From assembly GCF_027587175.1 (NCBI RefSeq), contig NZ_JAPCID010000004.1:1-64000 (forward strand): a stretch of 64,000 nt of DNA, written 5' to 3'. The stretch comes from Solirubrobacter deserti. Lineage in GTDB: Bacteria > Actinomycetota > Thermoleophilia > Solirubrobacterales > Solirubrobacteraceae. The number at the start of each line of letters is the position of its first letter. Position 1 is the first letter of the stretch. The notes beneath the pieces are model-generated. The model was not told the origin of the DNA. It ran no database searches and was given only the letters and a program-made list of their open reading frames with translations. A program made the translations under genes and the position numbers. Positions 1-64,000 of this stretch are shown here, piece after piece.

Positions 1-60
1 CCAACGGCGGGGGGGGCCGGGGGGGCCCGGCAAAAAGGGGGCGCTTGGTCTTCCAGAAGT
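1..60. other. G-run-rich, low-quality-looking contig edge
   Basis: The first bases are dominated by runs of G and C (six to eight G in a row, several times) unlike the balanced GC-rich coding sequence that follows. A short A run interrupts them. This looks like the end of an assembled contig with homopolymer error rather than biology. The apparent start of the first gene lies inside or next to this stretch and should not be trusted. Confidence 0.5.
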
Positions 61-773
61 TGGGGGGGCGGGCGGCCGCGACGTTCGCCGCGCCCGCTGC
101 CGTGTCCGTGGCGTCGCCTTCGGTCGCCGCCGCGAAGGTCGAGCGTGTCAGCACGCTCGGCAAGCGGTCGTACTTCGCGTTCGTCAACAAGGCGGAGGTC
201 GCGCGGGCGGAGCCGAGCGCGAACGCCAAGCGGGTCGCCAAGCTCACGCTCAAGACGCCGGAGAAGACCGACGACCTCGTGCTCGTGCTCGACCGCACGG
301 AGGTCGACGGGCAGGAGTGGCTGCGCGTGCGGCTGCCGGTGCGGCCGAACAACACGACGGGCTGGGTGCCGGCGGAGGCGCTGAGCGACCTGCAGCCCGT
401 GGACACGTGGCTGCGGATCTCCACCAAGACGTTCAAGGTCACGCTGATCAAGAACGGCAAGCGCGTGTTCAGCGCGCCGATCGGCGTCGGGCAGTCGCAG
501 TGGCCGACGCCCAAGGGGCAGTTCTACATCCGCGCCAAGCTCAAGGGCTACGGCGGCGCGGGCTCGGTCTACGGGCCGCTGGCCTACATCACGAGCGCGA
601 CGTCGCCGACCCTGACCGACTGGCCGGGCGGCGGGCTCGTGGGCGTGCACGGCACCAACGCGCCGGGGCTCATCCCGGGCCGCATCTCGCACGGCTGCGT
701 GCGCCTGAAGAACGCGGACATCCTCCGGCTGGAGAAGCTCATGCCGGTCGGGACGCCGATCACCATCACGTAG
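45..773 (+). CDS. L,D-transpeptidase with SH3-like domain (5' end uncertain)
   Basis: Periplasmic or cell-wall YkuD-fold L,D-transpeptidase that forms 3-3 peptidoglycan crosslinks or attaches proteins to peptidoglycan. As read it has 242 residues. Residues ~31-110 look like a bacterial SH3 domain and ~119-242 are the YkuD catalytic domain. The signature is visible as HGTN (202-205) and SHGCVRL (215-221), with Cys218 the expected nucleophile and His216 and Arg220 in place. The N-terminus is Ala/Val-rich and resembles the tail of a signal peptide, but it falls in the unreliable G-run stretch, so the true start is probably upstream or garbled. The 3' end overlaps the stop of the convergent oxidase gene by 8 bp. 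Confidence 0.85.
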   Translation: MVFQKLGGRAAATFAAPAAVSVASPSVAAAKVERVSTLGKRSYFAFVNKAEVARAEPSANAKRVAKLTLKTPEKTDDLVLVLDRTEVDGQEWLRVRLPVRPNNTTGWVPAEALSDLQPVDTWLRISTKTFKVTLIKNGKRVFSAPIGVGQSQWPTPKGQFYIRAKLKGYGGAGSVYGPLAYITSATSPTLTDWPGGGLVGVHGTNAPGLIPGRISHGCVRLKNADILRLEKLMPVGTPITIT

Positions 774-2121
774 GACGGATGCCCTGAGCGGGGCGGAAGC
801 GGTTGCCCGGGTCGACCTCGCGCTTGACCCGGCGCAGCCGTTCCAGGTTCGCGCCGTAGTAGTTGCGGGTGGCGTTGGTGAGGTCGGGGTCGGCGTAGTT
901 GGCGTAGGCGCCGGTGCCGTAGGGGGCGACGCTGCGACGGGCGCGCTTGACCCGGTCGCGCGCGGTGGGGATCGCGGCGTAGGAGAGCACCTGGACGCGG
1001 AAGCGGGCGGCGCGGTGCGGGAACGCGGTGTCGTCGCGGTCGGGGCGGTTGATCGCGCCGCCGTAGGCGTCGAGGATCAGCGTGGCGCCGGTGTCCGCGG
1101 CGTCCAGGAAGGCGCGGCGGCCGTTCCCGCCCAGGCGCTTGGTGACGTAGGTCGAGCTCGCGGCGAACGCGGAGCGCGGCGGGTCGTCCCTCCCGGCCCA
1201 GCGGCGCTGGACCGTGAGGTAGTCCGCGCTGCCGACGCTCGGTGAGCCGCCCAGCGGAGCGATCAGGCGGCGCAACTGCGGGGCGCTGCCGAGGTACTGG
1301 CCGAACGCGGTCGCGCCTTCGCCCGTGAGCGTGAGGATCGCGGTGAGATCGCTCGGCGCGCGCGGTGCGAACGCGTCCCAGCGGGCGAGCGCCTCCTCGC
1401 GGGCGCCGCGCGGGTAGCTGATGCTGAAGAACGCGGCGTTGGACACCCGGCGGGTGCGCAGGCGGACGGCCGTGACGATGGCGAAGCTCCCGCCGCCGCC
1501 GCGCAGCGCCCAGAACAGCGCGCCGTCGTCGACCCGGCGGCGCCGGCCCTCCGCGTCGACGATGTCGAAGGAGCGCACGCGGTCGCACGTGAGCCCCATC
1601 GCGCGGCCGGCGAGCCCCATCCCGCCGCCCAGCACGAGCCCGCCGACCGCGACCGTCGGGCAGCTGCCGGCGGGGATCGTCACGCCGCGCGCGGCCAGGC
1701 GCGCGTACACGTCCCCGAGTCGTGCGCCCGGGCCGAGCGTGGCGATGCCGTCGCTGAAGCGGATCTGATCCAGGCGGTCGAGGTCGACCACGACGGCGGA
1801 GCGGCTCGTGCTGTTGCCGCTGTAGCCGTGACCGCCGGAGCGCGCGACGAGCGGGACGTCGTAGCGATCGGCCCAGCGCACCACGGCGCGCACGTCGGCG
1901 GTGTCGCGCACCTGCACGACGGCGGGCGGCCTTACGCCGTCCCAGCGCGTGTTGAACACCACCCGCGCGGCGTTGTAGCCGCTGTCGCCGGGCGTCAGCA
2001 CCCGGCCCCGCACCGCGTCACGCAGCGCACGGATCCGGTTGCGCGGGATCGCCGCCTCGCCCAGCGCCGGCAGCAGCATCGCCGCCGCCCCGCGCGCGAT
2101 CAGGTCCCGCCGAGTGATCAC
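766..2121 (-). CDS. Secreted FAD-linked oxidase, berberine-bridge-enzyme type
   Basis: 451-residue oxidase with an FAD_binding_4 (PCMH) domain and a C-terminal BBE segment (near residues 430-445, NYYGAN...DPGNRFRP). Both covalent flavin attachment residues of the family are visible: His98 in the RSGGHGYSG loop and Cys154 in AGSCPTVAVGG, so a bicovalent 8-alpha-histidyl/6-S-cysteinyl FAD is expected. Such enzymes oxidise sugars, alcohols or polyphenols with O2; the substrate cannot be told here. The N-terminus (MITRRDLIARGAAAMLLPAL) looks like a Tat signal. The GTG start at 2121 is preceded by TAGGAT (2128-2133, minus strand) with a 6-nt gap, which suggests a leaderless mRNA. That -10 overlaps the edge of palindrome 1. 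Confidence 0.85.
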   Translation of the reverse strand: MITRRDLIARGAAAMLLPALGEAAIPRNRIRALRDAVRGRVLTPGDSGYNAARVVFNTRWDGVRPPAVVQVRDTADVRAVVRWADRYDVPLVARSGGHGYSGNSTSRSAVVVDLDRLDQIRFSDGIATLGPGARLGDVYARLAARGVTIPAGSCPTVAVGGLVLGGGMGLAGRAMGLTCDRVRSFDIVDAEGRRRRVDDGALFWALRGGGGSFAIVTAVRLRTRRVSNAAFFSISYPRGAREEALARWDAFAPRAPSDLTAILTLTGEGATAFGQYLGSAPQLRRLIAPLGGSPSVGSADYLTVQRRWAGRDDPPRSAFAASSTYVTKRLGGNGRRAFLDAADTGATLILDAYGGAINRPDRDDTAFPHRAARFRVQVLSYAAIPTARDRVKRARRSVAPYGTGAYANYADPDLTNATRNYYGANLERLRRVKREVDPGNRFRPAQGIRPT

Positions 2122-2129
2122 CCCCCAAT

Positions 2130-2156
2130 CCTAAAGAGGGACAGTCCCTCTTTAGG
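2130..2156. repeat. Palindrome copy 1 (13-bp arms, 1-nt centre)
   Basis: Perfect inverted repeat: left arm cctaaagagggac, centre a, right arm gtccctctttagg. It is far more AT-rich than its surroundings. An identical core occurs again 76 bp downstream in the same orientation. Its left edge overlaps the -10 hexamer of the leaderless oxidase gene. Confidence 0.9.
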
Positions 2157-2200
2157 TTCACCCACGCTCCAGAGCCGTTTGTGGGCGTTCGCGCGCGGCG

Positions 2201-2237
2201 CGTTATCTAAAGAGGGACAGTCCCTCTTTAGGTAACG
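2201..2237. repeat. Palindrome copy 2 (extended, 18-bp arms)
   Basis: Same 25-bp core as copy 1 (2207-2231). The arms here extend by a further T/G wobble and five matched pairs (cgtta at 2201-2205 against taacg at 2233-2237). The right outer arm forms part of the TAACGT -10 element of the GDSL gene, so a bound protein or cruciform here would directly affect that promoter. Confidence 0.9.
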
Positions 2238-2244
2238 TCTCGGC

Positions 2245-3009
2245 ATGGCGTACCGGCGTTTTGTGGCCCTCGGCGACAGCACGACCGAAGGGCTGATGGA
2301 CCTCAATCCCGATGGGACGTTCCGCGGCTGGGCGGACCGGCTGGCCGAGCGGCTCGCGCAGGACGAGCCGAGGCTCCAGTACGCGAACCTGGCGGTACGC
2401 GGCAAGCTCGCGCGGCAGGTGGTCGACGAGCAGCTCGGGCCGGCGATCGCGCTTTCGCCGGACCTCGCGAGCGTGCTCTCCGGGCTCAACGACATGCTGC
2501 GGCGCAACTGCAGCGTACCGACGGTGATCGACCGCCTGGACACGCTCTACGGGTCCCTGCGCGCGGCGGGCGCGGACGTGATCGCGTTCACGCTGCCCGA
2601 TCCCGTGCCGATCAACCCGATCGCCAAGGGCGCGGCCGCGCGGCTGCGCAACCTCAACCTCGCCATCCGCGACCTGGTCGCCAAGCACGGCGCGTTCCTG
2701 GTGGACCTCGAGGCGCACCCGGTCTCGTCGGACCGTCGCCTCTGGCATCACGACCGTCTGCACGCGAACGCGCTCGGGCACGAGCGGATCGCGCTCGCGG
2801 CGGCGGAGGCGCTCGGGCTCGAGGGCGCAGACGCTTCGTGGACGGCGCCGTTCGCCGACCCGCTCGCGCCTCGCTCGCGCGTCTCGCACGCGCTGTGGGC
2901 GGGCAAGTACCTGACGCCCTGGGTCGTGCGCCGGCTGCGCGGCGTCTCCTCCGGCGACGGCATCAGCGCGAAGCGACCGCTGCTGGAGCCGTTCAGCGAC
3001 GATCGATGA
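2245..3009 (+). CDS. SGNH/GDSL-family hydrolase
   Basis: 254-residue esterase or lipase-like enzyme of the SGNH superfamily, apparently cytoplasmic (no signal peptide). Block I is VALGDSTTEG with Ser12 as nucleophile. The block III Asn is in SGLNDML (Asn82), and the C-terminal block V Asp/His pair is in the HHDRLHANALGH segment near residue 170. Substrate unknown; the family deacylates lipids, acyl-CoA or acetylated sugars. ATG 2245 follows TAACGT by 6 nt, so the mRNA is probably leaderless. It diverges from the flavin oxidase and may share its operators. The 3' end overlaps the convergent CoA-ligase gene by 17 bp. Confidence 0.85.
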   Translation: MAYRRFVALGDSTTEGLMDLNPDGTFRGWADRLAERLAQDEPRLQYANLAVRGKLARQVVDEQLGPAIALSPDLASVLSGLNDMLRRNCSVPTVIDRLDTLYGSLRAAGADVIAFTLPDPVPINPIAKGAAARLRNLNLAIRDLVAKHGAFLVDLEAHPVSSDRRLWHHDRLHANALGHERIALAAAEALGLEGADASWTAPFADPLAPRSRVSHALWAGKYLTPWVVRRLRGVSSGDGISAKRPLLEPFSDDR

Positions 3010-4171
3010 CGCGCACGGCCTTGCCCTCGCTGCGCGGGATCTCGCCCATCGGCCGGACCTGAACGCGGACGTTCACGCCGGTCTGCTCGCGGATCGCGTG
3101 CTTGACGCGGCGCGCGAGGTCCGGGCCGCGGCCCTCGCACAGGACCGTCAGCTCGTCGAGGTGCTGCGGGCGCTCGACGATCAGCTGGTAATGCGGGGAG
3201 ACGCCCTCGACGCCCAGCAGCACGTCCTCGATCTGCGACGGGTAGAGGTTCACGCCGCGGATGATCAGCATGTCGTCGCGGCGGCCGCGCACGGCGCTCA
3301 TGCGGGCGAACGGGCGCCCGCACGGGCACGGCTCGCGCGTGAGCGAAGCGATGTCGCCCGTCCGGTAGCGCAGCAGCGGCATCGCCTCCTTGGTGAGCGT
3401 GGTGAAGACGAGCTCGCCGTCGGTGCCGTCGGGGACCGGCGCGCCCGTGGCTGGGTCGACGACCTCGACCGCGAAATGGTCCTCCATCACGTGCAGGCCG
3501 TCGCGGGCCTCCGGGCACTCGGCCGCGACGCCCGGCCCGATGATCTCCGACAGCCCGTACATGTTCAGCGCGGTGAGACCGAGCTCGGCCTCGATCTGGG
3601 CACGCATCGCCTCCGTCCACGGCTCAGCGCCGAACATCCCGATGCGCAGCTCGAGGTCCTCGATCCCGGCTTCGCGCAGGCCCTGCGCGATGTGCAGGGC
3701 GTAGCTCGGGGTCGCGCACAGGACCTGGCCGCCGAGGTCGCGGAGCAGGAGCGCCTGACGCGTGGTGACGCCGCCGGAGGCGGGGATCACCAGCGCGCCG
3801 ATGCGCTCCGCGCCCATGTGGAAGCCGAGCCCGCCGGTGAAGAGCCCGTAGCCGAGCGCGTTGTGGACGACCATGCCGGGCCGCACGCCGGCCATCGTCA
3901 TGCAGTAGGCCATGACCTCCGTCCAGACGTCGAGGTCGTGCTGGCTGTAGGCGACGACGGTCGGCTTGCCGCGCGTGCCGGAGGACGCGTGGATGCGGCG
4001 CAGCTGGTCGTGCGGGACCGTGACCAGGCCGAGCGGGTAGTGCTCGCGCAGGTCGTCCTTGACGGTGAACGGGAGGTCGGTCAGCTGCTCCCAGCCGTCC
4101 GGGATGCGCGCCGCGAGCGGCGTCCGGCGCACCCGCTCGACGACGCGCTCAATCGCCTCTCTCGTGGGCAC
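2993..4171 (-). CDS. Phenylacetate-CoA ligase family protein (PaaK-like)
   Basis: 392-residue ATP-dependent acyl-CoA ligase. It shows the adenylate-forming P-loop-like motif SSGTRGKPTVVAYS (about residues 63-76), the YGLSEIIGPG motif typical of aryl-acetate ligases, and the GELVFTTLTKEAMPLLRYRT block. The C-terminal AMP_C-type domain contains RGVNLYPSQIEDVL and the terminal EGKAVRV lysine region. It is shorter than typical PaaK (~430) because the N-terminal arm is reduced. GTG start at 4171. The gene lies downstream of, and overlaps by 23 nt, a DpgC-like oxygenase gene, so the pair is one operon. Together they suggest activation of an arylacetate to its CoA ester and then oxidation of it. Confidence 0.85.
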   Translation of the reverse strand: MPTREAIERVVERVRRTPLAARIPDGWEQLTDLPFTVKDDLREHYPLGLVTVPHDQLRRIHASSGTRGKPTVVAYSQHDLDVWTEVMAYCMTMAGVRPGMVVHNALGYGLFTGGLGFHMGAERIGALVIPASGGVTTRQALLLRDLGGQVLCATPSYALHIAQGLREAGIEDLELRIGMFGAEPWTEAMRAQIEAELGLTALNMYGLSEIIGPGVAAECPEARDGLHVMEDHFAVEVVDPATGAPVPDGTDGELVFTTLTKEAMPLLRYRTGDIASLTREPCPCGRPFARMSAVRGRRDDMLIIRGVNLYPSQIEDVLLGVEGVSPHYQLIVERPQHLDELTVLCEGRGPDLARRVKHAIREQTGVNVRVQVRPMGEIPRSEGKAVRVIDRR

Positions 4172-5213
4172 GCCAGTGCTCCTCCAGGTTGCGGATGAGG
4201 GCAGGGCTGAAGGAGCAGACGGCCTGCTCGCGGCAGTACACGGACATGTACTCGCGGAAGACGTCGAGCGGCTCCTGGCCGACGCGGAACGCCTTGCGGT
4301 TGGCGACCCCGCTCACCGCGCCGGCGCTGGAGAGCGCCGCGGCGCGCCGCTCGATCGCCGCGTCCATCTCCCCCGGCTCGACGAGCTCGTCGGCCAGCTC
4401 CTCGGGGGTGAGCTCGCTGCCGGAGAGGATCGCCTGGCGTGCGCGGCGGTCGCCGACGAAGCGCGGGAGCCGCAGGTTCGCGGCGCCGGGGATGATGCCC
4501 TCGTTGCGCGCCGGGAGCGTGAGGCGGGTGCCGCGCTCGCACAGGATGTGGTCGACCGTGAGCAGCAGCTGACAGCCGCCGCCGATCGCGAACGTCTCGG
4601 CCGCGGCGATCCAGAGCTTGTCGGCGCGGAACACCTTGTGGACGAGGCCGAGGTCGCGGACGGGGAAGAACAGGTAGGAGATCTGGCCGCGGTAGAGGTG
4701 CGTGAGGTTCAGGCCGGCGCCGAAGATGCGGCGGCCGGCGTAGCGCGGGTGGTCGACGACGCCGCCGCGGAGCACGCAGATCTCGGTGGCCTCGTCGAGC
4801 AGGAGGAGGTCGATGCCGGCTTCCAGCGGGCCGAGGGTCGTGTCGTCCTCGGCGTTGAGGTGGCGCGGGTTGCGCAGTTCGACGATGCCGACGTTGCCGT
4901 GGCGCTGCGCGTGGGCGCGGCCGAGGTCCACGTGGCCGTCGCGGGCGAAGGCTTCGGCGTGCTCGAGCGCGAGCGGCGTCGGCGCCAACATCGTCTCGAT
5001 CAGGTGACGTCCGGTGTCGGGCTCGGCGAGCACGTCAGCCAGGAACGCGCCCTGCGCGATCTCCAGCCCCGCCTTGTCCTTCTGCGGCTTCTCGCGCTCG
5101 GCGGCGACGTCCTCGCGGGCCGGCAGCCCGGGTACGGCGTAGACGAGCTCCTCGGCCCGGAGCGGGCGCGTGAGGCCGTCCGTGAGCTCGAGATAGAGCC
5201 GCCGAGCCTCCAT
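4149..5213 (-). CDS. DpgC-like arylacetyl-CoA dioxygenase (crotonase superfamily)
   Basis: 354 residues, crotonase fold. The central segment (AAETFAIGGGCQLLL, NEGIIPGAANLRL, RFVGDRRARQAI) strongly resembles DpgC, the cofactor-free enzyme that oxidises 3,5-dihydroxyphenylacetyl-CoA to 3,5-dihydroxyphenylglyoxylate in glycopeptide antibiotic pathways. DpgC itself is about 430 residues, so the helical N-terminal part is shorter here. No DpgA/B/D homologue is nearby; instead a PaaK-like ligase follows with a 23-nt overlap, so the substrate acid is probably imported or preformed rather than made by a polyketide synthase. ATG 5213 was chosen because TAGATT lies 7 nt upstream (5226..5221). A TTG six bases further up is possible. 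The assignment rests on family resemblance only. Confidence 0.75.
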   Translation of the reverse strand: MEARRLYLELTDGLTRPLRAEELVYAVPGLPAREDVAAEREKPQKDKAGLEIAQGAFLADVLAEPDTGRHLIETMLAPTPLALEHAEAFARDGHVDLGRAHAQRHGNVGIVELRNPRHLNAEDDTTLGPLEAGIDLLLLDEATEICVLRGGVVDHPRYAGRRIFGAGLNLTHLYRGQISYLFFPVRDLGLVHKVFRADKLWIAAAETFAIGGGCQLLLTVDHILCERGTRLTLPARNEGIIPGAANLRLPRFVGDRRARQAILSGSELTPEELADELVEPGEMDAAIERRAAALSSAGAVSGVANRKAFRVGQEPLDVFREYMSVYCREQAVCSFSPALIRNLEEHWRAHERGD

Positions 5214-5233
5214 GAGCAAGAATCTACGCGCTT
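5214..5233. promoter_or_regulatory. 20-bp divergent promoter, dpgC-like / plsC-like
   Basis: Only 20 bp separate two divergent start codons. TAGATT on the minus strand (5226..5221) sits 7 nt from ATG 5213, a leaderless arrangement. No equally good -10 is visible for the plus gene and there is no Shine-Dalgarno sequence for either, so the plus promoter must overlap the dpgC-like coding start. Confidence 0.4.
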
Positions 5234-6058
5234 ATGGCCTTGTCGAACGAAGAGGCGCACGCCCTCTCCCGCAAGCGCGGTACATCGTGGGTGTACGAGA
5301 CCGCGCGTTTCGTGCTGACCCCGATCGCCGCCACGTGGTACCGCTTCAAGGTCACCGGGCGCGAGTACGTCCCACCCGAGGGGCCCGTGATCATCGCGCC
5401 CAACCACAAGAGCTTCTACGACTCATTCTTCATCGGGCTCGCCACGACGCGCCACCTGCACTTCATGGCCAAGACCGAGCTCTTCGAGGGCAAGAAGACG
5501 GCGCGGCTGCTGAGCGGGCTCGGCGCGTTCCCGGTCCGGCGCGGAACGGCGGATCCCGACGCGCTGGCGACCGCCCGCTACCACCTCGATCAGGGCCGCG
5601 TGCTGGCGATGTTCCCGGAGGGCACGCGCCACCGGGATCCGGAGACGCTGCGCGAGCCGCGGCGTGGCGTCGGCCGCCTCGCGATCGAGGCCAAGGCGCC
5701 GATCGTCCCGTGCGCGATCACCGGCACGGACAAGCTGTTCGCCTGGGGCTGGTTCCCGAAGCCGGTCAAGGTGCAGGTGTCCTTCGCGCCCGCGATTGAG
5801 CCCGCCGACCTCGAGGCCACGCCGGAGGCGGCGCAGGACCTGATCGAGAACCAGGTCTGGCCCGAGGTCGAGCGCGAGTTCAAGCGCCTGCGCGCCAACC
5901 CCGGGCTCGTCGCCGCGGTGCTGGCCGGCCTCGGCGCGGCGGGCGGCGGCATCGCCTACCAGCAGCAGCAAAAGAAGAGGAAGCGGCTTCCGGTTCCAAA
6001 GGTGCCGAAGGCGCTGCGCCGCAAGAAGAAGGGCCCGTTCAAAAACGTTCGACGCTGA
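5234..6058 (+). CDS. 1-acyl-sn-glycerol-3-phosphate acyltransferase (PlsC family)
   Basis: 274-residue membrane-associated lysophosphatidate acyltransferase family enzyme. Motif I (HX4D) is NHKSFYD, with His58 and Asp63. Motif II is GAFPVRRG (~98-104). Motif III is FPEGTR (127-132), followed by VPCAITG (motif IV). The expected role is transfer of an acyl chain to lysophosphatidic acid in phospholipid synthesis. The C-terminus has one hydrophobic stretch (LVAAVLAGLGAAGGGIAY) and then a strongly basic tail rich in Lys and Arg, plausibly for membrane-surface binding. The 3' end overlaps the next, convergent, gene by 20 bp. Confidence 0.85.
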   Translation: MALSNEEAHALSRKRGTSWVYETARFVLTPIAATWYRFKVTGREYVPPEGPVIIAPNHKSFYDSFFIGLATTRHLHFMAKTELFEGKKTARLLSGLGAFPVRRGTADPDALATARYHLDQGRVLAMFPEGTRHRDPETLREPRRGVGRLAIEAKAPIVPCAITGTDKLFAWGWFPKPVKVQVSFAPAIEPADLEATPEAAQDLIENQVWPEVEREFKRLRANPGLVAAVLAGLGAAGGGIAYQQQQKKRKRLPVPKVPKALRRKKKGPFKNVRR

Positions 6059-6914
6059 CCCGGCCGCCCGCGCGCGACCACGTGCCGACGGCCACCCCGT
6101 CCTCGAGCACGACCGCGCGCAGGATGCCGCCGCCGGGATGGACGCGCTTGGCGTGCTCGGCGGGAACGGTCGGCGTGCGGTCGCGCCAGCCGAGCAGCAG
6201 CTCGTCGAACGCGGGGATCAGCACATCCGGCACAGGGCCATCCTCGAGGGCCGTGCTGGTGGGCGGCCGACAGTCGCGCAGGGGGAGCCCGGACCAGTAG
6301 GCGAGATCGCGCCGATCGGCGCCGGCGTGGCACGCGTAGTAGCGACGCGCGAGCTCGTCGAGGTCGGGAGCCCGCCACTTGATCTCGATGGGGATGTAGA
6401 CGCGCTCGGGCGTCATCGCGAGGCGGCCGAGGATCGCAGCGCGGTGCAACGCGTGCGGGAGCGCCTGGCCGGGCAGGTCGAACTGCGCGGCGAGCTCGGC
6501 GCGGGTCGCCGGGAGCGCCGCGACGAGCGCGTCCGTGTGGTCGGTCGTCACGCTGAGCTGGCGCAGGCGACGCTCGTTCGCGGCGACCATCCGGGGCGCG
6601 AACAGCGGGTGCAGCCAGGCGAGGTCGTCGGCGTCGACGAGGTGCAGCGTCGAACGCATGAGCCAGGTGACGAGCAGGCCGTCGCGGAACGCGCCGCCGC
6701 GCGCGGCGAGCGCGTACGGGACGCTGCCCGCGTCCTGGGCCTGCACGGCGAGCAGGTGGCGCACGACGTCGCCGCCGCCGGGCGCGTGCAGCCACTGGCT
6801 GCGCGCGCGAGCGCGGGCGACGACCGCCGGCGAGGCCGCGGCGTCGCCGCCCGCCGCCGCGGCGCGGCCACCCGCCGTGGCCTTGCCGCGCGGCACCGCG
6901 CGATCGCTACTCAC
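6039..6914 (-). CDS. Winged-helix DNA-binding domain protein (HTH_42 / AlkZ-like)
   Basis: 291 residues, GTG start. It has the hallmark LLAVQAQDAGSVPYALAAR segment and the RSTLHLVDADDLAWLHPLF segment of the winged-helix DNA-binding family that includes Streptomyces AlkZ and E. coli YcaQ (DNA glycosylases that unhook crosslinks or alkylated bases). Family members differ in function and I cannot identify the catalytic QxQ-type motif with certainty (QAQ is present at about residues 54-56), so a DNA-repair role is inference. The gene overlaps the upstream YjbR-like gene by 8 nt, as the third gene of a LURP-YjbR-HTH_42 operon. Confidence 0.75.
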   Translation of the reverse strand: MSSDRAVPRGKATAGGRAAAAGGDAAASPAVVARARARSQWLHAPGGGDVVRHLLAVQAQDAGSVPYALAARGGAFRDGLLVTWLMRSTLHLVDADDLAWLHPLFAPRMVAANERRLRQLSVTTDHTDALVAALPATRAELAAQFDLPGQALPHALHRAAILGRLAMTPERVYIPIEIKWRAPDLDELARRYYACHAGADRRDLAYWSGLPLRDCRPPTSTALEDGPVPDVLIPAFDELLLGWRDRTPTVPAEHAKRVHPGGGILRAVVLEDGVAVGTWSRAGGRVSVERF

Positions 6915-7251
6915 CCTTGTCGTAGGCCGCGACCACGCGCTTGGGCGCCTGGAGGCGCCACGCGTCCTCGATCAGCTCGGCGAGCTGGTCCGGCGTGACG
7001 GCGTCGAGGCGGACGAGCACACCCGGCCAGCCGTCGTAGTGCGGCGTGGAGAAGAAGACGTCGGGCTGGCCGAGCTTGAGCGCTTCGGCGTCGTCGACGT
7101 CGATGCAGCGCACGACGAGCGCGTCGGGGTCGGTGCGCAGGCGGCAGATGAACTTGCCGCGGACCTTCAGGGACGGCGTGCCGTACGAGGTCGACTCCTC
7201 GCACCCGGGGAGGCGGGCGGCGACCGCGCGCACGTCGTCCCAGGTCGGCAT
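6907..7251 (-). CDS. MmcQ/YjbR family protein
   Basis: 114-residue member of the MmcQ/YjbR family (CyaY-like fold, often called DNA-binding; biochemical role unknown). Visible family features are the N-terminal VRAVAARLPGCEESTSYGTPSLKV-type segment, the FFSTPHYDGWPGVLVRLD core and the C-terminal LIEDAWRLQAPK. Its ATG overlaps the stop of the upstream LURP-one gene by one base (TGATG), and its own stop overlaps the next start, so the three genes are translationally coupled. The context does not reveal a pathway. Confidence 0.85.
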   Translation of the reverse strand: MPTWDDVRAVAARLPGCEESTSYGTPSLKVRGKFICRLRTDPDALVVRCIDVDDAEALKLGQPDVFFSTPHYDGWPGVLVRLDAVTPDQLAELIEDAWRLQAPKRVVAAYDKGE

Positions 7252-7850
7252 CAGCGCGCCTGCAGGGCGTCCAGTCCGACCGCGGTGGCGAGCACGAGGC
7301 GGCGATCCAGCGTCCGGCCGGGATCGGCCGAGAAGTCGATCGTGTACGTGTCGCGGAACTTCAGCGTCTGGCGCGTGTGCGTGCCGAGCACCTGGCCGCC
7401 GCGCACGAAGTCGAAGTGGTACGGGATCGGCAGCCAGTCCGCGAAGCCGCCGATGAACGGGATGAAGCCGACGAAGCGCCGGAACAGCGCGACGCCGACG
7501 CTCTTCTCCTGCACGGTCGCGGTCTCGCTGCCGCCGGCGTCGAACAGCTTGTACGTCGAGCGCAACAGGCTCGCGCCGAATACCTTCTGGATCTGGCCGA
7601 TGGCCGCGCCGGACGCATCGGTGACGTCGTAGCGGGCGCTCGGGTCAAAGCGCTGGCGCGCCTTCAGGCGCATCAGCTCGACCGACTTCGAGTCGTCGGT
7701 GTAGAAGCGGATGTCCTCCTTGAAGGCGAACCGCTTCTGCTCCACGAAGCACACCGGCTCGCCGCCCGGGAGCGTGAACTCGTACTGGTTGATGACCAGC
7801 TTGATGCGCTGGCGCAGCTCGAAGACGTCGTGCTCGTTCGGTTCGACCAT
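7251..7850 (-). CDS. LURP-one-related family protein
   Basis: 199 residues, a tubby-like/LURP-one beta-barrel protein. It has the pattern of repeated beta strands with INQYEFTLPGGEPVCFVEQKR-type and IGQIQKVFGASLLRSTYKLFD segments. A hydrophobic stretch (FIPFIGGFADWLPIPYHFDF) lies near residue 135. Function unknown; related phospholipid-scramblase-like proteins sit at membranes. ATG 7850 is preceded by TACGCT with a 7-nt gap on the minus strand (7863..7858), which supports a leaderless start. First gene of a three-gene coupled operon. It diverges from a methyltransferase gene across 27 bp. Confidence 0.75.
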   Translation of the reverse strand: MVEPNEHDVFELRQRIKLVINQYEFTLPGGEPVCFVEQKRFAFKEDIRFYTDDSKSVELMRLKARQRFDPSARYDVTDASGAAIGQIQKVFGASLLRSTYKLFDAGGSETATVQEKSVGVALFRRFVGFIPFIGGFADWLPIPYHFDFVRGGQVLGTHTRQTLKFRDTYTIDFSADPGRTLDRRLVLATAVGLDALQAR

Positions 7851-7877
7851 CGCCCTCAGCGTACGCTCAATGCACCT
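7851..7877. promoter_or_regulatory. Divergent promoter with overlapping -10 elements
   Basis: The palindrome agcgtacgct (7858-7867) supplies a TACGCT hexamer on each strand: minus 7863..7858 (7 nt from ATG 7850) and plus 7862-7867 (10 nt from ATG 7878). The two -10 elements overlap by two bases, so the promoters probably exclude each other. Confidence 0.5.
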
Positions 7878-8495
7878 ATGGATGACATCGAGGTGCTCGC
7901 GAACGCCATCGATCTCGAAGGCCGCACCGTGGTCGACGTCGGCTGCGGCGACGGCACGTTCGTCCGCGCGCTCCGCGAGGCGGGCGCGGACGCGATCGGC
8001 GTCGACATCGACATCAAGGACGCCCACTGGCTCGACCCCGAGGGCCGCTATCTGAAGGGCGGCGCCGAGCGGCTGCCGCTGCGCGACCAGTCCGTCGACG
8101 TGGCCACGCTGATGCGCAGCCTGCACCACGTGCCCGACCCGCGGGACGCGTTCCCGGAGCTGGCTCGCGTCGTGCGCGAGTACGTCTACATCGCCGAGCC
8201 GCTGCCCGAGGGCGAGTTCTTCGAGCTGCTGCGCCCGGTCGACGACGAGACCGAGGTCCGCGCGAAGGCGCAGGCGGCGATCCGCACCAGCGGCTTCGAG
8301 CACGTCGACACGATCGAGTACGAGGTCACCGTGCGGCTGGACCGGCTGGAGGAGCTGCGCGAGCGCGTGCTGGCCGCCGACCCCACCCGCGGCGACAGTT
8401 GGGCCGCCGTCGAGCACCAGCTCGCGGGCCGATTCAAGCCCGGGGACTTCCCGGTCCCGATGCGCGCGGACATCCTGCGCCCACCGGCGCGCTAG
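7878..8495 (+). CDS. Class I SAM-dependent methyltransferase
   Basis: 205 residues, a Methyltransf_11-type Rossmann methyltransferase. Motif I is VVDVGCGDGTFV (about residues 17-28). The acidic end of strand 2 is GVDIDIKD, and the motif LPLRDQSVDVATLMRSLHHV (residues 63-82) covers strand 4 and the usual post-motif His. Substrate unknown. ATG 7878 was chosen because it starts at the promoter-proximal end just after TACGCT and leaves a normal-length N-terminus. The stop overlaps the end of the convergent NrfD gene by 4 bp. Confidence 0.8.
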   Translation: MDDIEVLANAIDLEGRTVVDVGCGDGTFVRALREAGADAIGVDIDIKDAHWLDPEGRYLKGGAERLPLRDQSVDVATLMRSLHHVPDPRDAFPELARVVREYVYIAEPLPEGEFFELLRPVDDETEVRAKAQAAIRTSGFEHVDTIEYEVTVRLDRLEELRERVLAADPTRGDSWAAVEHQLAGRFKPGDFPVPMRADILRPPAR

Positions 8496-9598
8496 CGGCG
8501 AGCCATGCGGGCGACGGCTTCGTCGTCGCCCGCGGACTGCTTGCCGGCCTCGATCCAGGCGATGCGGGTCAGAAGGGCGGAGGCCAGGAAGAGCACGCTC
8601 GGGACGTCCCCGCCACGGCGCAGCAGTCGCAGGGCGACGCCGATGCGGGCCGCCCAGTTGGACAGCTTGTAGGCGCGGTGGTGCTCCAAAGGCTCCGCGA
8701 GCGAGCCGATGTGGCGGTCGTTGATCGGCGAGAGGATGAGCTTGCCGCCCATCGCCAGCAGCTCGAGGTGGCCGAGCGCCTCGCGGGTCGGGCCGGAGCG
8801 CTGGAGGAGGCGGTTGGCGCCCGCGCCGGAGGCTGCCGCGGTGCAGACGAAGATCGGTGCCAGCAGCACGCGCGAGCGCGCCCACAGCGGCGTGGCGGTG
8901 GCGGCCAGCAGCGCGCCGGTGTAGGACCCGAGGTAGGAGCCGAGCAGGGCGGTGGCGACGCCCGCGGCGCGGCCGGCGCGCTTGAAGCCGAGCACGTCGG
9001 CGGCGACGGCACCGGTCGCGGTCGTGGAGAACGCGACCAGGCACCACGCGCCCATGGACATCGGCGAGCGGACCTTGAAGATCCGCAGCATGTTCAAGAA
9101 GCGCGCGGGGCGCCCGAGGTCGGCGATCAGCAGCAGCGGCGCCGGGAGCACGGCCCCGAGCGCGAGCTTGCGGGCGAGCTCGGCGCCCTCGTGGTCGCCG
9201 AACTGGTCGCAGGCCACGGAGACGAGCGACGAGCCCGCCGCCAGCCCGCCGACGAAGAAGTACACCGGCACCTCCCACGTCCACAGCGTGGCGTGAATCA
9301 TCGGGCCCTGGACGGCGACCGGGACCTCCCCGCCGCCGCGGGCCCGGCGCGCGGCCTCGGCCACGGAGCCGTTGGCCGACGCGGACGCGTAGCGCGTGTC
9401 CTTGTCGTAGAGGAACGACCAGCGCGCGTCGCCCCAGCGCTCCTTGGCCAGCGCGACCTTCTCCCCCGTGCGCACCCAGCCGCCCGCCTGGCCGCGCCTC
9501 CCCACCGCGGGCGTGACGTCACGGCCCTCGGCGGTGCGGCCCTCCTCCGCCCGCCGCGTCACGTCCTCGGGCGGCGGGCCCTTGCGCTTCCCGCTCAT
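8492..9598 (-). CDS. nrfD: NrfD/PsrC-type membrane subunit of formate dehydrogenase
   Basis: 368-residue polytopic membrane protein of the NrfD/PsrC family, the quinone-interacting anchor of molybdopterin oxidoreductases. A soluble ~85-residue N-terminal part (MSGKRKGPPPEDVTRR...) precedes the hydrophobic bundle, which begins at about TLWTWEVPVYFFVGGLAAGSS and contains the ADLGRPARFLNMLRIFK and SPMSMGAWCL loops typical of the family. It replaces the haem-b FdnI-type subunit found in E. coli formate dehydrogenase N, so no haem ligands are expected. Its ATG overlaps the stop of the iron-sulfur subunit gene (ATGA). Likely role: passing electrons from the ferredoxin-like subunit to menaquinone. 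Confidence 0.85.
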   Translation of the reverse strand: MSGKRKGPPPEDVTRRAEEGRTAEGRDVTPAVGRRGQAGGWVRTGEKVALAKERWGDARWSFLYDKDTRYASASANGSVAEAARRARGGGEVPVAVQGPMIHATLWTWEVPVYFFVGGLAAGSSLVSVACDQFGDHEGAELARKLALGAVLPAPLLLIADLGRPARFLNMLRIFKVRSPMSMGAWCLVAFSTTATGAVAADVLGFKRAGRAAGVATALLGSYLGSYTGALLAATATPLWARSRVLLAPIFVCTAAASGAGANRLLQRSGPTREALGHLELLAMGGKLILSPINDRHIGSLAEPLEHHRAYKLSNWAARIGVALRLLRRGGDVPSVLFLASALLTRIAWIEAGKQSAGDDEAVARMARR

Positions 9599-10446
9599 CG
9601 TGCCTTCCGGAAGGCCGCGGCGAACGCGCCGAACGCGAGTCCCGCCGCCACGAACGCGGCCGCGACGCCCGTCGCGTTGGCGATCGGGCCGTTCTGCTGG
9701 ATGGGCGAGTCGGCATGGGCCGGGAGGCCGTAGCGCTCGGGCGGCTCGGTCAGCAGGAAGAACGCGCCGAGCCCGCCCGCGAGCTGGTCCTGCGGCTCGT
9801 CGCCGGCGCCGTACAGGTACGCGCCCTCCAGCCCGCGCTCGTGCAGCGTCGCCACGCGGCCCTTGGCCCGCTCGACGAGCTCCTCGTACGGTCCGAACTG
9901 GATCGAGTCGGTCGGGCACGCCTTCGCGCACGCCGGCTCGAGCCCGTCCTCGAGCCGGTCGTAGCAGAGCGTGCACTTGGCGGCCCGGCCGTCGTAGGGG
10001 TCGCGGTCGATGACGCCGAACGGGCACGAAGGCACGCAATAGCCGCAGCCGTTGCACACGTCGCTCTGGACGATCACCGTCTCGAACTCCGTGCGGATGA
10101 GCGCGCCTGTCGGGCAGGCGTCCAGGCAGCCGGCGTGGGTGCAGTGCTTGCACACGTCGGACATGAACACCCAGCGGTCCAGTTGCGCGCCGAGCGCGGC
10201 CTCGACGAAGTTCAGCGTCGGCTCGGGCTCGGGGATCCGCAGCGTCTCGACGAAGCGCACGTGGCGCCACGTCGAGGCCGACAACTCGCGCGTCGCGTCG
10301 TAGGACAACGAGGCGCGCAGGTCGTCGGCGGGCAGGTCGTTCCACTGCTTGCAGGCCACCTCGCACGCCTTGCAGCCGATGCACACCGTCGTGTCGGTGA
10401 AGAAGCCCATGCGCTGGGCCTCGGGGCGCTGGACGGCGATCTCCAT
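9595..10446 (-). CDS. Formate dehydrogenase iron-sulfur (beta) subunit
   Basis: 283 residues, four-cluster ferredoxin-like subunit (FdnH/HybA/DmsB type). Four Cys groups are visible: CIGCKACEVACKQW (22-35), CKHCTHAGCLDACP, CNGCGYCVPSCPFG, and CTLCYDRLEDG...CAKACP, consistent with four [4Fe-4S] clusters in a wire from the molybdenum site to the membrane. The C-terminus (IANATGVAAAFVAAGLAFGAF) is a single membrane helix, as in FdnH. ATG 10446 overlaps the stop of the alpha subunit gene by one base (TGATG), and its stop overlaps the NrfD start (ATGA), so all three subunits are translationally coupled. Confidence 0.9.
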   Translation of the reverse strand: MEIAVQRPEAQRMGFFTDTTVCIGCKACEVACKQWNDLPADDLRASLSYDATRELSASTWRHVRFVETLRIPEPEPTLNFVEAALGAQLDRWVFMSDVCKHCTHAGCLDACPTGALIRTEFETVIVQSDVCNGCGYCVPSCPFGVIDRDPYDGRAAKCTLCYDRLEDGLEPACAKACPTDSIQFGPYEELVERAKGRVATLHERGLEGAYLYGAGDEPQDQLAGGLGAFFLLTEPPERYGLPAHADSPIQQNGPIANATGVAAAFVAAGLAFGAFAAAFRKAR

Positions 10447-13400
10447 CAGGCCTGCTCCTCGTCGCCCAGCACGCTGTGCGGGGTCTTGCTTGCGAAGTCC
10501 GGCTGGTCGTCGTTCGGGTCCTGGTCGGTGTCGACGTCCGCGAGCCGCACGGTCGTCTCGCCTGCGCGCCGGCCCGCGCGGACGTTGCAGCGGAAGGCCT
10601 TGGACTCGTGGATGGTCGTGTTCGGGTCGCCGGAGATCGCGATCAGGTCGTTGACGGTGTCCCCCGTCACGCCCTGGGGGTTGGTCTTGAACGTGCCCCA
10701 GTGCCACGGCAGGCATACCTGATGGATGATCCGCTCGCCCATCCGCAGCGGCTGGACGCGGTTGGTGACCTTCGCGCGCGCCTCGATCTCGGCGCGCGGC
10801 GTCTCGATCACCATCCACTCGCCGTCCTTGATGCCGCGCTCACGCGCGAGCACCGGGTCGATCTCCGCGAACATCTCGGGTTGCAGCTCCGCCAGCCACG
10901 GCAGGTTGCGGCTCATCGGCCCGGCCGTGTGGTGCTCGGTGAGCCGGAAGGTCGAGGCCACGAGCGGATAGTGGTCGTCGCCTTCGGCGACCAGCGGGTT
11001 CTCGGGACGCATCCACGTGATCCCCAGCGGGTTGGCGCCCAGCTTGGGGTAGAGCTCGTTGGGCACGGGCGACTCGAGCGGCTCGTAGTGGGTGGGGATG
11101 GGCGCGTCCAGCGGGCCGCTCGGCGAGAACAGCGCTCCGCGGCCGTCGGGCATCATCATGAACGGCGCGCTGCCGGGGATCGCCTCCATCCCCTCCGCCT
11201 CCGGATGGGGCTTGTAGTCCGGCCGCTTGCCCGGCGGGAAGTCCGGGACGTCGTAGCCCGCCCACTGCTCCTTCTCCTCGTCCCACCAGACGAGCTTCTT
11301 GCGCTCGGACCACGGCTTGCCCGACGGGTCGGCGGACGCGCGGTTGTACAGGACGCGGCGGTTGGCGGGCCACGCCCAGCCCCACTCGGGCGAGACCGAC
11401 CCGCCCGGCGCGTTCAGGTCGCCCGGATCGCGGCGGCGCGGCTGGTTGACGTTGTCGGCGAAGCAGCCCGAGTAGATCCAGCAGCCGCACGACGTGGTGC
11501 CGTCGTTGCGCATCTCGCCGAAGCCGTTGAGCAGCTTGCCCGTCGTGAGGTCGTAGCCGTTGATCTCGCGCAGCACGTCCTCGGCGCTGGGTTCGTCGTG
11601 GACGCCGTGCTCGCGGTAGCCCCAGGTGAGGTGGCGGATCGGCCAGTCTCGTTCGCGCGTCGAGTCCGCGTAGTGGGCCTTGATGCGCTTGCCGATGTGG
11701 TACACGAAATGCAGCTCCGAGCGCGCGTCGCCCGGCGGGTCGAGCGCCTTGTCCCGCCACTGCAGCAGCCGCTGCGTGTTGGTGAAGTGGCCTTCCTTCT
11801 CCACGTGGCCCGCGGCCGGCATCAGGAAGACCTCGGTCTGGATGTCCTCGGGCTTCATCTCCCCGGAGCGGATCTCGGGCGAGTCCTTCCAGAAGGAGGC
11901 GGTCTCGAGGTCGGCGAGGTCGCGTACCACGAGCCACTTCATCTGCGCCAGCGCGCGGCGCTGCAGGCCCGCGTGCTGGGAGCCGACCGCCGGGTTCTGC
12001 CCCATCACGAACATGCCGTCGAGCCCGCCGTCCAGCGCTCGCAACGTCGTCACGTAGTGCGAGTGGTTGCCGGTGAGCTTGGGCAGGTGGCCGAACCCGT
12101 AGTCGTTCTCGGGCGTCGCCGCCTCGCCGAACCAGGCCTTCAGCAAGCTGATGATGTACTCGTCGAAGTGCGACCACCAGCCGCTCTTCTTGCCGCCCGC
12201 CTCGACGTAGTCGGCGAGCGTCTGGTCGTCCTCGGTGGCCCGCGGCATCGGCAGGTAGCCGGGCAGCAGGTCGTAGAGCGTCGGGATGTCGCTGGAGCCC
12301 TGGATCGAGGCGTGGCCGCGCATGGCCATGATGCCGCCGCCCGGCCGGCCGATGTTGCCCAGCAGCAGCTGCACGATCGAGCCGGCGCGGATCATCTGCA
12401 CGCCCGCGGTGTGCTGCGTCCAGCCCACGGCGTAGGCGAGCATCGTCGTGCGCTCGCGGCCCGAGTTGGCGATCAGCGTCTCGGCGACCTTCAGAAACTG
12501 GTCCTCGGGGATGCCGCAGACCTTGGACACCATCTCCGGCGTGTACCGCGAGTAGTGCCGGCGCAGGACCTGGAAGACGCAGCGCGGGTGCTGGAGCGTC
12601 GGGTCGTTGGGGACCTGCTGCAGGGTCTCGCCGGCCTGCGTGCGGTCCGTGAACGCCTGTGTCGACTGCACCTCGGCGCTGGACGTCTTGCCGGGCGGCT
12701 CCATGCCCTCGAACAGCCACGTCGTCCGGTCGTAGGTGCCCTTCTCCGGATCGAAGCCCGAGAACAGGCCCTCGAGGTCCTCCGTGTCCTGGAAGTCCTC
12801 GCGCACGAGGTGCGGCGCGTTCGTGTAGTTGACGACGTACTCCTCGAAGTACGACTTGGTCTCGATGATGTGGCGGATCAGCCCGCCCAGGAAGGCGATG
12901 TCCGACCCGGCGCGGATCGGGACGTGCATGTCCGAGACGGCGCTCGTGCGGCTGAAGTGCGGGTCGACGTGGATGAGCTTGGCGCCGCGTTCACGCGCCT
13001 TCATCGCCCAGCGGGAGCCGACGGGATGGGCCTCCATGAGCCCAGAGCCCTGGATCCAGATGCAGTCCGCGTTCTGGAAGTCCTGCTGGTAGTTGGTCGC
13101 CGCGCCGCGGCCGAACGAGGTCCCCAGACCGGGCACCGAGGAGGAGTGTCATATACGCGCCTGGTTCTCGATCTGCAGGGCGCCCATGGCGGTGAACAGC
13201 TTCTTGATGAGGTAGTTCTCCTCGTTGTCGAGCGTCGCGCCGCCGAGGTGCGCGAAGCCGAGCGTGCGGTTCACGCGCCGGCCGCGCTCGTCGTGCTCCT
13301 GCCAGTGGTTCTCGCGCGCGGCGATCACCCGTTCGGCGATCATGTCCATCGCCGTCTCGAGGTCCAGATCCTCCCACTCGGTGCCGCCCGGCCGGCGGTA

Positions 13401-13715
13401 GCGGATCTTCGTCAGCCGCCCGGGCTGCTGGATCAGCTGGCGCGAAGCCGAGCCCTTCGGGCACAGCGTGCCCTGGTTGATGGGCGAGTTCGGGTTGCCC
13501 TCGATGTCGACGAGCTCGCCGTCGCGCGTGTAGACAAGCTGACCGCAGCCGACCGCGCAATACGGGCAGACGGACTCGGTCACCTTCAGGCCGGCGATCC
13601 GCGAGCCCGCCTTGAGCGTGTTGTCGGAGGCGGCGGCGGGCCCCAGCCCCCAGTCCATCGCGCGCCCGACGACCGGCAGCTCACGCAGGCGCTTGAACGG
13701 CTTGGGCCGGCTCAC
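10446..13715 (-). CDS. fdnG: Selenocysteine formate dehydrogenase alpha subunit (UGA at 13149-13151 = Sec)
   Basis: 1089-residue molybdopterin formate dehydrogenase. The frame is open from a GTG at 13715 to 10446 except for one TGA (13151..13149) at residue 189. The flanking peptide is NQARI-U-HSSSVPGLGTSFGRG, the place where FdnG/FdhF enzymes carry the catalytic Sec followed by His, so the TGA is a Sec codon and the gene is not broken. The [4Fe-4S] cysteines are Cys50, 53, 57 and 85 (CPYCAVGCG ... GTLCPKG). A SECIS hairpin starts 14 nt after the U of the UGA. No RR Tat signal is visible, so a cytoplasm-facing location is possible. Reaction: formate to CO2 plus two electrons. Automatic annotation would split it into 10446-13136 and 13149-13715. 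Confidence 0.92.
13119..13137 (-). promoter_or_regulatory. Bacterial SECIS hairpin for the fdnG Sec codon
   Basis: On the mRNA, 14 nt from the first base of UGA, the 19-nt element reads GGUGCCC-GGUCU-GGGGACC. GGU pairs with ACC, then there is a G/G mismatch, then CCC pairs with GGG, with apical loop GGUCU. E. coli fdhF has the same loop (GGUCU) at the same distance from its UGA, and the context UGACAC is also shared. SelB recognises this loop. The bulged U of the E. coli element is replaced by a G/G mismatch here. Confidence 0.8.
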
Positions 13716-13873
13716 TCCTGGTCCCTACCCAGGTCCTCAGGATTGGCGATCACGAACACGCCCGAGACGATGAACCCGAGGCACAGCAGCACGCCGGCGA
13801 TGCGGGTGAACGTGTTCTCGAACAGCAGCATCAACGGCAGGCCCAGCACGAGGCAGGCGAACATGAGCTTCAT
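13712..13873 (-). CDS. Small two-helix membrane protein in cyd-fdh operon
   Basis: 53 residues, beginning MKLMFACLVLGLPLMLLFE and containing a second hydrophobic helix (IAGVLLCLGFIVSGVFVIA) and an acidic C-terminus (NPEDLGRDQE). Its ATG overlaps the cydB stop (ATGA), and its stop overlaps the GTG of the formate dehydrogenase alpha gene (GTGA), so it is coupled on both sides and very likely expressed. It lies where proteobacteria encode CydX, but CydX has one helix and is ~30 residues, and I see no sequence likeness. It could be a bd-oxidase accessory subunit or a linker to the dehydrogenase. Unrecognised family. Confidence 0.7.
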   Translation of the reverse strand: MKLMFACLVLGLPLMLLFENTFTRIAGVLLCLGFIVSGVFVIANPEDLGRDQE

Positions 13874-14910
13874 CGGTCCACCGGCCGGAAGCGCTGGTCG
13901 AGCGGCTCGTACTCCTGGTCGAGCGTGCCGCGCAACACGAGTCGGTACAGCCACCACAGCGATGGGACCAATACGAGCATGCCGAGCCCGACGCTCACCA
14001 CCAGAGCGGTCAGCGTTGTGTCGCTCGCGGCCGCGTCGTCGAGCGTCAACGCGCCCGGCAGGATGTAGGGGTCCTGCGCGAGCGCCCAGCCGACCGTCAT
14101 CGCGCCCACGGCGGCCGCGGCGGTGAAGCGGGCGGGGCCGTAGCGGCCCGTGATGACGAGCGCGATCGTGACGAGCCCGGCCGCACCGCTGAGGACGACC
14201 GCGATCAACCCGTCGCCGGAGGTCAGCCCGTCGTAGAGCTCGCGGGCGTCGGCACGCACGACCAGCAGGCTGATCAGCGCCGCCGCTCCCGCCACCACTC
14301 CGGAGCCGATCGCGCGCTTGCGGAACGCGTCGACCATGTCGGGCAGCTCGGCGCGGCGGGCGTCGCCGGTGAGAAAGACGGCGGCGAGGTGCGCGCCGGT
14401 GAGGATGGCGACGACCCCGAGTGCGATCGACGTCGGGTTCAGCCAGCTGTCGATCAGGTCGCCCGCCGCGTTGCCGACCGGCACGCGGCCCGACGCGACG
14501 CCACCGATCGCGGCGCCGAAGAAGAACGGGATCAGCACGGACGAGAACGCGAACGTCGCGCCGAGCACGCGCGCCTCGTTGATCGTCGCGGCCTGGCCGC
14601 GCAGCGCGAACGCCATCCCCCGGAAGATCACGCCCAGCGCGGCGAGGAAGAGCGGGATCGAGAGCGTCGACATCAGCGAGCCGAACGCGACCGGGAACGC
14701 CGTCCACACCATCACCAGAACGAAGATCAGCCACACGTGGTTGGCCTCCCACACGGGGCTCATCGAGCGCTGGATCATGCCCCGCAGGCGCCCGCCGCGC
14801 TCGGCGCCGCCCGCGGTCAGGTCCCAGAAGCCCGCGCCGAAGTCCGCGCTGCCGAACACGGCGTACGCGGTCACGCCGAGGATCACGAGCGCGGCGCAGA
14901 CCTCAGCCAC
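13870..14910 (-). CDS. cydB: Cytochrome bd ubiquinol oxidase subunit II (CydB)
   Basis: 346-residue polytopic subunit II of the bd-type quinol:O2 oxidase. Characteristic N-terminal features are present: GSADFGAGFWDL (20-31) and the MSPVWEANHVWLIF segment (about 50-63) with its conserved Trp and Glu. The following hydrophobic helices (MVWTAFPVAFGSL and onward) match the family layout. Subunit II stabilises the haem b595/d site in CydA. GTG start at 14910 overlaps the cydA stop by 8 nt. Its own stop overlaps the 53-residue gene by ATGA. No cydCD exporter genes are in the window. Confidence 0.93.
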   Translation of the reverse strand: MAEVCAALVILGVTAYAVFGSADFGAGFWDLTAGGAERGGRLRGMIQRSMSPVWEANHVWLIFVLVMVWTAFPVAFGSLMSTLSIPLFLAALGVIFRGMAFALRGQAATINEARVLGATFAFSSVLIPFFFGAAIGGVASGRVPVGNAAGDLIDSWLNPTSIALGVVAILTGAHLAAVFLTGDARRAELPDMVDAFRKRAIGSGVVAGAAALISLLVVRADARELYDGLTSGDGLIAVVLSGAAGLVTIALVITGRYGPARFTAAAAVGAMTVGWALAQDPYILPGALTLDDAAASDTTLTALVVSVGLGMLVLVPSLWWLYRLVLRGTLDQEYEPLDQRFRPVDR

Positions 14911-16282
14911 GGTCGAGCTCCGTCTCGATGGGGCGCGAGGCGAGCCGGCGCAGCAGCCAGATCACCGACCCGAACAGCAGCACGTAGACGGCGATCAGCG
15001 CGGCGTAGCCGATCTCGAGGTTGTCCGCGCTCGTGACGGCGTCCTCGGTGCGCATGAAGCCGTAGACGATCCACGGCTGGCGGCCGACCTCGGTCGTCAC
15101 CCAGCCCGCGATCAGGGCGACCACCGACAACGGCCCGGCCAGCATCACGGCGCGGAAGAACCACTTGGTGTCGGGCAATCGGCGCTTGCGCAGCCACACG
15201 AAGATGAAGAACGAGCCGAGCGCGGCCAGGAACGTCCCGATCGCGATCATCGTCTGGAACGACGTGCGGACGATGTTCACCGGCGGGCGGTCCTCTGGCG
15301 GGACCGACTCGAGCCCGACGACCTCGGCCGTCGGGTTGTGGTGGGCGAGGATCGAGAGCAGGTACGGGATCTTGATCCCGTAGCGGACCTCGTTGCGCTC
15401 GGTGTCGTAGAAGCCGCCGAGGTGGAACGCGGCGCCCTCCTCGGTCTTGTAGACGCCCTCGAACGCGGCCAGCTTGACGGGCTGGCTCTCGGCGACCTTG
15501 CGGCCCGCCCAGTCGCCGACGACGACCTGGATCGGCGCCGCCAGCGCGGCGAACGCGAGCGGCACGACCAGCGCCGTGCGCGTGTAGCGGTCCCGACGGC
15601 CCTTCAGCCAGCGGCGCGCGTAGTAGGCGGCGACGAGGAAGCCGGCGACGAGGTAGCCCGCGAGGTACATGTGCACGAGCTCGTGGGCGACATGGCCGTT
15701 GAGCAGTGCGCTGAACGGCACCGGGTCCTGCACCTGCCCGTTGACCACCTCGAAGCCCTGCGGGTCGTTCATCCAGCCGTTGACGCTGATCACGAACGCG
15801 CTGCCCGTGGCGCCGGTGATGATGATCGGGACGCCGGTGAGGATGTGCGTGCGCTTCGGGAGCCGGTCCCACCCGTAGACGTAGATCGCGATGAAGATCG
15901 CCTCGAGGAAGAACGAGATGCCCTCGAGGCCGAACGCGACGCCGAACACCTCGCCGAACGTGGCCATGAAGTCCGGCCACAGCAGTCCGAACTCGAACGA
16001 CAGGATGGTCCCCGTTACGACACCGGTGGCGAAGATGATCAGCGCCACCTTCGACCAGCGCTTCGCCAGCGCCTTGTACAGCGGGTCGCCCGTGCGCAGG
16101 TAGAGGCCCTCGACGAACAGGAACATCGCGGGGAAGGCGATGCCGAAGCACACCAGCGGGATGTGCACCGCCAGGCTCAGCGCCTGCATCTGGCGCGCTT
16201 CGAGCGCGTCGGGCGAACCCGTGCCCTCGAGGACCCCCCGGACCTGCTCGGCGGCGAAGACCACCAGCGTTGCGTCGGCCAT
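14903..16282 (-). CDS. cydA: Cytochrome bd ubiquinol oxidase subunit I (CydA)
   Basis: 459-residue catalytic subunit of cytochrome bd, which oxidises quinol and reduces O2 to water without pumping protons. The N-terminal haem ligand region is SLAVHIPLVCFGIAF (His40). HELVHMYLAG supplies the second His, and the SFQTMIAIGTF helix carries the Met candidate. GRQPW, diagnostic of CydA, is present near residue 395. The Q-loop is short, as usual in actinobacteria. The first gene of the cydAB-fdh operon: TAGTGT at 16297..16292 lies 9 nt before the ATG, a near-leaderless promoter. Co-transcription with formate dehydrogenase suggests formate-driven high-affinity O2 respiration. Confidence 0.93.
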   Translation of the reverse strand: MADATLVVFAAEQVRGVLEGTGSPDALEARQMQALSLAVHIPLVCFGIAFPAMFLFVEGLYLRTGDPLYKALAKRWSKVALIIFATGVVTGTILSFEFGLLWPDFMATFGEVFGVAFGLEGISFFLEAIFIAIYVYGWDRLPKRTHILTGVPIIITGATGSAFVISVNGWMNDPQGFEVVNGQVQDPVPFSALLNGHVAHELVHMYLAGYLVAGFLVAAYYARRWLKGRRDRYTRTALVVPLAFAALAAPIQVVVGDWAGRKVAESQPVKLAAFEGVYKTEEGAAFHLGGFYDTERNEVRYGIKIPYLLSILAHHNPTAEVVGLESVPPEDRPPVNIVRTSFQTMIAIGTFLAALGSFFIFVWLRKRRLPDTKWFFRAVMLAGPLSVVALIAGWVTTEVGRQPWIVYGFMRTEDAVTSADNLEIGYAALIAVYVLLFGSVIWLLRRLASRPIETELDRG

Positions 16283-16307
16283 CGCCGACGCACACTACGC
16301 GCTCAGG

Positions 16308-18137
16308 TCATCCGGCGACAGCCGGCTCGGCGCCGTCGAACAGCTTCACCGGCTTGGCGTCCAGGTCGGCGGGATCGAGCTGGACGATCTCCTCGGTGCT
16401 CCCGCAGGCGCCCCGGCTCGCGATCAGCTCGTTGCCGCTCCAGGCCAGGTCGCAGGCGTTGCCGGCCACGCTCTGCGCGGCGAGCAGCTCACCGGCGGGC
16501 GCGTGGACCTCGATCCGGCCGGCGTTGATCACCGCGATCCGGCCGTCGCGGGCGACGGCGAGCGCGCGCAGGTCGCCCTGCGCGAGCGGCCGGCCGACCG
16601 GCACCAGGTCGGCGCCGACGCGGACGAGCTCGTCCTGCCCGCTCGTGCCGGTCTTGCGGCGCAGCGTGTACAGGCCGTCGGCGCTCCAGGCCGGGCGGTA
16701 GTAGTCGAACGTCTCGTCGGGGTGGCAGCGCGGCGCGGTGGCGGGCGGGACGACCACGCACAGCGCGCCGCCGGCGCCCGGCTCCTGCTCGGAGATGACG
16801 GCGAAGCGGCCGCCGTCGGGCGCGAACGCAGGGCTCACGTAGGAGCCGCCGCCGGCGGTCAGCGGCCGCGGCGTGCCGGGCGCGCGCGGATCGACGACGA
16901 CGACCTCGGCGTCGGCCTCGGCGGACGCGCGCCGCACGTAAGCCAGATGGCCCGTGCGCGGGTCCCAGGCCGGGTCCCCGCTGAGCTCGCCGACGGTCCC
17001 GCCGACGGGCGTCTCGGCCTCGCCCGGGAACAGCACCAGCACGCGGTTCGCGTACGCGTAGGCCACGGGTTCCTGCGCCGCGTCGGCCGGCGCGACCGAG
17101 GACAGCGTCGCCTTCGGCGTCACGGTGCCGGCGCCCTCGCCGCGGTAGTAGGAGATGGTCACGTCGCCGCCGTCGTCGATCTCGGCGCCCGCGGGCGGGT
17201 CCTGGCGCACGACGCCGGTCACGGGCGAGGCGGACTCGGCCGGCAGCGGCGCCTGGCGCGGCTTGAGCCCCGCCTCCCGCAGCCGCTCGCGCGCCTCCGA
17301 GACGGGAAGCCCGGTCACCTTCGGCACCGCGACCTCGTTCGGGCGCGCTACGAGGTACCCGGCGATCGCGGCGGCGACCATCGGCACGAGCAGCGCCCAG
17401 CCCGCCAGCGACGCGCGCTGGTGGAAGGTGGCCTCGGCGCTCGCGCCGTGCGTGGCCACGCGCACGGGCACGGGCTCGCCGCGCTTGAGCCAGCGCCGCG
17501 GCCCGCGGACCTCGAGCTCGGCGGCGATCTCCTCCCCGGGGCCGACGTGCACACGCGGGGGCGAGATCGAGCAGCCGAGCGGGCCGGCGGATGCACCGGC
17601 TGCGTCCGGCGAGGCCGGCTCGCCCGCGGCCGCGCCGATTGCCGCGGTCAGGTCGACCTCGGCGGCCGCGTCGCCGTCGTTGCGGACGCGGACGTCGGCG
17701 AACGCGCGGCGGCGGCCGCGCAGGGTGTCCGGGAGCAGCCGGAGCGAGACGACCGCGTGGGGCGCGACACGTACGCGCGCCGGGGCGGAGCCGACGCGGC
17801 GGCCGCGGGCGAACGCGACCACGCGCAGCGGCCACTCCGCGGCCTTGATCTCCGCGATGCGTGGCACGTGGACGCTCACATCCGCCTCGCGCTGCTCGCC
17901 CGCGGGGACCTCCACGGTGCGCGGGAACACCTCCGCCCACCCGACGGGCATGCCCTCGACGGTCAGCTCGAGGTGCTCGTCGCTCGCGGAGCGGTTGTCG
18001 ACGCGCACGACCAGCCGGGCCTCGGTCGCCGGTTCGACGATGACCGCCGGCGGTTCGCTGTCATAGCGGCCCCAGGGTGTGCGGAGTGCGACGCCGATGG
18101 CGTGCCGATGCCGTCCTGTCGTTCCTTCCCGGAACAT
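16308..18137 (-). CDS. PASTA-domain membrane protein with C-terminal beta-propeller
   Basis: 609 residues. Residues ~15-130 and ~135-235 are two beta-rich modules (DNRSASDEHLELTVEGMP..., typical of alpha-galactosidase/NEW3-like domains). One membrane helix lies at 245-264. A PASTA domain (VPKVTGLPVSEARERLREAG...) spans ~267-333, and a TolB/WD40-like propeller fills ~340-609 with repeated PAWDPRTGHLAYVR-type blades. The topology is therefore cytoplasmic beta modules and external PASTA plus propeller. PASTA domains bind peptidoglycan fragments in serine/threonine kinases and PBPs, but there is no kinase here. ATG 18137 has TAGCAT 8 nt upstream (18151..18146). Confidence 0.7.
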   Translation of the reverse strand: MFREGTTGRHRHAIGVALRTPWGRYDSEPPAVIVEPATEARLVVRVDNRSASDEHLELTVEGMPVGWAEVFPRTVEVPAGEQREADVSVHVPRIAEIKAAEWPLRVVAFARGRRVGSAPARVRVAPHAVVSLRLLPDTLRGRRRAFADVRVRNDGDAAAEVDLTAAIGAAAGEPASPDAAGASAGPLGCSISPPRVHVGPGEEIAAELEVRGPRRWLKRGEPVPVRVATHGASAEATFHQRASLAGWALLVPMVAAAIAGYLVARPNEVAVPKVTGLPVSEARERLREAGLKPRQAPLPAESASPVTGVVRQDPPAGAEIDDGGDVTISYYRGEGAGTVTPKATLSSVAPADAAQEPVAYAYANRVLVLFPGEAETPVGGTVGELSGDPAWDPRTGHLAYVRRASAEADAEVVVVDPRAPGTPRPLTAGGGSYVSPAFAPDGGRFAVISEQEPGAGGALCVVVPPATAPRCHPDETFDYYRPAWSADGLYTLRRKTGTSGQDELVRVGADLVPVGRPLAQGDLRALAVARDGRIAVINAGRIEVHAPAGELLAAQSVAGNACDLAWSGNELIASRGACGSTEEIVQLDPADLDAKPVKLFDGAEPAVAG

Positions 18138-18203
18138 CTGAAGCGATGCTAGGAGCGCTCTCTTAAGCGCAGTGCAAACGGTTTCATCGGTAGCGTCAAG
18201 CGC
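18138..18203. promoter_or_regulatory. Divergent leaderless promoters
   Basis: Minus: TAGCAT at 18151..18146, 8 nt before ATG 18137. Plus: TAGCGT at 18191-18196, 7 nt before GTG 18204. A short inverted repeat gcgct/agcgc with a 6-nt spacer lies between them, near 18154-18170, and could bind a regulator, though it is too short to be persuasive. Confidence 0.45.
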
Positions 18204-19307
18204 GTGAATATCGCACGCGTCGACGTCTTTGGCTACGCCCTGCGCTACGCGCACGGGGAGTATGTGATGTCGAGCGGGCGTGCGATCGCCGCGCTGCCGA
18301 GCACGCTGGTGCGGATCACCACGGACGGCGGGCTCGAGGGCTGGGGCGAGACGTGCCCGCTTGGGCCGACCTACCTCGAGAGCCACGCCGAGGGCGCCCG
18401 CGCTGCGCTGCGTGTGCTGGCTCCCGCGCTGCTGGGCGTGGACCCGCGCAACCTGGGTGCAGTGCAGGACGCCATGGACGGCGCGCTGCGCGGGCACGCG
18501 TACGCCAAGGCGGCGCTGGACATCGCGTGCTGGGACGTGCTCGGCCGCGCGCTCGGCGTGCCCGTGAGCACGCTGCTCGGCGGCGTGCGCAGTGCCGACT
18601 TCCCGCTGTACGTCGCGATCCCGCTCGGCCCGGTGCACGAGATGGTGCAGCACGTCCGCGACCGCCGCGCCGAGGGCGTGCGCCACTTTCAGCTCAAACT
18701 CGGCGCGGACCCGCGCGAGGACGTGGCGCGTGTGCGCGCCGTGCTGGAGGAGGACCTCGACGTCGTCGCCGCCGACGCCAACGGCGGCTGGCGCCTGCAG
18801 GACGCCGTGTTCGCCGCCCGCGCGCTGGAGGGACTCGACCGCGTGTTGTTCGAGCAGCCCTGCCCGACGCTCGAGGAGTGCCTGGTCGTGCGCGAGCGCA
18901 CGACGCTGCCGATGGTGCTCGACGAGGTGATCACCGACGTGCCGGCGCTGATCCGCGCGTACGGCGCGATGGAGGCGATCAACCTCAAGCTCGGGCGTGC
19001 CGGCGGCCTGACGAAGGCACGGCTGATGCGCGACCTCGGCACCGAGCTCGGCCTGCGCTTCACGATCGAGGACACGTGGGGCGGCGACGTCACCACCGCC
19101 GCCGTCAGCCACCTGGCCGCCTCGACGAAGCCCGATCACCTGCTGATGGCGTCGTTCATGAACGACTGGACGCTCGACCACGTCGCCGGCTACGTGCCGC
19201 GTTCGGTCGACGGCCGCGGTGCCGCGCCGACCGGGCCGGGGCTGGGGATCGACGTCGATGCCGAGGCGCTGGGCGAGCCCATAGAGTCCGCCGTGTGGTC
19301 ACCCTGA
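18204..19307 (+). CDS. Mandelate racemase/muconate lactonizing enzyme family protein
   Basis: 367-residue enolase-superfamily enzyme. The N-terminal capping domain is residues 1-125 and the barrel domain follows. Metal ligands are visible as Asp191 (VAADANGGW), Glu217 (FEQPC) and Asp240 (VLDEVI). Catalytic lysines are Lys165 in HFQLKLG and Lys262 in NLKLGRAGG on opposite faces, as in the MLE subgroup, which performs racemisation, dehydration or cycloisomerisation by proton abstraction next to a carboxylate. It resembles proline-betaine epimerase and cis-3-hydroxyproline dehydratase relatives, but the substrate is not determined. GTG start, leaderless. The coding end overlaps the next gene by 13 bp. 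Confidence 0.82.
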   Translation: MNIARVDVFGYALRYAHGEYVMSSGRAIAALPSTLVRITTDGGLEGWGETCPLGPTYLESHAEGARAALRVLAPALLGVDPRNLGAVQDAMDGALRGHAYAKAALDIACWDVLGRALGVPVSTLLGGVRSADFPLYVAIPLGPVHEMVQHVRDRRAEGVRHFQLKLGADPREDVARVRAVLEEDLDVVAADANGGWRLQDAVFAARALEGLDRVLFEQPCPTLEECLVVRERTTLPMVLDEVITDVPALIRAYGAMEAINLKLGRAGGLTKARLMRDLGTELGLRFTIEDTWGGDVTTAAVSHLAASTKPDHLLMASFMNDWTLDHVAGYVPRSVDGRGAAPTGPGLGIDVDAEALGEPIESAVWSP

Positions 19308-20068
19308 CGCACATCGGCGGCCCGACCGCCCTGGTCGAGTTCGCCGGCTGGCGCATCCTGACCGACCCCACCTTCGACCCCGCCGGCGGCAAGTACAAGT
19401 TCGGCTGGGGCACCGGCTCGGTCAAGACGGCCGGGCCCGCGATCGACCCCGCGCAGCTCGGCCCGATCGACGCCGTCCTGCTCACGCACGACCACCACGA
19501 GGACAACCTCGACGCCGCGGGCCGCGCGTTCCTGCCCGAGGTAGACACGGTGGTGACCACGGCGTCGGGCGCGCAGCGGCTCGGCGGCGCCACGCGGGGG
19601 CTGACCGACTGGCAGACGACCGAGCTCGCCAAACCCGGGTCGCCCACGATCAAGGTCACCGCCACACCCTGCCGGCACGGCCCGCCGCTCAGTCACCCGA
19701 TCGTCGGCGACGTGATCGGCTTCGCGCTCGACTGGGGCGAGGGCGTGCTGTGGTTCAGCGGCGACACCGTGCTCTACGACGGCGTCAAGTCCGTCGCGCA
19801 GCGCCTGAAGGTCGACGTCGCAGTCCTGCACTGCGGCGGCGTCCAGTTCCCTGTGACCGGCCCGGCGCGCTACACGATGACCGGCCACGACGCGGTCGAG
19901 CTGGTCAAGCTGCTCCAGCCGCGCGTCGCGATCCCGATCCACTACGAGGGCTGGAGGCACTTCCGCGACGGGCAGCGCGGCGTCGAGCGCGCGATCGCGC
20001 AGGCGCCCGCGGACGTCATGGAGCGCTTCCGTTGGCTGCCGATCGGCGAAGCGGTCTCGCTCTCTTAA
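19295..20068 (+). CDS. MBL-fold metal-dependent hydrolase (UlaG-like)
   Basis: 257 residues. Beta-lactamase-fold hydrolase with the N-terminal strand MVTLTHIGGPTALVEF, the metal motif LTHDHHEDNLD (about residues 64-74), a second His in TPCRHGPP, Asp in WFSGDT and a terminal His in IPIHYEGW. The final His of the canonical HxHxDH is Asn here, so metal site 2 may be altered. The overall layout is closest to UlaG/L-ascorbate lactonase-like hydrolases. The GTG start at 19295 has TAGAGT 7 nt upstream (19282-19287), within the preceding gene, which suggests an internal promoter as well as read-through. The relation to the enolase-superfamily partner is unknown. Confidence 0.75.
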   Translation: MVTLTHIGGPTALVEFAGWRILTDPTFDPAGGKYKFGWGTGSVKTAGPAIDPAQLGPIDAVLLTHDHHEDNLDAAGRAFLPEVDTVVTTASGAQRLGGATRGLTDWQTTELAKPGSPTIKVTATPCRHGPPLSHPIVGDVIGFALDWGEGVLWFSGDTVLYDGVKSVAQRLKVDVAVLHCGGVQFPVTGPARYTMTGHDAVELVKLLQPRVAIPIHYEGWRHFRDGQRGVERAIAQAPADVMERFRWLPIGEAVSLS

Positions 20069-20191
20069 CTGGACAACTGTTCGAAGGTCGACGCGCGAGG
20101 CGATCTGTACGGTTGCGCCTCGATCCGCGCTGACCCGGTCGCCAACGGCCCCTGCGGTGCTCGAGTCTTTATAGGGAGAGGGGAACTCCGT
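20069..20191. promoter_or_regulatory. Spacer with stem-loop and promoter of the Ig-repeat gene
   Basis: Contains an inverted repeat cgaggcg (20096-20102) / cgcctcg (20116-20122) with a 13-nt loop and no following T run; it may act as a terminator for the MBL gene or as leader structure. Near the 3' end, ctttatagggag resembles a -10, and the purine-rich gggagagggg 8-17 nt before ATG 20192 is a convincing ribosome site. Confidence 0.4.
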
Positions 20192-23100
20192 ATGAGCCGT
20201 TCGGCCGGCCGTGTCCGACTGTTGCTGGTCCTTGCGCTGATGGCGCTGGCGAGCTTCGCGCTGCCCGCCGCCGCGAACGCGGCGCCGCCGACGTGCGTCG
20301 ACCCGCCGGCGATCGAGATCGAGCAGGGTGAGGTCTACAGCGTCTCGCCCTTCGCGCTCTCGTTCTACTGCTCGGACCCGGAGGGCGGCACGCTCACGCC
20401 CACGGTGATCGCGCAGCCGGCCCACGGCACGTTGACGGGACCGGACGCCCTGGGGTGGTACCGCTACACGGCCGGGACGACCCACGTCGGCCAGGACACG
20501 ATCCGGCTGCGGGTCTCCGACCCCGCCCAGGAGTTCGCGGAGATGACGGTCCGCTTCACGATCGGGGTCGGCCAGAACGATCCGCCGAACTGCTTTCTCA
20601 GCATCGACTCGCGCGCGGTGATCCCGGGTCAGGCGTTCCAGGTCCAGGCCGGCGAGCGTACGCGCGGGACGATCTCGTGCACCGACCCGGACAGCAGCGC
20701 GTTCGACTTCTCCGTCCACGCGCAGCCCGCACACGGCTCCGTGACCGCCCTCGAGGAGGTCGCGACGGGCGGGTACGCGACGTTCCGCTACACCCCGGCT
20801 GCCGCGCATCGCGGCTCGGACTCCTTCACGCTGCACGTCAGCGATGGGCTCGCCGTGACCGAGCTGGTCGTGGCCGTGGACGTGATTGCCCCCCAGGACG
20901 ACGCGCCGCAGTGCTACCAGGCCTACTTCTCGACGCTGCCGCCCGCCGACGACCGGCACCTGATGGAGGCCGGCGAGCCCTCGCGCGCGGGGCTCTCGTG
21001 CTGGGACCCCGAGGGGAAGCCGCTGACCTTCACGGTCGTCGATGCACCCGAGCACGGCCAGCTGAGCGACTTCCAGGACAACGCGACGGTCGATGAGCGA
21101 CGCCTGTTCTCGGTGCGGTACACGACGGCCCCGACGTATCGCGGCCTGGACGAGTTCGTCGTCCGCGTCGGCGACGGCGAGCTCAGCACCGAGTTCGAGC
21201 TCAAGCTCCGCGTCGTGGACCCGGTCAACTCGCCGCCCACGTGCTGGACGAGCATCGGTTCGGCTCCCCCGCAGCCGGACACGCGCTATCCCGCCGAGGA
21301 CGACGGGAAGCCGACCACCGGCAGCATCAGCTGCAGCGATCCCGAGAACGCGAACGTGACCTACAGCGTGCAGGTCCCGCCCGCCCACGGGGTCCTCGGC
21401 TCGCTGACGCCCCCGCAGGGCTACCCGCTCTCGGTCGCCTGGCTCTCCTACACGCCCGACGCCGAGTACCGCGGGCCGGACGAGGTCACCATCCGCGCGA
21501 CCGACAGCGGCGGCGCGTACACCGACCACGTCGTCAAGTTCACCGTGGTCGCGGCGGCCAACGACGCCCCGGTCTGCCATCCGGGCCTGAGCGGCGCCTT
21601 CCCCGGGCCGGGCCAGCGCTGGCGCGCCGAGGCGGGCGAGCCGAACGCGGGCCACTACTCCTGCACGGACGACGAGGGCGAGCCGCTGACCTACACCGTC
21701 GCCGAGCAACCGGCGCACGGCACGGTGGCGTTCTCCCCCGGCTCGGGCAGCTTCACCTACACGCCCGTCGCGACCCACCGCGGCCCCGACGAGTTCAAGC
21801 TGCGGGCCGGCGACGGCACGAACAGCCTCGTGTCGGTGGTGCAGGTCGACGTCGTGGACCCGGTCAACAACCCGCCGCAGTGCTCCGTCTGGGCGGGCAC
21901 CGCGGGGCCGGACGGCCGCTATCCCGCGGAAGCCGGCGTCGACAAGCACCTGTCGGTGTCCTGCTTCGACCAGGACAGCACCGCGCTGACGTTCAGCGTG
22001 TCGGACCAGCCGGACCACGGCACGGCGGACGTCGCCTCCGTCTTCGGCTCGTCCGCGTCGCTCGTCTACCGCCCGGCCGAGAGCTACAGCGGGCCCGACG
22101 AACTCACGGTGACCATCCGTGACGGCGACCTCGAGGTTCAGCAGACGGTGAAGTTCCAGGTTGCCGAGGGAATCAACGACGCGCCCGAGTGCTTCACGGC
22201 CCGCACGCTCGTGCAGCAGCCCTGGACGGGCTGGGTCAGCGCCGACTGCTACGACGCCGACAACGACAATCTGACGTACACCGTCGTGGAGCAGCCGAAG
22301 CACGGGACGCTGACGTCCACCTCCGGTGGCTGGAACTACAAGCCTCAGCCCGGCTACGTCGGCGAGGACACGTTCACCTACCGCGCCTTCGACGGCGAGC
22401 TGCAGTCCGGCACCGCGACGGCGTTCATCACGGTCGCCGAGGCCGACCGGCTGCTGCTCACGCCTGAGGTGGACACGCCGCAGGTCGGCACGACCCAGCG
22501 GGTGACGGCCACGCTGCGCGACGGCATGGGCACGCCACGCGCGGGCGAGACGTTGCAGTGGAGGATCGCCGGCGCCGGCTCGCCGCTGACGGGCCAGGCG
22601 GTCACGAACGCCTCCGGCCAGGTCGAGATCGCATGGAGCCGCAGCGCGGTCGGCAAGGACGAGCTGGCGATCACGCACGACGGCACGACGTTCGACGCCA
22701 CGGCCATCGCGCACTGGCGCGCGGCGAGCGACGTCCAGCCCCCCACCGTCGGTCCGCCGACGACCACGTCCGGAGCTCCGCTGCCCGGCGTGCAGATCGG
22801 CGAGACGATCGACCCCACCGACCCCTCCCAGCGCCACATCCTGGTCTCGCGCTCGCAGACCGACGCGGCCGGCGTGCAGCCGTGCCCGGGCGTCCCGGAC
22901 AGCCGCGCGCTCACGCTGGCGGTCTCGGTCGTCATCGACGCGGGCGCGAGCGACGTGGTCGCGGACAGCGTCGAGCTGTTCCAGGTCGCGCCGGGTGCCG
23001 CGCCGACCGCCGGTGCCCTGACGCCGCCCGGCTGGATGAAGCCGTCGAAGGTCGAGGGCGACAAGTACACGTTCGAGCTCGACTGCATCCGCACGGGCGA

Positions 23101-24148
23101 CCTGTACGTCTCGTACGCGCTCAGCGAGAACGGCGAGTACGCCGAGTTCACGGTGCCGATCGGCGGGATCACGCTGATCGACCCGCAGGGCGTCGTCTAC
23201 GACAAGGACAAGTACGCGGAGCGGATCGCGGCGGGCGACACGCCGGCCGTCGCGCGCGCCGCGGCCGCGATCACGGGCGCGACGGTCACGCTGCAGCGCA
23301 AGGTCGGCGCCGCGTGGGTGACGCTGCTGTCCGGCGACCCGGGCATCTCGCCCAAGGTCAATCCGCAGATCACGGGCGCGGACGGCAAGTACCAGTGGGA
23401 CGTGTCCGCGGGCGAGTACCGCGTCCTCGTGGCCAAGGCCGGCTACGACACGGTCACCAGCGACGCGGTGACGATCCCGCCGCCGGCCCTCGAGCACCAC
23501 ATCGCGCTCACACGCACGGACAAGCCGGTCGTGCCCCAGCCCGACACCACCGCACCCAACACGACCATCACAGCCGCCCCGGCCGCGACGGGCGACGACA
23601 CCACGCCGACCTTCGCGTTCAGCGCGAACGAGGGCGGCGCGCGGTTCGAGTGCCGCGTGGACAGCGGCGCATTCGCCCCGTGCACGTCGCCGCACACGAC
23701 GGCGGCGCTGGCCACCGGCGCGCACACGTTCGACGTGCGTGCCGTCGACGCGGCCGGCAACGCCGACGCGAGCCCGGCGCGCGCCGGGTTCACGATCGTC
23801 ACGACGCAGGGTGGGGACAACAACGGCGGTGGTGGTGGCACCGAGAACGGCGGCGGCGGCAATCCCCACGCCGGTGGCGGCGCGCCCGGCGGTGGCGGCG
23901 GCGCGCCCGCGGGCGGCGGCACCCCGCCGACGACCACGAACCCGCAGGTGAAGCCTCAGTCCGCGCTCGAGAAGCGGCTCGCGAAGGCGTGCGGCAAGCT
24001 TCAGGGCAAGAGCAAGTCGACGTGCGAGAAGCGCGAGCGGGCGCTCGCCAAGTGCGACGCGCTCAAGACCAAGACCAAGTCGCAGAAGACCAAGAAGGCC
24101 GCCTGCGTCAAGAAGGCGAAGCTGATCGGAAAGGCGAAGAAGCCCTAG
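20192..24148 (+). CDS. Large secreted Ig-like-repeat surface protein
   Basis: 1318 residues. A Sec signal peptide (about 1-29, VRLLLVLALMALASFALPAAANA) is followed by seven ~100-residue cadherin/Big_9-like repeats. Each starts with PPxC or APxC, has a second Cys in a (S/T)C-D/W-DPE motif, then QPAHG, FTYTP and YRGPDEF-type strands; the Cys pairs probably form one disulfide per repeat. A Big_1-like module (about 750-850), a carboxypeptidase-regulatory-like module (about 1000-1110), and a DTTAPNTTI domain with FECRVDSGAF and AAGNADAS follow. A Gly-rich linker leads to a tail of Lys and Cys. No sortase motif is seen. Probably an adhesin or cell-surface scaffold; the basic tail might bind the envelope. 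Confidence 0.8.
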   Translation: MSRSAGRVRLLLVLALMALASFALPAAANAAPPTCVDPPAIEIEQGEVYSVSPFALSFYCSDPEGGTLTPTVIAQPAHGTLTGPDALGWYRYTAGTTHVGQDTIRLRVSDPAQEFAEMTVRFTIGVGQNDPPNCFLSIDSRAVIPGQAFQVQAGERTRGTISCTDPDSSAFDFSVHAQPAHGSVTALEEVATGGYATFRYTPAAAHRGSDSFTLHVSDGLAVTELVVAVDVIAPQDDAPQCYQAYFSTLPPADDRHLMEAGEPSRAGLSCWDPEGKPLTFTVVDAPEHGQLSDFQDNATVDERRLFSVRYTTAPTYRGLDEFVVRVGDGELSTEFELKLRVVDPVNSPPTCWTSIGSAPPQPDTRYPAEDDGKPTTGSISCSDPENANVTYSVQVPPAHGVLGSLTPPQGYPLSVAWLSYTPDAEYRGPDEVTIRATDSGGAYTDHVVKFTVVAAANDAPVCHPGLSGAFPGPGQRWRAEAGEPNAGHYSCTDDEGEPLTYTVAEQPAHGTVAFSPGSGSFTYTPVATHRGPDEFKLRAGDGTNSLVSVVQVDVVDPVNNPPQCSVWAGTAGPDGRYPAEAGVDKHLSVSCFDQDSTALTFSVSDQPDHGTADVASVFGSSASLVYRPAESYSGPDELTVTIRDGDLEVQQTVKFQVAEGINDAPECFTARTLVQQPWTGWVSADCYDADNDNLTYTVVEQPKHGTLTSTSGGWNYKPQPGYVGEDTFTYRAFDGELQSGTATAFITVAEADRLLLTPEVDTPQVGTTQRVTATLRDGMGTPRAGETLQWRIAGAGSPLTGQAVTNASGQVEIAWSRSAVGKDELAITHDGTTFDATAIAHWRAASDVQPPTVGPPTTTSGAPLPGVQIGETIDPTDPSQRHILVSRSQTDAAGVQPCPGVPDSRALTLAVSVVIDAGASDVVADSVELFQVAPGAAPTAGALTPPGWMKPSKVEGDKYTFELDCIRTGDLYVSYALSENGEYAEFTVPIGGITLIDPQGVVYDKDKYAERIAAGDTPAVARAAAAITGATVTLQRKVGAAWVTLLSGDPGISPKVNPQITGADGKYQWDVSAGEYRVLVAKAGYDTVTSDAVTIPPPALEHHIALTRTDKPVVPQPDTTAPNTTITAAPAATGDDTTPTFAFSANEGGARFECRVDSGAFAPCTSPHTTAALATGAHTFDVRAVDAAGNADASPARAGFTIVTTQGGDNNGGGGGTENGGGGNPHAGGGAPGGGGGAPAGGGTPPTTTNPQVKPQSALEKRLAKACGKLQGKSKSTCEKRERALAKCDALKTKTKSQKTKKAACVKKAKLIGKAKKP

Positions 24149-24714
24149 GCGTCGACTTCGTCTTCGCCCTCGGGACGCGGCGGGCGCCACGCCTCTCCGG
24201 CGTTGAGCGCCCGCACCGCGGCGCGCTTGTGCTCGGGCACCGTGCGATCGAGCATGAGCACGCCGTCCAGGTGGTCGGCCTCGTGCTGGAGGATGCGCGC
24301 GTGGATGCCGGAGGCCTCCAGGCGCAGCGGCTCGCCGTGGGCGTCCTGGGCCTCCATGACGATGTCGCGCGGGCGTTCGACGGCGACGTGGACGCGGGCC
24401 TTGCCGAGCGAGAGGCAGCCCTCGATGGCGGACTCGGTCTCCTCGCCGGCCTCGACGATCCGCGGGTTCACGATCACCCGCACGGGCGCGTCCTCGGGGT
24501 CGTCCGGCAGCCGGTAGACGAAGACCCGGCGCAGCGACCCGACCTGGGTGGCGGCCAGCCCGGCGCCGTCGGCGCCGCGCATGATGTCGGCCAGCTCGGC
24601 GACCTGCTGCGCGAAGGCTTCGTCGAACTCCTCGACCTCGCGCGCCCGCTCACGCAGGACGGGGTCGCCCCATTGGCGGATGAGCGCGAACGCGCGTTCG
24701 TCAGGCTGAGACAC
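24145..24714 (-). CDS. def: Peptide deformylase
   Basis: 189 residues. Removes the N-formyl group from nascent proteins. All three active-site motifs are present: GAGLAATQ (50-57), EGCLSL (Cys100), and HEADH (His144, Glu145, His148), which bind the catalytic metal. The C-terminus is extended and acidic (PRPEGEDEVDA). GTG start at 24714; TATCCT lies 8 nt upstream (24728..24723), right beside the stop of the next gene on the same strand, so def has its own leaderless promoter. The stop overlaps the end of the convergent Ig-repeat gene by 4 bp. Confidence 0.93.
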   Translation of the reverse strand: MSQPDERAFALIRQWGDPVLRERAREVEEFDEAFAQQVAELADIMRGADGAGLAATQVGSLRRVFVYRLPDDPEDAPVRVIVNPRIVEAGEETESAIEGCLSLGKARVHVAVERPRDIVMEAQDAHGEPLRLEASGIHARILQHEADHLDGVLMLDRTVPEHKRAAVRALNAGEAWRPPRPEGEDEVDA

Positions 24715-24729
24715 GGCGCGGCAGGATAG

Positions 24730-27057
24730 CTACGTCCCGATCAGGGAGCAGAGGAGTGTCAGAGCGGCGTCATCTACCGGATTCCCGCTCCCCGCCAGTG
24801 TTTCGCCGGTCGGCGCGGTGGCCGCGCGAGCGCCCGCCGCGAACCGCGGCCGGGCCTGCGAGGCACGCGCCGCGCTCACCTCGCGCACGCCGGCCGTGAG
24901 CGCCGCCCGCGTGCTGCCCTTGCCGCCCAGCGCCACCGCACGCACACGTCCGCCGCGCACCTCGTAGGCCGCACGGCCGCGGACGACGATCCGCACCTTG
25001 CCGCCCACGCGCCGGCCGACGGGCGGGAGCCCGGACGTACGCCGGCCCTGCGCGGTGCTGCCGACGACCGCCACGCGCCCGTCGTCCCCGAAGACGGCGA
25101 CGTCGGCCGCGCGCGGGTTGCCCGAGCCGTTCACGCACCAGCTCCACGCCCGCTCGCGCTGCTGCGGCTGGCCGGCGCGCGCCAGCACGGTCGTCCACGG
25201 CGCACCGAGCTTGAGCGTGCGCGTGAGGCCCTGTTTGCGTGGCGCGCACCCCGACGGCTTGACGCCGTCGGCGCGTTCCCACATCTCCAGGTAGGCCTCC
25301 GCCCCGTTCCACAGATCCTCGGCGAGGCGCGAACCGCCGACCCGCTTGAGATCCGCCAGCCAGTCCGCGTACTGCCCGTAGGTGGCGACGCCCTCCCGCG
25401 CGTAGTCGAACGTGCGCTGCCCGGTGACCTGGCGGTCGAACGTGACGCCCTCATCCAGGCCCTTGAACGGGTAGCGCAGACCGCTGCCGGGCCCGGGCTG
25501 TGTGGAGAGCCCGCCGAGGTCGGCGCCGTAGCCCCACCCGAAGCGGTACGGCGTCGACCGCGGCCGGTACCGCTCCCACTGCTTGACGTACTCGTCGGCG
25601 CTCGAATGGCCGGGGAACGCGAGCCCGCCGAGCTTCCACAGCCGCGGCCAGTTGCCCGGGTCCATCCAGCCGTGCGGGGAGATCACGCCGCTGTAGCCGC
25701 GCTTCTCCAGCAGGGTGAGCGTGGAATCCACGGCCGCCTGGCTCATGTGGTCGGGGTTGACGATCATCCGCTTGTCCATCAGCGCATTGACCGCGTGCGT
25801 GCCGAGGTCGGTGAGCCCGCGCGTGTTGCAGTGCGGCGCCTTGGGATACAGCGGCGACGGCGGGAGCGTGACGCCGGTCAGCGCGGTGAGCGCCGTGAGC
25901 AGGCCTGGATCAGCGGCGGCGATCGTATTGTCTCGCAGCGGCCCGGTGCACGTCTTCGCGCTCCAGAACGAGCCCGCGCTCACGAGGTTGCCGACGTTGA
26001 TGAGCGTGCCCTGCGCACCCTCGTCGAAGCGCACGCCGGTGAGCGGGTTGTCGTACTTGTTCAGCAGCAGCGCGGAGCGCACGCCCCGCTGGTAGAGGTC
26101 GTCGAGCTCGCGGTCGATCATGGTCCGATCGCACGGCGCCGCCCAGCCGCGGCAGCCGAACGGCTCGGAGACCTCGATCTCCAGCACGACCGCCATCCGC
26201 CCCTGGTTGATCACGCGCCGTGCCGCGTACGGGTCGGTGACGATCTGGAAGAAGCCCTTGCCGGGCCCGCCGGCCTGCGCATCCACGTAGTCCTGCAGGG
26301 CGCGAATGTCGTCGAGCGAGCGCCGCACGGTCGCCATCTCGTCGCAGTCGGTGACCTTCAGCGGCTGCAGCGTGCACAGCACGCGGTTCTCGTTGACGCT
26401 CATCACCATCAACCGCAGCCCGCCCAGCCACGCGCGCTGGACCCAGCGCCAGTACGTGCCCTCACGCGTGAGGTTGTTCGCCTTGGTCTCGGTCAGGAAC
26501 GGGTAGCCGCGCGTGTCGTGCGGCTGGGCCGGGTTGCCGTAGTTGAGGAAGTTCTGGAACACGGCCGTGGTGCCGCCGGGACCCTCGATGGCCGCGCAGT
26601 CGGGCAGCGCATTCGTGATCCCGAACGCGTCCCACGGCTTGCCGCAGTGGAAGCGCCCGCCGAAGTACTCGTACGTCATCCAGTGCATGTGACCGTCGAT
26701 CACGCCGCCGACGCGACCGAACTCGGTCGCGCCCCTGGTCGGCGTGCCGGTGGCGTTGAGCGGCGCCTCGGGGAAGTCCGCGCAGCCGGTTGCGGGCGCT
26801 ATGCGCGCCGCCAGCTCGTCGGTCAGCTCCCAGTCGGCGGGTGCGGCGCTGATGCCGGACGGCGTGACGTAGGTGCCGTCCGGCCGGTAGAGCAGGTAGC
26901 GACCGAGCGCGGTGGCCTGCATGCGCACCTGCTCGGCGCCCGCGAGCCCGGCGACGGCGTAGCACCCGCCCGCGTACGCGTAACGGTCCGTCGCGCCGTT
27001 CGCCGGCGCGACGCACACGCACACGATCAAGGCCGCGAGCGCCGCCGCTCTCCTCAC
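24730..27057 (-). CDS. Secreted amidohydrolase/membrane-dipeptidase-like metal hydrolase
   Basis: 775 residues with a Sec signal peptide (MRRAAALAALIVCVCVAPAN). The catalytic barrel (about 110-620) carries a set of candidate metal ligands in family order: HMH (His123, His125), VVLEIEVSE (Glu), IVNPDHMS (His), VISPHGW (His) and YGADLGG (Asp). This recalls membrane dipeptidase (M19) and other amidohydrolase-superfamily enzymes, though the region is much longer than in those enzymes. Several Cys pairs suggest disulfides. After residue ~640 there is a SmpA-like domain (LKLGAPWTTVLARAGQP). The GTG start overlaps the stop of the NmrA-type gene (GTGA), placing it third in the ECF41 operon. Substrate unknown. 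Confidence 0.65.
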   Translation of the reverse strand: MRRAAALAALIVCVCVAPANGATDRYAYAGGCYAVAGLAGAEQVRMQATALGRYLLYRPDGTYVTPSGISAAPADWELTDELAARIAPATGCADFPEAPLNATGTPTRGATEFGRVGGVIDGHMHWMTYEYFGGRFHCGKPWDAFGITNALPDCAAIEGPGGTTAVFQNFLNYGNPAQPHDTRGYPFLTETKANNLTREGTYWRWVQRAWLGGLRLMVMSVNENRVLCTLQPLKVTDCDEMATVRRSLDDIRALQDYVDAQAGGPGKGFFQIVTDPYAARRVINQGRMAVVLEIEVSEPFGCRGWAAPCDRTMIDRELDDLYQRGVRSALLLNKYDNPLTGVRFDEGAQGTLINVGNLVSAGSFWSAKTCTGPLRDNTIAAADPGLLTALTALTGVTLPPSPLYPKAPHCNTRGLTDLGTHAVNALMDKRMIVNPDHMSQAAVDSTLTLLEKRGYSGVISPHGWMDPGNWPRLWKLGGLAFPGHSSADEYVKQWERYRPRSTPYRFGWGYGADLGGLSTQPGPGSGLRYPFKGLDEGVTFDRQVTGQRTFDYAREGVATYGQYADWLADLKRVGGSRLAEDLWNGAEAYLEMWERADGVKPSGCAPRKQGLTRTLKLGAPWTTVLARAGQPQQRERAWSWCVNGSGNPRAADVAVFGDDGRVAVVGSTAQGRRTSGLPPVGRRVGGKVRIVVRGRAAYEVRGGRVRAVALGGKGSTRAALTAGVREVSAARASQARPRFAAGARAATAPTGETLAGSGNPVDDAALTLLCSLIGT

Positions 27058-27794
27058 CCGCGCAACGCTACACCCACCCAATCGGCGAAGCGCTGCTCGC
27101 CGAGCCACGCGTTCTCGCCCGCGGTGAGCGTCGTGTCGTCGACGTCCGCGCCGAAGTAGCCGACGGCCGGGTCGGACACCACGTCGGCGTCCGGCACCGC
27201 CATCCGCACGGCCTCGTCGAGGCCGAGCCTGTCCGGCCCGGCGATCTCGACCGCCCCGACCGGCTCGCCCACCGCGACGCGCGTGACGAAGTCCGCCACG
27301 TCGTCGGCCGCGATCGGCTGGAAGTGCGCGGGGCTGACGTGCACCTTGCCGTCCTCGCCCTTGGACGCGTCGGCGATCCACGGCACGAACTCGAAGAACT
27401 GGGTCGCGTGCAGGATCGAGTACCGGACCCCGCTCGCGACGATCAAGTCCTCCTGGGCGACCTTCGCCCGCATGTAGCCGCTGCCGGGCATCTCGCGCGA
27501 GCCGACGACCGAAAGCGCGACGTGATGCTTGACGCCCAGCTCGACCTCCGCCGCGAGCTGGTTGCGCGTCGAGGTGGTGAAGAAGTCCAGGGACGCCTGG
27601 TCCTCCCAGTCGGGCGCGTTGGTGACGTCGACGACGACGTCCGCGCCGACCAGCACCTCGCGCAATCCCTCGCCGGTGAGGGTGTTCACGCCGGTCCGCG
27701 GCGACGCCGCGACGGCCTCGTGGCCCTGCTCGCTCAGGCGGGCGACGACCTTGGAGCCGATCTGCCCCGTACCACCGATGATCACGATCTTCAT
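27054..27794 (-). CDS. NAD(P)H-binding NmrA-type SDR family oxidoreductase
   Basis: 246 residues, atypical short-chain dehydrogenase. The nucleotide motif is GGTGQIGSKV (8-17), the extended-family GxxGxxG, and there is a YSILHATQFFEFVPW segment characteristic of NmrA/HSCARG-like proteins. The classic YxxxK catalytic pair is not evident, so it may be a redox sensor or epimerase-like enzyme. It lies 23 bp downstream of an ECF41 sigma factor gene; ECF41 genes are known to be paired with a carboxymuconolactone decarboxylase, an oxidoreductase or an epimerase (COE proteins), which this fits. Its stop overlaps the start of the secreted hydrolase gene. Confidence 0.8.
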   Translation of the reverse strand: MKIVIIGGTGQIGSKVVARLSEQGHEAVAASPRTGVNTLTGEGLREVLVGADVVVDVTNAPDWEDQASLDFFTTSTRNQLAAEVELGVKHHVALSVVGSREMPGSGYMRAKVAQEDLIVASGVRYSILHATQFFEFVPWIADASKGEDGKVHVSPAHFQPIAADDVADFVTRVAVGEPVGAVEIAGPDRLGLDEAVRMAVPDADVVSDPAVGYFGADVDDTTLTAGENAWLGEQRFADWVGVALRG

Positions 27795-27803
27795 GTCAGC
27801 TCA

Positions 27804-27819
27804 GACCGGGGACCCGGTC
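27804..27819. promoter_or_regulatory. GC-rich hairpin between ECF41 and NmrA-type genes
   Basis: Perfect inverted repeat gaccggg-ga-cccggtc with 7-bp arms, overlapping the sigma-factor stop codon and lying 9 bp before the next start codon. It could attenuate or uncouple translation of the downstream gene, or be part of an ECF-dependent promoter. No T run follows. Confidence 0.4.
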
Positions 27820-28681
27820 AGCGCGTGACAGGGAGTTTCTCCGGGTTCGCCTGGAAGAAGATCTGGGCCACGCCGCCGTCCTCCGACGGGTTGATCGACG
27901 CCACCACGATCGGCTCGCCGTCGCGGTGGACGTACAGCGCGGGCCGGCCGTTCGCGTCGAGCCCGTCGAAGCTCGCGCCGACCCAGAACTTGCCCGCCAG
28001 CCCGACGAGCGCCTTCGCGACGCGTTCGCGGCCCATGATCGGCTTGCGCGCCGCGTTGACGAGCCCGCCGCCGTCGGCGTACGTGACGACGTCCTCGGCC
28101 AGCAGCCGCTCGAGCGCGGCGACGTCGCCGGCCTGCGCGGCGGCGACGATCGCGTTCAGCAGCCGCCGGTGCGTGGCCGCGTCCGCCTTGGCCCGGCGCC
28201 CGCCCGCGAGCTTCTTGCGCGCCCGCGCGGCGAGCTGGCGCGCGTTCGCCTCGGTCAGTTGCAACGTGTCCGCGATCTCCCGGTAGGAGTAGTCGAAGGC
28301 CTCGTGCAGCACGTAGCTCGCCCGCTCGGCCGGCGACAGCTTCTCCAGCAGCATCAGCACGCCGACCTCGAGCGCCTCGCCGTTGAGCGCGCCCAGCGCA
28401 GGATCGGCGCTCGTGTCCACGGGCTCGGGCAGCCACGGCCCGATGTACGTCTCGCGCCGCGCCCGCGCCGACTGCGCCTCGTTGATCGCCAGCCGCGTGA
28501 CCGTCGTGGCCAGAAACGCCGCCGGCTCGCGCACGGCGCTGCGGTCCGTGCCCTGCCAGCGCAGCCACGCCTCCTGCACGAGCTCCTGGGCCTCCTGCCG
28601 GCTGCCGAGCATCCGGTACGCGATGCCGAACAGCCGCGGCCTCGCCGCCTCGAACACGTCGATGTCGGCGGCGGAGACCAC
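27818..28681 (-). CDS. sigJ: ECF41-type RNA polymerase sigma factor (SigJ-like)
   Basis: 287 residues. Sigma-70 region 2 (FGIAYRMLGSRQEAQELVQEAWLRW) and region 4 (HEAFDYSYREIADTLQL) are followed by a SnoaL-like C-terminal domain. Three ECF41 signatures are visible: WLPEP after region 2, DGGG in the C-terminal domain (YADGGGLV), and a terminal NPEKL corresponding to NPDKL. In ECF41 the fused domain modulates activity in place of an anti-sigma factor; no anti-sigma gene is nearby. GTG 28681 was chosen over GTG 28717 because TACCAT sits 8 nt upstream (28695..28690) and the shorter start matches the usual N-terminus. The downstream NmrA-type gene is probably part of its regulon. Confidence 0.88.
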   Translation of the reverse strand: MVSAADIDVFEAARPRLFGIAYRMLGSRQEAQELVQEAWLRWQGTDRSAVREPAAFLATTVTRLAINEAQSARARRETYIGPWLPEPVDTSADPALGALNGEALEVGVLMLLEKLSPAERASYVLHEAFDYSYREIADTLQLTEANARQLAARARKKLAGGRRAKADAATHRRLLNAIVAAAQAGDVAALERLLAEDVVTYADGGGLVNAARKPIMGRERVAKALVGLAGKFWVGASFDGLDANGRPALYVHRDGEPIVVASINPSEDGGVAQIFFQANPEKLPVTR

Positions 28682-28739
28682 GGCTGTCGATGGTACGGCG
28701 GGCGGACTCCGCCGCACGAGCGGCGTCGGTCGCGGCCGG

Positions 28740-29339
28740 TCAGGCGGCTTGCGCCACCGCCCGTGCCGTCCACAGGGCGTCGATCGCGGCTTCGGCCTCG
28801 GCGCGGCTCTGGTGGGCGAGCGGGATCAGCTCGGCCATCGCCGGCGTGCTGTGGGCGAGCGTCAGCTCGGCGGTGATGAAGCGCGGCTCGAGCCCGGTCA
28901 GCCCGATGCCGTGCGGCAGCCACGCCTCCGCGTGGTCCCAGCCTTCGCGCGGCGTGCCCTTGCCGTAGCCGCCGCCGCGGGAGGCGGTGACGACGAAGTC
29001 CTTGCCCGTGAGGAACGGCTCGCGCGTGTCGGCGTCGAACGCGATGCCCGGAACGATCAGGTGATCGACCCAGGCCTTGACGTGGCTAGGCGCGCCGAAG
29101 TTGTACAGCGGCAGGCCGAACACGATCGTGTCGGCGGCCTTGATCTCGTCCAGCAGCTCGTGGCAAAGGTCGGTGACGGCGAAGCTCAGCCGGTGGGGCG
29201 GCGGGGTCTCGGCCAAGTCGCGGTACGTGACCGTCCCTTCGGGATGTGCGGCGCGCCAGCGCTGTGCGGCGCGAGCACTCAGGGCGCGGCTGACCGACTG
29301 CTCGCCCTGGATGGACGAGTCGATGTGGAGCAGGTGCAT
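28740..29339 (-). CDS. azoR: FMN-dependent NADH-azoreductase
   Basis: 199-residue flavodoxin-like FMN oxidoreductase. It has the AzoR-type N-terminus MHLLHIDSSIQGEQSVSRAL (phosphate-binding SSxxGxxSxS), the PLYNFGAPSHVKAWVDHL segment, and SRGGGYGKGTP near the FMN. Such enzymes reduce quinones and azo compounds by two electrons using NAD(P)H, usually for detoxification. Its ATG is preceded by ggagag 7 nt upstream, a ribosome site. The MarR-family gene is divergent across 54 bp, a common arrangement for quinone-responsive regulation of this enzyme family. Confidence 0.88.
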   Translation of the reverse strand: MHLLHIDSSIQGEQSVSRALSARAAQRWRAAHPEGTVTYRDLAETPPPHRLSFAVTDLCHELLDEIKAADTIVFGLPLYNFGAPSHVKAWVDHLIVPGIAFDADTREPFLTGKDFVVTASRGGGYGKGTPREGWDHAEAWLPHGIGLTGLEPRFITAELTLAHSTPAMAELIPLAHQSRAEAEAAIDALWTARAVAQAA

Positions 29340-29393
29340 GGATTGACTCTCCGTAGATCGTTTGTGTTACGTCAATCATCTACGTTGTACCAC
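29340..29393. promoter_or_regulatory. azoR / marR divergent promoter region
   Basis: AT-richer than its surroundings. TACGTT at 29381-29386 lies 7 nt before GTG 29394 (leaderless MarR gene). An interrupted inverted repeat gtagat/atctac brackets the middle (about 29353-29383), and a repeated tacgt motif occurs twice. These are plausible MarR operator elements, but the arms are short. Confidence 0.4.
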
Positions 29394-29888
29394 GTGTCGT
29401 CTTCCGCGCCTAGACTTGTGCTCATCAGCGCACTGCCCGTCATCGACCAGCCCGCCCGTCGCGTCGGAGCGCTGCTCGAGCACGTGAATCGCCAGCTGCG
29501 CCAGCACTCGGTGCCCGCGCTGGAGACGCTCGGCGTGCGGCCACGGCATGTGCTCGCGCTCACCGTGCTGCGCGATACGGGCGGCAGCTCGCAGGCCGAC
29601 CTCGCCGGTCTGCTGCAGATGGACCGCACGAACCTCGTCGGGCTCCTCAACGAGCTGGAGACCGAGGGCTGGGTCGAGCGCCGGCGCTCACCCGAGGACC
29701 GCAGGCGCCACCTGGTCGAGCTGACGGCCGCGGGTGGCGAGCTGCTCAGCCGCATCGACTTCGCGCTCGCGGCGATCGAGGATCACGTGCTGTCCGCGCT
29801 CGACGCGGCGCAACGCGAGCAGCTCTACGAGTTGCTGCGCCAGGCGGCGAACCTCGAAGCGGCCTGTACCGAGTCGCCCGACTGCTGA
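29394..29888 (+). CDS. MarR family transcriptional regulator
   Basis: 164 residues. Winged helix-turn-helix with the recognition region SSQADLAGLLQMDRTNLVGLLNELE and the wing WVERRRSPEDRRRHLVELT, both typical of MarR. It probably represses the divergent azoreductase gene and responds to phenolic or quinone compounds; this is inferred from gene arrangement. GTG 29394 was chosen from the TACGTT -10 element 7 nt upstream. A later in-frame GTG (29418) would trim 8 residues. Cys residues occur only at the extreme C-terminus (ACTESPDC), which could matter for redox sensing, but this is speculative. Confidence 0.85.
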   Translation: MSSSAPRLVLISALPVIDQPARRVGALLEHVNRQLRQHSVPALETLGVRPRHVLALTVLRDTGGSSQADLAGLLQMDRTNLVGLLNELETEGWVERRRSPEDRRRHLVELTAAGGELLSRIDFALAAIEDHVLSALDAAQREQLYELLRQAANLEAACTESPDC

Positions 29889-29915
29889 TCGGGGTCCGGC
29901 TCAGGGAGCACCCTG

Positions 29916-31742
29916 ATGGCAACGGCGCAGGGCTGCGGGAGGCTGCGAGACATGCTCCTGCGCCGTCTGCTTGTACCTGTGCTCCTGTGTTCCCCACTTG
30001 TCCTGGCCGCGCCCGCGGCCGCCGCCGAGGTGTGCGTGGCCACCACGACGCCCTGCCCGGTCCACAACGCCGCGACGCTGGCCGCCGCGCTGGACGCCGC
30101 CGAGGCTCTGCCCGGGGACGACACCGTGCGCGTCGGGCCCGGGACGCACACCGGCCCGTTCAGCTACGGCGGCGGTGGCGCGCTCACGCTCGTGGGCGAG
30201 GGCATCGGGACGACCGTGCTCGACAGCACCACCAACCAGGTCCTCGGCGGCATCGGCACGGCCGTGACGGTGCGCGACCTCACCGTGCGCGCGTCCGACG
30301 CCGCCGCATCCACCGGCGTGAACCTGGCCGGCGGCACGCTCGAGCGCGTCCGCGTGGAGGGCGGCCAGCGTGCGGTGCTCGTGGCGGGCGGCGGGACGCT
30401 CAGCGAGGTCGAGATCGACACGCGCGCCGGCACCGCGCTGCGCGTCAACGGCGGCACGCCGACGATCCGCCGCTCCCGCATCGTCGGCGGCGTCTACACG
30501 GCCGACGAGGATCTCACGATGGTCGACACGCGCGTGGAACGCGACGGGATCGACGGCGGCGGCCCCTCCGCGAGCGTCACCCTGCGCAACGTGCTGATCG
30601 CGGTCGACGGGCCGCAGGAACCCGGGCTGCGCCTCGGCAACGGCGCGATCGACGCCGACCACGTCACGGTCGTGCACCGCGGCGGCGCCGCGCCCGGGAC
30701 GCCCGGCGTGCACGCCGCGCCGGGAGCCACGATCACGCTCGAGAGCTCGATCGTCAGCGGCTTCCCCGTGAGCCTGAAGCGGGAGGCGAGCAACGACCCG
30801 GTCGGGACCACCGACCTGTTCGTACGGCGCTCCAGCTACGCGTTCGACCGCGTCGTCGACGTGCCAGGGACGAGCGGCGGCGTCAGCGAGCTCGGGCCGG
30901 GCAACGTGGACGCCGAGAGCGGCTTCGTCGGCGCCGGCGACTTCCGCCTACGCGGGGACGCGGCGCAGGTCGACCGCGGCATGCTGACCGGCATCACGGC
31001 GCTGGAGCTCGGCGGCTTCGCGCGCACGGTCGACGGCGACGGCGACGGCGAGGCCCACACCGACATGGGCGCATTCGAGTACCGGCGGCTCGCGCCGGTG
31101 GTGACGCTGCAGGCGCCCGCGACGGCGCTCGCCGGCCAGCCCGTCGCGCTCGCGGCCACGGCGAGCGATCCCGACGGTGACCCGCTCGAGTACGCGTGGT
31201 CGTTCGGGGCCACCGGCGCGACCACGACGCACGCCTTCGCCGCGGGCACGCAGCTCGTCACGGTGACCGTCACCGACGCGGGCGGGCGCACGGCCACGGC
31301 ATCTGCGGTGGTCGACGTGGCCGCGCCCGCGCCGGTCCCGACGCCGCTTCCGGACGCCGGCGGCACGCCGACCGGTCCCTCCGGGCCGCCGGCGGACACG
31401 ACCAAGCCCGCGCTCACGAAGCTGAAGGTGGCCAAGCGCCGCTTCACGCCGAGCACGACCAAGCCAGCGCGCGCGGCCGGCGGCGAGCTGCGGCTCACGC
31501 TGTCCGAACCCGCGCGGGTCACGCTGCGGCTCGAGCGCAAGCGGGGCAAGCGCTGGGTCGCCGCGCCCGGCTCGCGGTCGCTGGACCTGCCCGCCGGGAC
31601 GTCGGCGGTGCGCTTCCGCGGCGGCCTCGGCCGGCGGCTCACCGCCGGCCGCTACCGCCTCGTCGCGACGCCCGTCGACGCCGCAGGTCACCGCGGCGCG
31701 ACGAAGCGTCTCGACTTCACCGTGGTTCACCCGAGGGCATAG
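29916..31742 (+). CDS. Secreted right-handed beta-helix protein with PKD domain
   Basis: 608 residues. A signal peptide (LLRRLLVPVLLCSPLVLAAPAAA) precedes a parallel beta-helix region (~50-390) with short repeating strands (GTHTGPFSYGGGGALTLVG..., LTVRASDAAASTGVNL). A PKD-like domain (~395-475: LAGQPVALAATASDPDGDPL, YAWSFGATG) follows, then a Pro-rich linker and a C-terminal Ig-like domain (~500-608). The fold suggests carbohydrate binding or a lyase, but no catalytic residues can be assigned. Start: ATG 29916 (AGGGAG upstream) or ATG 29952 (GGGAGG upstream). The second gives a tidier signal peptide. Its 3' end overlaps the rhamnosidase gene by 16 bp on the opposite strand. Confidence 0.72.
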   Translation: MATAQGCGRLRDMLLRRLLVPVLLCSPLVLAAPAAAAEVCVATTTPCPVHNAATLAAALDAAEALPGDDTVRVGPGTHTGPFSYGGGGALTLVGEGIGTTVLDSTTNQVLGGIGTAVTVRDLTVRASDAAASTGVNLAGGTLERVRVEGGQRAVLVAGGGTLSEVEIDTRAGTALRVNGGTPTIRRSRIVGGVYTADEDLTMVDTRVERDGIDGGGPSASVTLRNVLIAVDGPQEPGLRLGNGAIDADHVTVVHRGGAAPGTPGVHAAPGATITLESSIVSGFPVSLKREASNDPVGTTDLFVRRSSYAFDRVVDVPGTSGGVSELGPGNVDAESGFVGAGDFRLRGDAAQVDRGMLTGITALELGGFARTVDGDGDGEAHTDMGAFEYRRLAPVVTLQAPATALAGQPVALAATASDPDGDPLEYAWSFGATGATTTHAFAAGTQLVTVTVTDAGGRTATASAVVDVAAPAPVPTPLPDAGGTPTGPSGPPADTTKPALTKLKVAKRRFTPSTTKPARAAGGELRLTLSEPARVTLRLERKRGKRWVAAPGSRSLDLPAGTSAVRFRGGLGRRLTAGRYRLVATPVDAAGHRGATKRLDFTVVHPRA

Positions 31743-34700
31743 CTCCACACGTCGGCGATCGACGGGTCGTAGAACGCCGGGTCGTCCTGGTTCTCGAACT
31801 TGACCCGGACGCGGTCGTCGGAGGCGAGCGAGGCGGGGACGACGAACTCGTAGGTCTCCGTGCCGGCGCCGCCCTTGGAGAACTGGCGCAGCTTGACCTG
31901 CTGGCCGTCGACGTAGACCTTGTAGCGCTTGGTCTGCGCGCGGTCGTAGGTCTCGGTCACGCGCACCACGAACGCGCTGCCCGGGGTGACCGCGAGGTCG
32001 AACTCGAACCACGAGAACGGGGTCAGGTGACCGGCGTAGCGGCGCGTGAGCCCGGCCTCGGTGTTCGTGCCCGAGGACGGCGCGGCGGTGAGCCCGTGTG
32101 CCTGCTCGGACACGCTGTTGCCGAGGTCGATGCGGTCGAACGCGGCCGGGAGCGGCGCGAGCTCGACCCGCAGCGTCGTCGAGCCGGCCGCGCCCCGGAA
32201 CGTGCTCGTCAGCGGGACGTCGCTCGCCGCCTGCTCAGCGTCGCGCGGGACGGCGACGGTCGTGGTCACCGTCAGCTCGCCGCCCGCGGGGACCGTGACC
32301 GTCTGCGCGGCGGGTGCGGTCCAGCCGCTCGGGACGCCGATCGTCAGCGCGTCGGTCGCCGCCGTGCGGCCCTCGTTGCGCAAGACCGTCGTGACCGTCG
32401 CGTCCTGCCCCGGCCGCACGGGCGCGGCGGTCATCGACACCACCGACAGCGCCGAGACGACCTGCAGCTTCACCGGCACGCGGAAGTGCAGGTCGGCACC
32501 GGCGTAGGTGTAGGACACGTGCGCGCTCGCGGCGACCGCGCCCGGCGGCTGGTCCGCGGGCACGGTCAGCGCGAAGCGCGCCGAAGCGCTGCCGCGCGGA
32601 CGCAGCGAGCGGGACAGCGTGGCGCCGTCCGGTGGCTCCACGCCCCAGCCGTCCACGCCGCCGAACCATCCGACCACGTTGTCCACCGTCGCCCGGGCGC
32701 CGTTCACCAGCGAGACGGTCCCGGTGAGCGGGTCGCCGGGCCGCGCGGGCGCCGGAGTGAACGCGCCGGTGAGCTGCAGGTCGAGCAGGTCGGACACCGC
32801 CGCGCCGAGCGCGTCGTCGATGGCGTGGACGGGGGAGTCCACGCCCTGCGAGAGGTCGCGGTCCGCGCGGGCCAGCGCCTTCGCCGCGGCCTCGACGTTC
32901 CCCGACCGCAGCTGCTTGAGCGCCTTCAGCGCCTGCTCACGCGCCGACGCGAGCACGGGCCGCTCGTCCGGCTCGACCACGGCGGCGTCGATGCGCTCGA
33001 TCGCCGTGCCGACGAGCGCCATCTGCTCATCGGCGACGAACGTGTAGCGGCCGGAGCCGACCGTCACCCGCACGGCGTCCCCGACGTCGACGCCGTCGAC
33101 CGGCTCGCCGCCCTCGGTCACCGCGTGCACGTTCTCCGCGGGCACGAGCACCGTCGCCCGCGCGCCCACCGGCACGTCCACGCGCAGCTCCAGGGTGCGG
33201 CCGCGGTTGCGCCAGTCGCTCGTGACCGGGCCGTACGGCGTGCGGGTGGTCGCCCGCGCCCACTCCATCGAGCCGGTCACGGCGGGGGCGATCGTCAGGT
33301 CGCGATACCCAGTCGTCTCCGACGCCTGGATGCCGCCGACGTGGTGGAAGAACCAGTCGTCGACGGTGCCCAGGAAGTAGTGCCCGTACGAGCGGGCGTC
33401 GGTCGACCAGTGCTCCCACATCGAGGTCGCGCCGCTGGAGATCATGTAGCCCCAGCTCGGGTACTTGGTCTGCGTCGCGAGCGTGTAGGCGAGGTCGGCG
33501 TAGCCGTTCTGCGTGAGTACCGGCAGCAGGTACTTGGTGCCGAGCACGCCGGTGTTGAGCGTGTCGCCCTTCGCGCGCACGTCGGCGGCGATGCTGTCCA
33601 CCACGCCCTGCTTGGCCGTCTCCGGCACGAGGCCGAAGGCGACGGCGAGCACGTTGTGCGTCTGCCGGTACCCGCGGTCGCCGGAGCCCTGGTAGAAGCC
33701 GTCGACGAGGAAGCGCGCGTTGAACGCGGCGCGCACCGTGTCGGCGCGGGCGGCGAAGTGCGCGGCGTCCTGCGGCCTGTCGAGCAGCCGCGCGCTGCCC
33801 TCCATCGACCTGAGCATCGCGTACAGGTACGCGGTCGCCGACACGCGCAGGTCCTCGGGCGCGTTGCCACCGGCCGGGCTGGCCTCGGGGCTCACCCAAT
33901 CGCCGAGCCGCGCGTTGTTGACGATCCCGCCCGTGCTGGTGTCGAACTCGAGGTCGACGTACTTCTTCATGCCGTCGTAGAGCTCGCTGAGCGGGCGCTT
34001 GTCGCCGCCGTACTGGAGCAGCCAGCGCGGGATCATCACGTACGCCGAGTGCCACGGCGGCGCGATGCCCCACACGCCCCAGTCGCCGCTCGACGGCGCG
34101 ATCACCAGCGGGCGGCCGTTGGCCTCGCGCGTCTCGTGGACGTCGCGCATCCACTTGGCGAACAGCTCGTGCGTGTCGAGGTTGAGCATGAACATCTCGG
34201 CGCCGACCGCCGCGTCGCCCGTCCAGCCGTTCTTCTCGAACATCGGCGTGTCGGTCGGGATGCCGTGCAGGTTGTTGCGCATCGTGTCGACGACCGCGCG
34301 GTGCGTGCGGTTCATGATCTCGCTCGAGCTCTCGAACGAGCCGTTGGCCGCGATGTCGGTGTGCACGGCCTTGGCGGTGAACGCCGACAGCGGCGGAGCG
34401 CTGTCGCCCGGCCAGCCCGTGACCTCGATGTACTGGAAGCCCTTGTAGGAGAAGCGCGGCGCCCAGCGCTCGATCCGGCCGGTGCCGGCGAGAATGAAGC
34501 GGTCGGTCTGGAAGCCGGCCTGGAAGCCGCCGTTGTTGGAGAAGTTCACGCGGCCGTTGGCGAGCAGCTTCTCGCCGGCCTGGGCGCGGATCGTCGTACC
34601 CGCGGGACCCTGGACGGCGTACTCGACCCAACCGGCGAGCACGCGCGGGAACTTGACGACGTAGACGCCGTCCGCCGGCTCGGTGATCTCGGTCGCCGGC

Positions 34701-36172
34701 AGCGACTCGGTGACGCGGATCGGCTGCTGGCGCTGGTTGACGAGCACGCCCTTCGGCCCGTTCACCTCGCTCGCCGCGTGCCAGCTCGCCGGCGTGGTCA
34801 GGCGCGCGTCGTAGGTCTCGCCCGCGTAGAGGTCGTCGAAGACGGTCGGGCCGTCGGCGATCTGCCAGCTCGAGTCGGTGATCACGTCCTGCACGCGGCC
34901 GTCGTCGTACTCGATGCGCAGGCGCGCGCGCACGACCGGCTCGTCGCGCCACGGCGGCGCCTCCCAGCGCCACACGTTGCCGCCGGTCATGGCGTAGAAG
35001 CCGCGGCCGAGCTCGGCGCCGAGCGTGTTCTCGCCGGCGCGCAGGTCGCGCGTGAGGTCGGCGGTCGTGTACTGGACGGTGTCGTCGTAGTCGGTGAAGC
35101 CAGGGCTCAGCACGTCCGCGCTGGCGGGCCGGCCGTTGAGCTTGAAGTCCGCGTAGCCACCGGCCGCGTAGAAGAGCGTCGCGTTGCGGACGCGGCCGTC
35201 GACGCTGAACGCGCGCCTGAGCAGCGGCGCGGGCCGGGCGGCGTCACGCGGGGTGCGGACGTTGCGGCCCCACGGGCCGGAGCCGTACGCAGCCTGGACC
35301 ACGGCGTTGGTCCAGGCGGCGTCTTCGAGGTCAGGGCGCGCGAAGTCGGCCGGGAACGTCTTCGCGGCCTTCCAGGTGGCGTCGGAGCGGAAGGTCTCGG
35401 TCGTGCCGTCGGCGTAGGTGACGCGGACCACGGCGAGCAGGCCCGCGGGGGAGTTCGGGCCGTTGTTGGTGCGCACCGCGATTACGTTGCGCGCCGGGTC
35501 GAGGTTGGTGACGAAGCGGCGGGCCTGCTGCCACTCGTTGTTGGCGCCGGACGTGGCGCCGAGCTCCTTGCCGTTGACCCACAGCGTGTAGAGGTCATCG
35601 GCGGTGATCGCGATCTCGGCGCTCACCGCGGGCTTGCTGTGCGTGAGCGTCTTGCGGAACGCGCGCGGCTCGGCGGGCGCGGTGGGCGTGGTGGCTTCAG
35701 GCGTCCAGATCCAGGCGGAGCCGTCGAACGACGGCGGCGCACCCGGCCGGGAGTTGCCGATCCACTTGCTGCCCGCCCAGTCCGCGTCGGTGTAGAGGCC
35801 GGTGCGGAAGTTCGAGCGGGCGCTCGCCCAGCCGCGCTGGGTCTGCACGTCGACGTGCCAGTCGTAGCTGGTCGCCGGCGCGAGCTTGGGGCCCGTGTAC
35901 TCGACGTCGAACGACTGCGCCGAGCGGACGGTGCCGGAGTCCCACACGAGGCGGGGGCCCGGCCCGACCACCTGCACCCGGTACGCCTTCTGCTCGAGGT
36001 CGCGCACGCGCGAGTCGATCACCCACGAGAAGCGTGGCTTGTCGACGTCGATCCCGACGGGCTGCGCCTTGCGCTCGACCCGCAGGTCGGTCACGCTCAC
36101 GCCGTTCTGCGCGCCTGCGGGCGCGGCCAGCAACAACATCGCAGCCACCGCCGCGAGGACGTACCTGTGCAC
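31727..36172 (-). CDS. Secreted multidomain alpha-L-rhamnosidase (GH78)
   Basis: 1481 residues. Signal peptide (MHRYVLAAVAAMLLLAAPAGAQ) followed by the GH78 set: an N-terminal Fn3-like module (PRFSWVIDS...), two beta-sandwich modules (GARTxxA..., ITADDLYTLWVNGKE), and an (alpha/alpha)6 catalytic barrel containing the acidic motif DTPMFEKNGWTGDAAVGAE. The C-terminal third is unusual: a short helical region, CARDB/NEW3-like modules, and a final jelly-roll-like segment (WFEFDLAVTPGSAFVVRV) that may bind glycans. It should release terminal alpha-linked rhamnose from plant or microbial polysaccharides or glycosides outside the cell. GTG start with gagggggaga immediately upstream. Confidence 0.88.
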   Translation of the reverse strand: MHRYVLAAVAAMLLLAAPAGAQNGVSVTDLRVERKAQPVGIDVDKPRFSWVIDSRVRDLEQKAYRVQVVGPGPRLVWDSGTVRSAQSFDVEYTGPKLAPATSYDWHVDVQTQRGWASARSNFRTGLYTDADWAGSKWIGNSRPGAPPSFDGSAWIWTPEATTPTAPAEPRAFRKTLTHSKPAVSAEIAITADDLYTLWVNGKELGATSGANNEWQQARRFVTNLDPARNVIAVRTNNGPNSPAGLLAVVRVTYADGTTETFRSDATWKAAKTFPADFARPDLEDAAWTNAVVQAAYGSGPWGRNVRTPRDAARPAPLLRRAFSVDGRVRNATLFYAAGGYADFKLNGRPASADVLSPGFTDYDDTVQYTTADLTRDLRAGENTLGAELGRGFYAMTGGNVWRWEAPPWRDEPVVRARLRIEYDDGRVQDVITDSSWQIADGPTVFDDLYAGETYDARLTTPASWHAASEVNGPKGVLVNQRQQPIRVTESLPATEITEPADGVYVVKFPRVLAGWVEYAVQGPAGTTIRAQAGEKLLANGRVNFSNNGGFQAGFQTDRFILAGTGRIERWAPRFSYKGFQYIEVTGWPGDSAPPLSAFTAKAVHTDIAANGSFESSSEIMNRTHRAVVDTMRNNLHGIPTDTPMFEKNGWTGDAAVGAEMFMLNLDTHELFAKWMRDVHETREANGRPLVIAPSSGDWGVWGIAPPWHSAYVMIPRWLLQYGGDKRPLSELYDGMKKYVDLEFDTSTGGIVNNARLGDWVSPEASPAGGNAPEDLRVSATAYLYAMLRSMEGSARLLDRPQDAAHFAARADTVRAAFNARFLVDGFYQGSGDRGYRQTHNVLAVAFGLVPETAKQGVVDSIAADVRAKGDTLNTGVLGTKYLLPVLTQNGYADLAYTLATQTKYPSWGYMISSGATSMWEHWSTDARSYGHYFLGTVDDWFFHHVGGIQASETTGYRDLTIAPAVTGSMEWARATTRTPYGPVTSDWRNRGRTLELRVDVPVGARATVLVPAENVHAVTEGGEPVDGVDVGDAVRVTVGSGRYTFVADEQMALVGTAIERIDAAVVEPDERPVLASAREQALKALKQLRSGNVEAAAKALARADRDLSQGVDSPVHAIDDALGAAVSDLLDLQLTGAFTPAPARPGDPLTGTVSLVNGARATVDNVVGWFGGVDGWGVEPPDGATLSRSLRPRGSASARFALTVPADQPPGAVAASAHVSYTYAGADLHFRVPVKLQVVSALSVVSMTAAPVRPGQDATVTTVLRNEGRTAATDALTIGVPSGWTAPAAQTVTVPAGGELTVTTTVAVPRDAEQAASDVPLTSTFRGAAGSTTLRVELAPLPAAFDRIDLGNSVSEQAHGLTAAPSSGTNTEAGLTRRYAGHLTPFSWFEFDLAVTPGSAFVVRVTETYDRAQTKRYKVYVDGQQVKLRQFSKGGAGTETYEFVVPASLASDDRVRVKFENQDDPAFYDPSIADVWSYALG

Positions 36173-36222
36173 TCTCTCCCCCTCTAGCCGGTCAAACGAC
36201 CACTACCGCTCGGAACGTATCA

Positions 36223-37077
36223 TCAGTTTCGACTAACCGCGAGCAGAACTTCGGTGATCAGCTCCGGATCGTCCTCCGCCATGAAGTGGCCGGAGGTGAC
36301 CGTGCGGTGGGTGAGGGCGGGCGCCCACGGACGCCACAGCGCCGCGGCGTCGAACCCGAGCGCGGCACCCCAGTCCTGCTGGACGACGGTCGTCGGCATG
36401 GCGAGCGTGCGGCTGGCGGCGCGGTCTGCGCGGTCGTGATCGATGTCGGTCGAGGCCGACGCGCGGTAGTCGGCGACGATCGAAGGAATCGCCTCGCGCG
36501 AGGCCTGCAGGTAGGCCGCCTTGATCTCCGGGTCGAACGGCGTGATGCCCCAGAGGTCGAGGAAGAAGCCGAAGAACGCGTCGGGCGCGCCCGCGATCAG
36601 CTGCTCGGGCAACGGGCGTGGCTGCGCCATGAGATACAGGTGGAACGCGACCGTCGCGTCGACGCCGTGCAGCACCTCCCACATGTCCAGCGTCGGGAGG
36701 ACGTCGAGGATCGTGAGGTCGGTGATGCGGTCGGGATGGTCGAGGCCGGCGCGGAACGCGACGAGCGCGCCGCGGTCGTGGCCGGCGAGCGCGAACCGCT
36801 CGAAGCCGAGCGCGTCCGCCAGGTTGACGACGTCCTGCGCCATCGTACGCTTGGCGTAGCCGTCCGCCGGCTTGGACGACGCACCGTAGCCGCGCAGGTC
36901 GGGGCAGATGACGGTGTGCGTGGCGGCGAGGCGGGGGGCGACGTGGCGCCACATCAGGTGCGTCTGCGGGAACCCGTGCAGGAGCACGATCGCCGGGCCG
37001 CTCCCCGCGATCGCGGTGTGGAGGGAGACGTCTTCGGCGACCTTCACGTCGCGGTACTCAAAGCCTTCGATCTGCAT
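36223..37077 (-). CDS. Alpha/beta hydrolase, haloacetate dehalogenase/epoxide hydrolase type
   Basis: 284 residues. Oxyanion-hole motif LLHGFPQTHLMW and nucleophile elbow GHDRGAL, where the nucleophile is Asp (about residue 105) rather than Ser. This places it with fluoroacetate dehalogenases and epoxide hydrolases. The second acid probably lies in the QDWG region (about 230-235); the catalytic His is in SGHFMAEDDPE. In fluoroacetate dehalogenase the fluoride pocket is His-Trp-Tyr; the corresponding cap segment here is AFHLYLMAQ, so His is kept but Trp is Leu. Defluorination is therefore not predicted. Diverges from the SARP gene across 54 bp. Confidence 0.8.
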   Translation of the reverse strand: MQIEGFEYRDVKVAEDVSLHTAIAGSGPAIVLLHGFPQTHLMWRHVAPRLAATHTVICPDLRGYGASSKPADGYAKRTMAQDVVNLADALGFERFALAGHDRGALVAFRAGLDHPDRITDLTILDVLPTLDMWEVLHGVDATVAFHLYLMAQPRPLPEQLIAGAPDAFFGFFLDLWGITPFDPEIKAAYLQASREAIPSIVADYRASASTDIDHDRADRAASRTLAMPTTVVQQDWGAALGFDAAALWRPWAPALTHRTVTSGHFMAEDDPELITEVLLAVSRN

Positions 37078-37131
37078 GCGCCGCAGGCTCGCTCGGGGCG
37101 ATCAGCAACCGATCAGCAAGACTGGGTCGCC

Positions 37132-39054
37132 GTGGAGTTCGGAGTGCTAGGGCCCGTCGTGGCGTGGGACGAAGCAGGCTCGCGCGTGGCGCTGCGCGGG
37201 CCCCGCCACCGCGCCGTGCTCGCGCGCTTGATCGTCGCGCGGGGCGCCGTCGTGCCCCTCGAGCGCCTGGTCGACGACCTGTGGCCGGTCGCCCCGCCGC
37301 CGCGCGCCGTCGGCTCGGTCCGCACGTTCGTGAGCGACCTGCGCCGCGCGCTCGGCCCGGCCCGGGGGCTGGTCGTGACCGAGGGCCCCGGGTACGCGCT
37401 GCGCACGGCGGGCCCGGGCGGCGCGCCCGCGAGTGGTGCGGCGACGAGCGCGGGCGGCGCGACGGACGCGGCGGCGACGGACGCGGCGGCTACGGACGCG
37501 GGCGTCGTGGCGTTCGGCGTCGACGCGTGGCGGTTCGAGGCGGCGGTCGAGGCGGCGGCCACCCTCGCGAGCGAGGCGCGGCTGGGGCGGCTGCTCGAGG
37601 CGCTCGGCTGGTGGCGCGGGCCGGCGTTCGCGGACCTCGACGACCAGGACTGGGCGCTCGGCGAGCGGCGGCGGCTGGCCGAGCTGCGCCTGCACGCGGT
37701 GGAGGCCGTGGCCGACGCGCGCGTTCGGATCGGGCGAGCCGCCGAGGCGGTCGCGGACCTCGACGCGCACGTCGCCGCGCACCCGTGGCGCGAGGAGGGC
37801 TGGCGGCTGCTGGCGCTCGCACTGGCGAGCGGCGGACGGCGCGGCGACGCGCTCGAAGTGCTCCGGCGCGCGCACGTCCAGCTCGGCGAGCAGCTCGGGA
37901 TCGAGCCGGGCGAGCCGCTGCGTGCCCTGCAGCGCGACCTCCTGCACGGCGCGGACGCACCCGCGTCCGGCGTGGACGCGGTATGGGCCCGCGCCGCCGC
38001 GGCCTACGACCGCGAGGTCGGCGCGCGCGCTCGCGTGCGGCTCGAGTCGACGGTCGGCCTGCTGCGCGGGCTCGCCGTGACGGGCGGCGGCGGGCTCACC
38101 GAGGCGCGCACGCACCGGCTGGCCGCGATCGCCGCCGCCGAGGAGCTCGACGACCCGCTCCTGACCGCGCGCGTGATCGGCGCCTACGACGTCCCCGCGA
38201 TCTGGACACGCTCCGACGATCCCGAGCACGCCGCCACGATCGTCGCGGCCGCCCGCCGCGCGCTCGACGCCGACCTGCCGGATGCGTCGCGCGCGCCGCT
38301 GCTGGCGACGATCGCGCTCGAGTCGCGCGGCGCCGGCACACGCGCGGCGGCCGACGCCGCGCGCGAGGCGGAGCGGCTCGCGCGCGAGCTCGACGATCCC
38401 GCGCTGCTCGCCTTCGCGCTCAACGGCGTGTGGATGCAGTCCTTCGAGCGCTGCGGGCTCGCTCCGCGGCGCGACGCGATCGGCGCCGAGCTCGTCGCGC
38501 TCGCCACGCGCCACGAGCTGGCGTCGGTCGAGGTGCTCGGCCACCTGATCCGCATGCAGGCGCGCGGCGCGCTCGGCGACTTCGCCGGCGCCGACGGGCA
38601 TGCCGCGGCGGCCGACCGGCTCGACGCCCGGCACGAGCGCCCACTCGTCGCCGTCTTCACGTCGCTGTACCGAGCGATGCGCACCGGCGACTATCGCGAC
38701 GCCGCGGCGCTGCTCCCCGACGCGGGCATGCCCGGGGTGGAGCGCGGGCTTCTCGCCCTCGCCACCTGGAACCTCGACGGCGACTTCGGGCCCTACGGGC
38801 CGTGGGCGCGGCCGCACGTGCTGCTCGCGCGCGGCGAACGCGGCCGGGCCGCCGCGGCCGTCCGCGCGCTGCCGGATCCTCCGGCCGACCTGCTGCTGGA
38901 GGCGCTCTGGTGCCTGACGGCGAAAGCCGCCGCCGCAGTCGGCGACGAGCACACGCTGCGGCGCGCCCGCGCCCACCTCGAGCCGGCGCGGGACGAGCAC
39001 GCGGCGGGCAGCGGCGTGCTCACGCTCGGCCCCGTCGCCGACTACCTCGACTAG
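37132..39054 (+). CDS. SARP/AfsR-type transcriptional regulator with BTAD domain
   Basis: 640 residues. The N-terminal OmpR-like winged helix (MEFGVLGPVVAW ... LRGPRHRAVLARLIVARGAVVP ... SVRTFVSDLRRALG) is separated from a bacterial transcriptional activation domain (about 125-270: GRAAEAVADLDAHVAAHPWREEGWRLLALALASGGRRGDALEVL, in pieces) by an Ala/Thr/Asp-rich low-complexity linker. The rest is TPR-like helices; no NB-ARC ATPase is present. SARPs activate biosynthetic gene clusters, but no such cluster is next to it. The GTG start at 37132 fits the conserved V-E-F-x-V-L-G-P opening. AAGACT, 8 nt upstream, may be a weak -10. Confidence 0.85.
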   Translation: MEFGVLGPVVAWDEAGSRVALRGPRHRAVLARLIVARGAVVPLERLVDDLWPVAPPPRAVGSVRTFVSDLRRALGPARGLVVTEGPGYALRTAGPGGAPASGAATSAGGATDAAATDAAATDAGVVAFGVDAWRFEAAVEAAATLASEARLGRLLEALGWWRGPAFADLDDQDWALGERRRLAELRLHAVEAVADARVRIGRAAEAVADLDAHVAAHPWREEGWRLLALALASGGRRGDALEVLRRAHVQLGEQLGIEPGEPLRALQRDLLHGADAPASGVDAVWARAAAAYDREVGARARVRLESTVGLLRGLAVTGGGGLTEARTHRLAAIAAAEELDDPLLTARVIGAYDVPAIWTRSDDPEHAATIVAAARRALDADLPDASRAPLLATIALESRGAGTRAAADAAREAERLARELDDPALLAFALNGVWMQSFERCGLAPRRDAIGAELVALATRHELASVEVLGHLIRMQARGALGDFAGADGHAAAADRLDARHERPLVAVFTSLYRAMRTGDYRDAAALLPDAGMPGVERGLLALATWNLDGDFGPYGPWARPHVLLARGERGRAAAAVRALPDPPADLLLEALWCLTAKAAAAVGDEHTLRRARAHLEPARDEHAAGSGVLTLGPVADYLD

Positions 39055-39102
39055 GGATCTCCCTGATCAACCCGCGCGGCCGCGTCCGTACCTTCGCCGG
39101 GC

Positions 39103-40224
39103 ATGACCATCGACTTGCGCAAGAGCCTCGTCCTCGCGGCGGGTGTGCTGGCCATCGGCGCGGCTCCGGCCGCGGCGACCGGCCCGCAGGTGATCGCCAG
39201 CGGCCTGGACAACCCCCGCGGACTCGACTTCGGCTTCGGCGGGGAGCTGTACGTCGCCGAGTCCGGCCGCGGCGGCAGCGACTGCACGCTCGAGAACCCC
39301 GAGGGCGGCGCGGGCTGCTTCGGCAAGACCGGCGCGATCACGAAGATCGACAAGCGCGGCAACAAGAAGCGGGTCGTCTCCAACCTGCCCTCGGTGGCGT
39401 CGGCGACCGGCGGCGAGGCGACCGGCCCGTCCGACATCTCCTTCACGCTCGGCGGCCTGCTCGGCTACTTCACCGTCGGCCTCGGCGCGAACCCCGCCCA
39501 GCGCGAGCAGTACCCGCAGACGGCCGGCATGGGCAAGCTCTACCGCCTGCTGCCGACCGGCCACGTCGCGGGCGTCGCCGGTGACCCGGCCGGCTACGAG
39601 GCCGCGCACAACCCGGACGCCGACCAGCCGACGGCCGAGGTCGACTCCAACCCGAACTCGGTCGACGCCAGCGGCCTGCACGTGACCGTCGCCGACGCCG
39701 GCGGCAACAGCCTCATCCGCTACGGCTTCCGCGGCCCGGAGACGCTCCGCGTGATCCCGTTCAAGATGTCGCCGATGCCGGAAGGGCTCCCGGAGATCCC
39801 GATCCCGCCGGGCACGCCGGTCCCGACCCAGTCCGTCCCGACCTCGATCGTCCGCGGCCCGGACGGCGCCTACTACGTCGGCCAGCTCACCGGCTTCCCG
39901 TTCCCGACGGGCGGCGCCAGCGTGTGGCGGATCGTCCCCGGGCAGGCGCCGACCGAGTACGCCACCGGCTTCACCACCATCAACGACCTCGCGTTCGGCA
40001 AGGACGGCACGCTCTACGTGCTGCAGATGACCAGCGCGACCCTGATCGGGCCGCCCACCCCCGGCAAGCTGATCCGCGTCCCGAAGCGCGGCCCGCGCAC
40101 CGAGCTCGCCCCGGGCACGCTGCAGTCCCCGACGGGCCTGGCCGTCGACGGCCACTACGCCTACGTCTCCAACAAGGGCGACCAGGCGGGCGCCGGCGAG
40201 ATCCTGCGCATCCCGCTGCGCTGA
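39103..40224 (+). CDS. Secreted ScyD/ScyE family protein
   Basis: 373 residues. Signal peptide (MTIDLRKSLVLAAGVLAIGAAPAAA) and a beta-propeller resembling ScyD/ScyE: GLDNPRGLDFGFGGELYVAESG at the N-terminus, a GPSDISF segment, SNPNSVDA and DLAFGKDGTLYVLQ blades, and a final SPTGLAVDGHYAYVSNKG. In cyanobacteria ScyD/ScyE belong to scytonemin clusters, but actinobacterial relatives are widespread with no known function. ATG 39103 has TACCTT 8 nt upstream (39089-39094), a leaderless start, unusual for a secreted protein in this window. No scytonemin genes are nearby. Confidence 0.82.
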   Translation: MTIDLRKSLVLAAGVLAIGAAPAAATGPQVIASGLDNPRGLDFGFGGELYVAESGRGGSDCTLENPEGGAGCFGKTGAITKIDKRGNKKRVVSNLPSVASATGGEATGPSDISFTLGGLLGYFTVGLGANPAQREQYPQTAGMGKLYRLLPTGHVAGVAGDPAGYEAAHNPDADQPTAEVDSNPNSVDASGLHVTVADAGGNSLIRYGFRGPETLRVIPFKMSPMPEGLPEIPIPPGTPVPTQSVPTSIVRGPDGAYYVGQLTGFPFPTGGASVWRIVPGQAPTEYATGFTTINDLAFGKDGTLYVLQMTSATLIGPPTPGKLIRVPKRGPRTELAPGTLQSPTGLAVDGHYAYVSNKGDQAGAGEILRIPLR

Positions 40225-40240
40225 TCGCAAGACTGGCGGC

Positions 40241-41206
40241 GTGGACGCCACGCCGCCAGAGCTGGTCGCGCTCGCATCCTCCCCGCGCTGGGAGGACCGC
40301 TGCCAAGCGGCCGAGCGCCTGGCCGCGTACGACGATGAAGTCGCGCGCCAGGCGCTCCTGCGCCTGCTCACCGACAGCGAGGACACGGCGCCGATCCAGG
40401 CCGCCGCTCACGCGCTGATCGCCCGCGGCGACGAGGCCGGCGCGCGCCTCATCTTCCGCGCCATCGCGCTCGGCGACGACGACGCCTCCGATCACCTCCT
40501 GTACTTCACCGGCGGCGACGGGAACCTCGCGCCGCACGCCGTGCACGCGGCCGAACGCGGCGAGGACCTCGAGAGCGAAGGCGCCGTGGAGCTGCTGCGC
40601 CACGGCGGCGCCCCGGGGTTCGCGCCCGGCGCGTCCGTCGCCGGCAAGGCCCTGCGCGCCCACCTGACCGGCTTCTTCGCCGGCCACCGGATCGAGCTGC
40701 GCGACTGGCCGCTCGGCCCCATCCTCCGGCGCGTCCCCGCGTTCGGCGTCTACGCGGTCGCACCGGGCCCACGCCTGACCAGCGCGTGGACCTACGTCAC
40801 CACCGGCTGCTGGGACGCGCTCCACGACCGGCAGGGCCACGGGCTCGAGTTCGTCCTCAGCGCGGCGACCGACGGCGACCGCCACGTCGAGCTGCTGACG
40901 ATGCTGGCCCACTACCACGCGGGCCCCGCGTCCCAGCGGATGGACTGGGGCCACACCGTGCCGATCGGCGAGCCGTGGCTGCCGGGCTCGCACCTCACGC
41001 ACGAGCTCATCTCGCTCCCCTACGCGTTCGGGCCGCAGCTCGAGCGCTGCGCGTTCGACGGCGGGCACATCCGCATCCTCGCCGTCCAGCCCATCTCCGA
41101 GGCCGAACGCGACTTCAAGGCCGCCCACGGCGTCGAGGCGCTCGAACGGCGCTTCGAGGAGGAGGGCATCGCCTGGACCGACCCGTTCCGGCCGTCGGTG
41201 CTTTGA
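40241..41206 (+). CDS. SUFU (suppressor of fused) domain protein with HEAT-like N-terminus
   Basis: 321 residues. Residues ~1-125 are helical with HEAT-like repeats (ELVALASSPRWEDRCQAAERLAAYDDEVARQALLRLL, in segments). Residues ~145-320 form a SUFU domain recognised by WTYVTTGCWDA, GLEFVLSA, VELLTMLAHYH, GHTVPIGEPWLPGS and LERCAFDGGHIRILAVQPIS. In bacteria SUFU domains are common immunity proteins in polymorphic-toxin loci, but no toxin gene lies beside this one. GTG start at 40241, only 16 bp after the ScyD-like gene. AAGACT 6 nt upstream resembles the motif before the SARP gene. Confidence 0.78.
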   Translation: MDATPPELVALASSPRWEDRCQAAERLAAYDDEVARQALLRLLTDSEDTAPIQAAAHALIARGDEAGARLIFRAIALGDDDASDHLLYFTGGDGNLAPHAVHAAERGEDLESEGAVELLRHGGAPGFAPGASVAGKALRAHLTGFFAGHRIELRDWPLGPILRRVPAFGVYAVAPGPRLTSAWTYVTTGCWDALHDRQGHGLEFVLSAATDGDRHVELLTMLAHYHAGPASQRMDWGHTVPIGEPWLPGSHLTHELISLPYAFGPQLERCAFDGGHIRILAVQPISEAERDFKAAHGVEALERRFEEEGIAWTDPFRPSVL

Positions 41207-41228
41207 GCGTTGCGCCGGCGCGACCCGT

Positions 41229-41957
41229 GTGAGAGGGTCGCCGTACGTCGTGCGTCCCGCGGGGGTGACTGCTGCGCTGGTCTCGGTCTGCGTGCTGGCC
41301 GCGGGCGTGCTGCTCGCGGGCGAGCTCGCGGACGTGCTCGGGACCGTTGGCGCGTGGGTCTATCTCGCGGTGCCGGCGCTGATCTTCCTCGAGACCACCG
41401 CGTTCGCCGGCTGGCTCGTGCACGGTGAGCTGGCGCTGCTCACCGGCGGCGTCGTGATCGCCGACCAGGGCGTCGCCGCGCTCGGCCTGATGATCGCGCT
41501 CGTCGCGACCGCCGCCGTCGCCGGCGACCTCGTCAGCGTGACGGCCGGCCGGGTGCTCGGCCGGCCGTTCCTGGAACGCCGCCTCCCCCGGGCGGCGGCC
41601 GCAGTCGACGGGTTCTTCGCCCGCCACGGCGGCAAGGCGCTGTTCCTCGGCCGCTTCACGGGCCTGTTCCGTTCGACGCTGCCATTCGTGGCGGGAACGT
41701 CCGGCGTCACCGTCCGCCGGATCGTTCCCTACAGCGTCGCGAGCGCCGTCATCTGGAGCGCCACGTTCGTCACGCTCGGCTACGCGGCCGCGGAGTCCTT
41801 CGACGAGGTCGGGGACACCGTCAGTCGCGTAGCGCTGATCGTCCTGCTCGTGCTCGCCGTCGCGCTTATTGCGCGCGGACGAAGACGGGCGCGCCGGCGC
41901 GGCGACGCTCCGGCCACAGCCGATTCCCGAGGAGCGTCAGCGCCGCCGGGGCCATGA
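41229..41957 (+). CDS. DedA family membrane protein
   Basis: 242 residues, a SNARE-associated/DedA-type integral membrane protein implicated in undecaprenyl-phosphate or phospholipid translocation. The family signature is visible: the first helices (ALVSVCVLAAGVLLAGELA; FLETTAFAGWLVHGEL with its conserved Glu), GDLVSVTAGRVLGRPFLERR, and FLGRFTGLFRSTLPFVAGTSG. Two C-terminal helices follow, then a basic tail (ARGRRRARRRGD) and a low-complexity end. GTG 41229 is the longest start; GTG 41250 gives a better-sized N-terminus. The last 92 bp are antisense to the 3' end of the MMPL gene. Confidence 0.85.
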   Translation: MRGSPYVVRPAGVTAALVSVCVLAAGVLLAGELADVLGTVGAWVYLAVPALIFLETTAFAGWLVHGELALLTGGVVIADQGVAALGLMIALVATAAVAGDLVSVTAGRVLGRPFLERRLPRAAAAVDGFFARHGGKALFLGRFTGLFRSTLPFVAGTSGVTVRRIVPYSVASAVIWSATFVTLGYAAAESFDEVGDTVSRVALIVLLVLAVALIARGRRRARRRGDAPATADSRGASAPPGP

Positions 41958-43905
41958 ACAGCCGGACCAGCGTGACGTCCACCAGGACGGCGCTGGCAAG
42001 CCCGATGCCGGTCATCTTGATCACGGGATCGTGGTCAGTGGCGAAGCCCATGAAGACCGCGATCATGATTGCGCCGGCGGCGGTGATGATGCGCTTGGTG
42101 CCGGCGCACGCGGTCGCGATCGCCGCGCGGTGGTCGGCGTGGCGGCCCCACTCCTCACGCACCCGCGAGAGCAGGAACACGTTGTAGTCCGTGGAGAGCC
42201 CGAACAGGATCGCGAACATGAACAGCGGCACGTACGGGACGACCGGCTGCTGCTCGACGCCCAGCAGCGAGGCGCCCGTCGACGTCTGGAACGCGAGCGT
42301 GATGACGCCGTAGGCGGCCGCGATCGACGCCAGGTTGAACACCGCGGACATGACCGAGATCCGCCACGAGCGGAACGCGATCAGCAGCAACAGCAGCGAG
42401 AGCCCGACCACGGTCACCGCGAACACCGGGATGCGCGACGCGATCTTGCTCGCCTCGTCGCCGTAGCGGGCGGTGCGGCCACCGACGTAGGCGCGGGTGC
42501 CGGATGCGGGAACCACCGACTCGCGGATGCGCTCGACGAGCTCCCGCGTGGCCTCTTCCTGCGGGCCGTGCTTGGGGATGACGGTGATCACGGCCGCGTC
42601 GCCGGCCTCGTTCACCACGGCCGGCTCGAGCCGCGCGACCTCGCGATCGGCCGCGAGCCCGGCTTCCAGCTGCTTCAGGCCCGCCGCGTCCGGGTTGGCG
42701 ACGGCGAGCACCAGCGGCCCGTTGACGCCCGCGCCGAACCCGGCCGCGAGCCGGTCGTACGCCTGGCGCTGCGTGGCGTCGGTTCCGAGGTTGCGATCGT
42801 CGGGCTGGCCGAGCTGCAGGCCGGCGGCGGGAGCGGCCAGCGCGGCGGTGACCAGGCCGGCGGCGAGCAGCGCGAACACGGGCCGCTTGGTCGCCCACGG
42901 CGCCTTGACCGGCTTCGCGGCGCCGCGACGCTCCCGCTTGGGCAACAGCTTCTCCCCGGACTTCGCGAACCGCGCGGGAAGCAGCGTGACGCAGACGATC
43001 GCGCAGACGAGCACCACCAGGCCGGCGGCGACACCCGCGCGGCCGACGAACGGGATGCCGGTCACGAGCAGGCCGGAGATCGAGACCAGCACGATCCCGG
43101 CGGCGGTCAGCGCGGACTCGCCGGCGCTGCGGTTGGCGCGGCGGGCGGCCTCGAGCGGTTCACGCCCCGCGCGCAGCTCCTCCTGCTGGCGGGCGGTGAG
43201 CAGCAGCGCGTAGTCGATGCCCGCGCCGAGGCCGAGCATGCCGCCGAGCGTCGGCGCGAGCCCGGGCACGTCGGTGAGCGACGCGACCCACAGCAGCACG
43301 CCGAAGCCGGCGGCCACGCCGACGAGCGCGGTCCCGAGCGCGTTGCGCGCGGCGCGGGCGCTGCGCAGGACGATCACCAGCAGCGCGACCGCGATCAGCA
43401 GGCCCGCGAGCTCGCCGATCGGAAAGCCGCCCGTGGCGGCGCCGTCGATCGGCTCGCCGGACATGGCGACCGAGACGCCCTTCGGCGCCTTCGCGACCGC
43501 GGCCTCGAGCCGCTCGCGCGCGTCCGCGCCGAGGTCGGTCGCGTCCTGGTCGTAGCTGACGGTGGTGAAGGCGGTCTTGCCGTCCTCCGACGTCTGGAGC
43601 TCGGCGACGCCGACGACGTGCGGCTGGCGGTCGATGGCCTCGAGCGTCGGCGCGAGCGCCTGCGCCGAGAGGTCGCCGCTGAAGACGACGGCGGCGCTGG
43701 TGCCGGACTGCTGCGGGAAGCGCTCGGCGAGCAGGTCCTGCGCGGTCTGCGACTCGATGCCGGGGACCGTGAAGTCGTCCTTGAAGGTGCCGCCCACGGC
43801 CATGCCGCCGCCGATGACGGCGACGACGGTGGCGAGGACGGCGAGGGTCGCGATCCGGGGGCGGCGACCCATGACGTTGGCGAGCCAGGAGAGCAGGGAG
43901 GTCAT
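41866..43905 (-). CDS. MMPL-family RND transporter
   Basis: 679 residues, 12-helix resistance-nodulation-division type exporter of the MMPL family (lipid or drug export). Two similar halves each begin with an extracytoplasmic loop domain (GTFKDDFTVPGIESQTAQDL... and LGTDATQRQAYDRL) followed by helices such as GLGAGIDYALLLTARQQEELRAG, the GxxxDY proton-relay motif, and GLSTDYNVFLLSRVREEW in the second half, with Asp-Tyr again. ATG 43905 was chosen because TATCTT lies 7 nt upstream (43918..43913), giving a leaderless start, instead of the longer GTG frame. Divergent from a TetR-family gene across 73 bp, so probably repressed by it. Confidence 0.88.
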   Translation of the reverse strand: MTSLLSWLANVMGRRPRIATLAVLATVVAVIGGGMAVGGTFKDDFTVPGIESQTAQDLLAERFPQQSGTSAAVVFSGDLSAQALAPTLEAIDRQPHVVGVAELQTSEDGKTAFTTVSYDQDATDLGADARERLEAAVAKAPKGVSVAMSGEPIDGAATGGFPIGELAGLLIAVALLVIVLRSARAARNALGTALVGVAAGFGVLLWVASLTDVPGLAPTLGGMLGLGAGIDYALLLTARQQEELRAGREPLEAARRANRSAGESALTAAGIVLVSISGLLVTGIPFVGRAGVAAGLVVLVCAIVCVTLLPARFAKSGEKLLPKRERRGAAKPVKAPWATKRPVFALLAAGLVTAALAAPAAGLQLGQPDDRNLGTDATQRQAYDRLAAGFGAGVNGPLVLAVANPDAAGLKQLEAGLAADREVARLEPAVVNEAGDAAVITVIPKHGPQEEATRELVERIRESVVPASGTRAYVGGRTARYGDEASKIASRIPVFAVTVVGLSLLLLLIAFRSWRISVMSAVFNLASIAAAYGVITLAFQTSTGASLLGVEQQPVVPYVPLFMFAILFGLSTDYNVFLLSRVREEWGRHADHRAAIATACAGTKRIITAAGAIMIAVFMGFATDHDPVIKMTGIGLASAVLVDVTLVRLFMAPAALTLLGNRLWPERRRAGAPVFVRAQ

Positions 43906-43978
43906 GGCGAACAAGATACATATACGCAGTCTAAGTTTCAACTGAGTTTATATTTGGTCTCAGTGCTAGGTTGTTTCC
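43906..43978. promoter_or_regulatory. MMPL/TetR divergent promoters with candidate operator
   Basis: AT-rich. Minus -10 TATCTT (43918..43913), 7 nt from ATG 43905. Plus -10 TAGGTT (43967-43972), 6 nt from GTG 43979. Inverted repeat actgag (43941-43946) / ctcagt (43959-43964) with a 12-nt spacer sits between them, sized like a TetR operator and placed to block both promoters. Confidence 0.55.
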
Positions 43979-44572
43979 GTGGCTGGGCTCCGGGAGCGCA
44001 AGAAGCAGGCGACGCGCGCGGCGATCCGCCAGGCCGCCATGGCGCTGTTCGACGAGCAGGGGTTCGCGGCGACGACGATCGACCAGATCGCCGCCGGGGC
44101 CGAGGTCTCGCGCGCGACCGTCCTGAATTACTTCGGGACCAAGGAGGACATCGTCTTCGGCGACGCGCCCGCGGCCGCCGAGGCGCTCCGCGAGGCACTG
44201 GCCGCGGGGGACGAAGCCCTCACGACGTTCCGGGACTGGCTGCTCGCGCTGGTGGAGCTCGGCGGATGGATCGAGCCCGAGCTCGTGCTCCAGCAGCGGC
44301 TCGCCGAAGAGGCGCCGACGGTCGCCGCACGCCGGCTTGCGCTCCACCAGGAGTTCGCGCGCGTGATCGCCGACGCGCTCGTCGAGCAGTTCGGGCCCGA
44401 CCGGCGCGTGCCGGCGACGCTCGCCGCGGCTTCGCTGACGGCGGCGATGGAGGTCATCGAGCACACCGCCGCCGAGCACGGCGGCACGGTCCCACGGGCG
44501 GACGTCGACCGGCTGCTCGCGGACGCGGTGGCGTTCGCCCAGGCCGGGATGTCCGCGATCGCTCAGGAGTAG
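43979..44572 (+). CDS. TetR/AcrR family transcriptional regulator
   Basis: 197 residues. N-terminal TetR helix-turn-helix: KKQATRAAIRQAAMALFDEQGFAATTIDQIAAGAEVSRATVLNYFGTKEDI, here split between residues ~7 and ~55, with the diagnostic YF-x-x-K-E motif. The C-terminal half is an all-helical ligand-binding domain (AHRLALHQEFARVIADALVEQFGPD-like). It probably represses itself and the divergent MMPL exporter gene through the 24-bp inverted repeat in the shared promoter. GTG 43979 leaderless start. The ligand is unknown, presumably the MMPL substrate. Confidence 0.9.
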   Translation: MAGLRERKKQATRAAIRQAAMALFDEQGFAATTIDQIAAGAEVSRATVLNYFGTKEDIVFGDAPAAAEALREALAAGDEALTTFRDWLLALVELGGWIEPELVLQQRLAEEAPTVAARRLALHQEFARVIADALVEQFGPDRRVPATLAAASLTAAMEVIEHTAAEHGGTVPRADVDRLLADAVAFAQAGMSAIAQE

Positions 44573-44582
44573 CGTTCCGCCC

Positions 44583-45275
44583 GTGGACCGTGCCGACCAA
44601 TGGCTGCACTGCGAGCTGCGCGACGGGACGGCAGAGGGCGGGCTGGATGCACTCGAGGCGCTCGAGGCCGCGGGCGCGGTGACCGTCGCCGAGGCGGCGC
44701 GCTGGCGGGAACGGTTCGTGGGCTCGGCTGAACCGCAACCGGTCGCGGACGCGAGTGAGCGGGCTCAGCGGCTGCTCGCGACCTGGCTGGACAGCGTGCC
44801 CGTGAGCGCGCGCGGCGACGAGCCGGCCGTTCGGCGCTTCCAGGGCGCCCTCGGGCTGCTCGCCGCGGCCGGAGCCGCCGATGCGCGCGCGTGGGACACG
44901 GCGTTGCGCGCGCGTGCCGGGTGGCCGAGTGCCGCAGAGGAGCGGGCGCTCGAACGCGAGCTGAATGCGGGCGCGACGGAGGTCGACTTGCTCGCGGTCG
45001 TACCCGGGCCGCCGGACGTTCGCGGCGGTCACCGCCTGTTGCTCGTCCTGCGGTTCGCGGACGGCATCTCGGTCCTCGTCGAAGGCGAGTCAGACGACGA
45101 TTGGCCTGAGTGGACCTTGACCGACGACGCCCGAACGACGTACCGCGTCAGCGGATTCGGCGGCGACGCCCACAGCTCTCACGCGTCGTTTTACGGCGCG
45201 CCGCCGGCGACCGCCCGCCGGCTCGATCTGTCGCTGGATGGTCACGACGACGTCACGTTCCGGGTCGACCTGTGA
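44583..45275 (+). CDS. Uncharacterised protein, tandem paralogue 1
   Basis: 230 residues, no signal peptide or membrane helix. An alpha-helical Ala/Arg-rich N-terminal half (DRADQWLHCELRDGTAEGGLDALEALEAAGA...) contains two copies of an A-x-x-W helix, followed by a beta-rich C-terminal domain (HRLLLVLRFADGISVLVEGE, WTLTDDARTTYRVSG, RRLDLSLDGHDDVTFRVDL). The next gene has the same two-part layout, so the two are paralogues. I do not recognise the family. GTG start with TAGCGT 7 nt upstream, leaderless, 10 bp after the TetR gene stop. Its stop overlaps the next start (GTGA). Confidence 0.6.
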   Translation: MDRADQWLHCELRDGTAEGGLDALEALEAAGAVTVAEAARWRERFVGSAEPQPVADASERAQRLLATWLDSVPVSARGDEPAVRRFQGALGLLAAAGAADARAWDTALRARAGWPSAAEERALERELNAGATEVDLLAVVPGPPDVRGGHRLLLVLRFADGISVLVEGESDDDWPEWTLTDDARTTYRVSGFGGDAHSSHASFYGAPPATARRLDLSLDGHDDVTFRVDL

Positions 45276-46180
45276 CCGACGCGCGGTTCGAGGCCCAGGC
45301 ATGGCTGTGGACATGGGCCGGGATCGGCGCCGACGACGCTTCCTACGCCGACGGCCTCGCGGCCGCGGCCGAGCACTCGGCGCTGTTCAGCGCGGACGAG
45401 ATCGTTCAGTGGCGGCGGGTGCTCGCCGGCGAGCCGCCACCGGCGGCGCCGGGCTCCGGCGCCGCGGCGCACCGGCACCTCGAGCGCCTGCTGGACGACG
45501 TGCGCCCGCTGTCCCGCAATCCTCGGCCCGAGGCGGTGCGGGCCGGCCGCCGCTTCGACGCCGCGCTGACCGCGCTCCACCGCGCCGGGGTGCTGGGCGA
45601 CGACGTAGAAGCCGAATGGCGCGCTCGGCGGCTCGCGGTGGCCACGCCGTGGCTCGAGGACGAGGAGCGGCTGCAGCTCCTCGCCGCAACGGGCATCCAC
45701 GCGGTCGCCATCCCGCCGGCGACGGCGGAGGAGGAAGCCGCGGACGCCGCTCCCGTGGAGGAGCTCGAGGTGCTCGCACGCCGGGGCCACGTGCGGACCG
45801 TTCACGTGCCCGAGCGCGTGGAACGGCACGACGGCCTCGCGGTCGTGGCCGTCGTCACCCGTACCGAGTCGACCGAGGTGCTGTTCCACCACGTCGGCGG
45901 TGAGCAGGGCACCGATCACGGGCTCGCCGCGCTGGACGCGTTCGAGGCGGCGCTCGACGCGCTGGTGCCGCCGGCGCTGCACGACGATCAGGGCACGCGT
46001 TACGAGCCCGTCGCTCCACGGCCGGTGGGCGGTGGCGGGACGGCTGGGACGCCCGACCCCGAGCGGCCACGCGTCATCACGGGCACTTGGCGTTATCAGC
46101 CACCAGCGCCCGATGCGGCGGCGACGTTCGAGGTCCACGCCGCGGGCTTATCCTCCACGTGTCGAGCGAGGGAGACGTGA
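45272..46180 (+). CDS. Uncharacterised protein, tandem paralogue 2
   Basis: 302 residues. It shares its layout with the preceding gene: a helical N-terminus with WLWTWAGIGADDASYADGLAAAAEHSALFSADEIVQWRRVL, here in two repeats (about 5-55 and 75-130), and a beta C-terminal region (DGLAVVAVVTRTESTEVLFHH, LHDDQGTRYEPV, GTWRYQPPAPDAAATFEVHA). Relative to paralogue 1 it is expanded by an Ala/Glu-rich linker near residue 150. The GTG start overlaps the previous stop by GTGA, and its own stop overlaps the ATG of an aldehyde dehydrogenase gene (TGATG). Family and function unknown. Confidence 0.6.
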   Translation: MTDARFEAQAWLWTWAGIGADDASYADGLAAAAEHSALFSADEIVQWRRVLAGEPPPAAPGSGAAAHRHLERLLDDVRPLSRNPRPEAVRAGRRFDAALTALHRAGVLGDDVEAEWRARRLAVATPWLEDEERLQLLAATGIHAVAIPPATAEEEAADAAPVEELEVLARRGHVRTVHVPERVERHDGLAVVAVVTRTESTEVLFHHVGGEQGTDHGLAALDAFEAALDALVPPALHDDQGTRYEPVAPRPVGGGGTAGTPDPERPRVITGTWRYQPPAPDAAATFEVHAAGLSSTCRARET

Positions 46181-47661
46181 TGGCCACCGTGGACCTTCCC
46201 CAGTACGAGCTCTACGTCGCCGGGGAGCGCGTGCCGCCCGCCGAGGGACGCTTCTACGACACCGTCGACCCCTACACGGGTGAGGCGTGGGCGCGCGTGC
46301 CGGACGCCGGCGACGCGGACGTCGACCGCGCCGTCGCCGCCGCGCGCGCCGCGTTCGAGGGCGAGTGGGGCGCGAGGACGGGGTTCGAGCGCTCGCGGCT
46401 CATGCACCGGCTCGCGGACCTGATCGAGCGCGACGCGGACCGGCTCGCCGAGCTCGAGTCGCGCGACAGCGGCAAGCTCCTGCGCGAGTTCAGCGGCCAG
46501 ATGCGGCTGCTGCCGTCCTGGTACCGGTACTTCGCGGGCTGGGCGGACAAGCTCGCGGGCGAGTCGATCCCGTCGGACAAGCCGAACTTCGTCGCGTTCA
46601 CGCAGCGCGTGCCGGTGGGCGTGGTGGCGGCGGTCGTGCCGTGGAACTCGCCGCTGCTGCTGCTGACGTGGAAGCTCGCGCCCGCGCTCGCGACCGGCTG
46701 CACGATGGTCGTCAAGCCGTCCGACCACACACCGGTGACCGCGCTCGAGCTGGCGCGGCTCGTGACCGAGGCCGGCATCCCGGACGGCGTGTTCAACGTC
46801 ATCACCGGCAACGGCCCGGCGGTGGGCCGCGCGCTCGTCCGCCACCCGGGCGTCGACAAGGTCGCGTTCACGGGCTCGACCAAGACCGGCATCGACGTCG
46901 CGGAAGGCGCGACCTCCCACCTCGCCAGGGTGACGCTCGAGCTCGGCGGCAAGTCGGCGCAGGTGATCTTCCCGGACGCCGACCTCGAGGCCGCCGCCAA
47001 CGGCGTGATCGCGGGCGTGTTCGCCGCGACGGGCCAGACGTGCATGGCGGGCTCGCGGCTGGTCGTGCACGAGGACGTGCACGACGAGCTGGTCGAGCGC
47101 GTCGTCGCCCGCGCGAACGAGATCGTCCTCGGCAACCCGCTCGAGGAGACGACCGAGATGGGCCCGCTGGCCAACGCCCGGCAGTTCGAGAAGGTCACGG
47201 GCATCCTGGAGGCGGCGCTGGCGCAGGGCGCGAAGGCAGCGTGCGGCGGCGGCGCCGCGACCGAGCTCGGCGGCTACTTTGTCCAGCCCACGCTGTTGAC
47301 CAACGTGACTCCCGACTCTCCCGCCGTGCGCGAGGAGATCTTCGGCCCCGTCACCGCGGCGATGACGTTCACCGAGGAGGACGAGGCGGTGGCGCTGGCC
47401 AACGCCACCGAGTACGGGCTTGCCGGCTCGGTGTGGACGCTCGACGTGCGCCGCGCGATGCGCGTCGCTCAGCGCCTGCGCGCCGGCACGGTGTGGATCA
47501 ACGCGTACCGCGTCGTCGGCCCGAACGTCCCGTTCGGTGGCTTCGGCGCGTCCGGCATCGGGCGCGAGAACGGCTACGACGTGCTGCGCGAGTACACCGA
47601 GACGCGCTCCATCTGGATCGAGACCTCGGGCGCGACGCGGGACCCGTTCACGCTCGGGTGA
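46180..47661 (+). CDS. Aldehyde dehydrogenase family protein
   Basis: 493-residue NAD(P)-dependent aldehyde dehydrogenase. Motifs: PWNSPLLLLTWKLAPALATG (cofactor), FTGSTKTG, the general base LELGGKSAQVIF (Glu), nucleophile Cys in GQTCMAGSRL (about Cys288), and the late EIFGPVTA and PFGGFGASGIGREN segments. The substrate is not determinable; the sequence is close to betaine/hydroxymuconic semialdehyde-type dehydrogenases. ATG 46180 was chosen because AGGGAG stands 6-11 nt upstream and it overlaps the previous stop by one base. This makes it the third member of a coupled trio with two unknown paralogues. Confidence 0.9.
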   Translation: MATVDLPQYELYVAGERVPPAEGRFYDTVDPYTGEAWARVPDAGDADVDRAVAAARAAFEGEWGARTGFERSRLMHRLADLIERDADRLAELESRDSGKLLREFSGQMRLLPSWYRYFAGWADKLAGESIPSDKPNFVAFTQRVPVGVVAAVVPWNSPLLLLTWKLAPALATGCTMVVKPSDHTPVTALELARLVTEAGIPDGVFNVITGNGPAVGRALVRHPGVDKVAFTGSTKTGIDVAEGATSHLARVTLELGGKSAQVIFPDADLEAAANGVIAGVFAATGQTCMAGSRLVVHEDVHDELVERVVARANEIVLGNPLEETTEMGPLANARQFEKVTGILEAALAQGAKAACGGGAATELGGYFVQPTLLTNVTPDSPAVREEIFGPVTAAMTFTEEDEAVALANATEYGLAGSVWTLDVRRAMRVAQRLRAGTVWINAYRVVGPNVPFGGFGASGIGRENGYDVLREYTETRSIWIETSGATRDPFTLG

Positions 47662-47697
47662 CCGATGAGTTCCGGCCCGGGGGGTCGTTGTAGGGGC

Positions 47698-48084
47698 ATG
47701 ATCTCCGACGACCTCCGCGCCCTGCTGGACGCCACCAACGTCGCCCACGTCGCCACCGTGCTGCCCGACGGCGGGCCGCACACCGTGCCGGTCTGGGTCG
47801 GCACGGACGGCGACCACGTGGTGTTCCTCACCGGCCCCGGCTCCCGCAAGGCGCGTAACCTGGCGGGCGACGAGCGCGTGGCGCTGTCGCTGACCGCGGC
47901 CCACAACCCGTTCCACATGGCCTATCTGCGCGGCCACGTCGCCGAGCGCGTCGAGGGCGATGAGGCGTGGACGATCATCGACCGCCTCTCGCACAAGTAC
48001 CTCGGCGGCCCGTACCCGCGCGACGAGGAGCGCGTGGTCTTCCGCGTCGCGGTCGACCACGCGCGAGCCGGCTCGTTCGGGTGA
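47698..48084 (+). CDS. PPOX-class F420-dependent enzyme family protein
   Basis: 128-residue split-barrel flavin/F420-binding protein. ISDDLRALLDATNVAHVATVLPDGGPHTVPVWV is the typical opening of the F420-dependent PPOX (TIGR03618) family, followed by VVFLTGPGSRKARNL and the VALSLTAAHNPFHMAYLRG region. Relatives bind F420 or FMN and reduce small molecules; the exact reaction is unknown. F420 usage is common in actinobacteria. Its stop TGA abuts the stop of the next, convergent, gene, forming TGATCA. The start ATG 47698 follows gtagggg. Confidence 0.82.
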   Translation: MISDDLRALLDATNVAHVATVLPDGGPHTVPVWVGTDGDHVVFLTGPGSRKARNLAGDERVALSLTAAHNPFHMAYLRGHVAERVEGDEAWTIIDRLSHKYLGGPYPRDEERVVFRVAVDHARAGSFG

Positions 48085-49533
48085 TCAGTCGAGGCTGATC
48101 ATCGCGTGCTTGATGCGCGTGTAGTCGTCGAGCGCGTAGGTCGACAGGTCCTTGCCGTAGCCGGACTCCTTGAAGCCGCCGTGCGGCATCTCGGACAGGA
48201 ACGGCAGGTGGTCGTTGACCCACACGCAGCCGAAGTCGAGCGCGCGCACGCCGTTGAGCGCCTTGCCGACGTCGCGCGTCCAGATCGAGGCGGCGAGGCC
48301 GTACGGGACGTCGTTGGCGAAGCGGATCGCCTCGTCCTCGTCCGCGACGCGCTGGACGGTGACGACCGGCCCGAAGATCTCCTGCTGGACGATCTCCGCG
48401 TCCTGGCCGACGCCGGTGACGACGGTCGGCTCCACGAAGTACCCGCCGTCGCGGCCGGTGGAGCCGCCGAGCAGGAGGTTGGCCCCGCCGTCGACGGCAC
48501 GGTCGAGGAAGCCGAGCACGCGCTGCTGCTGGGCGGCGCTGACGACCGGGCCCATCTCGATGGCGTCGCCCTCGGCGGGATCGCCCACCGTGAGGGAGGC
48601 GGCCGCGGGCACGAGCGCCTCGAGCAGCGCGTCGTAGATCGAGGGTGTGGCCAGCACGCGGGCCGCGGCCGTGCAGTCCTGCCCCGAGTTGCAGAAGCTC
48701 GCGACGCGCAGGCCGGCCGCGACCTTGGCCGGGTCGGCGTCGTCAAGCACCACGACCGGCGCCTTGCCGCCGAGCTCGAGGTGCACGCGCTTGAGGCTGT
48801 CCGCCGCCGCCTTTGCGATCCACTTGCCGGTGGGCACGCTGCCGGTGAGCGAGACGAGCGCGACGTCGCGGTGGGTGACGATGCCGCGGCCCACCGGATC
48901 GCCCTCGCCCGTGATGACGTTGAGCACGCCGGGCGGGAAGATCTCCGCGGCCAGCTCGGCCAGCTTCAACGTGCTGAGCGGCGTGATCTCCGACGGCTTG
49001 AGGACGACCACGTTGCCGGTCGCGAGCGCGGGCGCGATCTTCCAGATCGCCATCATCAGCGGGTAGTTCCACGGCGCGATCTGGCCGACGATGCCGACCG
49101 GCTCGCGGCGGATGAACGACGTGTGCGTGGGGCTGTACTCGCCCGCTGCGGGAGCATTCTGAACGCGCGCGGCGCCCGCGAAGAAGCGCAGCTCGTCGCT
49201 GCAGATCGGCAGCTCCTCGTCCGCGAGCGAGCGCGGCTTGCCGACGTTGGCGATCTCCAGCGCGGCGAGCTCGCCAGCGTGGCGGTCGACGGCGTCGGCG
49301 AGCGCGAGGAGCGCCTCCTGACGCTGGGCGGGCGTCGTGTCGCGCCAGCCGATGCGCGCGTTGCGGGCGGCGGCCATCGCACGCTCGACGTCGGCTTCGG
49401 TGCCCTCGGGCACGCGCCCGATGACGTCGCCGTTGGCGGGGTTGAGGATCTCGCGGGTGGCGCCGTCGACCGCGTCGACCAGCTCGCCGCCCACGAGGTT
49501 GCGGAGCTCGTGCACCGCGACGAGGCTACTCAT
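48085..49533 (-). CDS. Aldehyde dehydrogenase (aminobutyraldehyde dehydrogenase-like)
   Basis: 482 residues. ALDH motifs: PWNYPLMMAIWKIAPALATG, SLTGSVPTGKWIA, LELGGKAPVVVL (Glu base), GQDCTAAARVL (nucleophile Cys) and EIFGPVVTVQR, with the CTAAARVL variant characteristic of gamma-aminobutyraldehyde and related amino-aldehyde dehydrogenases. It is the last gene of a five-gene operon with an omega-aminotransferase, a CoA-acylating semialdehyde dehydrogenase, a flavin amine-oxidase-like enzyme and a DapA-like gene. The context therefore fits oxidation of an amino-aldehyde. ATG 49533 overlaps the upstream stop (ATGA). Confidence 0.85.
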   Translation of the reverse strand: MSSLVAVHELRNLVGGELVDAVDGATREILNPANGDVIGRVPEGTEADVERAMAAARNARIGWRDTTPAQRQEALLALADAVDRHAGELAALEIANVGKPRSLADEELPICSDELRFFAGAARVQNAPAAGEYSPTHTSFIRREPVGIVGQIAPWNYPLMMAIWKIAPALATGNVVVLKPSEITPLSTLKLAELAAEIFPPGVLNVITGEGDPVGRGIVTHRDVALVSLTGSVPTGKWIAKAAADSLKRVHLELGGKAPVVVLDDADPAKVAAGLRVASFCNSGQDCTAAARVLATPSIYDALLEALVPAAASLTVGDPAEGDAIEMGPVVSAAQQQRVLGFLDRAVDGGANLLLGGSTGRDGGYFVEPTVVTGVGQDAEIVQQEIFGPVVTVQRVADEDEAIRFANDVPYGLAASIWTRDVGKALNGVRALDFGCVWVNDHLPFLSEMPHGGFKESGYGKDLSTYALDDYTRIKHAMISLD

Positions 49534-50411
49534 CGAACCGACGAAACCGTCGCGGCCTCGATGGCGGCCGCGAGGCGCACCCGGTCGGCGTCCTCGAGCT
49601 CCAGCAGCGGCCCGCGCACCGGCCCGGTGGTGAAGCCTGTGAGGCGCGCGCCCGCCTTCACGCCCGCGGTGTAGGCCACGCTCTCGAGCACGTCGCAGAC
49701 CGCCCAGAGGCGTGCCCACAGCTCGCGCGCGGCGGGCAGGTCGATGTCGTCGATGAGCAGGCGGTGCAGCTCGACGCACTGTTCCGGCAGCACGGACGCG
49801 GTGCCCCACACGACCGCCTCCACGCCCGCGGCCAGCGCATGGAACGTGTGCGTGTCGAAGCCGTTGAGCAGCGTCGGGCCGTCGCCGTGGATCAGCGCCT
49901 GCGCGTACGTCGCGTCGCCGCCGGTGTCCTTCAGACACGTGACGCCGGGGAGCTCGGCGAGCTGCTCGGCGGTGAGCGTGGTGCCCGAGACGCCGGGCAT
50001 GTTGTAGTACATGACCGGGATCGAGATCGCGTCCGCGACGGCCTGGAAATGTGCCTTCAGCTCGCGCCAGGACGGGGCGTCGTAGAAGGGCGGGATGATC
50101 ATCACCGCGGCCGCGCCGGCCTGCTCGGCGTGCACGCTCAGCTCGACCGTCTCGCGCGTCGAGAGCGCCGCCGTGCCGGCGACGACGGGCACGTGCCCAT
50201 CGGCGGCCTTCACGACCGTCTCGACGAGCAGCCTGCGCTCGGCGTTGGTGAGCGTCGTGAACTCGCCGGTGCTGCCGCCCGGCACGAGGCCGCCGACGCC
50301 GGCCGCGATCAGGCGTTCGACGTTGGCCGTCAGCGCCTCGGTGTCGATCGCGGACCCGTCTTCGGTGAAGGGCGTGAGCAGCGCAGGCAGGACCCCGTGA
50401 AAGTCAGACAT
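49530..50411 (-). CDS. DapA/NAL-family lyase (dihydrodipicolinate synthase family)
   Basis: 293-residue TIM-barrel class I aldolase family protein. Residues matching the family: GGSTGEFTTLT (substrate carboxylate site), YYNMPGVSG (catalytic Tyr) and CLKDTGG (Schiff-base Lys, about residue 161). Family members include dihydrodipicolinate synthase, N-acetylneuraminate lyase and several 2-oxo acid aldolases or dehydratases. A lysine-biosynthesis role is unlikely in this catabolic operon, so the substrate is open. It overlaps the flavin oxidase gene by 8 nt upstream and the aldehyde dehydrogenase gene by ATGA downstream. Confidence 0.85.
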   Translation of the reverse strand: MSDFHGVLPALLTPFTEDGSAIDTEALTANVERLIAAGVGGLVPGGSTGEFTTLTNAERRLLVETVVKAADGHVPVVAGTAALSTRETVELSVHAEQAGAAAVMIIPPFYDAPSWRELKAHFQAVADAISIPVMYYNMPGVSGTTLTAEQLAELPGVTCLKDTGGDATYAQALIHGDGPTLLNGFDTHTFHALAAGVEAVVWGTASVLPEQCVELHRLLIDDIDLPAARELWARLWAVCDVLESVAYTAGVKAGARLTGFTTGPVRGPLLELEDADRVRLAAAIEAATVSSVR

Positions 50412-51717
50412 TGACGGCCTCTCGGATTCGTGAATCGACTCGTTCGGCCGCGGCGAGCCCGGTCTGGGCGGCGGCCTCCATCGTGCCCAGCTCGGCGAAG
50501 TAGTCGCCGGCCAGGTGCAGGTTCTCGTGGGTGCCGAGCGCGCCCTCCAGCGCGGGCTGCAGCGCGCCGCGGCCCGGGCTCGCGTACACGTTGCCCAGCT
50601 CCCAGCGCTGGACGGTCGCGTTCGCGATGACCCCGCGCGTCTGCGGGTACATCGCGTGGAGGTCGGCGAGGAAGCGCTCGACGATCACCTCGTCGCTCTC
50701 GCGCATCAGCGCCGCGGCCTGCTGCGCGCCGGTGAAGAGCATCAGGCTGCCCCCCGGCGTGCGCGGGCCGACGCGCAGCGCGTGCGCCTGGTTGGTGAAC
50801 ATGTCGAACACGCGGCCGGGCGTGGCGATCGCGTAGACGCCGTCGTAGGGCATCGCGGTCGTCTCGCGCGTCTCGACCGCGACGCTCAGGAACGCGCCGT
50901 AGGTGAGCTTGGCCAGCGCGTCCGCGGCCTGCGGCGCGACCGGGCCGACGAGCGGGGACGCGTACGGCGCGTTGGCGGCCATGATCACGTGGCGCGCGCG
51001 GACCTCCTCGCCGTTCACGCTCACCGCCAGCTCGTCGCCGTCGGCCCGCACCGCCTCGACCCGGGCGTGGGTGCGGGCACGGTCCCCCAGCTCGCGGCCC
51101 ATCGCCGCGGGCAGCTGCCCCGTCCCGCCGCGCAGGTTGCGCGCGATCAGTGAGCCCTTGCCCGCCCACACGAGCGCGAACAGGCCGATCCCGGCACCCG
51201 CCGCGAGCTCGTCCAGCTCGCCCGTCGCGCGGTGCGCGGCGCAGGAGAAAATGGCGTGCACCTTCGGCGGCAGCGGCCCGAGGAAGTCCGCGAACGAACG
51301 GTCGTTCTCGAAGTCGTAGCGGTTGGCGGCGGCGTGGTAGCGGCGGACGGCGAGCTGGACCTTCACGCCGGCGCGGGCGAACGCGATCCGCTCGCGCACC
51401 GACAGCGGCAGCCGGAACGGATACGACTCCACGCGCCCGCCGTCGAGGATCGCGTCGCCGACGGCGAGCCCCATCATCCCGCCGGTGACGGGCACGGTCT
51501 CCAGCTCGCACTCGGCCGTGATCCGGTCGACGAGCGTCCCGGGCGCCGGGAACAGGTGCGCGCCGTAGTTGAGCCAGTAGTCGCCGCGCTCGTCGGAGCG
51601 CATGCGGCCGCCGAGCCGGTCGCCGGCCTCCAGCAGCAGCACGTCACGGTGACGCAGGTGCCATGCGGCCGACAGCCCCGCGATCCCGCCCCCGACGATG
51701 ACGACGTCGCGCGTCAT
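50404..51717 (-). CDS. FAD-dependent amine oxidase-like/protoporphyrinogen oxidase-like oxidoreductase
   Basis: 437 residues. N-terminal Rossmann motif [17 protein letters not shown] (residues 5-21), the GG doublet in LGGRMRS, and a C-terminal FAD-contacting segment [22 protein letters not shown]. The family covers monoamine oxidases, putrescine or spermidine oxidases, phytoene desaturases and protoporphyrinogen oxidases. The operon (aminotransferase, semialdehyde dehydrogenases) favours an amine substrate. No signal peptide. ATG 51717 overlaps the stop of the MmsA-like gene (ATGA). Confidence 0.78.
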
Positions 51718-53150
51718 CGCGCCGTCGGGAAGTTGAGATGGGCGCGCTCCGGCGCGTCGGGCCAGCGCGTCGTGATCGCCTTGGCTCGCGTGTAGAACCG
51801 GACGCCCTCCGGGCCGTGGATGTGGTGGTCGCCGAACAGCGAGTCCTTCCACCCGCCGAAGCTGTAGAACGCCATCGGGACCGGGATCGGCACGTTGACG
51901 CCGATCATGCCGACCTGGACGCGGCGCTGGAACGTGCGCGCGGCCTGGCCGCTCGCGGTGAAGATCGCCGTCCCGTTGGCGAACGGGTTGGCGTTGATCA
52001 GGTCGATCGCCGCGTCGAGCGTCTCCACGCGCAGGACCGCCAGCACCGGGCCGAAGATCTCGTCCGTATAGGCCTCCATCTCCGGCGTGACGTCGTCGAG
52101 CAGCGTCGGGCCGACGAAGAACCCGTCGCCTTCGTGGCCGCGGCCGTCGACGACGACGGTCGCGTCGGTGCGGTCGATGTAGCCGACGATGCGGTCGCGC
52201 GCTGCCGCGGTGATGACGGGGCCCATCTCGGAGTCCGGGTCCAGACCGGGGCCGACCCTGATCGCCAGCGCCTTCTCACGCAGCGTCTCGACCAGCTGGT
52301 CGGCGACGTCGCCCACGGCCACCGCGACGCTGATCGCCATGCAGCGCTGGCCGGCGGACCCGTAGCCCGCGGCGATCAGCTGGTCGGCGGCGAACTCGAG
52401 GTCGGCGTCCGGCAGCACCACGGCATGGTTCTTCGCGCCGCCGAGCGCCTGCACGCGCTTGCCGTTCTCGCTCGCGCGCTGGTGGATGGAGCGGGCGATC
52501 GGCGTGGAGCCGACGAAGCTGATCGCCGCCACGTCCGGGTGATCGAGCAGCGCGTCGACCGCGACCTTGTCGCCGTGCACGACGTTGAACACGCCGTCCG
52601 GGAGGCCGGCTTCGGCGTACAGCTCGGCGATGCGGTCGCTCACGGAGGGATCGCGCTCGGACGGCTTGAGCACGAACGTGTTGCCGGTCGCGATCGCGAT
52701 CGGGTGCATCCACAGCGGCACCATGATCGGGAAGTTGAACGGCGTGATCCCCGCGCACACGCCGAGCGGCTGGCGGATCGAGTGCAGGTCGACGCCGGTG
52801 GAGACCTGGTCGGAGAACTCGCCCTTGGTCAGCTCGGCGATCCCGCACGCGTACTCCACGACCTCCATGCCGCGCACGACCTCGCCGCGCGCGTCGTCGA
52901 GCGTCTTGCCGTGCTCGGAGGAGATGATCCGCGCGAGCTCGTCGGTGTGCTGGTCCAGCAGCGCGCGGAACTTGAACATCACGCGCGCGCGGCGCGTGAC
53001 CGACACGTCGCTCCAGTGCTCGAACGCGCGCTTGGCCTTCGCCACGGCGGCATCCACATCCGCCGGCCCGGCCAGCACGAGCTCTCGCTGCACCTCGCCC
53101 GTCGCCGGGTCGTACACCGGCGCCGTGCGCACTCCAAGGTCGACAAGCAT
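51714..53150 (-). CDS. mmsA: CoA-acylating methylmalonate/malonate-semialdehyde dehydrogenase
   Basis: 478-residue MmsA-type aldehyde dehydrogenase that converts (methyl)malonate semialdehyde with CoA and NAD to propionyl-CoA or acetyl-CoA plus CO2. Features: [44 protein letters not shown] (the MmsA replacement for LELGG), GQRCMAIS (nucleophile Cys) and the specific C-terminal [17 protein letters not shown]. In this operon it would handle malonate semialdehyde from beta-alanine. ATG 53150 overlaps the aminotransferase stop by one base (TGATG); a GTG three bases earlier is also possible. Confidence 0.92.
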
Positions 53151-54466
53151 CACGCCACTCCCGCGGTCATATGGTCTCCGGCCTCGACCAGCACCGCACC
53201 GAGCCGGTCGACGATCTCATCCAGCAGCGCCGCGTCGCTGATCAGCGGCGGCGCGATCTGCAGCACGCTGTCGCCGCGGTCGTCGGCGCGCGCGATCAGC
53301 CCGGCCTCGCGCAGCCGCCGTGGCAGGAAGCCGCGCAGCAGCTCGTCGCGCTCGGCCTGGTCGAAGCGCGTGTCGGCCTCGTCGCGCACGAGCTCGATCG
53401 CCCAGAAGAAGCCGGCGCCGCGCGTGTCGCCGACGATCGGCAACTCCCGCAGCGTGGCCAGCTCGGCCTCCAGGTGCGGCTCCAGCGCGCGCACGTTCTC
53501 GAGCACGCCGTCGCGCTCGAAGATGTCGATGTTCGTGAGCGCGATCGCGGCGCAGAGCGGATGGCCGCCGAACGTGATGCCGTGGCGGAAGACGCCCAGC
53601 GGCGCGACGTGCTCGCGCACGACGACGGCACCCATCGGCGCATACGCGGACGTCAGGCCCTTGGCCAGCGAGACGAGGTCCGGCACGACGCCCTCGCGCT
53701 GCACGCCGAACCACTCACCGAGCCGGCCGCAGCCCGTGATGACCTCGTCGGCCATCAGCAGCGCGCCGTAACGGTCGGCCAGCTCACGCAGGCCCCTCCA
53801 GTAGCCGTCCGGCGCGACCAGGCAGCCGCCCGAGTTCTGCACGGGCTCCGCGATGATCAGCGCCACCTCGTCGGGGCCGGCGGCGAGGATCGCGTCCTCG
53901 ACCTCACGCAGCAGCCGCGCGCAGAACGTCGCCGGGTCACCGGTGTCCCGGAACGCGTTGGTGTTGGCCACGTGCGTGACGTCGATCGGCGCGCGCCCGA
54001 ACGGCGCCTTGAAGCGGTCGACGCCGGTGAAGGAGAGCGCGCCGAGCGTCACGCCGTGGTAGGCGCGGTCGCGCGCGATCGCCTTCGTGCGTTGCGGCTG
54101 GCCGTTCGCAACGTGGTACTCGCGGGCGAGCTTCCACGCCGCCTCGACCGCCTCCGAGCCACCGCTGGTGAAGAACACCTGGTTCAGGTCCCCCGGCGCG
54201 AGGTCGGCGAGCCGCTCGGCCAGCTCCAGCGCCGCCGGGTGCGCCGTGCCCCAGTTCGTATTGAACGCGAGCGTCGTCAGCTGACGCGTGGCCGCGGCGG
54301 CCATCTCCTCGCCGTAGCTGTAGCCGATCTGTGCGCAGAACAGGCTCGACAGCGCGTCGATGTAGCGCCGGCCGTCGGTGTCGAAGACGTACGGGCCCTC
54401 ACCGCGCTCGAGCACGAGCAACTCGTCGACCGCCGACTTGGAGAAGTGCAGGAGCAGGTGGCTCAT
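53150..54466 (-). CDS. Class III omega-aminotransferase (aspartate aminotransferase family)
   Basis: 438-residue PLP enzyme of aminotransferase class III. Residues: [21 protein letters not shown] (PLP phosphate site), [36 protein letters not shown] (PLP ring Asp), [15 protein letters not shown] (Schiff-base Lys) and [12 protein letters not shown]. Close relatives are beta-alanine:pyruvate and putrescine/omega-amine transaminases. First gene of a five-gene operon. The divergent LysR gene starts 46 bp away and is the likely regulator. No Shine-Dalgarno sequence is obvious before ATG 54466. Confidence 0.9.
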
Positions 54467-54512
54467 GCCGGCATCTTCGAGCGCGCTGGACACCGAAGGT
54501 AGGGTTGCTTGC
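54467..54512. promoter_or_regulatory. Amine-operon / LysR divergent promoter
   Basis: Plus: TAGGGT at 54500-54505, 7 nt before TTG 54513. An interrupted repeat cttcg (54475-54479) / cgaag (54494-54498) with a 14-nt spacer is a weak candidate LysR binding site, positioned between the two starts. No clear -10 could be chosen for the minus gene. Confidence 0.35.
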
Positions 54513-55454
54513 TTGGAGCAGTCAAAGGCAGAGCTTTTGTCGCTGCAGCAGATCCGCTGCTTCTGCGCCGCGCTCGAGCTCGGCTCCTTCACCGCCGCCG
54601 CCGAGGCGCTGCGCGTGTCCCAGCCGGCTGTGGCCGAGCAGATCCGCAAGCTCGAGCAGGCGCTGGGCACGAACCTGTTCGTGCGCGCCGGCCGCGGCGT
54701 CGTCGCCACCGAGGCGGGCCGCGCGTTCGCCGAGCACGCGGCGCGCAGCCTGCGCGCGGTGGAAGACGCGGCCGACAGCGTCAGCGAGCTCAACGCGCTG
54801 CGGACCGGGACGGTCGAGCTGGGCGTGTTCGGCGGCCCGCAGGCGTGGCGCTTCGACGAGCTCGTGGTGGAGTTCCTGCGCCGGCACCCGAACGTGTCGG
54901 TGCGGCTGATCGGCCAGAACTCGTCCGTGCTCGCCGACCGCATCCGGCGCGGCGAGCTCGAGGCCGGCGTGATCGTGCTGCCGATCGACGACGAGAAGCT
55001 GGAGGTGCGCCCGATCGTGCGCGACGAGGTCGTCTACGTGAGCGCGGACCCCGAGCGCACGCGTGGACCGGCGACGATCGAGCGCCTGGCGGCGACGCCG
55101 CTGATCTTCTACGACGCCGAGTCCGCCGACAGCGACCCGATCCGCCGCCAGCTCGCCGAGCGGGCGCAGTCGCAGGGCCTGCGGCTCGCGCCCAAGGTCG
55201 AGGTCGAGCTCAAGGACATCGCGCTGCGGCTGGTCGCCGACGGCATCGGCGACACCTACCTGCCGAGCGCGTTCGTTCACGCGCCGTACTTCCCCGCCGG
55301 CCTGCACACGGCGTCGTTCGCTCCGGCGCTGTACGACACGTTCGCGATCGTGACGCGCGCGGGAGCCCGGCTCTCACCGGGCGTCCGCGAGCTGCTGGCG
55401 GCGGTCGAGGCGCACATGCGCGCCGTCGCCGCCGCCTTTGACCGCGCCCGCTAG
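54513..55454 (+). CDS. LysR family transcriptional regulator
   Basis: 313 residues. LysR winged helix: LSLQQIRCFCAALELGSFTAAAEALRVSQPAVAEQIRKLEQALG, in pieces between residues ~10 and ~55, then a two-lobed effector domain ending in VRELLAAVEAHMRAVAAAF. It diverges from the amine-catabolic operon and is expected to activate it in response to an operon substrate or intermediate. TTG 54513 is the best start because TAGGGT is placed exactly 7 nt upstream; no ATG or GTG lies near. The stop codon region overlaps the end of the binding-protein gene (ctag, 4 bp). Confidence 0.87.
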   Translation: MEQSKAELLSLQQIRCFCAALELGSFTAAAEALRVSQPAVAEQIRKLEQALGTNLFVRAGRGVVATEAGRAFAEHAARSLRAVEDAADSVSELNALRTGTVELGVFGGPQAWRFDELVVEFLRRHPNVSVRLIGQNSSVLADRIRRGELEAGVIVLPIDDEKLEVRPIVRDEVVYVSADPERTRGPATIERLAATPLIFYDAESADSDPIRRQLAERAQSQGLRLAPKVEVELKDIALRLVADGIGDTYLPSAFVHAPYFPAGLHTASFAPALYDTFAIVTRAGARLSPGVRELLAAVEAHMRAVAAAFDRAR

Positions 55455-56698
55455 CTGGCCGCGGGCTTGACCGTCTGGTCGAACTTCAGGGCGCCGTCCT
55501 GGACGGTGTAGGCGCCGTAGTCGGCGAGCGAGGTGTCACCGTTCTCGTTGATCGAGTAGGTGCCGAGGACGCTCTCGCGATTCTTGGTGGCGAAGATCGC
55601 CTCCAGGATGTCCGCGCGCTCGCCGGTCTTGGAGCGCTCGATGGCGTCCAGCGCGAGCGACATCGCCTCGTAGCCGTAGATCGCGTACGGGTCCGCGGTC
55701 TTGCCGAACTTGGCCTTGTAGGTCTTGAAGAACTCCTGGCCGGCCGGCGGGTACGCGTCGGGTGACAGCGTCGGCACCGTGCACTTGAACTGCGGCGCCA
55801 GCGAAGCGGGGATGCCGCCTTCCTCCTCGCTCGCGAACAGCCCGTCGCAGATGCCGTCCGGGCCGTAGAGCTTGCCGTCCAGGCCGAGCGCGGCGGCGAA
55901 GTCCTTGAACTGCTGGACCGCGTTGTTGGCCGTGATGCCGGAGTAGACGTAGCAGTCGGCGCCGTCGCTCTTGGCCCGGGTGGCGAGGCCGCGGTAGTTG
56001 GAGGCGTTCTTGTCGATCGCGTCGTTGGCGGTCAGCGTCAGGCCCTGCGCCTTCGCGGCCATCTCGATCACGCGCGCGAGGCCGGCGCCGTAGACCTCCT
56101 TGTCGTTGGTCATCGCGACCTTCGTGCAGCCGTCCTCCTTCATCAGCGTCACCAGCGCCGAGCCCTGCTTGACGTCGAGGGGCGCCACGCGGGCGTACGT
56201 GCGCGCGCCGGTCGGGTAGTACTTGCCCGGCTCACCGGGCTCGGAGCCCGGCTCGTCCGACGTGAGGCCGACGTACGTGTTCGCGGGCGAGATCATCGGG
56301 ATGCCCGCCTCGTTGAGGATCGGGATCGAGACCTTCGCCGCGCCCGAGTTGAGCGTGCCGAGGTAGACCGCGGTCGCGTCATCCTGCGCGGCCTTGAGCG
56401 CGTTGGCCGACTCGGCCTCCGGCGTCCACGCGCCGGCCTGCGCGGTCGAGTCGTCCAGCGACTCGTACTCGATCGTGTGCGGGCCCGCCTTGCCGCCGGC
56501 CTGCTCGAGCGCGAGCGTCGCGCCGTCCACGATCGCCTCCGCCTGCGTGCGCGACGCGCCCTGCAGCGGCACCGACGAATAGATCTTGAGGGTCTTCCCC
56601 TCGCTGGACGACTGCGCCGCCTCGCCGCCGGGCTCGTCGCTGCCGCAGGCAGCGACGCCCAGCGCCAAAGCGGCCGCCAGCACCTTCACCGAACGCAT
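55451..56698 (-). CDS. Branched-chain-amino-acid-type ABC transporter substrate-binding lipoprotein
   Basis: 415 residues. Lipoprotein signal: MRSVKVLAAALALGVAACGS, with the lipobox Cys at residue 18. The mature domain is a Leu/Ile/Val-type periplasmic-binding protein (EGKTLKIYSSVPLQGASRTQ, TNDKEVYGAGLARV, YAIYGYEAMSLALDAI). It would bind an amino acid, amide or small organic ligand for an ABC importer. No permease or ATPase gene lies beside it, so partners must be elsewhere. A strong Shine-Dalgarno (gaggagg) sits 5-11 nt before ATG 56698. Confidence 0.88.
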   Translation of the reverse strand: MRSVKVLAAALALGVAACGSDEPGGEAAQSSSEGKTLKIYSSVPLQGASRTQAEAIVDGATLALEQAGGKAGPHTIEYESLDDSTAQAGAWTPEAESANALKAAQDDATAVYLGTLNSGAAKVSIPILNEAGIPMISPANTYVGLTSDEPGSEPGEPGKYYPTGARTYARVAPLDVKQGSALVTLMKEDGCTKVAMTNDKEVYGAGLARVIEMAAKAQGLTLTANDAIDKNASNYRGLATRAKSDGADCYVYSGITANNAVQQFKDFAAALGLDGKLYGPDGICDGLFASEEEGGIPASLAPQFKCTVPTLSPDAYPPAGQEFFKTYKAKFGKTADPYAIYGYEAMSLALDAIERSKTGERADILEAIFATKNRESVLGTYSINENGDTSLADYGAYTVQDGALKFDQTVKPAAS

Positions 56699-56815
56699 GG
56701 TTCCTCCTCGCTCTAGGAGCGCCCATGGTCGGCTGGATGACGATCCCGGGCTAGAGCCAGTTGCTTGGGGGGCCCGAAAGCAGCGCCTGTGGCCGGTACG
56801 CTGCCGAGCCCTGAG
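56699..56815. promoter_or_regulatory. Spacer between SBP lipoprotein and LysR genes
   Basis: Contains the lipoprotein ribosome site (gaggagg), and TACGCT at 56797-56802, 13 nt before ATG 56816 of the LysR gene. An inverted repeat gctctag (56710-56716) / ctagagc (56751-56757) spaced by 34 nt may be a LysR-type tandem site. Its role is unproven. Confidence 0.35.
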
Positions 56816-57718
56816 ATGACGCCGGACCTTCGCCAGCTGCGCTACTTCCTCGCGGTCGCGGAGGAGCTCAACTTCACGCGCGCGGCCGCGCGCCTGCACA
56901 TCGCCCAGCCGCCGCTGAGCGCCGCCATCCGGCAGCTGGAGGAGCAGCTCGGCGTGACGCTGCTGCACCGCTCGAGCCGGCAGGTGGAGCTGACCGCCGC
57001 GGGCGCGCTGCTGCTCGAGCGCGGGCGCGAGCTGCTCTCGCACGCCGAGGCGGTGTTCGCCGAGGTGCGCGAGCTCGAGAGCGCACCGACCGGCAAGTTG
57101 ACGCTGGGTGTCGCGCCGACGGCGCGCTTCGAGCTCGCGCCCGCGGTCCTCGCCGCGTGCGCGACGCGCGCGCCGGGCGTGATGCTCTACCCGCGCGAGG
57201 ACACCACCGGCGCGCTGCTGCACGACCTGCGCGCGGGCCGGCTCGACCTCGTCCTCGGCTTCTGCGCGGAGGACGATCCGGCGCTCGAGCGCGAGCGGCT
57301 GCGCGACGCGCCCGCGGTGCTGCACGTCAACGCCGACCACCCGCTCGCGCAGCGCGCGTCGGTCGCGCTGGGCGAACTGCGCGACGAGCCGATCATCGTC
57401 GCCGGCGGCCCCGACTCCCCCGGCTATACGGCCGCCGTCGTCCAGCTCTGCCGCGACGCCGGCTTCGAGCCCCGGACCGTGCCCGATCCGTACCCGGACC
57501 TCGGTGTGCAGGCGATCCGCGAGGGCTTGGGCGTGGTCGTGTACGCGCGCAGTGCCTTCGCCGAGCAGGTGGAGGGCTCGGCGTTCGTGCCGATCGAGCC
57601 GCGGGTGACGCTGCCGTTCGACCTGCTGTGGCGGGCGGACAAGCGGTCGGGCGCGCTCGACGCGGTGCTGCGGGTCGCGCGCGAGGTGCGTGCGGAGCAG
57701 GCCTGGGCCGCGCCCTAG
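56816..57718 (+). CDS. LysR family transcriptional regulator (BenM/CatM-like)
   Basis: 300 residues. Typical LysR opening MTPDLRQLRYFLAVAEELN, then FTRAAARLHIAQPPLSAAIRQLEEQLG as helix-turn-helix, and VTLLHRSSRQVELT. The effector domain has the HPLAQRASVALGELRDEPII segment. The sequence pattern (AEELNFTRAAARLHIAQPPLS) is that of the aromatic-catabolism type. ATG 56816 was preferred to an upstream frame extension because the HTH begins right after it. Probably regulates the adjacent lipoprotein gene, by divergence; the ligand is unknown. Confidence 0.88.
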   Translation: MTPDLRQLRYFLAVAEELNFTRAAARLHIAQPPLSAAIRQLEEQLGVTLLHRSSRQVELTAAGALLLERGRELLSHAEAVFAEVRELESAPTGKLTLGVAPTARFELAPAVLAACATRAPGVMLYPREDTTGALLHDLRAGRLDLVLGFCAEDDPALERERLRDAPAVLHVNADHPLAQRASVALGELRDEPIIVAGGPDSPGYTAAVVQLCRDAGFEPRTVPDPYPDLGVQAIREGLGVVVYARSAFAEQVEGSAFVPIEPRVTLPFDLLWRADKRSGALDAVLRVAREVRAEQAWAAP

Positions 57719-57817
57719 AGCCAAAGTATCGCTCCACACGGAAGCGGTATTGGACGCGCGGGCGGCGCTCGCGCACAGTGGAGGAGCAACCCCGTCCCCT
57801 CCCCAAGGACCCTTTCC

Positions 57818-59245
57818 ATGTCACACACTCTCAGGCGCCTCGCCGGCGTCCTGTCGCTCCTGGCCGTCTCGATGGCGCTCGGACCGAACCTCGCCCACGC
57901 CGGGACGGCCGGCGTGGTCGATCTGCCCTCCGGCGTGCGCGCGCTGCTGTTCGTGGCCGCGCCCGGTGAGACCAACAGCACCGAGCTCTACTACGAGGCC
58001 GGCGCGGTCACGGTGACCGACACGCTCGCCGGCGGCGTGGACGCCGGTGACGGCTGCCAGCCGGTGATCACGGCCGGCTCGCGGGACGCGCGCTGCGCGA
58101 CCGACGGCGTGCAGCTGGCGGTGCTCTCGCTCGGCGATGGAAACGACGTGCAGTCGGTCCCGAACCTCGACCGGGTCCAGCGCGCGTGCCCGCTGCCGCT
58201 GCTGATCGACGGCGGCGACGGCAACGACGTGATCGTCACCTGCCGCGACGGCGACACCGTCGCGCAGCTGGGGACCGGCAACGACATCCTCTACGTCGGG
58301 ACGAGCGCGGGCGTCGAGGCCGACCTCGGCCCCGGTGACGACCGCGTGGGCACGTTCAACGGCGCCACCTTCGGGCCGGGCACCTACAGCGGCGGCCCGG
58401 GCGACGACCTGCTGCTCGGCACGCCCGCGCGCGAGACGTTCAACGGGGGCGACGGCACCGACCGCGTCGAGTTCCCGCACAACCGCGTCGACGCGAACCT
58501 GGACGGCCAACCCGGCGACTCGCCCGAGGGCGACCACGTGGGCGCCGACGTCGAAGTGCTCGCGGCGTCCGTCGCGGGCTCGGTCCTCACCGGCAACGAC
58601 GGCCCGAACGCACTGCTCTCCGGCGGCGCCGCCGTCACCCTGCGCGGCCTTGGTGGCGACGACACGCTGATCGGCTCCGACTACGGCGAGACGCTCGAGG
58701 GCGGCCCCGGCCGCGACCGTCTCACCGGCGGCTTCGGCGACGACGTGCTCGACCCGGGCCCCGGAACCGACACGGTCGACGCCGACCGCCAGGCCGACGA
58801 CGGGTTCGCCGCCGGCAACGACACGATCACCGCGCGCGACGGCGAGCTCGACCAGATCGGCTGTGGCATCGGCGCGGACGTCGCCGTGCTGGATTCCAAC
58901 GATGTGGCCGACGCGTGCGAGTCGGTCGATCGGGCCACGTCGGGCAACGGCTCAGCACCGCCGAACGCCGAGCCCGCGCTGGCGAAGGCCACGGTCAAGA
59001 TCCTGCGCGCCTCGCGCCGCTCCGGCCTGCGCGTGCGCGTCACCACGCCCACGGCGGTGAAGGTGCAGCTCGTCGCCCGCCACAAGGGCCGCATCGTCGC
59101 CCGCGGCACCGTCAAGACCAAACCCGGGCGCGCCGTCACCGCGGCTCTGCGGCTGAAGAAGACGCTGCCGCGCCGCGCGTCCCTGCAACTCACCGTCACC
59201 GCGCCCGGGCTCGCCCCGCGCACCGTCAAGACCACCCTCCGCTAA
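57818..59245 (+). CDS. Secreted RTX-like calcium-binding repeat protein
   Basis: 475 residues. Signal peptide (MSHTLRRLAGVLSLLAVSMALGPNLAHA). From about residue 90 to 330 it carries scattered RTX/haemolysin-type repeats: LGDGNDVQS, GGDGNDVIV, LGTGNDILYV, LGPGDDRVG, GGPGDDLLL, GGDGTDRV, LGGDDTLIG, GGPGRDRL and GGFGDDVL, which fold as calcium-binding beta rolls. Four Cys residues pair around the middle. The C-terminal ~90 residues form a beta-sandwich-like domain with basic strands (TVKILRASRRSGLRVRV). No toxin or type I secretion gene is adjacent, so it is likely Sec-exported surface or extracellular protein. A ribosome site aagga precedes ATG 57818. Confidence 0.78.
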   Translation: MSHTLRRLAGVLSLLAVSMALGPNLAHAGTAGVVDLPSGVRALLFVAAPGETNSTELYYEAGAVTVTDTLAGGVDAGDGCQPVITAGSRDARCATDGVQLAVLSLGDGNDVQSVPNLDRVQRACPLPLLIDGGDGNDVIVTCRDGDTVAQLGTGNDILYVGTSAGVEADLGPGDDRVGTFNGATFGPGTYSGGPGDDLLLGTPARETFNGGDGTDRVEFPHNRVDANLDGQPGDSPEGDHVGADVEVLAASVAGSVLTGNDGPNALLSGGAAVTLRGLGGDDTLIGSDYGETLEGGPGRDRLTGGFGDDVLDPGPGTDTVDADRQADDGFAAGNDTITARDGELDQIGCGIGADVAVLDSNDVADACESVDRATSGNGSAPPNAEPALAKATVKILRASRRSGLRVRVTTPTAVKVQLVARHKGRIVARGTVKTKPGRAVTAALRLKKTLPRRASLQLTVTAPGLAPRTVKTTLR

Positions 59246-59261
59246 CCGAAAGGCCTCAGCC

Positions 59262-59804
59262 ATGTCCACCGCTCCCACCCTCGCCCGCACGTTCGCCGGC
59301 GACCGTGACCACTCGTCGTTCGGCTTCGCCGTCAAGCACATGAGCATCAACACGTTCCGCGGGACGTTCGCCGACGTCGAGGCCACCGTCACCCAGCACG
59401 ACGATGGCGCGCTCGTCGTCGTCGGCAGCGCGGCCGTCGAGTCGATCAGCGTCACCTCGCCCGCCGACCTGCGCACCCACCTGCTCGGACCCGACTTCTT
59501 CGACGCCGTCCAGCACCCGCGGATCGCGTTCGCGTCCGCACCCGCCCAGCCCGCCGTCGACGGCACGATCGCGCTGCCGGGCGAGCTGACGATCCGCAAC
59601 GTCACCCGTCCCATCACCGCCACTGGCACCTGGTCCGGTGTCGTCGAGGACCCGTTCGGCGCCACCCGCGCGGCGCTCGCCCTGCGCGCCGTGATCGACC
59701 GCCGCGACTATGGGATGACCTGGAACCTGCCGCTCCCGCGCGGCGGCGACGCCCTCGGCACCGACGTCGAGATCGTCGTCGCGCTCGAGCTCGTCGCTAG
59801 CTGA
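59262..59804 (+). CDS. YceI family protein
   Basis: 180 residues, YceI lipocalin-like beta-barrel protein that binds isoprenoid or other long hydrophobic ligands. Family motifs: DRDHSSFGFAVKHMSINTFRGTF at the N-terminus (His/Ser motif), GAALVV-type strand, HLLGPDFFDAVQHPRIAF, and the C-terminal DYGMTWNLPLPRGGDALGTDV. No signal peptide is visible, unlike most YceI proteins, so it may be cytoplasmic. aaagg lies ~9 nt before the ATG. Its stop overlaps the convergent sigma-factor gene by 8 bp. Confidence 0.85.
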   Translation: MSTAPTLARTFAGDRDHSSFGFAVKHMSINTFRGTFADVEATVTQHDDGALVVVGSAAVESISVTSPADLRTHLLGPDFFDAVQHPRIAFASAPAQPAVDGTIALPGELTIRNVTRPITATGTWSGVVEDPFGATRAALALRAVIDRRDYGMTWNLPLPRGGDALGTDVEIVVALELVAS

Positions 59805-60330
59805 GCTCCAGCCGCAACCGGCGCAGCGCGAGGCGCGTGCGGCCCTTCACGGTGCCGAGCGCGACACACAGCCGCGCGGCGATCTCGCGCTGCGTCAACT
59901 CCTCGCCGTAGGCGAGCACGATCACCTCGCGCTGCTCGGCGGGCAAGGCAGCGATCGCGCCCCGCAACCGCGCACGCTCCTCGCGCGCCGTGACGACCTC
60001 GTCGGGCGCGGGCCGCTCGCACACGGCGCCCGTCAGTGGCCGCTCGTCGAGCACGCAGCGGCGCTCGCGTACCGCGGCCTGGCGCACGTGGTCGATGCCG
60101 CGGTGGCGCACGATCGTGTGCAGCCACCCGGCCGCGCCGCCGGGCCGCGGCCGGAACGCGGCCGCGTCACGCCACAGTGCGAAGAACGCGTCCTGCAGGA
60201 CGTCCTCCGGCTCGCGGCACACGCGGCGCGCCGTCGCAGACGCGGCCACCGCGTGCCGGCGGTACAGCTCCGTGAAGGCGCGCTCGTCGCGGACGGCGAT
60301 CCGGTGCAGCAGTTCCTCGTCCGTGGCCAC
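59797..60330 (-). CDS. ECF-family RNA polymerase sigma factor
   Basis: 177 residues. Sigma-70 region 2 (DERAFTELYRRHAVAASATARRVCREPEDVLQDAFFALWR) and region 4 (LPAEQREVIVLAYGEELTQREIAARLCVALGTVKGRTRLALRRL), in segments. It resembles the SigK/SigL branch of ECF sigma factors, but no anti-sigma gene is adjacent. GTG 60330 was chosen because TACGTT lies 6 nt upstream (60342..60337), giving a leaderless start, and because the longer reading frame starts with unrelated residues. Its targets are unknown. Confidence 0.87.
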   Translation of the reverse strand: MATDEELLHRIAVRDERAFTELYRRHAVAASATARRVCREPEDVLQDAFFALWRDAAAFRPRPGGAAGWLHTIVRHRGIDHVRQAAVRERRCVLDERPLTGAVCERPAPDEVVTAREERARLRGAIAALPAEQREVIVLAYGEELTQREIAARLCVALGTVKGRTRLALRRLRLELS

Positions 60331-60409
60331 GGCTCGAACGTAGCCGGGGACGTGATGAACATTCTCTGAACTCGCGTGCACCGCCCTGCAGCGCTGTGAC
60401 AATGGGCAC
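60331..60409. promoter_or_regulatory. ECF sigma / response-regulator divergent promoter
   Basis: Minus: TACGTT 60342..60337. Plus: the extended -10-like tgtgacaat ends 6 nt before GTG 60410. The rest carries no strong repeat. Confidence 0.4.
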
Positions 60410-61102
60410 GTGCACGTTCGCGGGTCCATCCTCGTGGTCGACGACGAGCCGACGATCAGCGAGGTCGTCGCGGCCTACCTGCGCCGGGCGGGCTACGACA
60501 CGCGCGTGGCGCCCGACGGGGACGCGGCGCTGGCCGCCGTCGCCGAGCGCGCGCCCGACCTGATCGTGCTCGACCTGATGCTGCCGGGCACCGACGGGCT
60601 CGAGGTGATGCGCCGGGTGCGCGAGCGCACGGACCGCTCCAGCGCGATCATCCTGCTCACCGCGAAGGGCGGCGAGTCCGACCGCGTCACCGGTCTGCGG
60701 CTCGGCGCCGACGACTACGTCGTCAAGCCGTTCTCGCCGGCGGAGCTGGTCGCCCGCGTCGACGCGGTGCTGCGCCGCTTCGACACCGTGCGCCCCGACG
60801 AGGCGCCACTGCGCTTCGGCGCGCTGGAGATCGACCCGTCCGCCCGCCAGGTGCGCTGCGACGGCGAACTGGTCGCGCTCACCACGCGCGAGTTCGACCT
60901 GCTGGCGTTCCTCGCCCGCCACCCGGGCCGGGCGTTCACGCGCGAGGAGCTGATGGACCACGTGTGGCAGTACGCGTTCTACTCGGACACCTCCACCGTG
61001 ACCGTGCACATCCGGCGCCTGCGCACGAAGCTGGAGCCGGACCCGGAGCACCCGCGGTGGATCGAGACGGTATGGGGCGTCGGCTACCGCTTCGCGGCCT
61101 AG
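60410..61102 (+). CDS. OmpR-family response regulator
   Basis: 230 residues. Receiver domain with Asp11/Asp12 (VVDDEP), phospho-acceptor Asp55 (LIVLDLMLPG), the switch Thr (LLTAKG) and Lys106 (VVKPFSP), then a winged-helix DNA-binding domain (EFDLLAFLARHPGRAFTREEL ... TVTVHIRRLRTKL ... VWGVGYRF). It acts with the histidine kinase encoded 31 bp inside its 3' end. GTG start at 60410. Target genes unknown; the TlpA-like gene in the same operon suggests an envelope redox or stress circuit. Confidence 0.92.
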   Translation: MHVRGSILVVDDEPTISEVVAAYLRRAGYDTRVAPDGDAALAAVAERAPDLIVLDLMLPGTDGLEVMRRVRERTDRSSAIILLTAKGGESDRVTGLRLGADDYVVKPFSPAELVARVDAVLRRFDTVRPDEAPLRFGALEIDPSARQVRCDGELVALTTREFDLLAFLARHPGRAFTREELMDHVWQYAFYSDTSTVTVHIRRLRTKLEPDPEHPRWIETVWGVGYRFAA

Positions 61103-62253
61103 CGCTCGCGCTCGCGCTCTCCCTCGCGCTGCCGGCGGTCGTCTGGCTGGGCTACGACGACGCGCCCGGCGCGTGGGTCACGCTGGAGATCGTCGCGCCG
61201 CTGTCGGTCCTCACCGTGCTCGCGGGCGAGTGGATCGCGCGCCGCCGCCCCGGCGGGCTGCGCCGGCAATTCGCGCTCGTGGCGGGCCTCGGAGCACTCG
61301 CGCTGGCCGCGGGCGTCGCGCTGTTCGTCTGGCTGATGTTCCTGTCCAGCCACGACGCGGTCCTGACCGTGCTGCTGGCGATCTACGCGGCGGCGCTCGT
61401 GCTGTGGGTGACGCACCGGCTGGGTGCGCGCGCGCTGGACGACCTCGACGCGGTGTGCACGACCCTCGCGGCCGTCGGCGAAGGGCGCCGCGACGTGCGG
61501 GTCGCGCCGCGCGGGGATGACGAGATCACGCGCGTCGGGCAACAGGTGGACGAGATGATCGTGCGGCTGGACCGCGAGGAGCGGATGCGCCGCGAGCTGT
61601 TCGCGGCGGTCTCGCACGACCTGCGCACGCCGATCACGTCACTCGGCCTGCTCGCCACCGCGATCGACGACGCGATCGGGGACGAGGCGACCCGGCGCGA
61701 GTACGCGGGCCGGATGAACACGCACGTGCGCCAGCTCGCGGCGCTGATCGACGACCTGTTCGACCTCACGCGGCTGGAGGCGCGCGAGCTCACCTGGACG
61801 ATGGAGCGCGTCGCCGTCCATGACCTGGTGAGCGACGCGGTGGAGGCGATGCGGCCCGCCGCGGCCGCCGAGGCGGTCGACGTCCACGCCGACCTCAACG
61901 GCTCCGTCGCGTGCTCCCACGGCAACCCCGAGCAGCTCAGCCGCGTGCTGTTCAACCTGATACAGAACGCCATTCATCACACGCCGCCGGACGGGAGCGT
62001 GACCGTGTTCGTGGAAGACCGCGAGCAGGGCGTCGAGGTCGAGGTCGCCGACACCGGCGCGGGCATCGCGGCCGAGCAGCGCGAGCGCGTGTTCGAGCCG
62101 TTCTTCCGCGGCGACGCCTCCCGCCGGTCGCCCGGTGCCGGGCTCGGGCTGGCGATCTCGCGCGCCATCGTGGAGGCCCACGGCGGCTCGATCTGGCTCG
62201 AAGACGCTACGGTCGGCACACGGGTCCGCTTCCGGCTCCCGGCACAGCCATGA
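61072..62253 (+). CDS. Membrane sensor histidine kinase
   Basis: 393 residues. Four hydrophobic helices at the N-terminus (about 9-28, 38-54, 66-90, 97-115) with very short connecting loops, then HAMP (~112-165), HisKA with His182 in SHDLRTPITSLG, and HATPase_c with an N box (NLIQNAIHH), DTGAG and GLGLAIS. Because the external loops are tiny, it is more likely to sense the membrane or an intramembrane signal than a soluble ligand. ATG 61072 overlaps the response-regulator gene by 31 bp, so they are coupled. Its stop overlaps the TlpA-like gene (ATGA). Confidence 0.9.
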   Translation: MGRRLPLRGLALALALSLALPAVVWLGYDDAPGAWVTLEIVAPLSVLTVLAGEWIARRRPGGLRRQFALVAGLGALALAAGVALFVWLMFLSSHDAVLTVLLAIYAAALVLWVTHRLGARALDDLDAVCTTLAAVGEGRRDVRVAPRGDDEITRVGQQVDEMIVRLDREERMRRELFAAVSHDLRTPITSLGLLATAIDDAIGDEATRREYAGRMNTHVRQLAALIDDLFDLTRLEARELTWTMERVAVHDLVSDAVEAMRPAAAAEAVDVHADLNGSVACSHGNPEQLSRVLFNLIQNAIHHTPPDGSVTVFVEDREQGVEVEVADTGAGIAAEQRERVFEPFFRGDASRRSPGAGLGLAISRAIVEAHGGSIWLEDATVGTRVRFRLPAQP

Positions 62254-62735
62254 GACGCCTGCTCGCCGCCCTCGCCTTCGCCGCCATCGTCGCGACCGCC
62301 CTGATCGTGACCCTGCGCGGCGGCGACGAGCCGGGCGTCGTGCCCGCGCTCGCCGTCACCCGCATGGACGGGGACGGCGAGTACCAGCTCTCGCAGCTCG
62401 CGGACGCCGAGGCGCCGACGCTGCTGTGGTTCTGGGCCCCGTGGTGCACGGTCTGCAACGGCGAGGCGCCGAAGATCGAGCGGCTCGCCCAGGACGGCCT
62501 GTCCGTGGTGGCGATCGGCGGGCGTGACGAGCTCGCCAACGCACCCGCCTTCGTCGAGCGCCACGGCCTCACGACGCCCACCCTCCTGTTCGACGAGACG
62601 ATGCAGGTGTGGGAGCACTACCGCATCCCCGGCCAGCCGGGCGCGATCCTGCTGGACCGCGACGGCCGCGAGCGCCAGCGCTGGCTCGGCGCGTTCGACC
62701 CGCAGCTCGCGCTCGACGCCGCGCGAGCGCTCTGA
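62250..62735 (+). CDS. TlpA/ResA-like membrane-anchored thioredoxin
   Basis: 161 residues. One N-terminal membrane helix (MRRLLAALAFAAIVATALIV), then a thioredoxin fold with the active site FWAPWCTVC (Cys66, Cys69) and a cis-Pro motif PGQPGAILLD. Faces the outside of the cytoplasmic membrane and probably reduces or oxidises disulfides in exported proteins, or supports cytochrome maturation as TlpA/ResA-type proteins do. ATG 62250 overlaps the kinase stop (ATGA), so it is the third gene of the two-component operon. The stop TGA abuts the stop of the convergent SDR gene (TGATCA). Confidence 0.85.
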   Translation: MRRLLAALAFAAIVATALIVTLRGGDEPGVVPALAVTRMDGDGEYQLSQLADAEAPTLLWFWAPWCTVCNGEAPKIERLAQDGLSVVAIGGRDELANAPAFVERHGLTTPTLLFDETMQVWEHYRIPGQPGAILLDRDGRERQRWLGAFDPQLALDAARAL

Positions 62736-63464
62736 TCAGACCGCCGTGCGCCCGCCGTCGACCGGGAACGTCCCGCCCGTGGCGAAGCTCCCGCGCGCCG
62801 ACGCCAGGAACACCACCAGCTCGGCGATCTCGCGCGGGTCGGCGACGCGGTTGAGCGGCAACGACGGCGCCCACGCCTCCAGCTCCTCGCGCGTGCCCGC
62901 GGCCGTGTAGGTCGGGCCGGGCGCGACGCTGTTCACGCGCACGCCGCGCGGGCTGTACTCGGTCGCCCACGCGCGGGTCATCGACTCCAGCGCGGCCTTG
63001 GTCGCGCCGTAGGCGGCCGAGCCGGGCAAGCCGACGCTGCCGGCCATGCTGCCGATGTTGACGATGCTGCCCTCGCCGCGCTCGGCCATCCCCGGCGCGA
63101 ACGCGGCGACGAGGAAGTACGGGCCGCGCACGTTGGTCGCGAACAGCGCGTCGAAGTCCTCGACGGCGAGCGCCTCGGTCGGGCCCCACAACGCGAGTCC
63201 GGCGTTGTTGACGAGGACGTCGACCGCGCCGACGGCCTCGACGAGCGCCCGGATGCCGTCCGGGTCGCTGACGTCGGCGGCGACGAAGCGCGCGCTGCCG
63301 CCGGCGTCGGCGATCTCGGCGACGACGTCCTCGCCGCGCTCGTGGCTGCGGCCGACCGCGATCACGTCCGCGCCGGCAGCGGCGAGCCGGACGGCGACCG
63401 CGCGCCCGATGCCGGAGGTGGCGCCGGTGACGAGCGCGGTCCGTCCTGAGAGATCTTCGTTCAT
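62736..63464 (-). CDS. SDR family oxidoreductase
   Basis: 242-residue classical short-chain dehydrogenase. Cofactor motif TGATSGIGRAVAV (Gly-rich, residues ~14-26), NNAG (VLVNNAGLALWG), catalytic Ser in IGSMAGSVG, the YGATKAA active-site Tyr/Lys pair (about Tyr150/Lys154), and the final TGGTFPVDGG. NAD(P)H use is expected, with a 3-oxoacyl or alcohol substrate undetermined. TAGCTT lies 9 nt upstream of ATG 63464 (63479..63474), a near-leaderless promoter. Abuts the TlpA-like gene on the opposite strand. Confidence 0.88.
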   Translation of the reverse strand: MNEDLSGRTALVTGATSGIGRAVAVRLAAAGADVIAVGRSHERGEDVVAEIADAGGSARFVAADVSDPDGIRALVEAVGAVDVLVNNAGLALWGPTEALAVEDFDALFATNVRGPYFLVAAFAPGMAERGEGSIVNIGSMAGSVGLPGSAAYGATKAALESMTRAWATEYSPRGVRVNSVAPGPTYTAAGTREELEAWAPSLPLNRVADPREIAELVVFLASARGSFATGGTFPVDGGRTAV

Positions 63465-63549
63465 GGCGGCGCGAAGCTACCGGCGGCCCGGCGCCGTGTC
63501 TGTACGCAATTGGTGTGCCCGCCTCCTCCGCGAGGACGACGCCCGTGCA

Positions 63550-63960
63550 CTAGTCCTCGGTGACCGCGGCGACCCACAGATGGCCGTCAGGATCCGCGAA
63601 CAGCGCCTCGAACCCCCACGGCTGCCGCTCGGGCGCGCGCACGACGGTCGCGCCGGCCGCCTGCGCCCGCTCCACCGTTTCGCGTACGGCGTCCTCGCTG
63701 TCGCGGCCGAGCTGCAGCAGGCACTCGACGACCCGCTCGCCGGCGACCTCGTGGCCTTCGCCGAGCACCCAGTTGAAGCCGCCGGTGGGGACGAGGACGA
63801 GCCGCAGCCCGGCGTTGACGACCAGCATCAGCGGCTCGGGCAGGCCGTCGTCGGCCAACGGCCCGACGGCCTCCAGCCCGAGGCCCTGCGTGTAGAAGTC
63901 ATGCGCGCGGCGGCGATCGGCGATCGGCAGCGCCACCGCCGCGGACGGGTAGTCGGACAT
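63550..63960 (-). CDS. VOC family (glyoxalase/bleomycin-resistance fold) protein
   Basis: 136 residues (147 if it starts at ATG 63993). VOC beta-alpha-beta-beta-beta repeats: SAAVALPIADRRRAHDFYTQGLGLE and the FADPDGHLWVAA C-terminus. The last part includes a possible metal-ligand position (E/H near residues 125-130). The protein resembles glyoxalase-like resistance or dioxygenase proteins without a clear substrate. Its upstream promoter runs to the window edge, so the start is uncertain. Confidence 0.85.
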   Translation of the reverse strand: MSDYPSAAVALPIADRRRAHDFYTQGLGLEAVGPLADDGLPEPLMLVVNAGLRLVLVPTGGFNWVLGEGHEVAGERVVECLLQLGRDSEDAVRETVERAQAAGATVVRAPERQPWGFEALFADPDGHLWVAAVTED

Positions 63961-64000
63961 GCGGCTGAGACCGCCGGGCGCTCCGGAACTCATCGCTACT

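What the first reader, a model, noticed from the sequence alone, without database searches (positions are those of the whole stretch)
13149..13151. Formate dehydrogenase is a selenoprotein: in-frame TGA at the catalytic Sec position
The minus-strand frame is open from 13715 to 10446 apart from one TGA. It falls exactly at the Sec of FdnG/FdhF enzymes (NQARI-U-H), with strong homology on both sides. Annotation software would report two broken genes. It implies a selA/selB/selC/selD system elsewhere in this genome.
Basis: partly seen in the sequence, partly recalled or inferred. Interest (0 to 1): 0.78.

Follow-up and report, generated by a model that had tools for sequence, protein, structure and literature searches.

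The report
Selenocysteine formate dehydrogenase in Solirubrobacter
A soil actinobacterium reads one in-frame UGA 'stop' as selenocysteine to make a formate-oxidising enzyme; this is a well-known kind of gene, with one apparently undescribed detail: in this phylum the codon just before the UGA is also held fixed at the RNA-letter level.

Summary
Confirmed and essentially ordinary. The minus-strand frame 13715-10446 is open except for TGA at 13151-13149. That TGA aligns with the selenocysteine of solved formate dehydrogenases, and the read-through protein is NCBIfam NF041513 (1634.6 bits; cut-off 1400). The genome encodes selA, selB, selD, FdhD and a tRNA-Sec (UCA). 30 of 33 genomes of the order with a TGA-type gene have selA or selB; none of 5 with only Cys-type genes do. 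A SECIS hairpin 11 bases after the UGA is shown by compensatory synonymous changes: its two variable stem pairs are the strongest-covarying pairs in the region. Selenium-dependent formate oxidation and detected FDH and Sel proteins are published for another actinobacterium (PMC7176365).

Two further points came up. (1) The codon before the UGA is ATA in 98 of 132 actinobacterial homologues, although Ile is otherwise mostly ATC; its third base is A/U in 91%, against a mean of 10% over 976 codon columns, and only the SECIS-loop codon scores higher. Cys homologues, Pseudomonadota homologues and actinobacterial SelD do not show this. (2) SelB in this order is short, with two apparent winged-helix domains instead of four. 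I found no report of (1) in the open-licence literature.

The parts
10446..13715 (-). fdhA: selenocysteine formate dehydrogenase alpha subunit, 1089 aa, GTG start at 13715 overlapping the stop of the small upstream ORF
   Evidence: NF041513, 1634.6 bits, cut-off 1400; Molybdop_Fe4S4, Molybdopterin, Molydop_binding
13149..13151 (-). in-frame TGA read as selenocysteine (residue 189)
13152..13154 (-). ATA (Ile) codon immediately 5' of the UGA; the only ATA among 47 Ile codons of the gene; third base A/U in 91% of actinobacterial UGA homologues
13119..13137 (-). SECIS hairpin: 7-pair stem around loop GGTCT (13126-13130); six pairs standard, the fourth pair is G.G in this gene
   Evidence: Rfam SECIS_3, 28.3 bits, below gathering score 63; covariation
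9595..10446 (-). fdhB-like 4Fe-4S ferredoxin subunit
   Evidence: best model TIGR01582 FDH-beta, 169 bits, below its cut-off; follows fdhA in nearly all relatives
8492..9640 (-). NrfD-like membrane subunit, presumed quinone-reducing anchor (fdhC)
   Evidence: (PF03916, 66.8 bits)
13712..13873 (-). small hydrophobic ORF between cydB and fdhA
   Evidence: tail of the 346-aa ORF 13712-14752
13870..14910 (-). cydB-like cytochrome bd oxidase subunit II, upstream of fdhA
14903..16282 (-). cydA-like cytochrome bd oxidase subunit I

Best explanation
The locus encodes a three-subunit, membrane-anchored molybdopterin formate dehydrogenase whose catalytic residue is selenocysteine. SelD makes selenophosphate, SelA converts Ser-tRNA-Sec to Sec-tRNA-Sec, and SelB carries it to ribosomes stalled at UGA 13151-13149. 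SelB is positioned by a hairpin with loop GGUCU that begins 11 bases after the UGA. The enzyme oxidises formate and passes electrons through the Fe-S subunit and the NrfD-like subunit, presumably to menaquinone and, in this genus, perhaps on to the neighbouring cytochrome bd oxidase. Shown by computation: the frame, the alignment of the TGA with Sec, its conservation, the machinery genes, their co-occurrence with the TGA, and the hairpin. Inferred: actual Sec insertion in this strain, the quinone route and the physiological role. The gene also carries a conserved A/U-ending codon just before the UGA, which I take to be a 5' codon-context element that favours Sec insertion over termination. The constraint is shown; its mechanism is not.
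For: Frame and TGA. Family NF041513 well over cut-off. TGA aligned with Sec of solved FDHs. Own selA (442 bits), selB (334.8 bits), selD (378 bits), tRNA-Sec UCA (62.6 bits, gathering score 47) and FdhD (161 bits). TGA in 33 of 151 genomes of the order; 30 of those 33 have selA or selB, against 0 of 5 genomes with only Cys-type FDH (Fisher p = 1e-4) and against 16 of the 118 others (p = 9e-17). SECIS hairpin: among 101 sequences the two highest-scoring covarying position pairs are +17/+29 (C-G 58, G-C 27, U-A 9) and +20/+26 (C-G 88, G-C 12), both nested in one stem around the loop. The loop U is invariant in the 102 close UGA homologues and lost in most Cys homologues. Experimental precedent: Actinomycetospora chiangmaiensis, selenite-dependent formate removal, SelA/SelB/SelD and FDH subunits detected by proteomics (PMC7176365).
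Against: One genome (G027, estimated 97% complete, 110 contigs) has the TGA-type gene but no selA, selB or selD hit; G061 and G079 also lack selA/selB but are less complete. The window's own hairpin has one G.G pair and does not fold better than shuffled sequence; Rfam SECIS_3 matches only below its gathering score. No protein or selenium data exist for this strain.
Confidence: 0.97

Rival explanations
1. The TGA is a nonsense mutation or sequencing error in a Cys-type formate dehydrogenase; the gene is broken.
For: The frame is formally interrupted, and Cys-type homologues exist in the order.
Against: The same TGA is in 132 homologues across the phylum with open frames on both sides. The downstream hairpin is kept by compensatory synonymous changes. 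Presence of the TGA tracks the sel genes.
Confidence: 0.01
2. UGA is read through by another tRNA (for example tRNA-Trp) or reassigned genome-wide, not as selenocysteine.
For: None specific.
Against: Ordinary genes in the window end with TGA. The genome has a tRNA with UCA anticodon scoring as tRNA-Sec, plus SelA, SelB and SelD. The position is the catalytic Sec/Cys of the family.
Confidence: 0.01
3. The conserved ATA before the UGA is a by-product (shared ancestry, or a need for Ile) and not a translational signal.
For: It is absent from Pseudomonadota FDH (GTC in 20 of 27) and actinobacterial SelD (A/U third base in 29%), so it is not a general rule of Sec decoding. No base-pairing partner was found.
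Against: Ten other conserved Ile columns of the same genes are ATC in most rows on the same tree, whereas this one is ATA 93, ATT 12, ATC 7. Neighbouring wobble bases have drifted to G/C. The eight distinct Cys homologues compared have no A/U there. Among 976 codon columns only the SECIS-loop codon is higher.
Confidence: 0.2

Closest known systems
NCBIfam NF041513, actinobacterial formate dehydrogenase (formate_DH_Act)
   Same: Full-length match 22-1054 of 1090 at 1634.6 bits, cut-off 1400.
   Different: Nothing that matters.
Actinomycetospora chiangmaiensis FDH1 (FdhA1 1078 aa, FdhB1, FdhC1, listed in one cluster with SelA and SelB; PMC7176365)
   Same: Sec-containing alpha subunit, Fe-S beta and membrane gamma subunits, actinobacterial SelA/SelB/SelD.
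   Different: In Solirubrobacter selA and selB lie on another contig; SelB is 483 aa against 597 aa there.
E. coli FdnG (1kqf) and Desulfovibrio FdhA (6sdr)
   Same: Same enzyme family and the same Sec position.
   Different: The membrane subunit here is NrfD-like. I see no twin-arginine motif at the N-terminus, so the catalytic subunit may face the cytoplasm (by eye, not tested).
E. coli SelB (614 aa; 5lzb) and Aquifex SelB (4zu9)
   Same: GTPase, domain 2, beta-barrel and last winged helix.
   Different: About 120 residues shorter between domain 3 and the last winged helix; the model shows two winged-helix units.

Membership tests
Selenocysteine formate dehydrogenase (NF041513 / TIGR01553) | Score above the curated cut-off over the full length | tested here: met
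   NF041513 1634.6 vs 1400; TIGR01553 973.8 vs 814.2
Selenocysteine formate dehydrogenase (NF041513 / TIGR01553) | UGA at the catalytic Sec position | tested here: met
Selenocysteine formate dehydrogenase (NF041513 / TIGR01553) | Fe4S4 site and molybdopterin domains | tested here: met
   PF04879, PF00384, PF01568
Selenocysteine formate dehydrogenase (NF041513 / TIGR01553) | Formate oxidation depending on selenium | not testable with these tools
   needs enzyme assay; reported for a relative (PMC7176365)
Bacterial Sec-decoding trait | selA, selB, selC (tRNA-Sec) and selD in the genome | tested here: met
Bacterial SECIS element | Hairpin just after the UGA, 3-9 nt loop with G in its first two positions, upper stem of 4-16 bp | tested here: met
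   stem +14..+32, loop GGTCT, covariation over 101 sequences; model as in PMC13188914
Rfam SECIS_3 (RF01989) | Score at or above the gathering score | tested here: not met
   28.3 bits against 63, E = 1.2e-4 in 201 bases

The most novel reading that the evidence does not exclude
In Actinomycetota formate dehydrogenase genes the Sec-insertion signal extends 5' of the UGA: the preceding codon must end in A or U (mostly the rare AUA). It would act as a P-site or slow-codon context that tips the contest between SelB and release factor 2. The bacterial SECIS models I read look only downstream of the UGA.
Probability: 0.55. Interest if true: 0.5.

Novelty: new member of a known kind. Interest (0 to 1): 0.3.

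Why it matters
The gene itself adds a well-supported selenoprotein to a soil lineage and guards against annotating it as two fragments. The more useful result is comparative. A synonymous site just 5' of the UGA is constrained almost as tightly as the SECIS loop, in GC-rich genomes where such a codon is otherwise nearly absent. That makes a directly testable proposal about 5' context in Sec decoding, and it could sharpen selenoprotein prediction, since a current predictor (deep-Sep, PMC12013277) feeds its Sec-TGA model only the sequence downstream of the TGA.

Tried and rejected
Broken gene or sequencing error: rejected by conservation of the TGA. Single-sequence folding of the SECIS was uninformative (z = +1.9); covariation settled it. 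Base pairing of the -1 base within -15..+65: no partner found. Internal AUG start made by ATATGA: rejected because the ATT and GTT variants have no ATG. General 5' rule for Sec codons: rejected by SelD and Pseudomonadota FDH. An in-frame TGA flagged inside SelB of G138 turned out to be its normal stop. Literature searches for a 5' codon rule, an AUA codon before Sec, or Solirubrobacter selenoproteins found nothing on point; only open-licence papers are held, so a report elsewhere could have been missed.

Full report
Observation. Read with TGA as Sec, minus-strand 13715-10446 is a single frame of 1089 residues with one internal TGA at codon 189, 13151-13149. A mechanical ORF caller splits it into 188 and 896 aa. 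The product matches NF041513 formate_DH_Act at 1634.6 bits (cut-off 1400) and TIGR01553 at 973.8 (cut-off 814.2) over its whole length. It has the Fe4S4, molybdopterin and dinucleotide-binding domains. The TGA lies in ENQARI-U-HSSSVPGLG and aligns with the Sec of the solved selenocysteine-containing FDHs 6sdr/6sdv.

Machinery. The own genome (129 contigs, 97.3% complete) has SelA (TIGR00474, 442 bits) and SelB (TIGR00475, 334.8 bits) close together on C38, SelD on C30 (378 bits), FdhD on C50 (161 bits) and one tRNA-Sec with anticodon UCA on C37 (62.6 bits; ARAGORN agrees).

Conservation and co-occurrence. Of 151 genomes of the order, 40 encode the enzyme. The gene carries the in-frame TGA in 33 genomes; in five others every gene whose site could be read is Cys. 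30 of the 33 have selA or selB; none of the five do (Fisher p = 1e-4; all 151 genomes p = 9e-17). The exceptions are G061 and G079, which are incomplete, and G027, estimated 97% complete but with no selA, selB or selD hit. G027 remains unexplained; a binning or assembly gap is my guess. In several relatives selA/selB sit within about 10 kb of the FDH gene (for example G005 and G034); in Solirubrobacter they do not.

SECIS. I extracted the site from 132 UGA homologues across Actinomycetota. In the 101 distinct close homologues, mutual information corrected for column background ranks two base pairs first and second among all position pairs: +17/+29 (C-G 58, G-C 27, U-A 9) and +20/+26 (C-G 88, G-C 12). 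Both belong to one stem, +14..+20 with +26..+32, around the loop GGUCU/AGUCU. The changes are synonymous. The window's own copy has G.G at +17/+29, which may be tolerated; recalled from memory, E. coli fdhF has its bulged U at about this place. Rfam SECIS_3 matches exactly here but below its gathering score.

The codon before the UGA. In the 132 UGA homologues the preceding codon is ATA 98, ATT 12, GTT 9, ATC 7, TTG 3, and ATG, GTC and TTA once each. In the nine Cys homologues it is GTC 5, GTG 2, CTC 1, ATC 1. In the window's gene this is the only ATA among 47 Ile codons; 14 other window genes have 1 ATA in 196. Across 976 alignable codon columns the mean A/U fraction at the third base is 0.104 (sd 0.064). 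The SECIS-loop codon (+7) has 0.99, this codon 0.91, and the next column 0.47. With third-position GC of 90% or more the figures are 1.00, 0.91 and a mean of 0.05. Ten other conserved Ile columns on the same tree are mostly ATC. The columns share one tree, so common ancestry alone does not explain the contrast. The rule is not general: Pseudomonadota FDH has GTC in 20 of 27 and actinobacterial SelD with UGA shows 29%. No pairing partner was found. The 5' codon is known to affect termination at stop codons (papers cited in PMC8704476), so a role in the contest between SelB and RF2, or as a slow codon that delays the ribosome, is reasonable but unproven.

SelB. The own SelB has 483 aa and relatives in the order about 490-524. 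It aligns with E. coli SelB 3-368 and 568-607, leaving 78 residues where E. coli has about 200. The AlphaFold2 model (mean pLDDT 67.7, but mostly 80-87 over 381-470) shows two helix-helix-strand units at the C-terminus, read here as two winged helices. That E. coli SelB has four is from general knowledge.

Locus. fdhB-like and NrfD-like genes follow fdhA in nearly all relatives examined. cydA and cydB precede it only in the Solirubrobacter loci and G034 among the stretches held (many of these have only 1.5-kb flanks). A formate-to-quinone-to-oxygen chain is an inference.

Judgement. It is a new member of a well-known kind with published experimental precedent in the phylum (PMC7176365). The only part I could not find in the literature is the constrained 5' codon, and only open-licence papers could be searched.

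Noticed in passing
window 13152-13154 (-) and 132 homologues: Codon before the Sec UGA is ATA/ATT/GTT far beyond codon-usage expectation in actinobacterial FDH; not seen in Cys homologues, Pseudomonadota FDH or SelD.
   Followed up: yes
L010:11267-12718 (+): SelB of this order is about 480-520 aa with two apparent winged-helix domains instead of four.
   Followed up: partly
G027 contig C24 (L300, L037): Genome with a UGA-type fdhA and SECIS but no selA, selB or selD hit; identical at the site to L026, a metagenome-assembled genome.
   Followed up: partly
window 13870-16282 (-): Cytochrome bd oxidase genes cydA and cydB lie directly upstream of fdhA in Solirubrobacter but not in most relatives examined.
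   Followed up: partly
window 13122 and 13134 (-): The window's SECIS stem has a G.G pair at +17/+29, found in 3 of 101 sequences; its congener G063 has C-G.
   Followed up: partly
G001, G010, G028, G039, G117, G139 and ten others: Genomes of the order with selA or selB but no UGA-type formate dehydrogenase found; they may hold other selenoproteins.
   Followed up: no
Pseudomonadota loci L180-L207: Codon before the FDH UGA is GTC or GTT in 23 of 27 and never GTG, although GTG is about as common as GTC in these genes: a different -1 preference.
   Followed up: no
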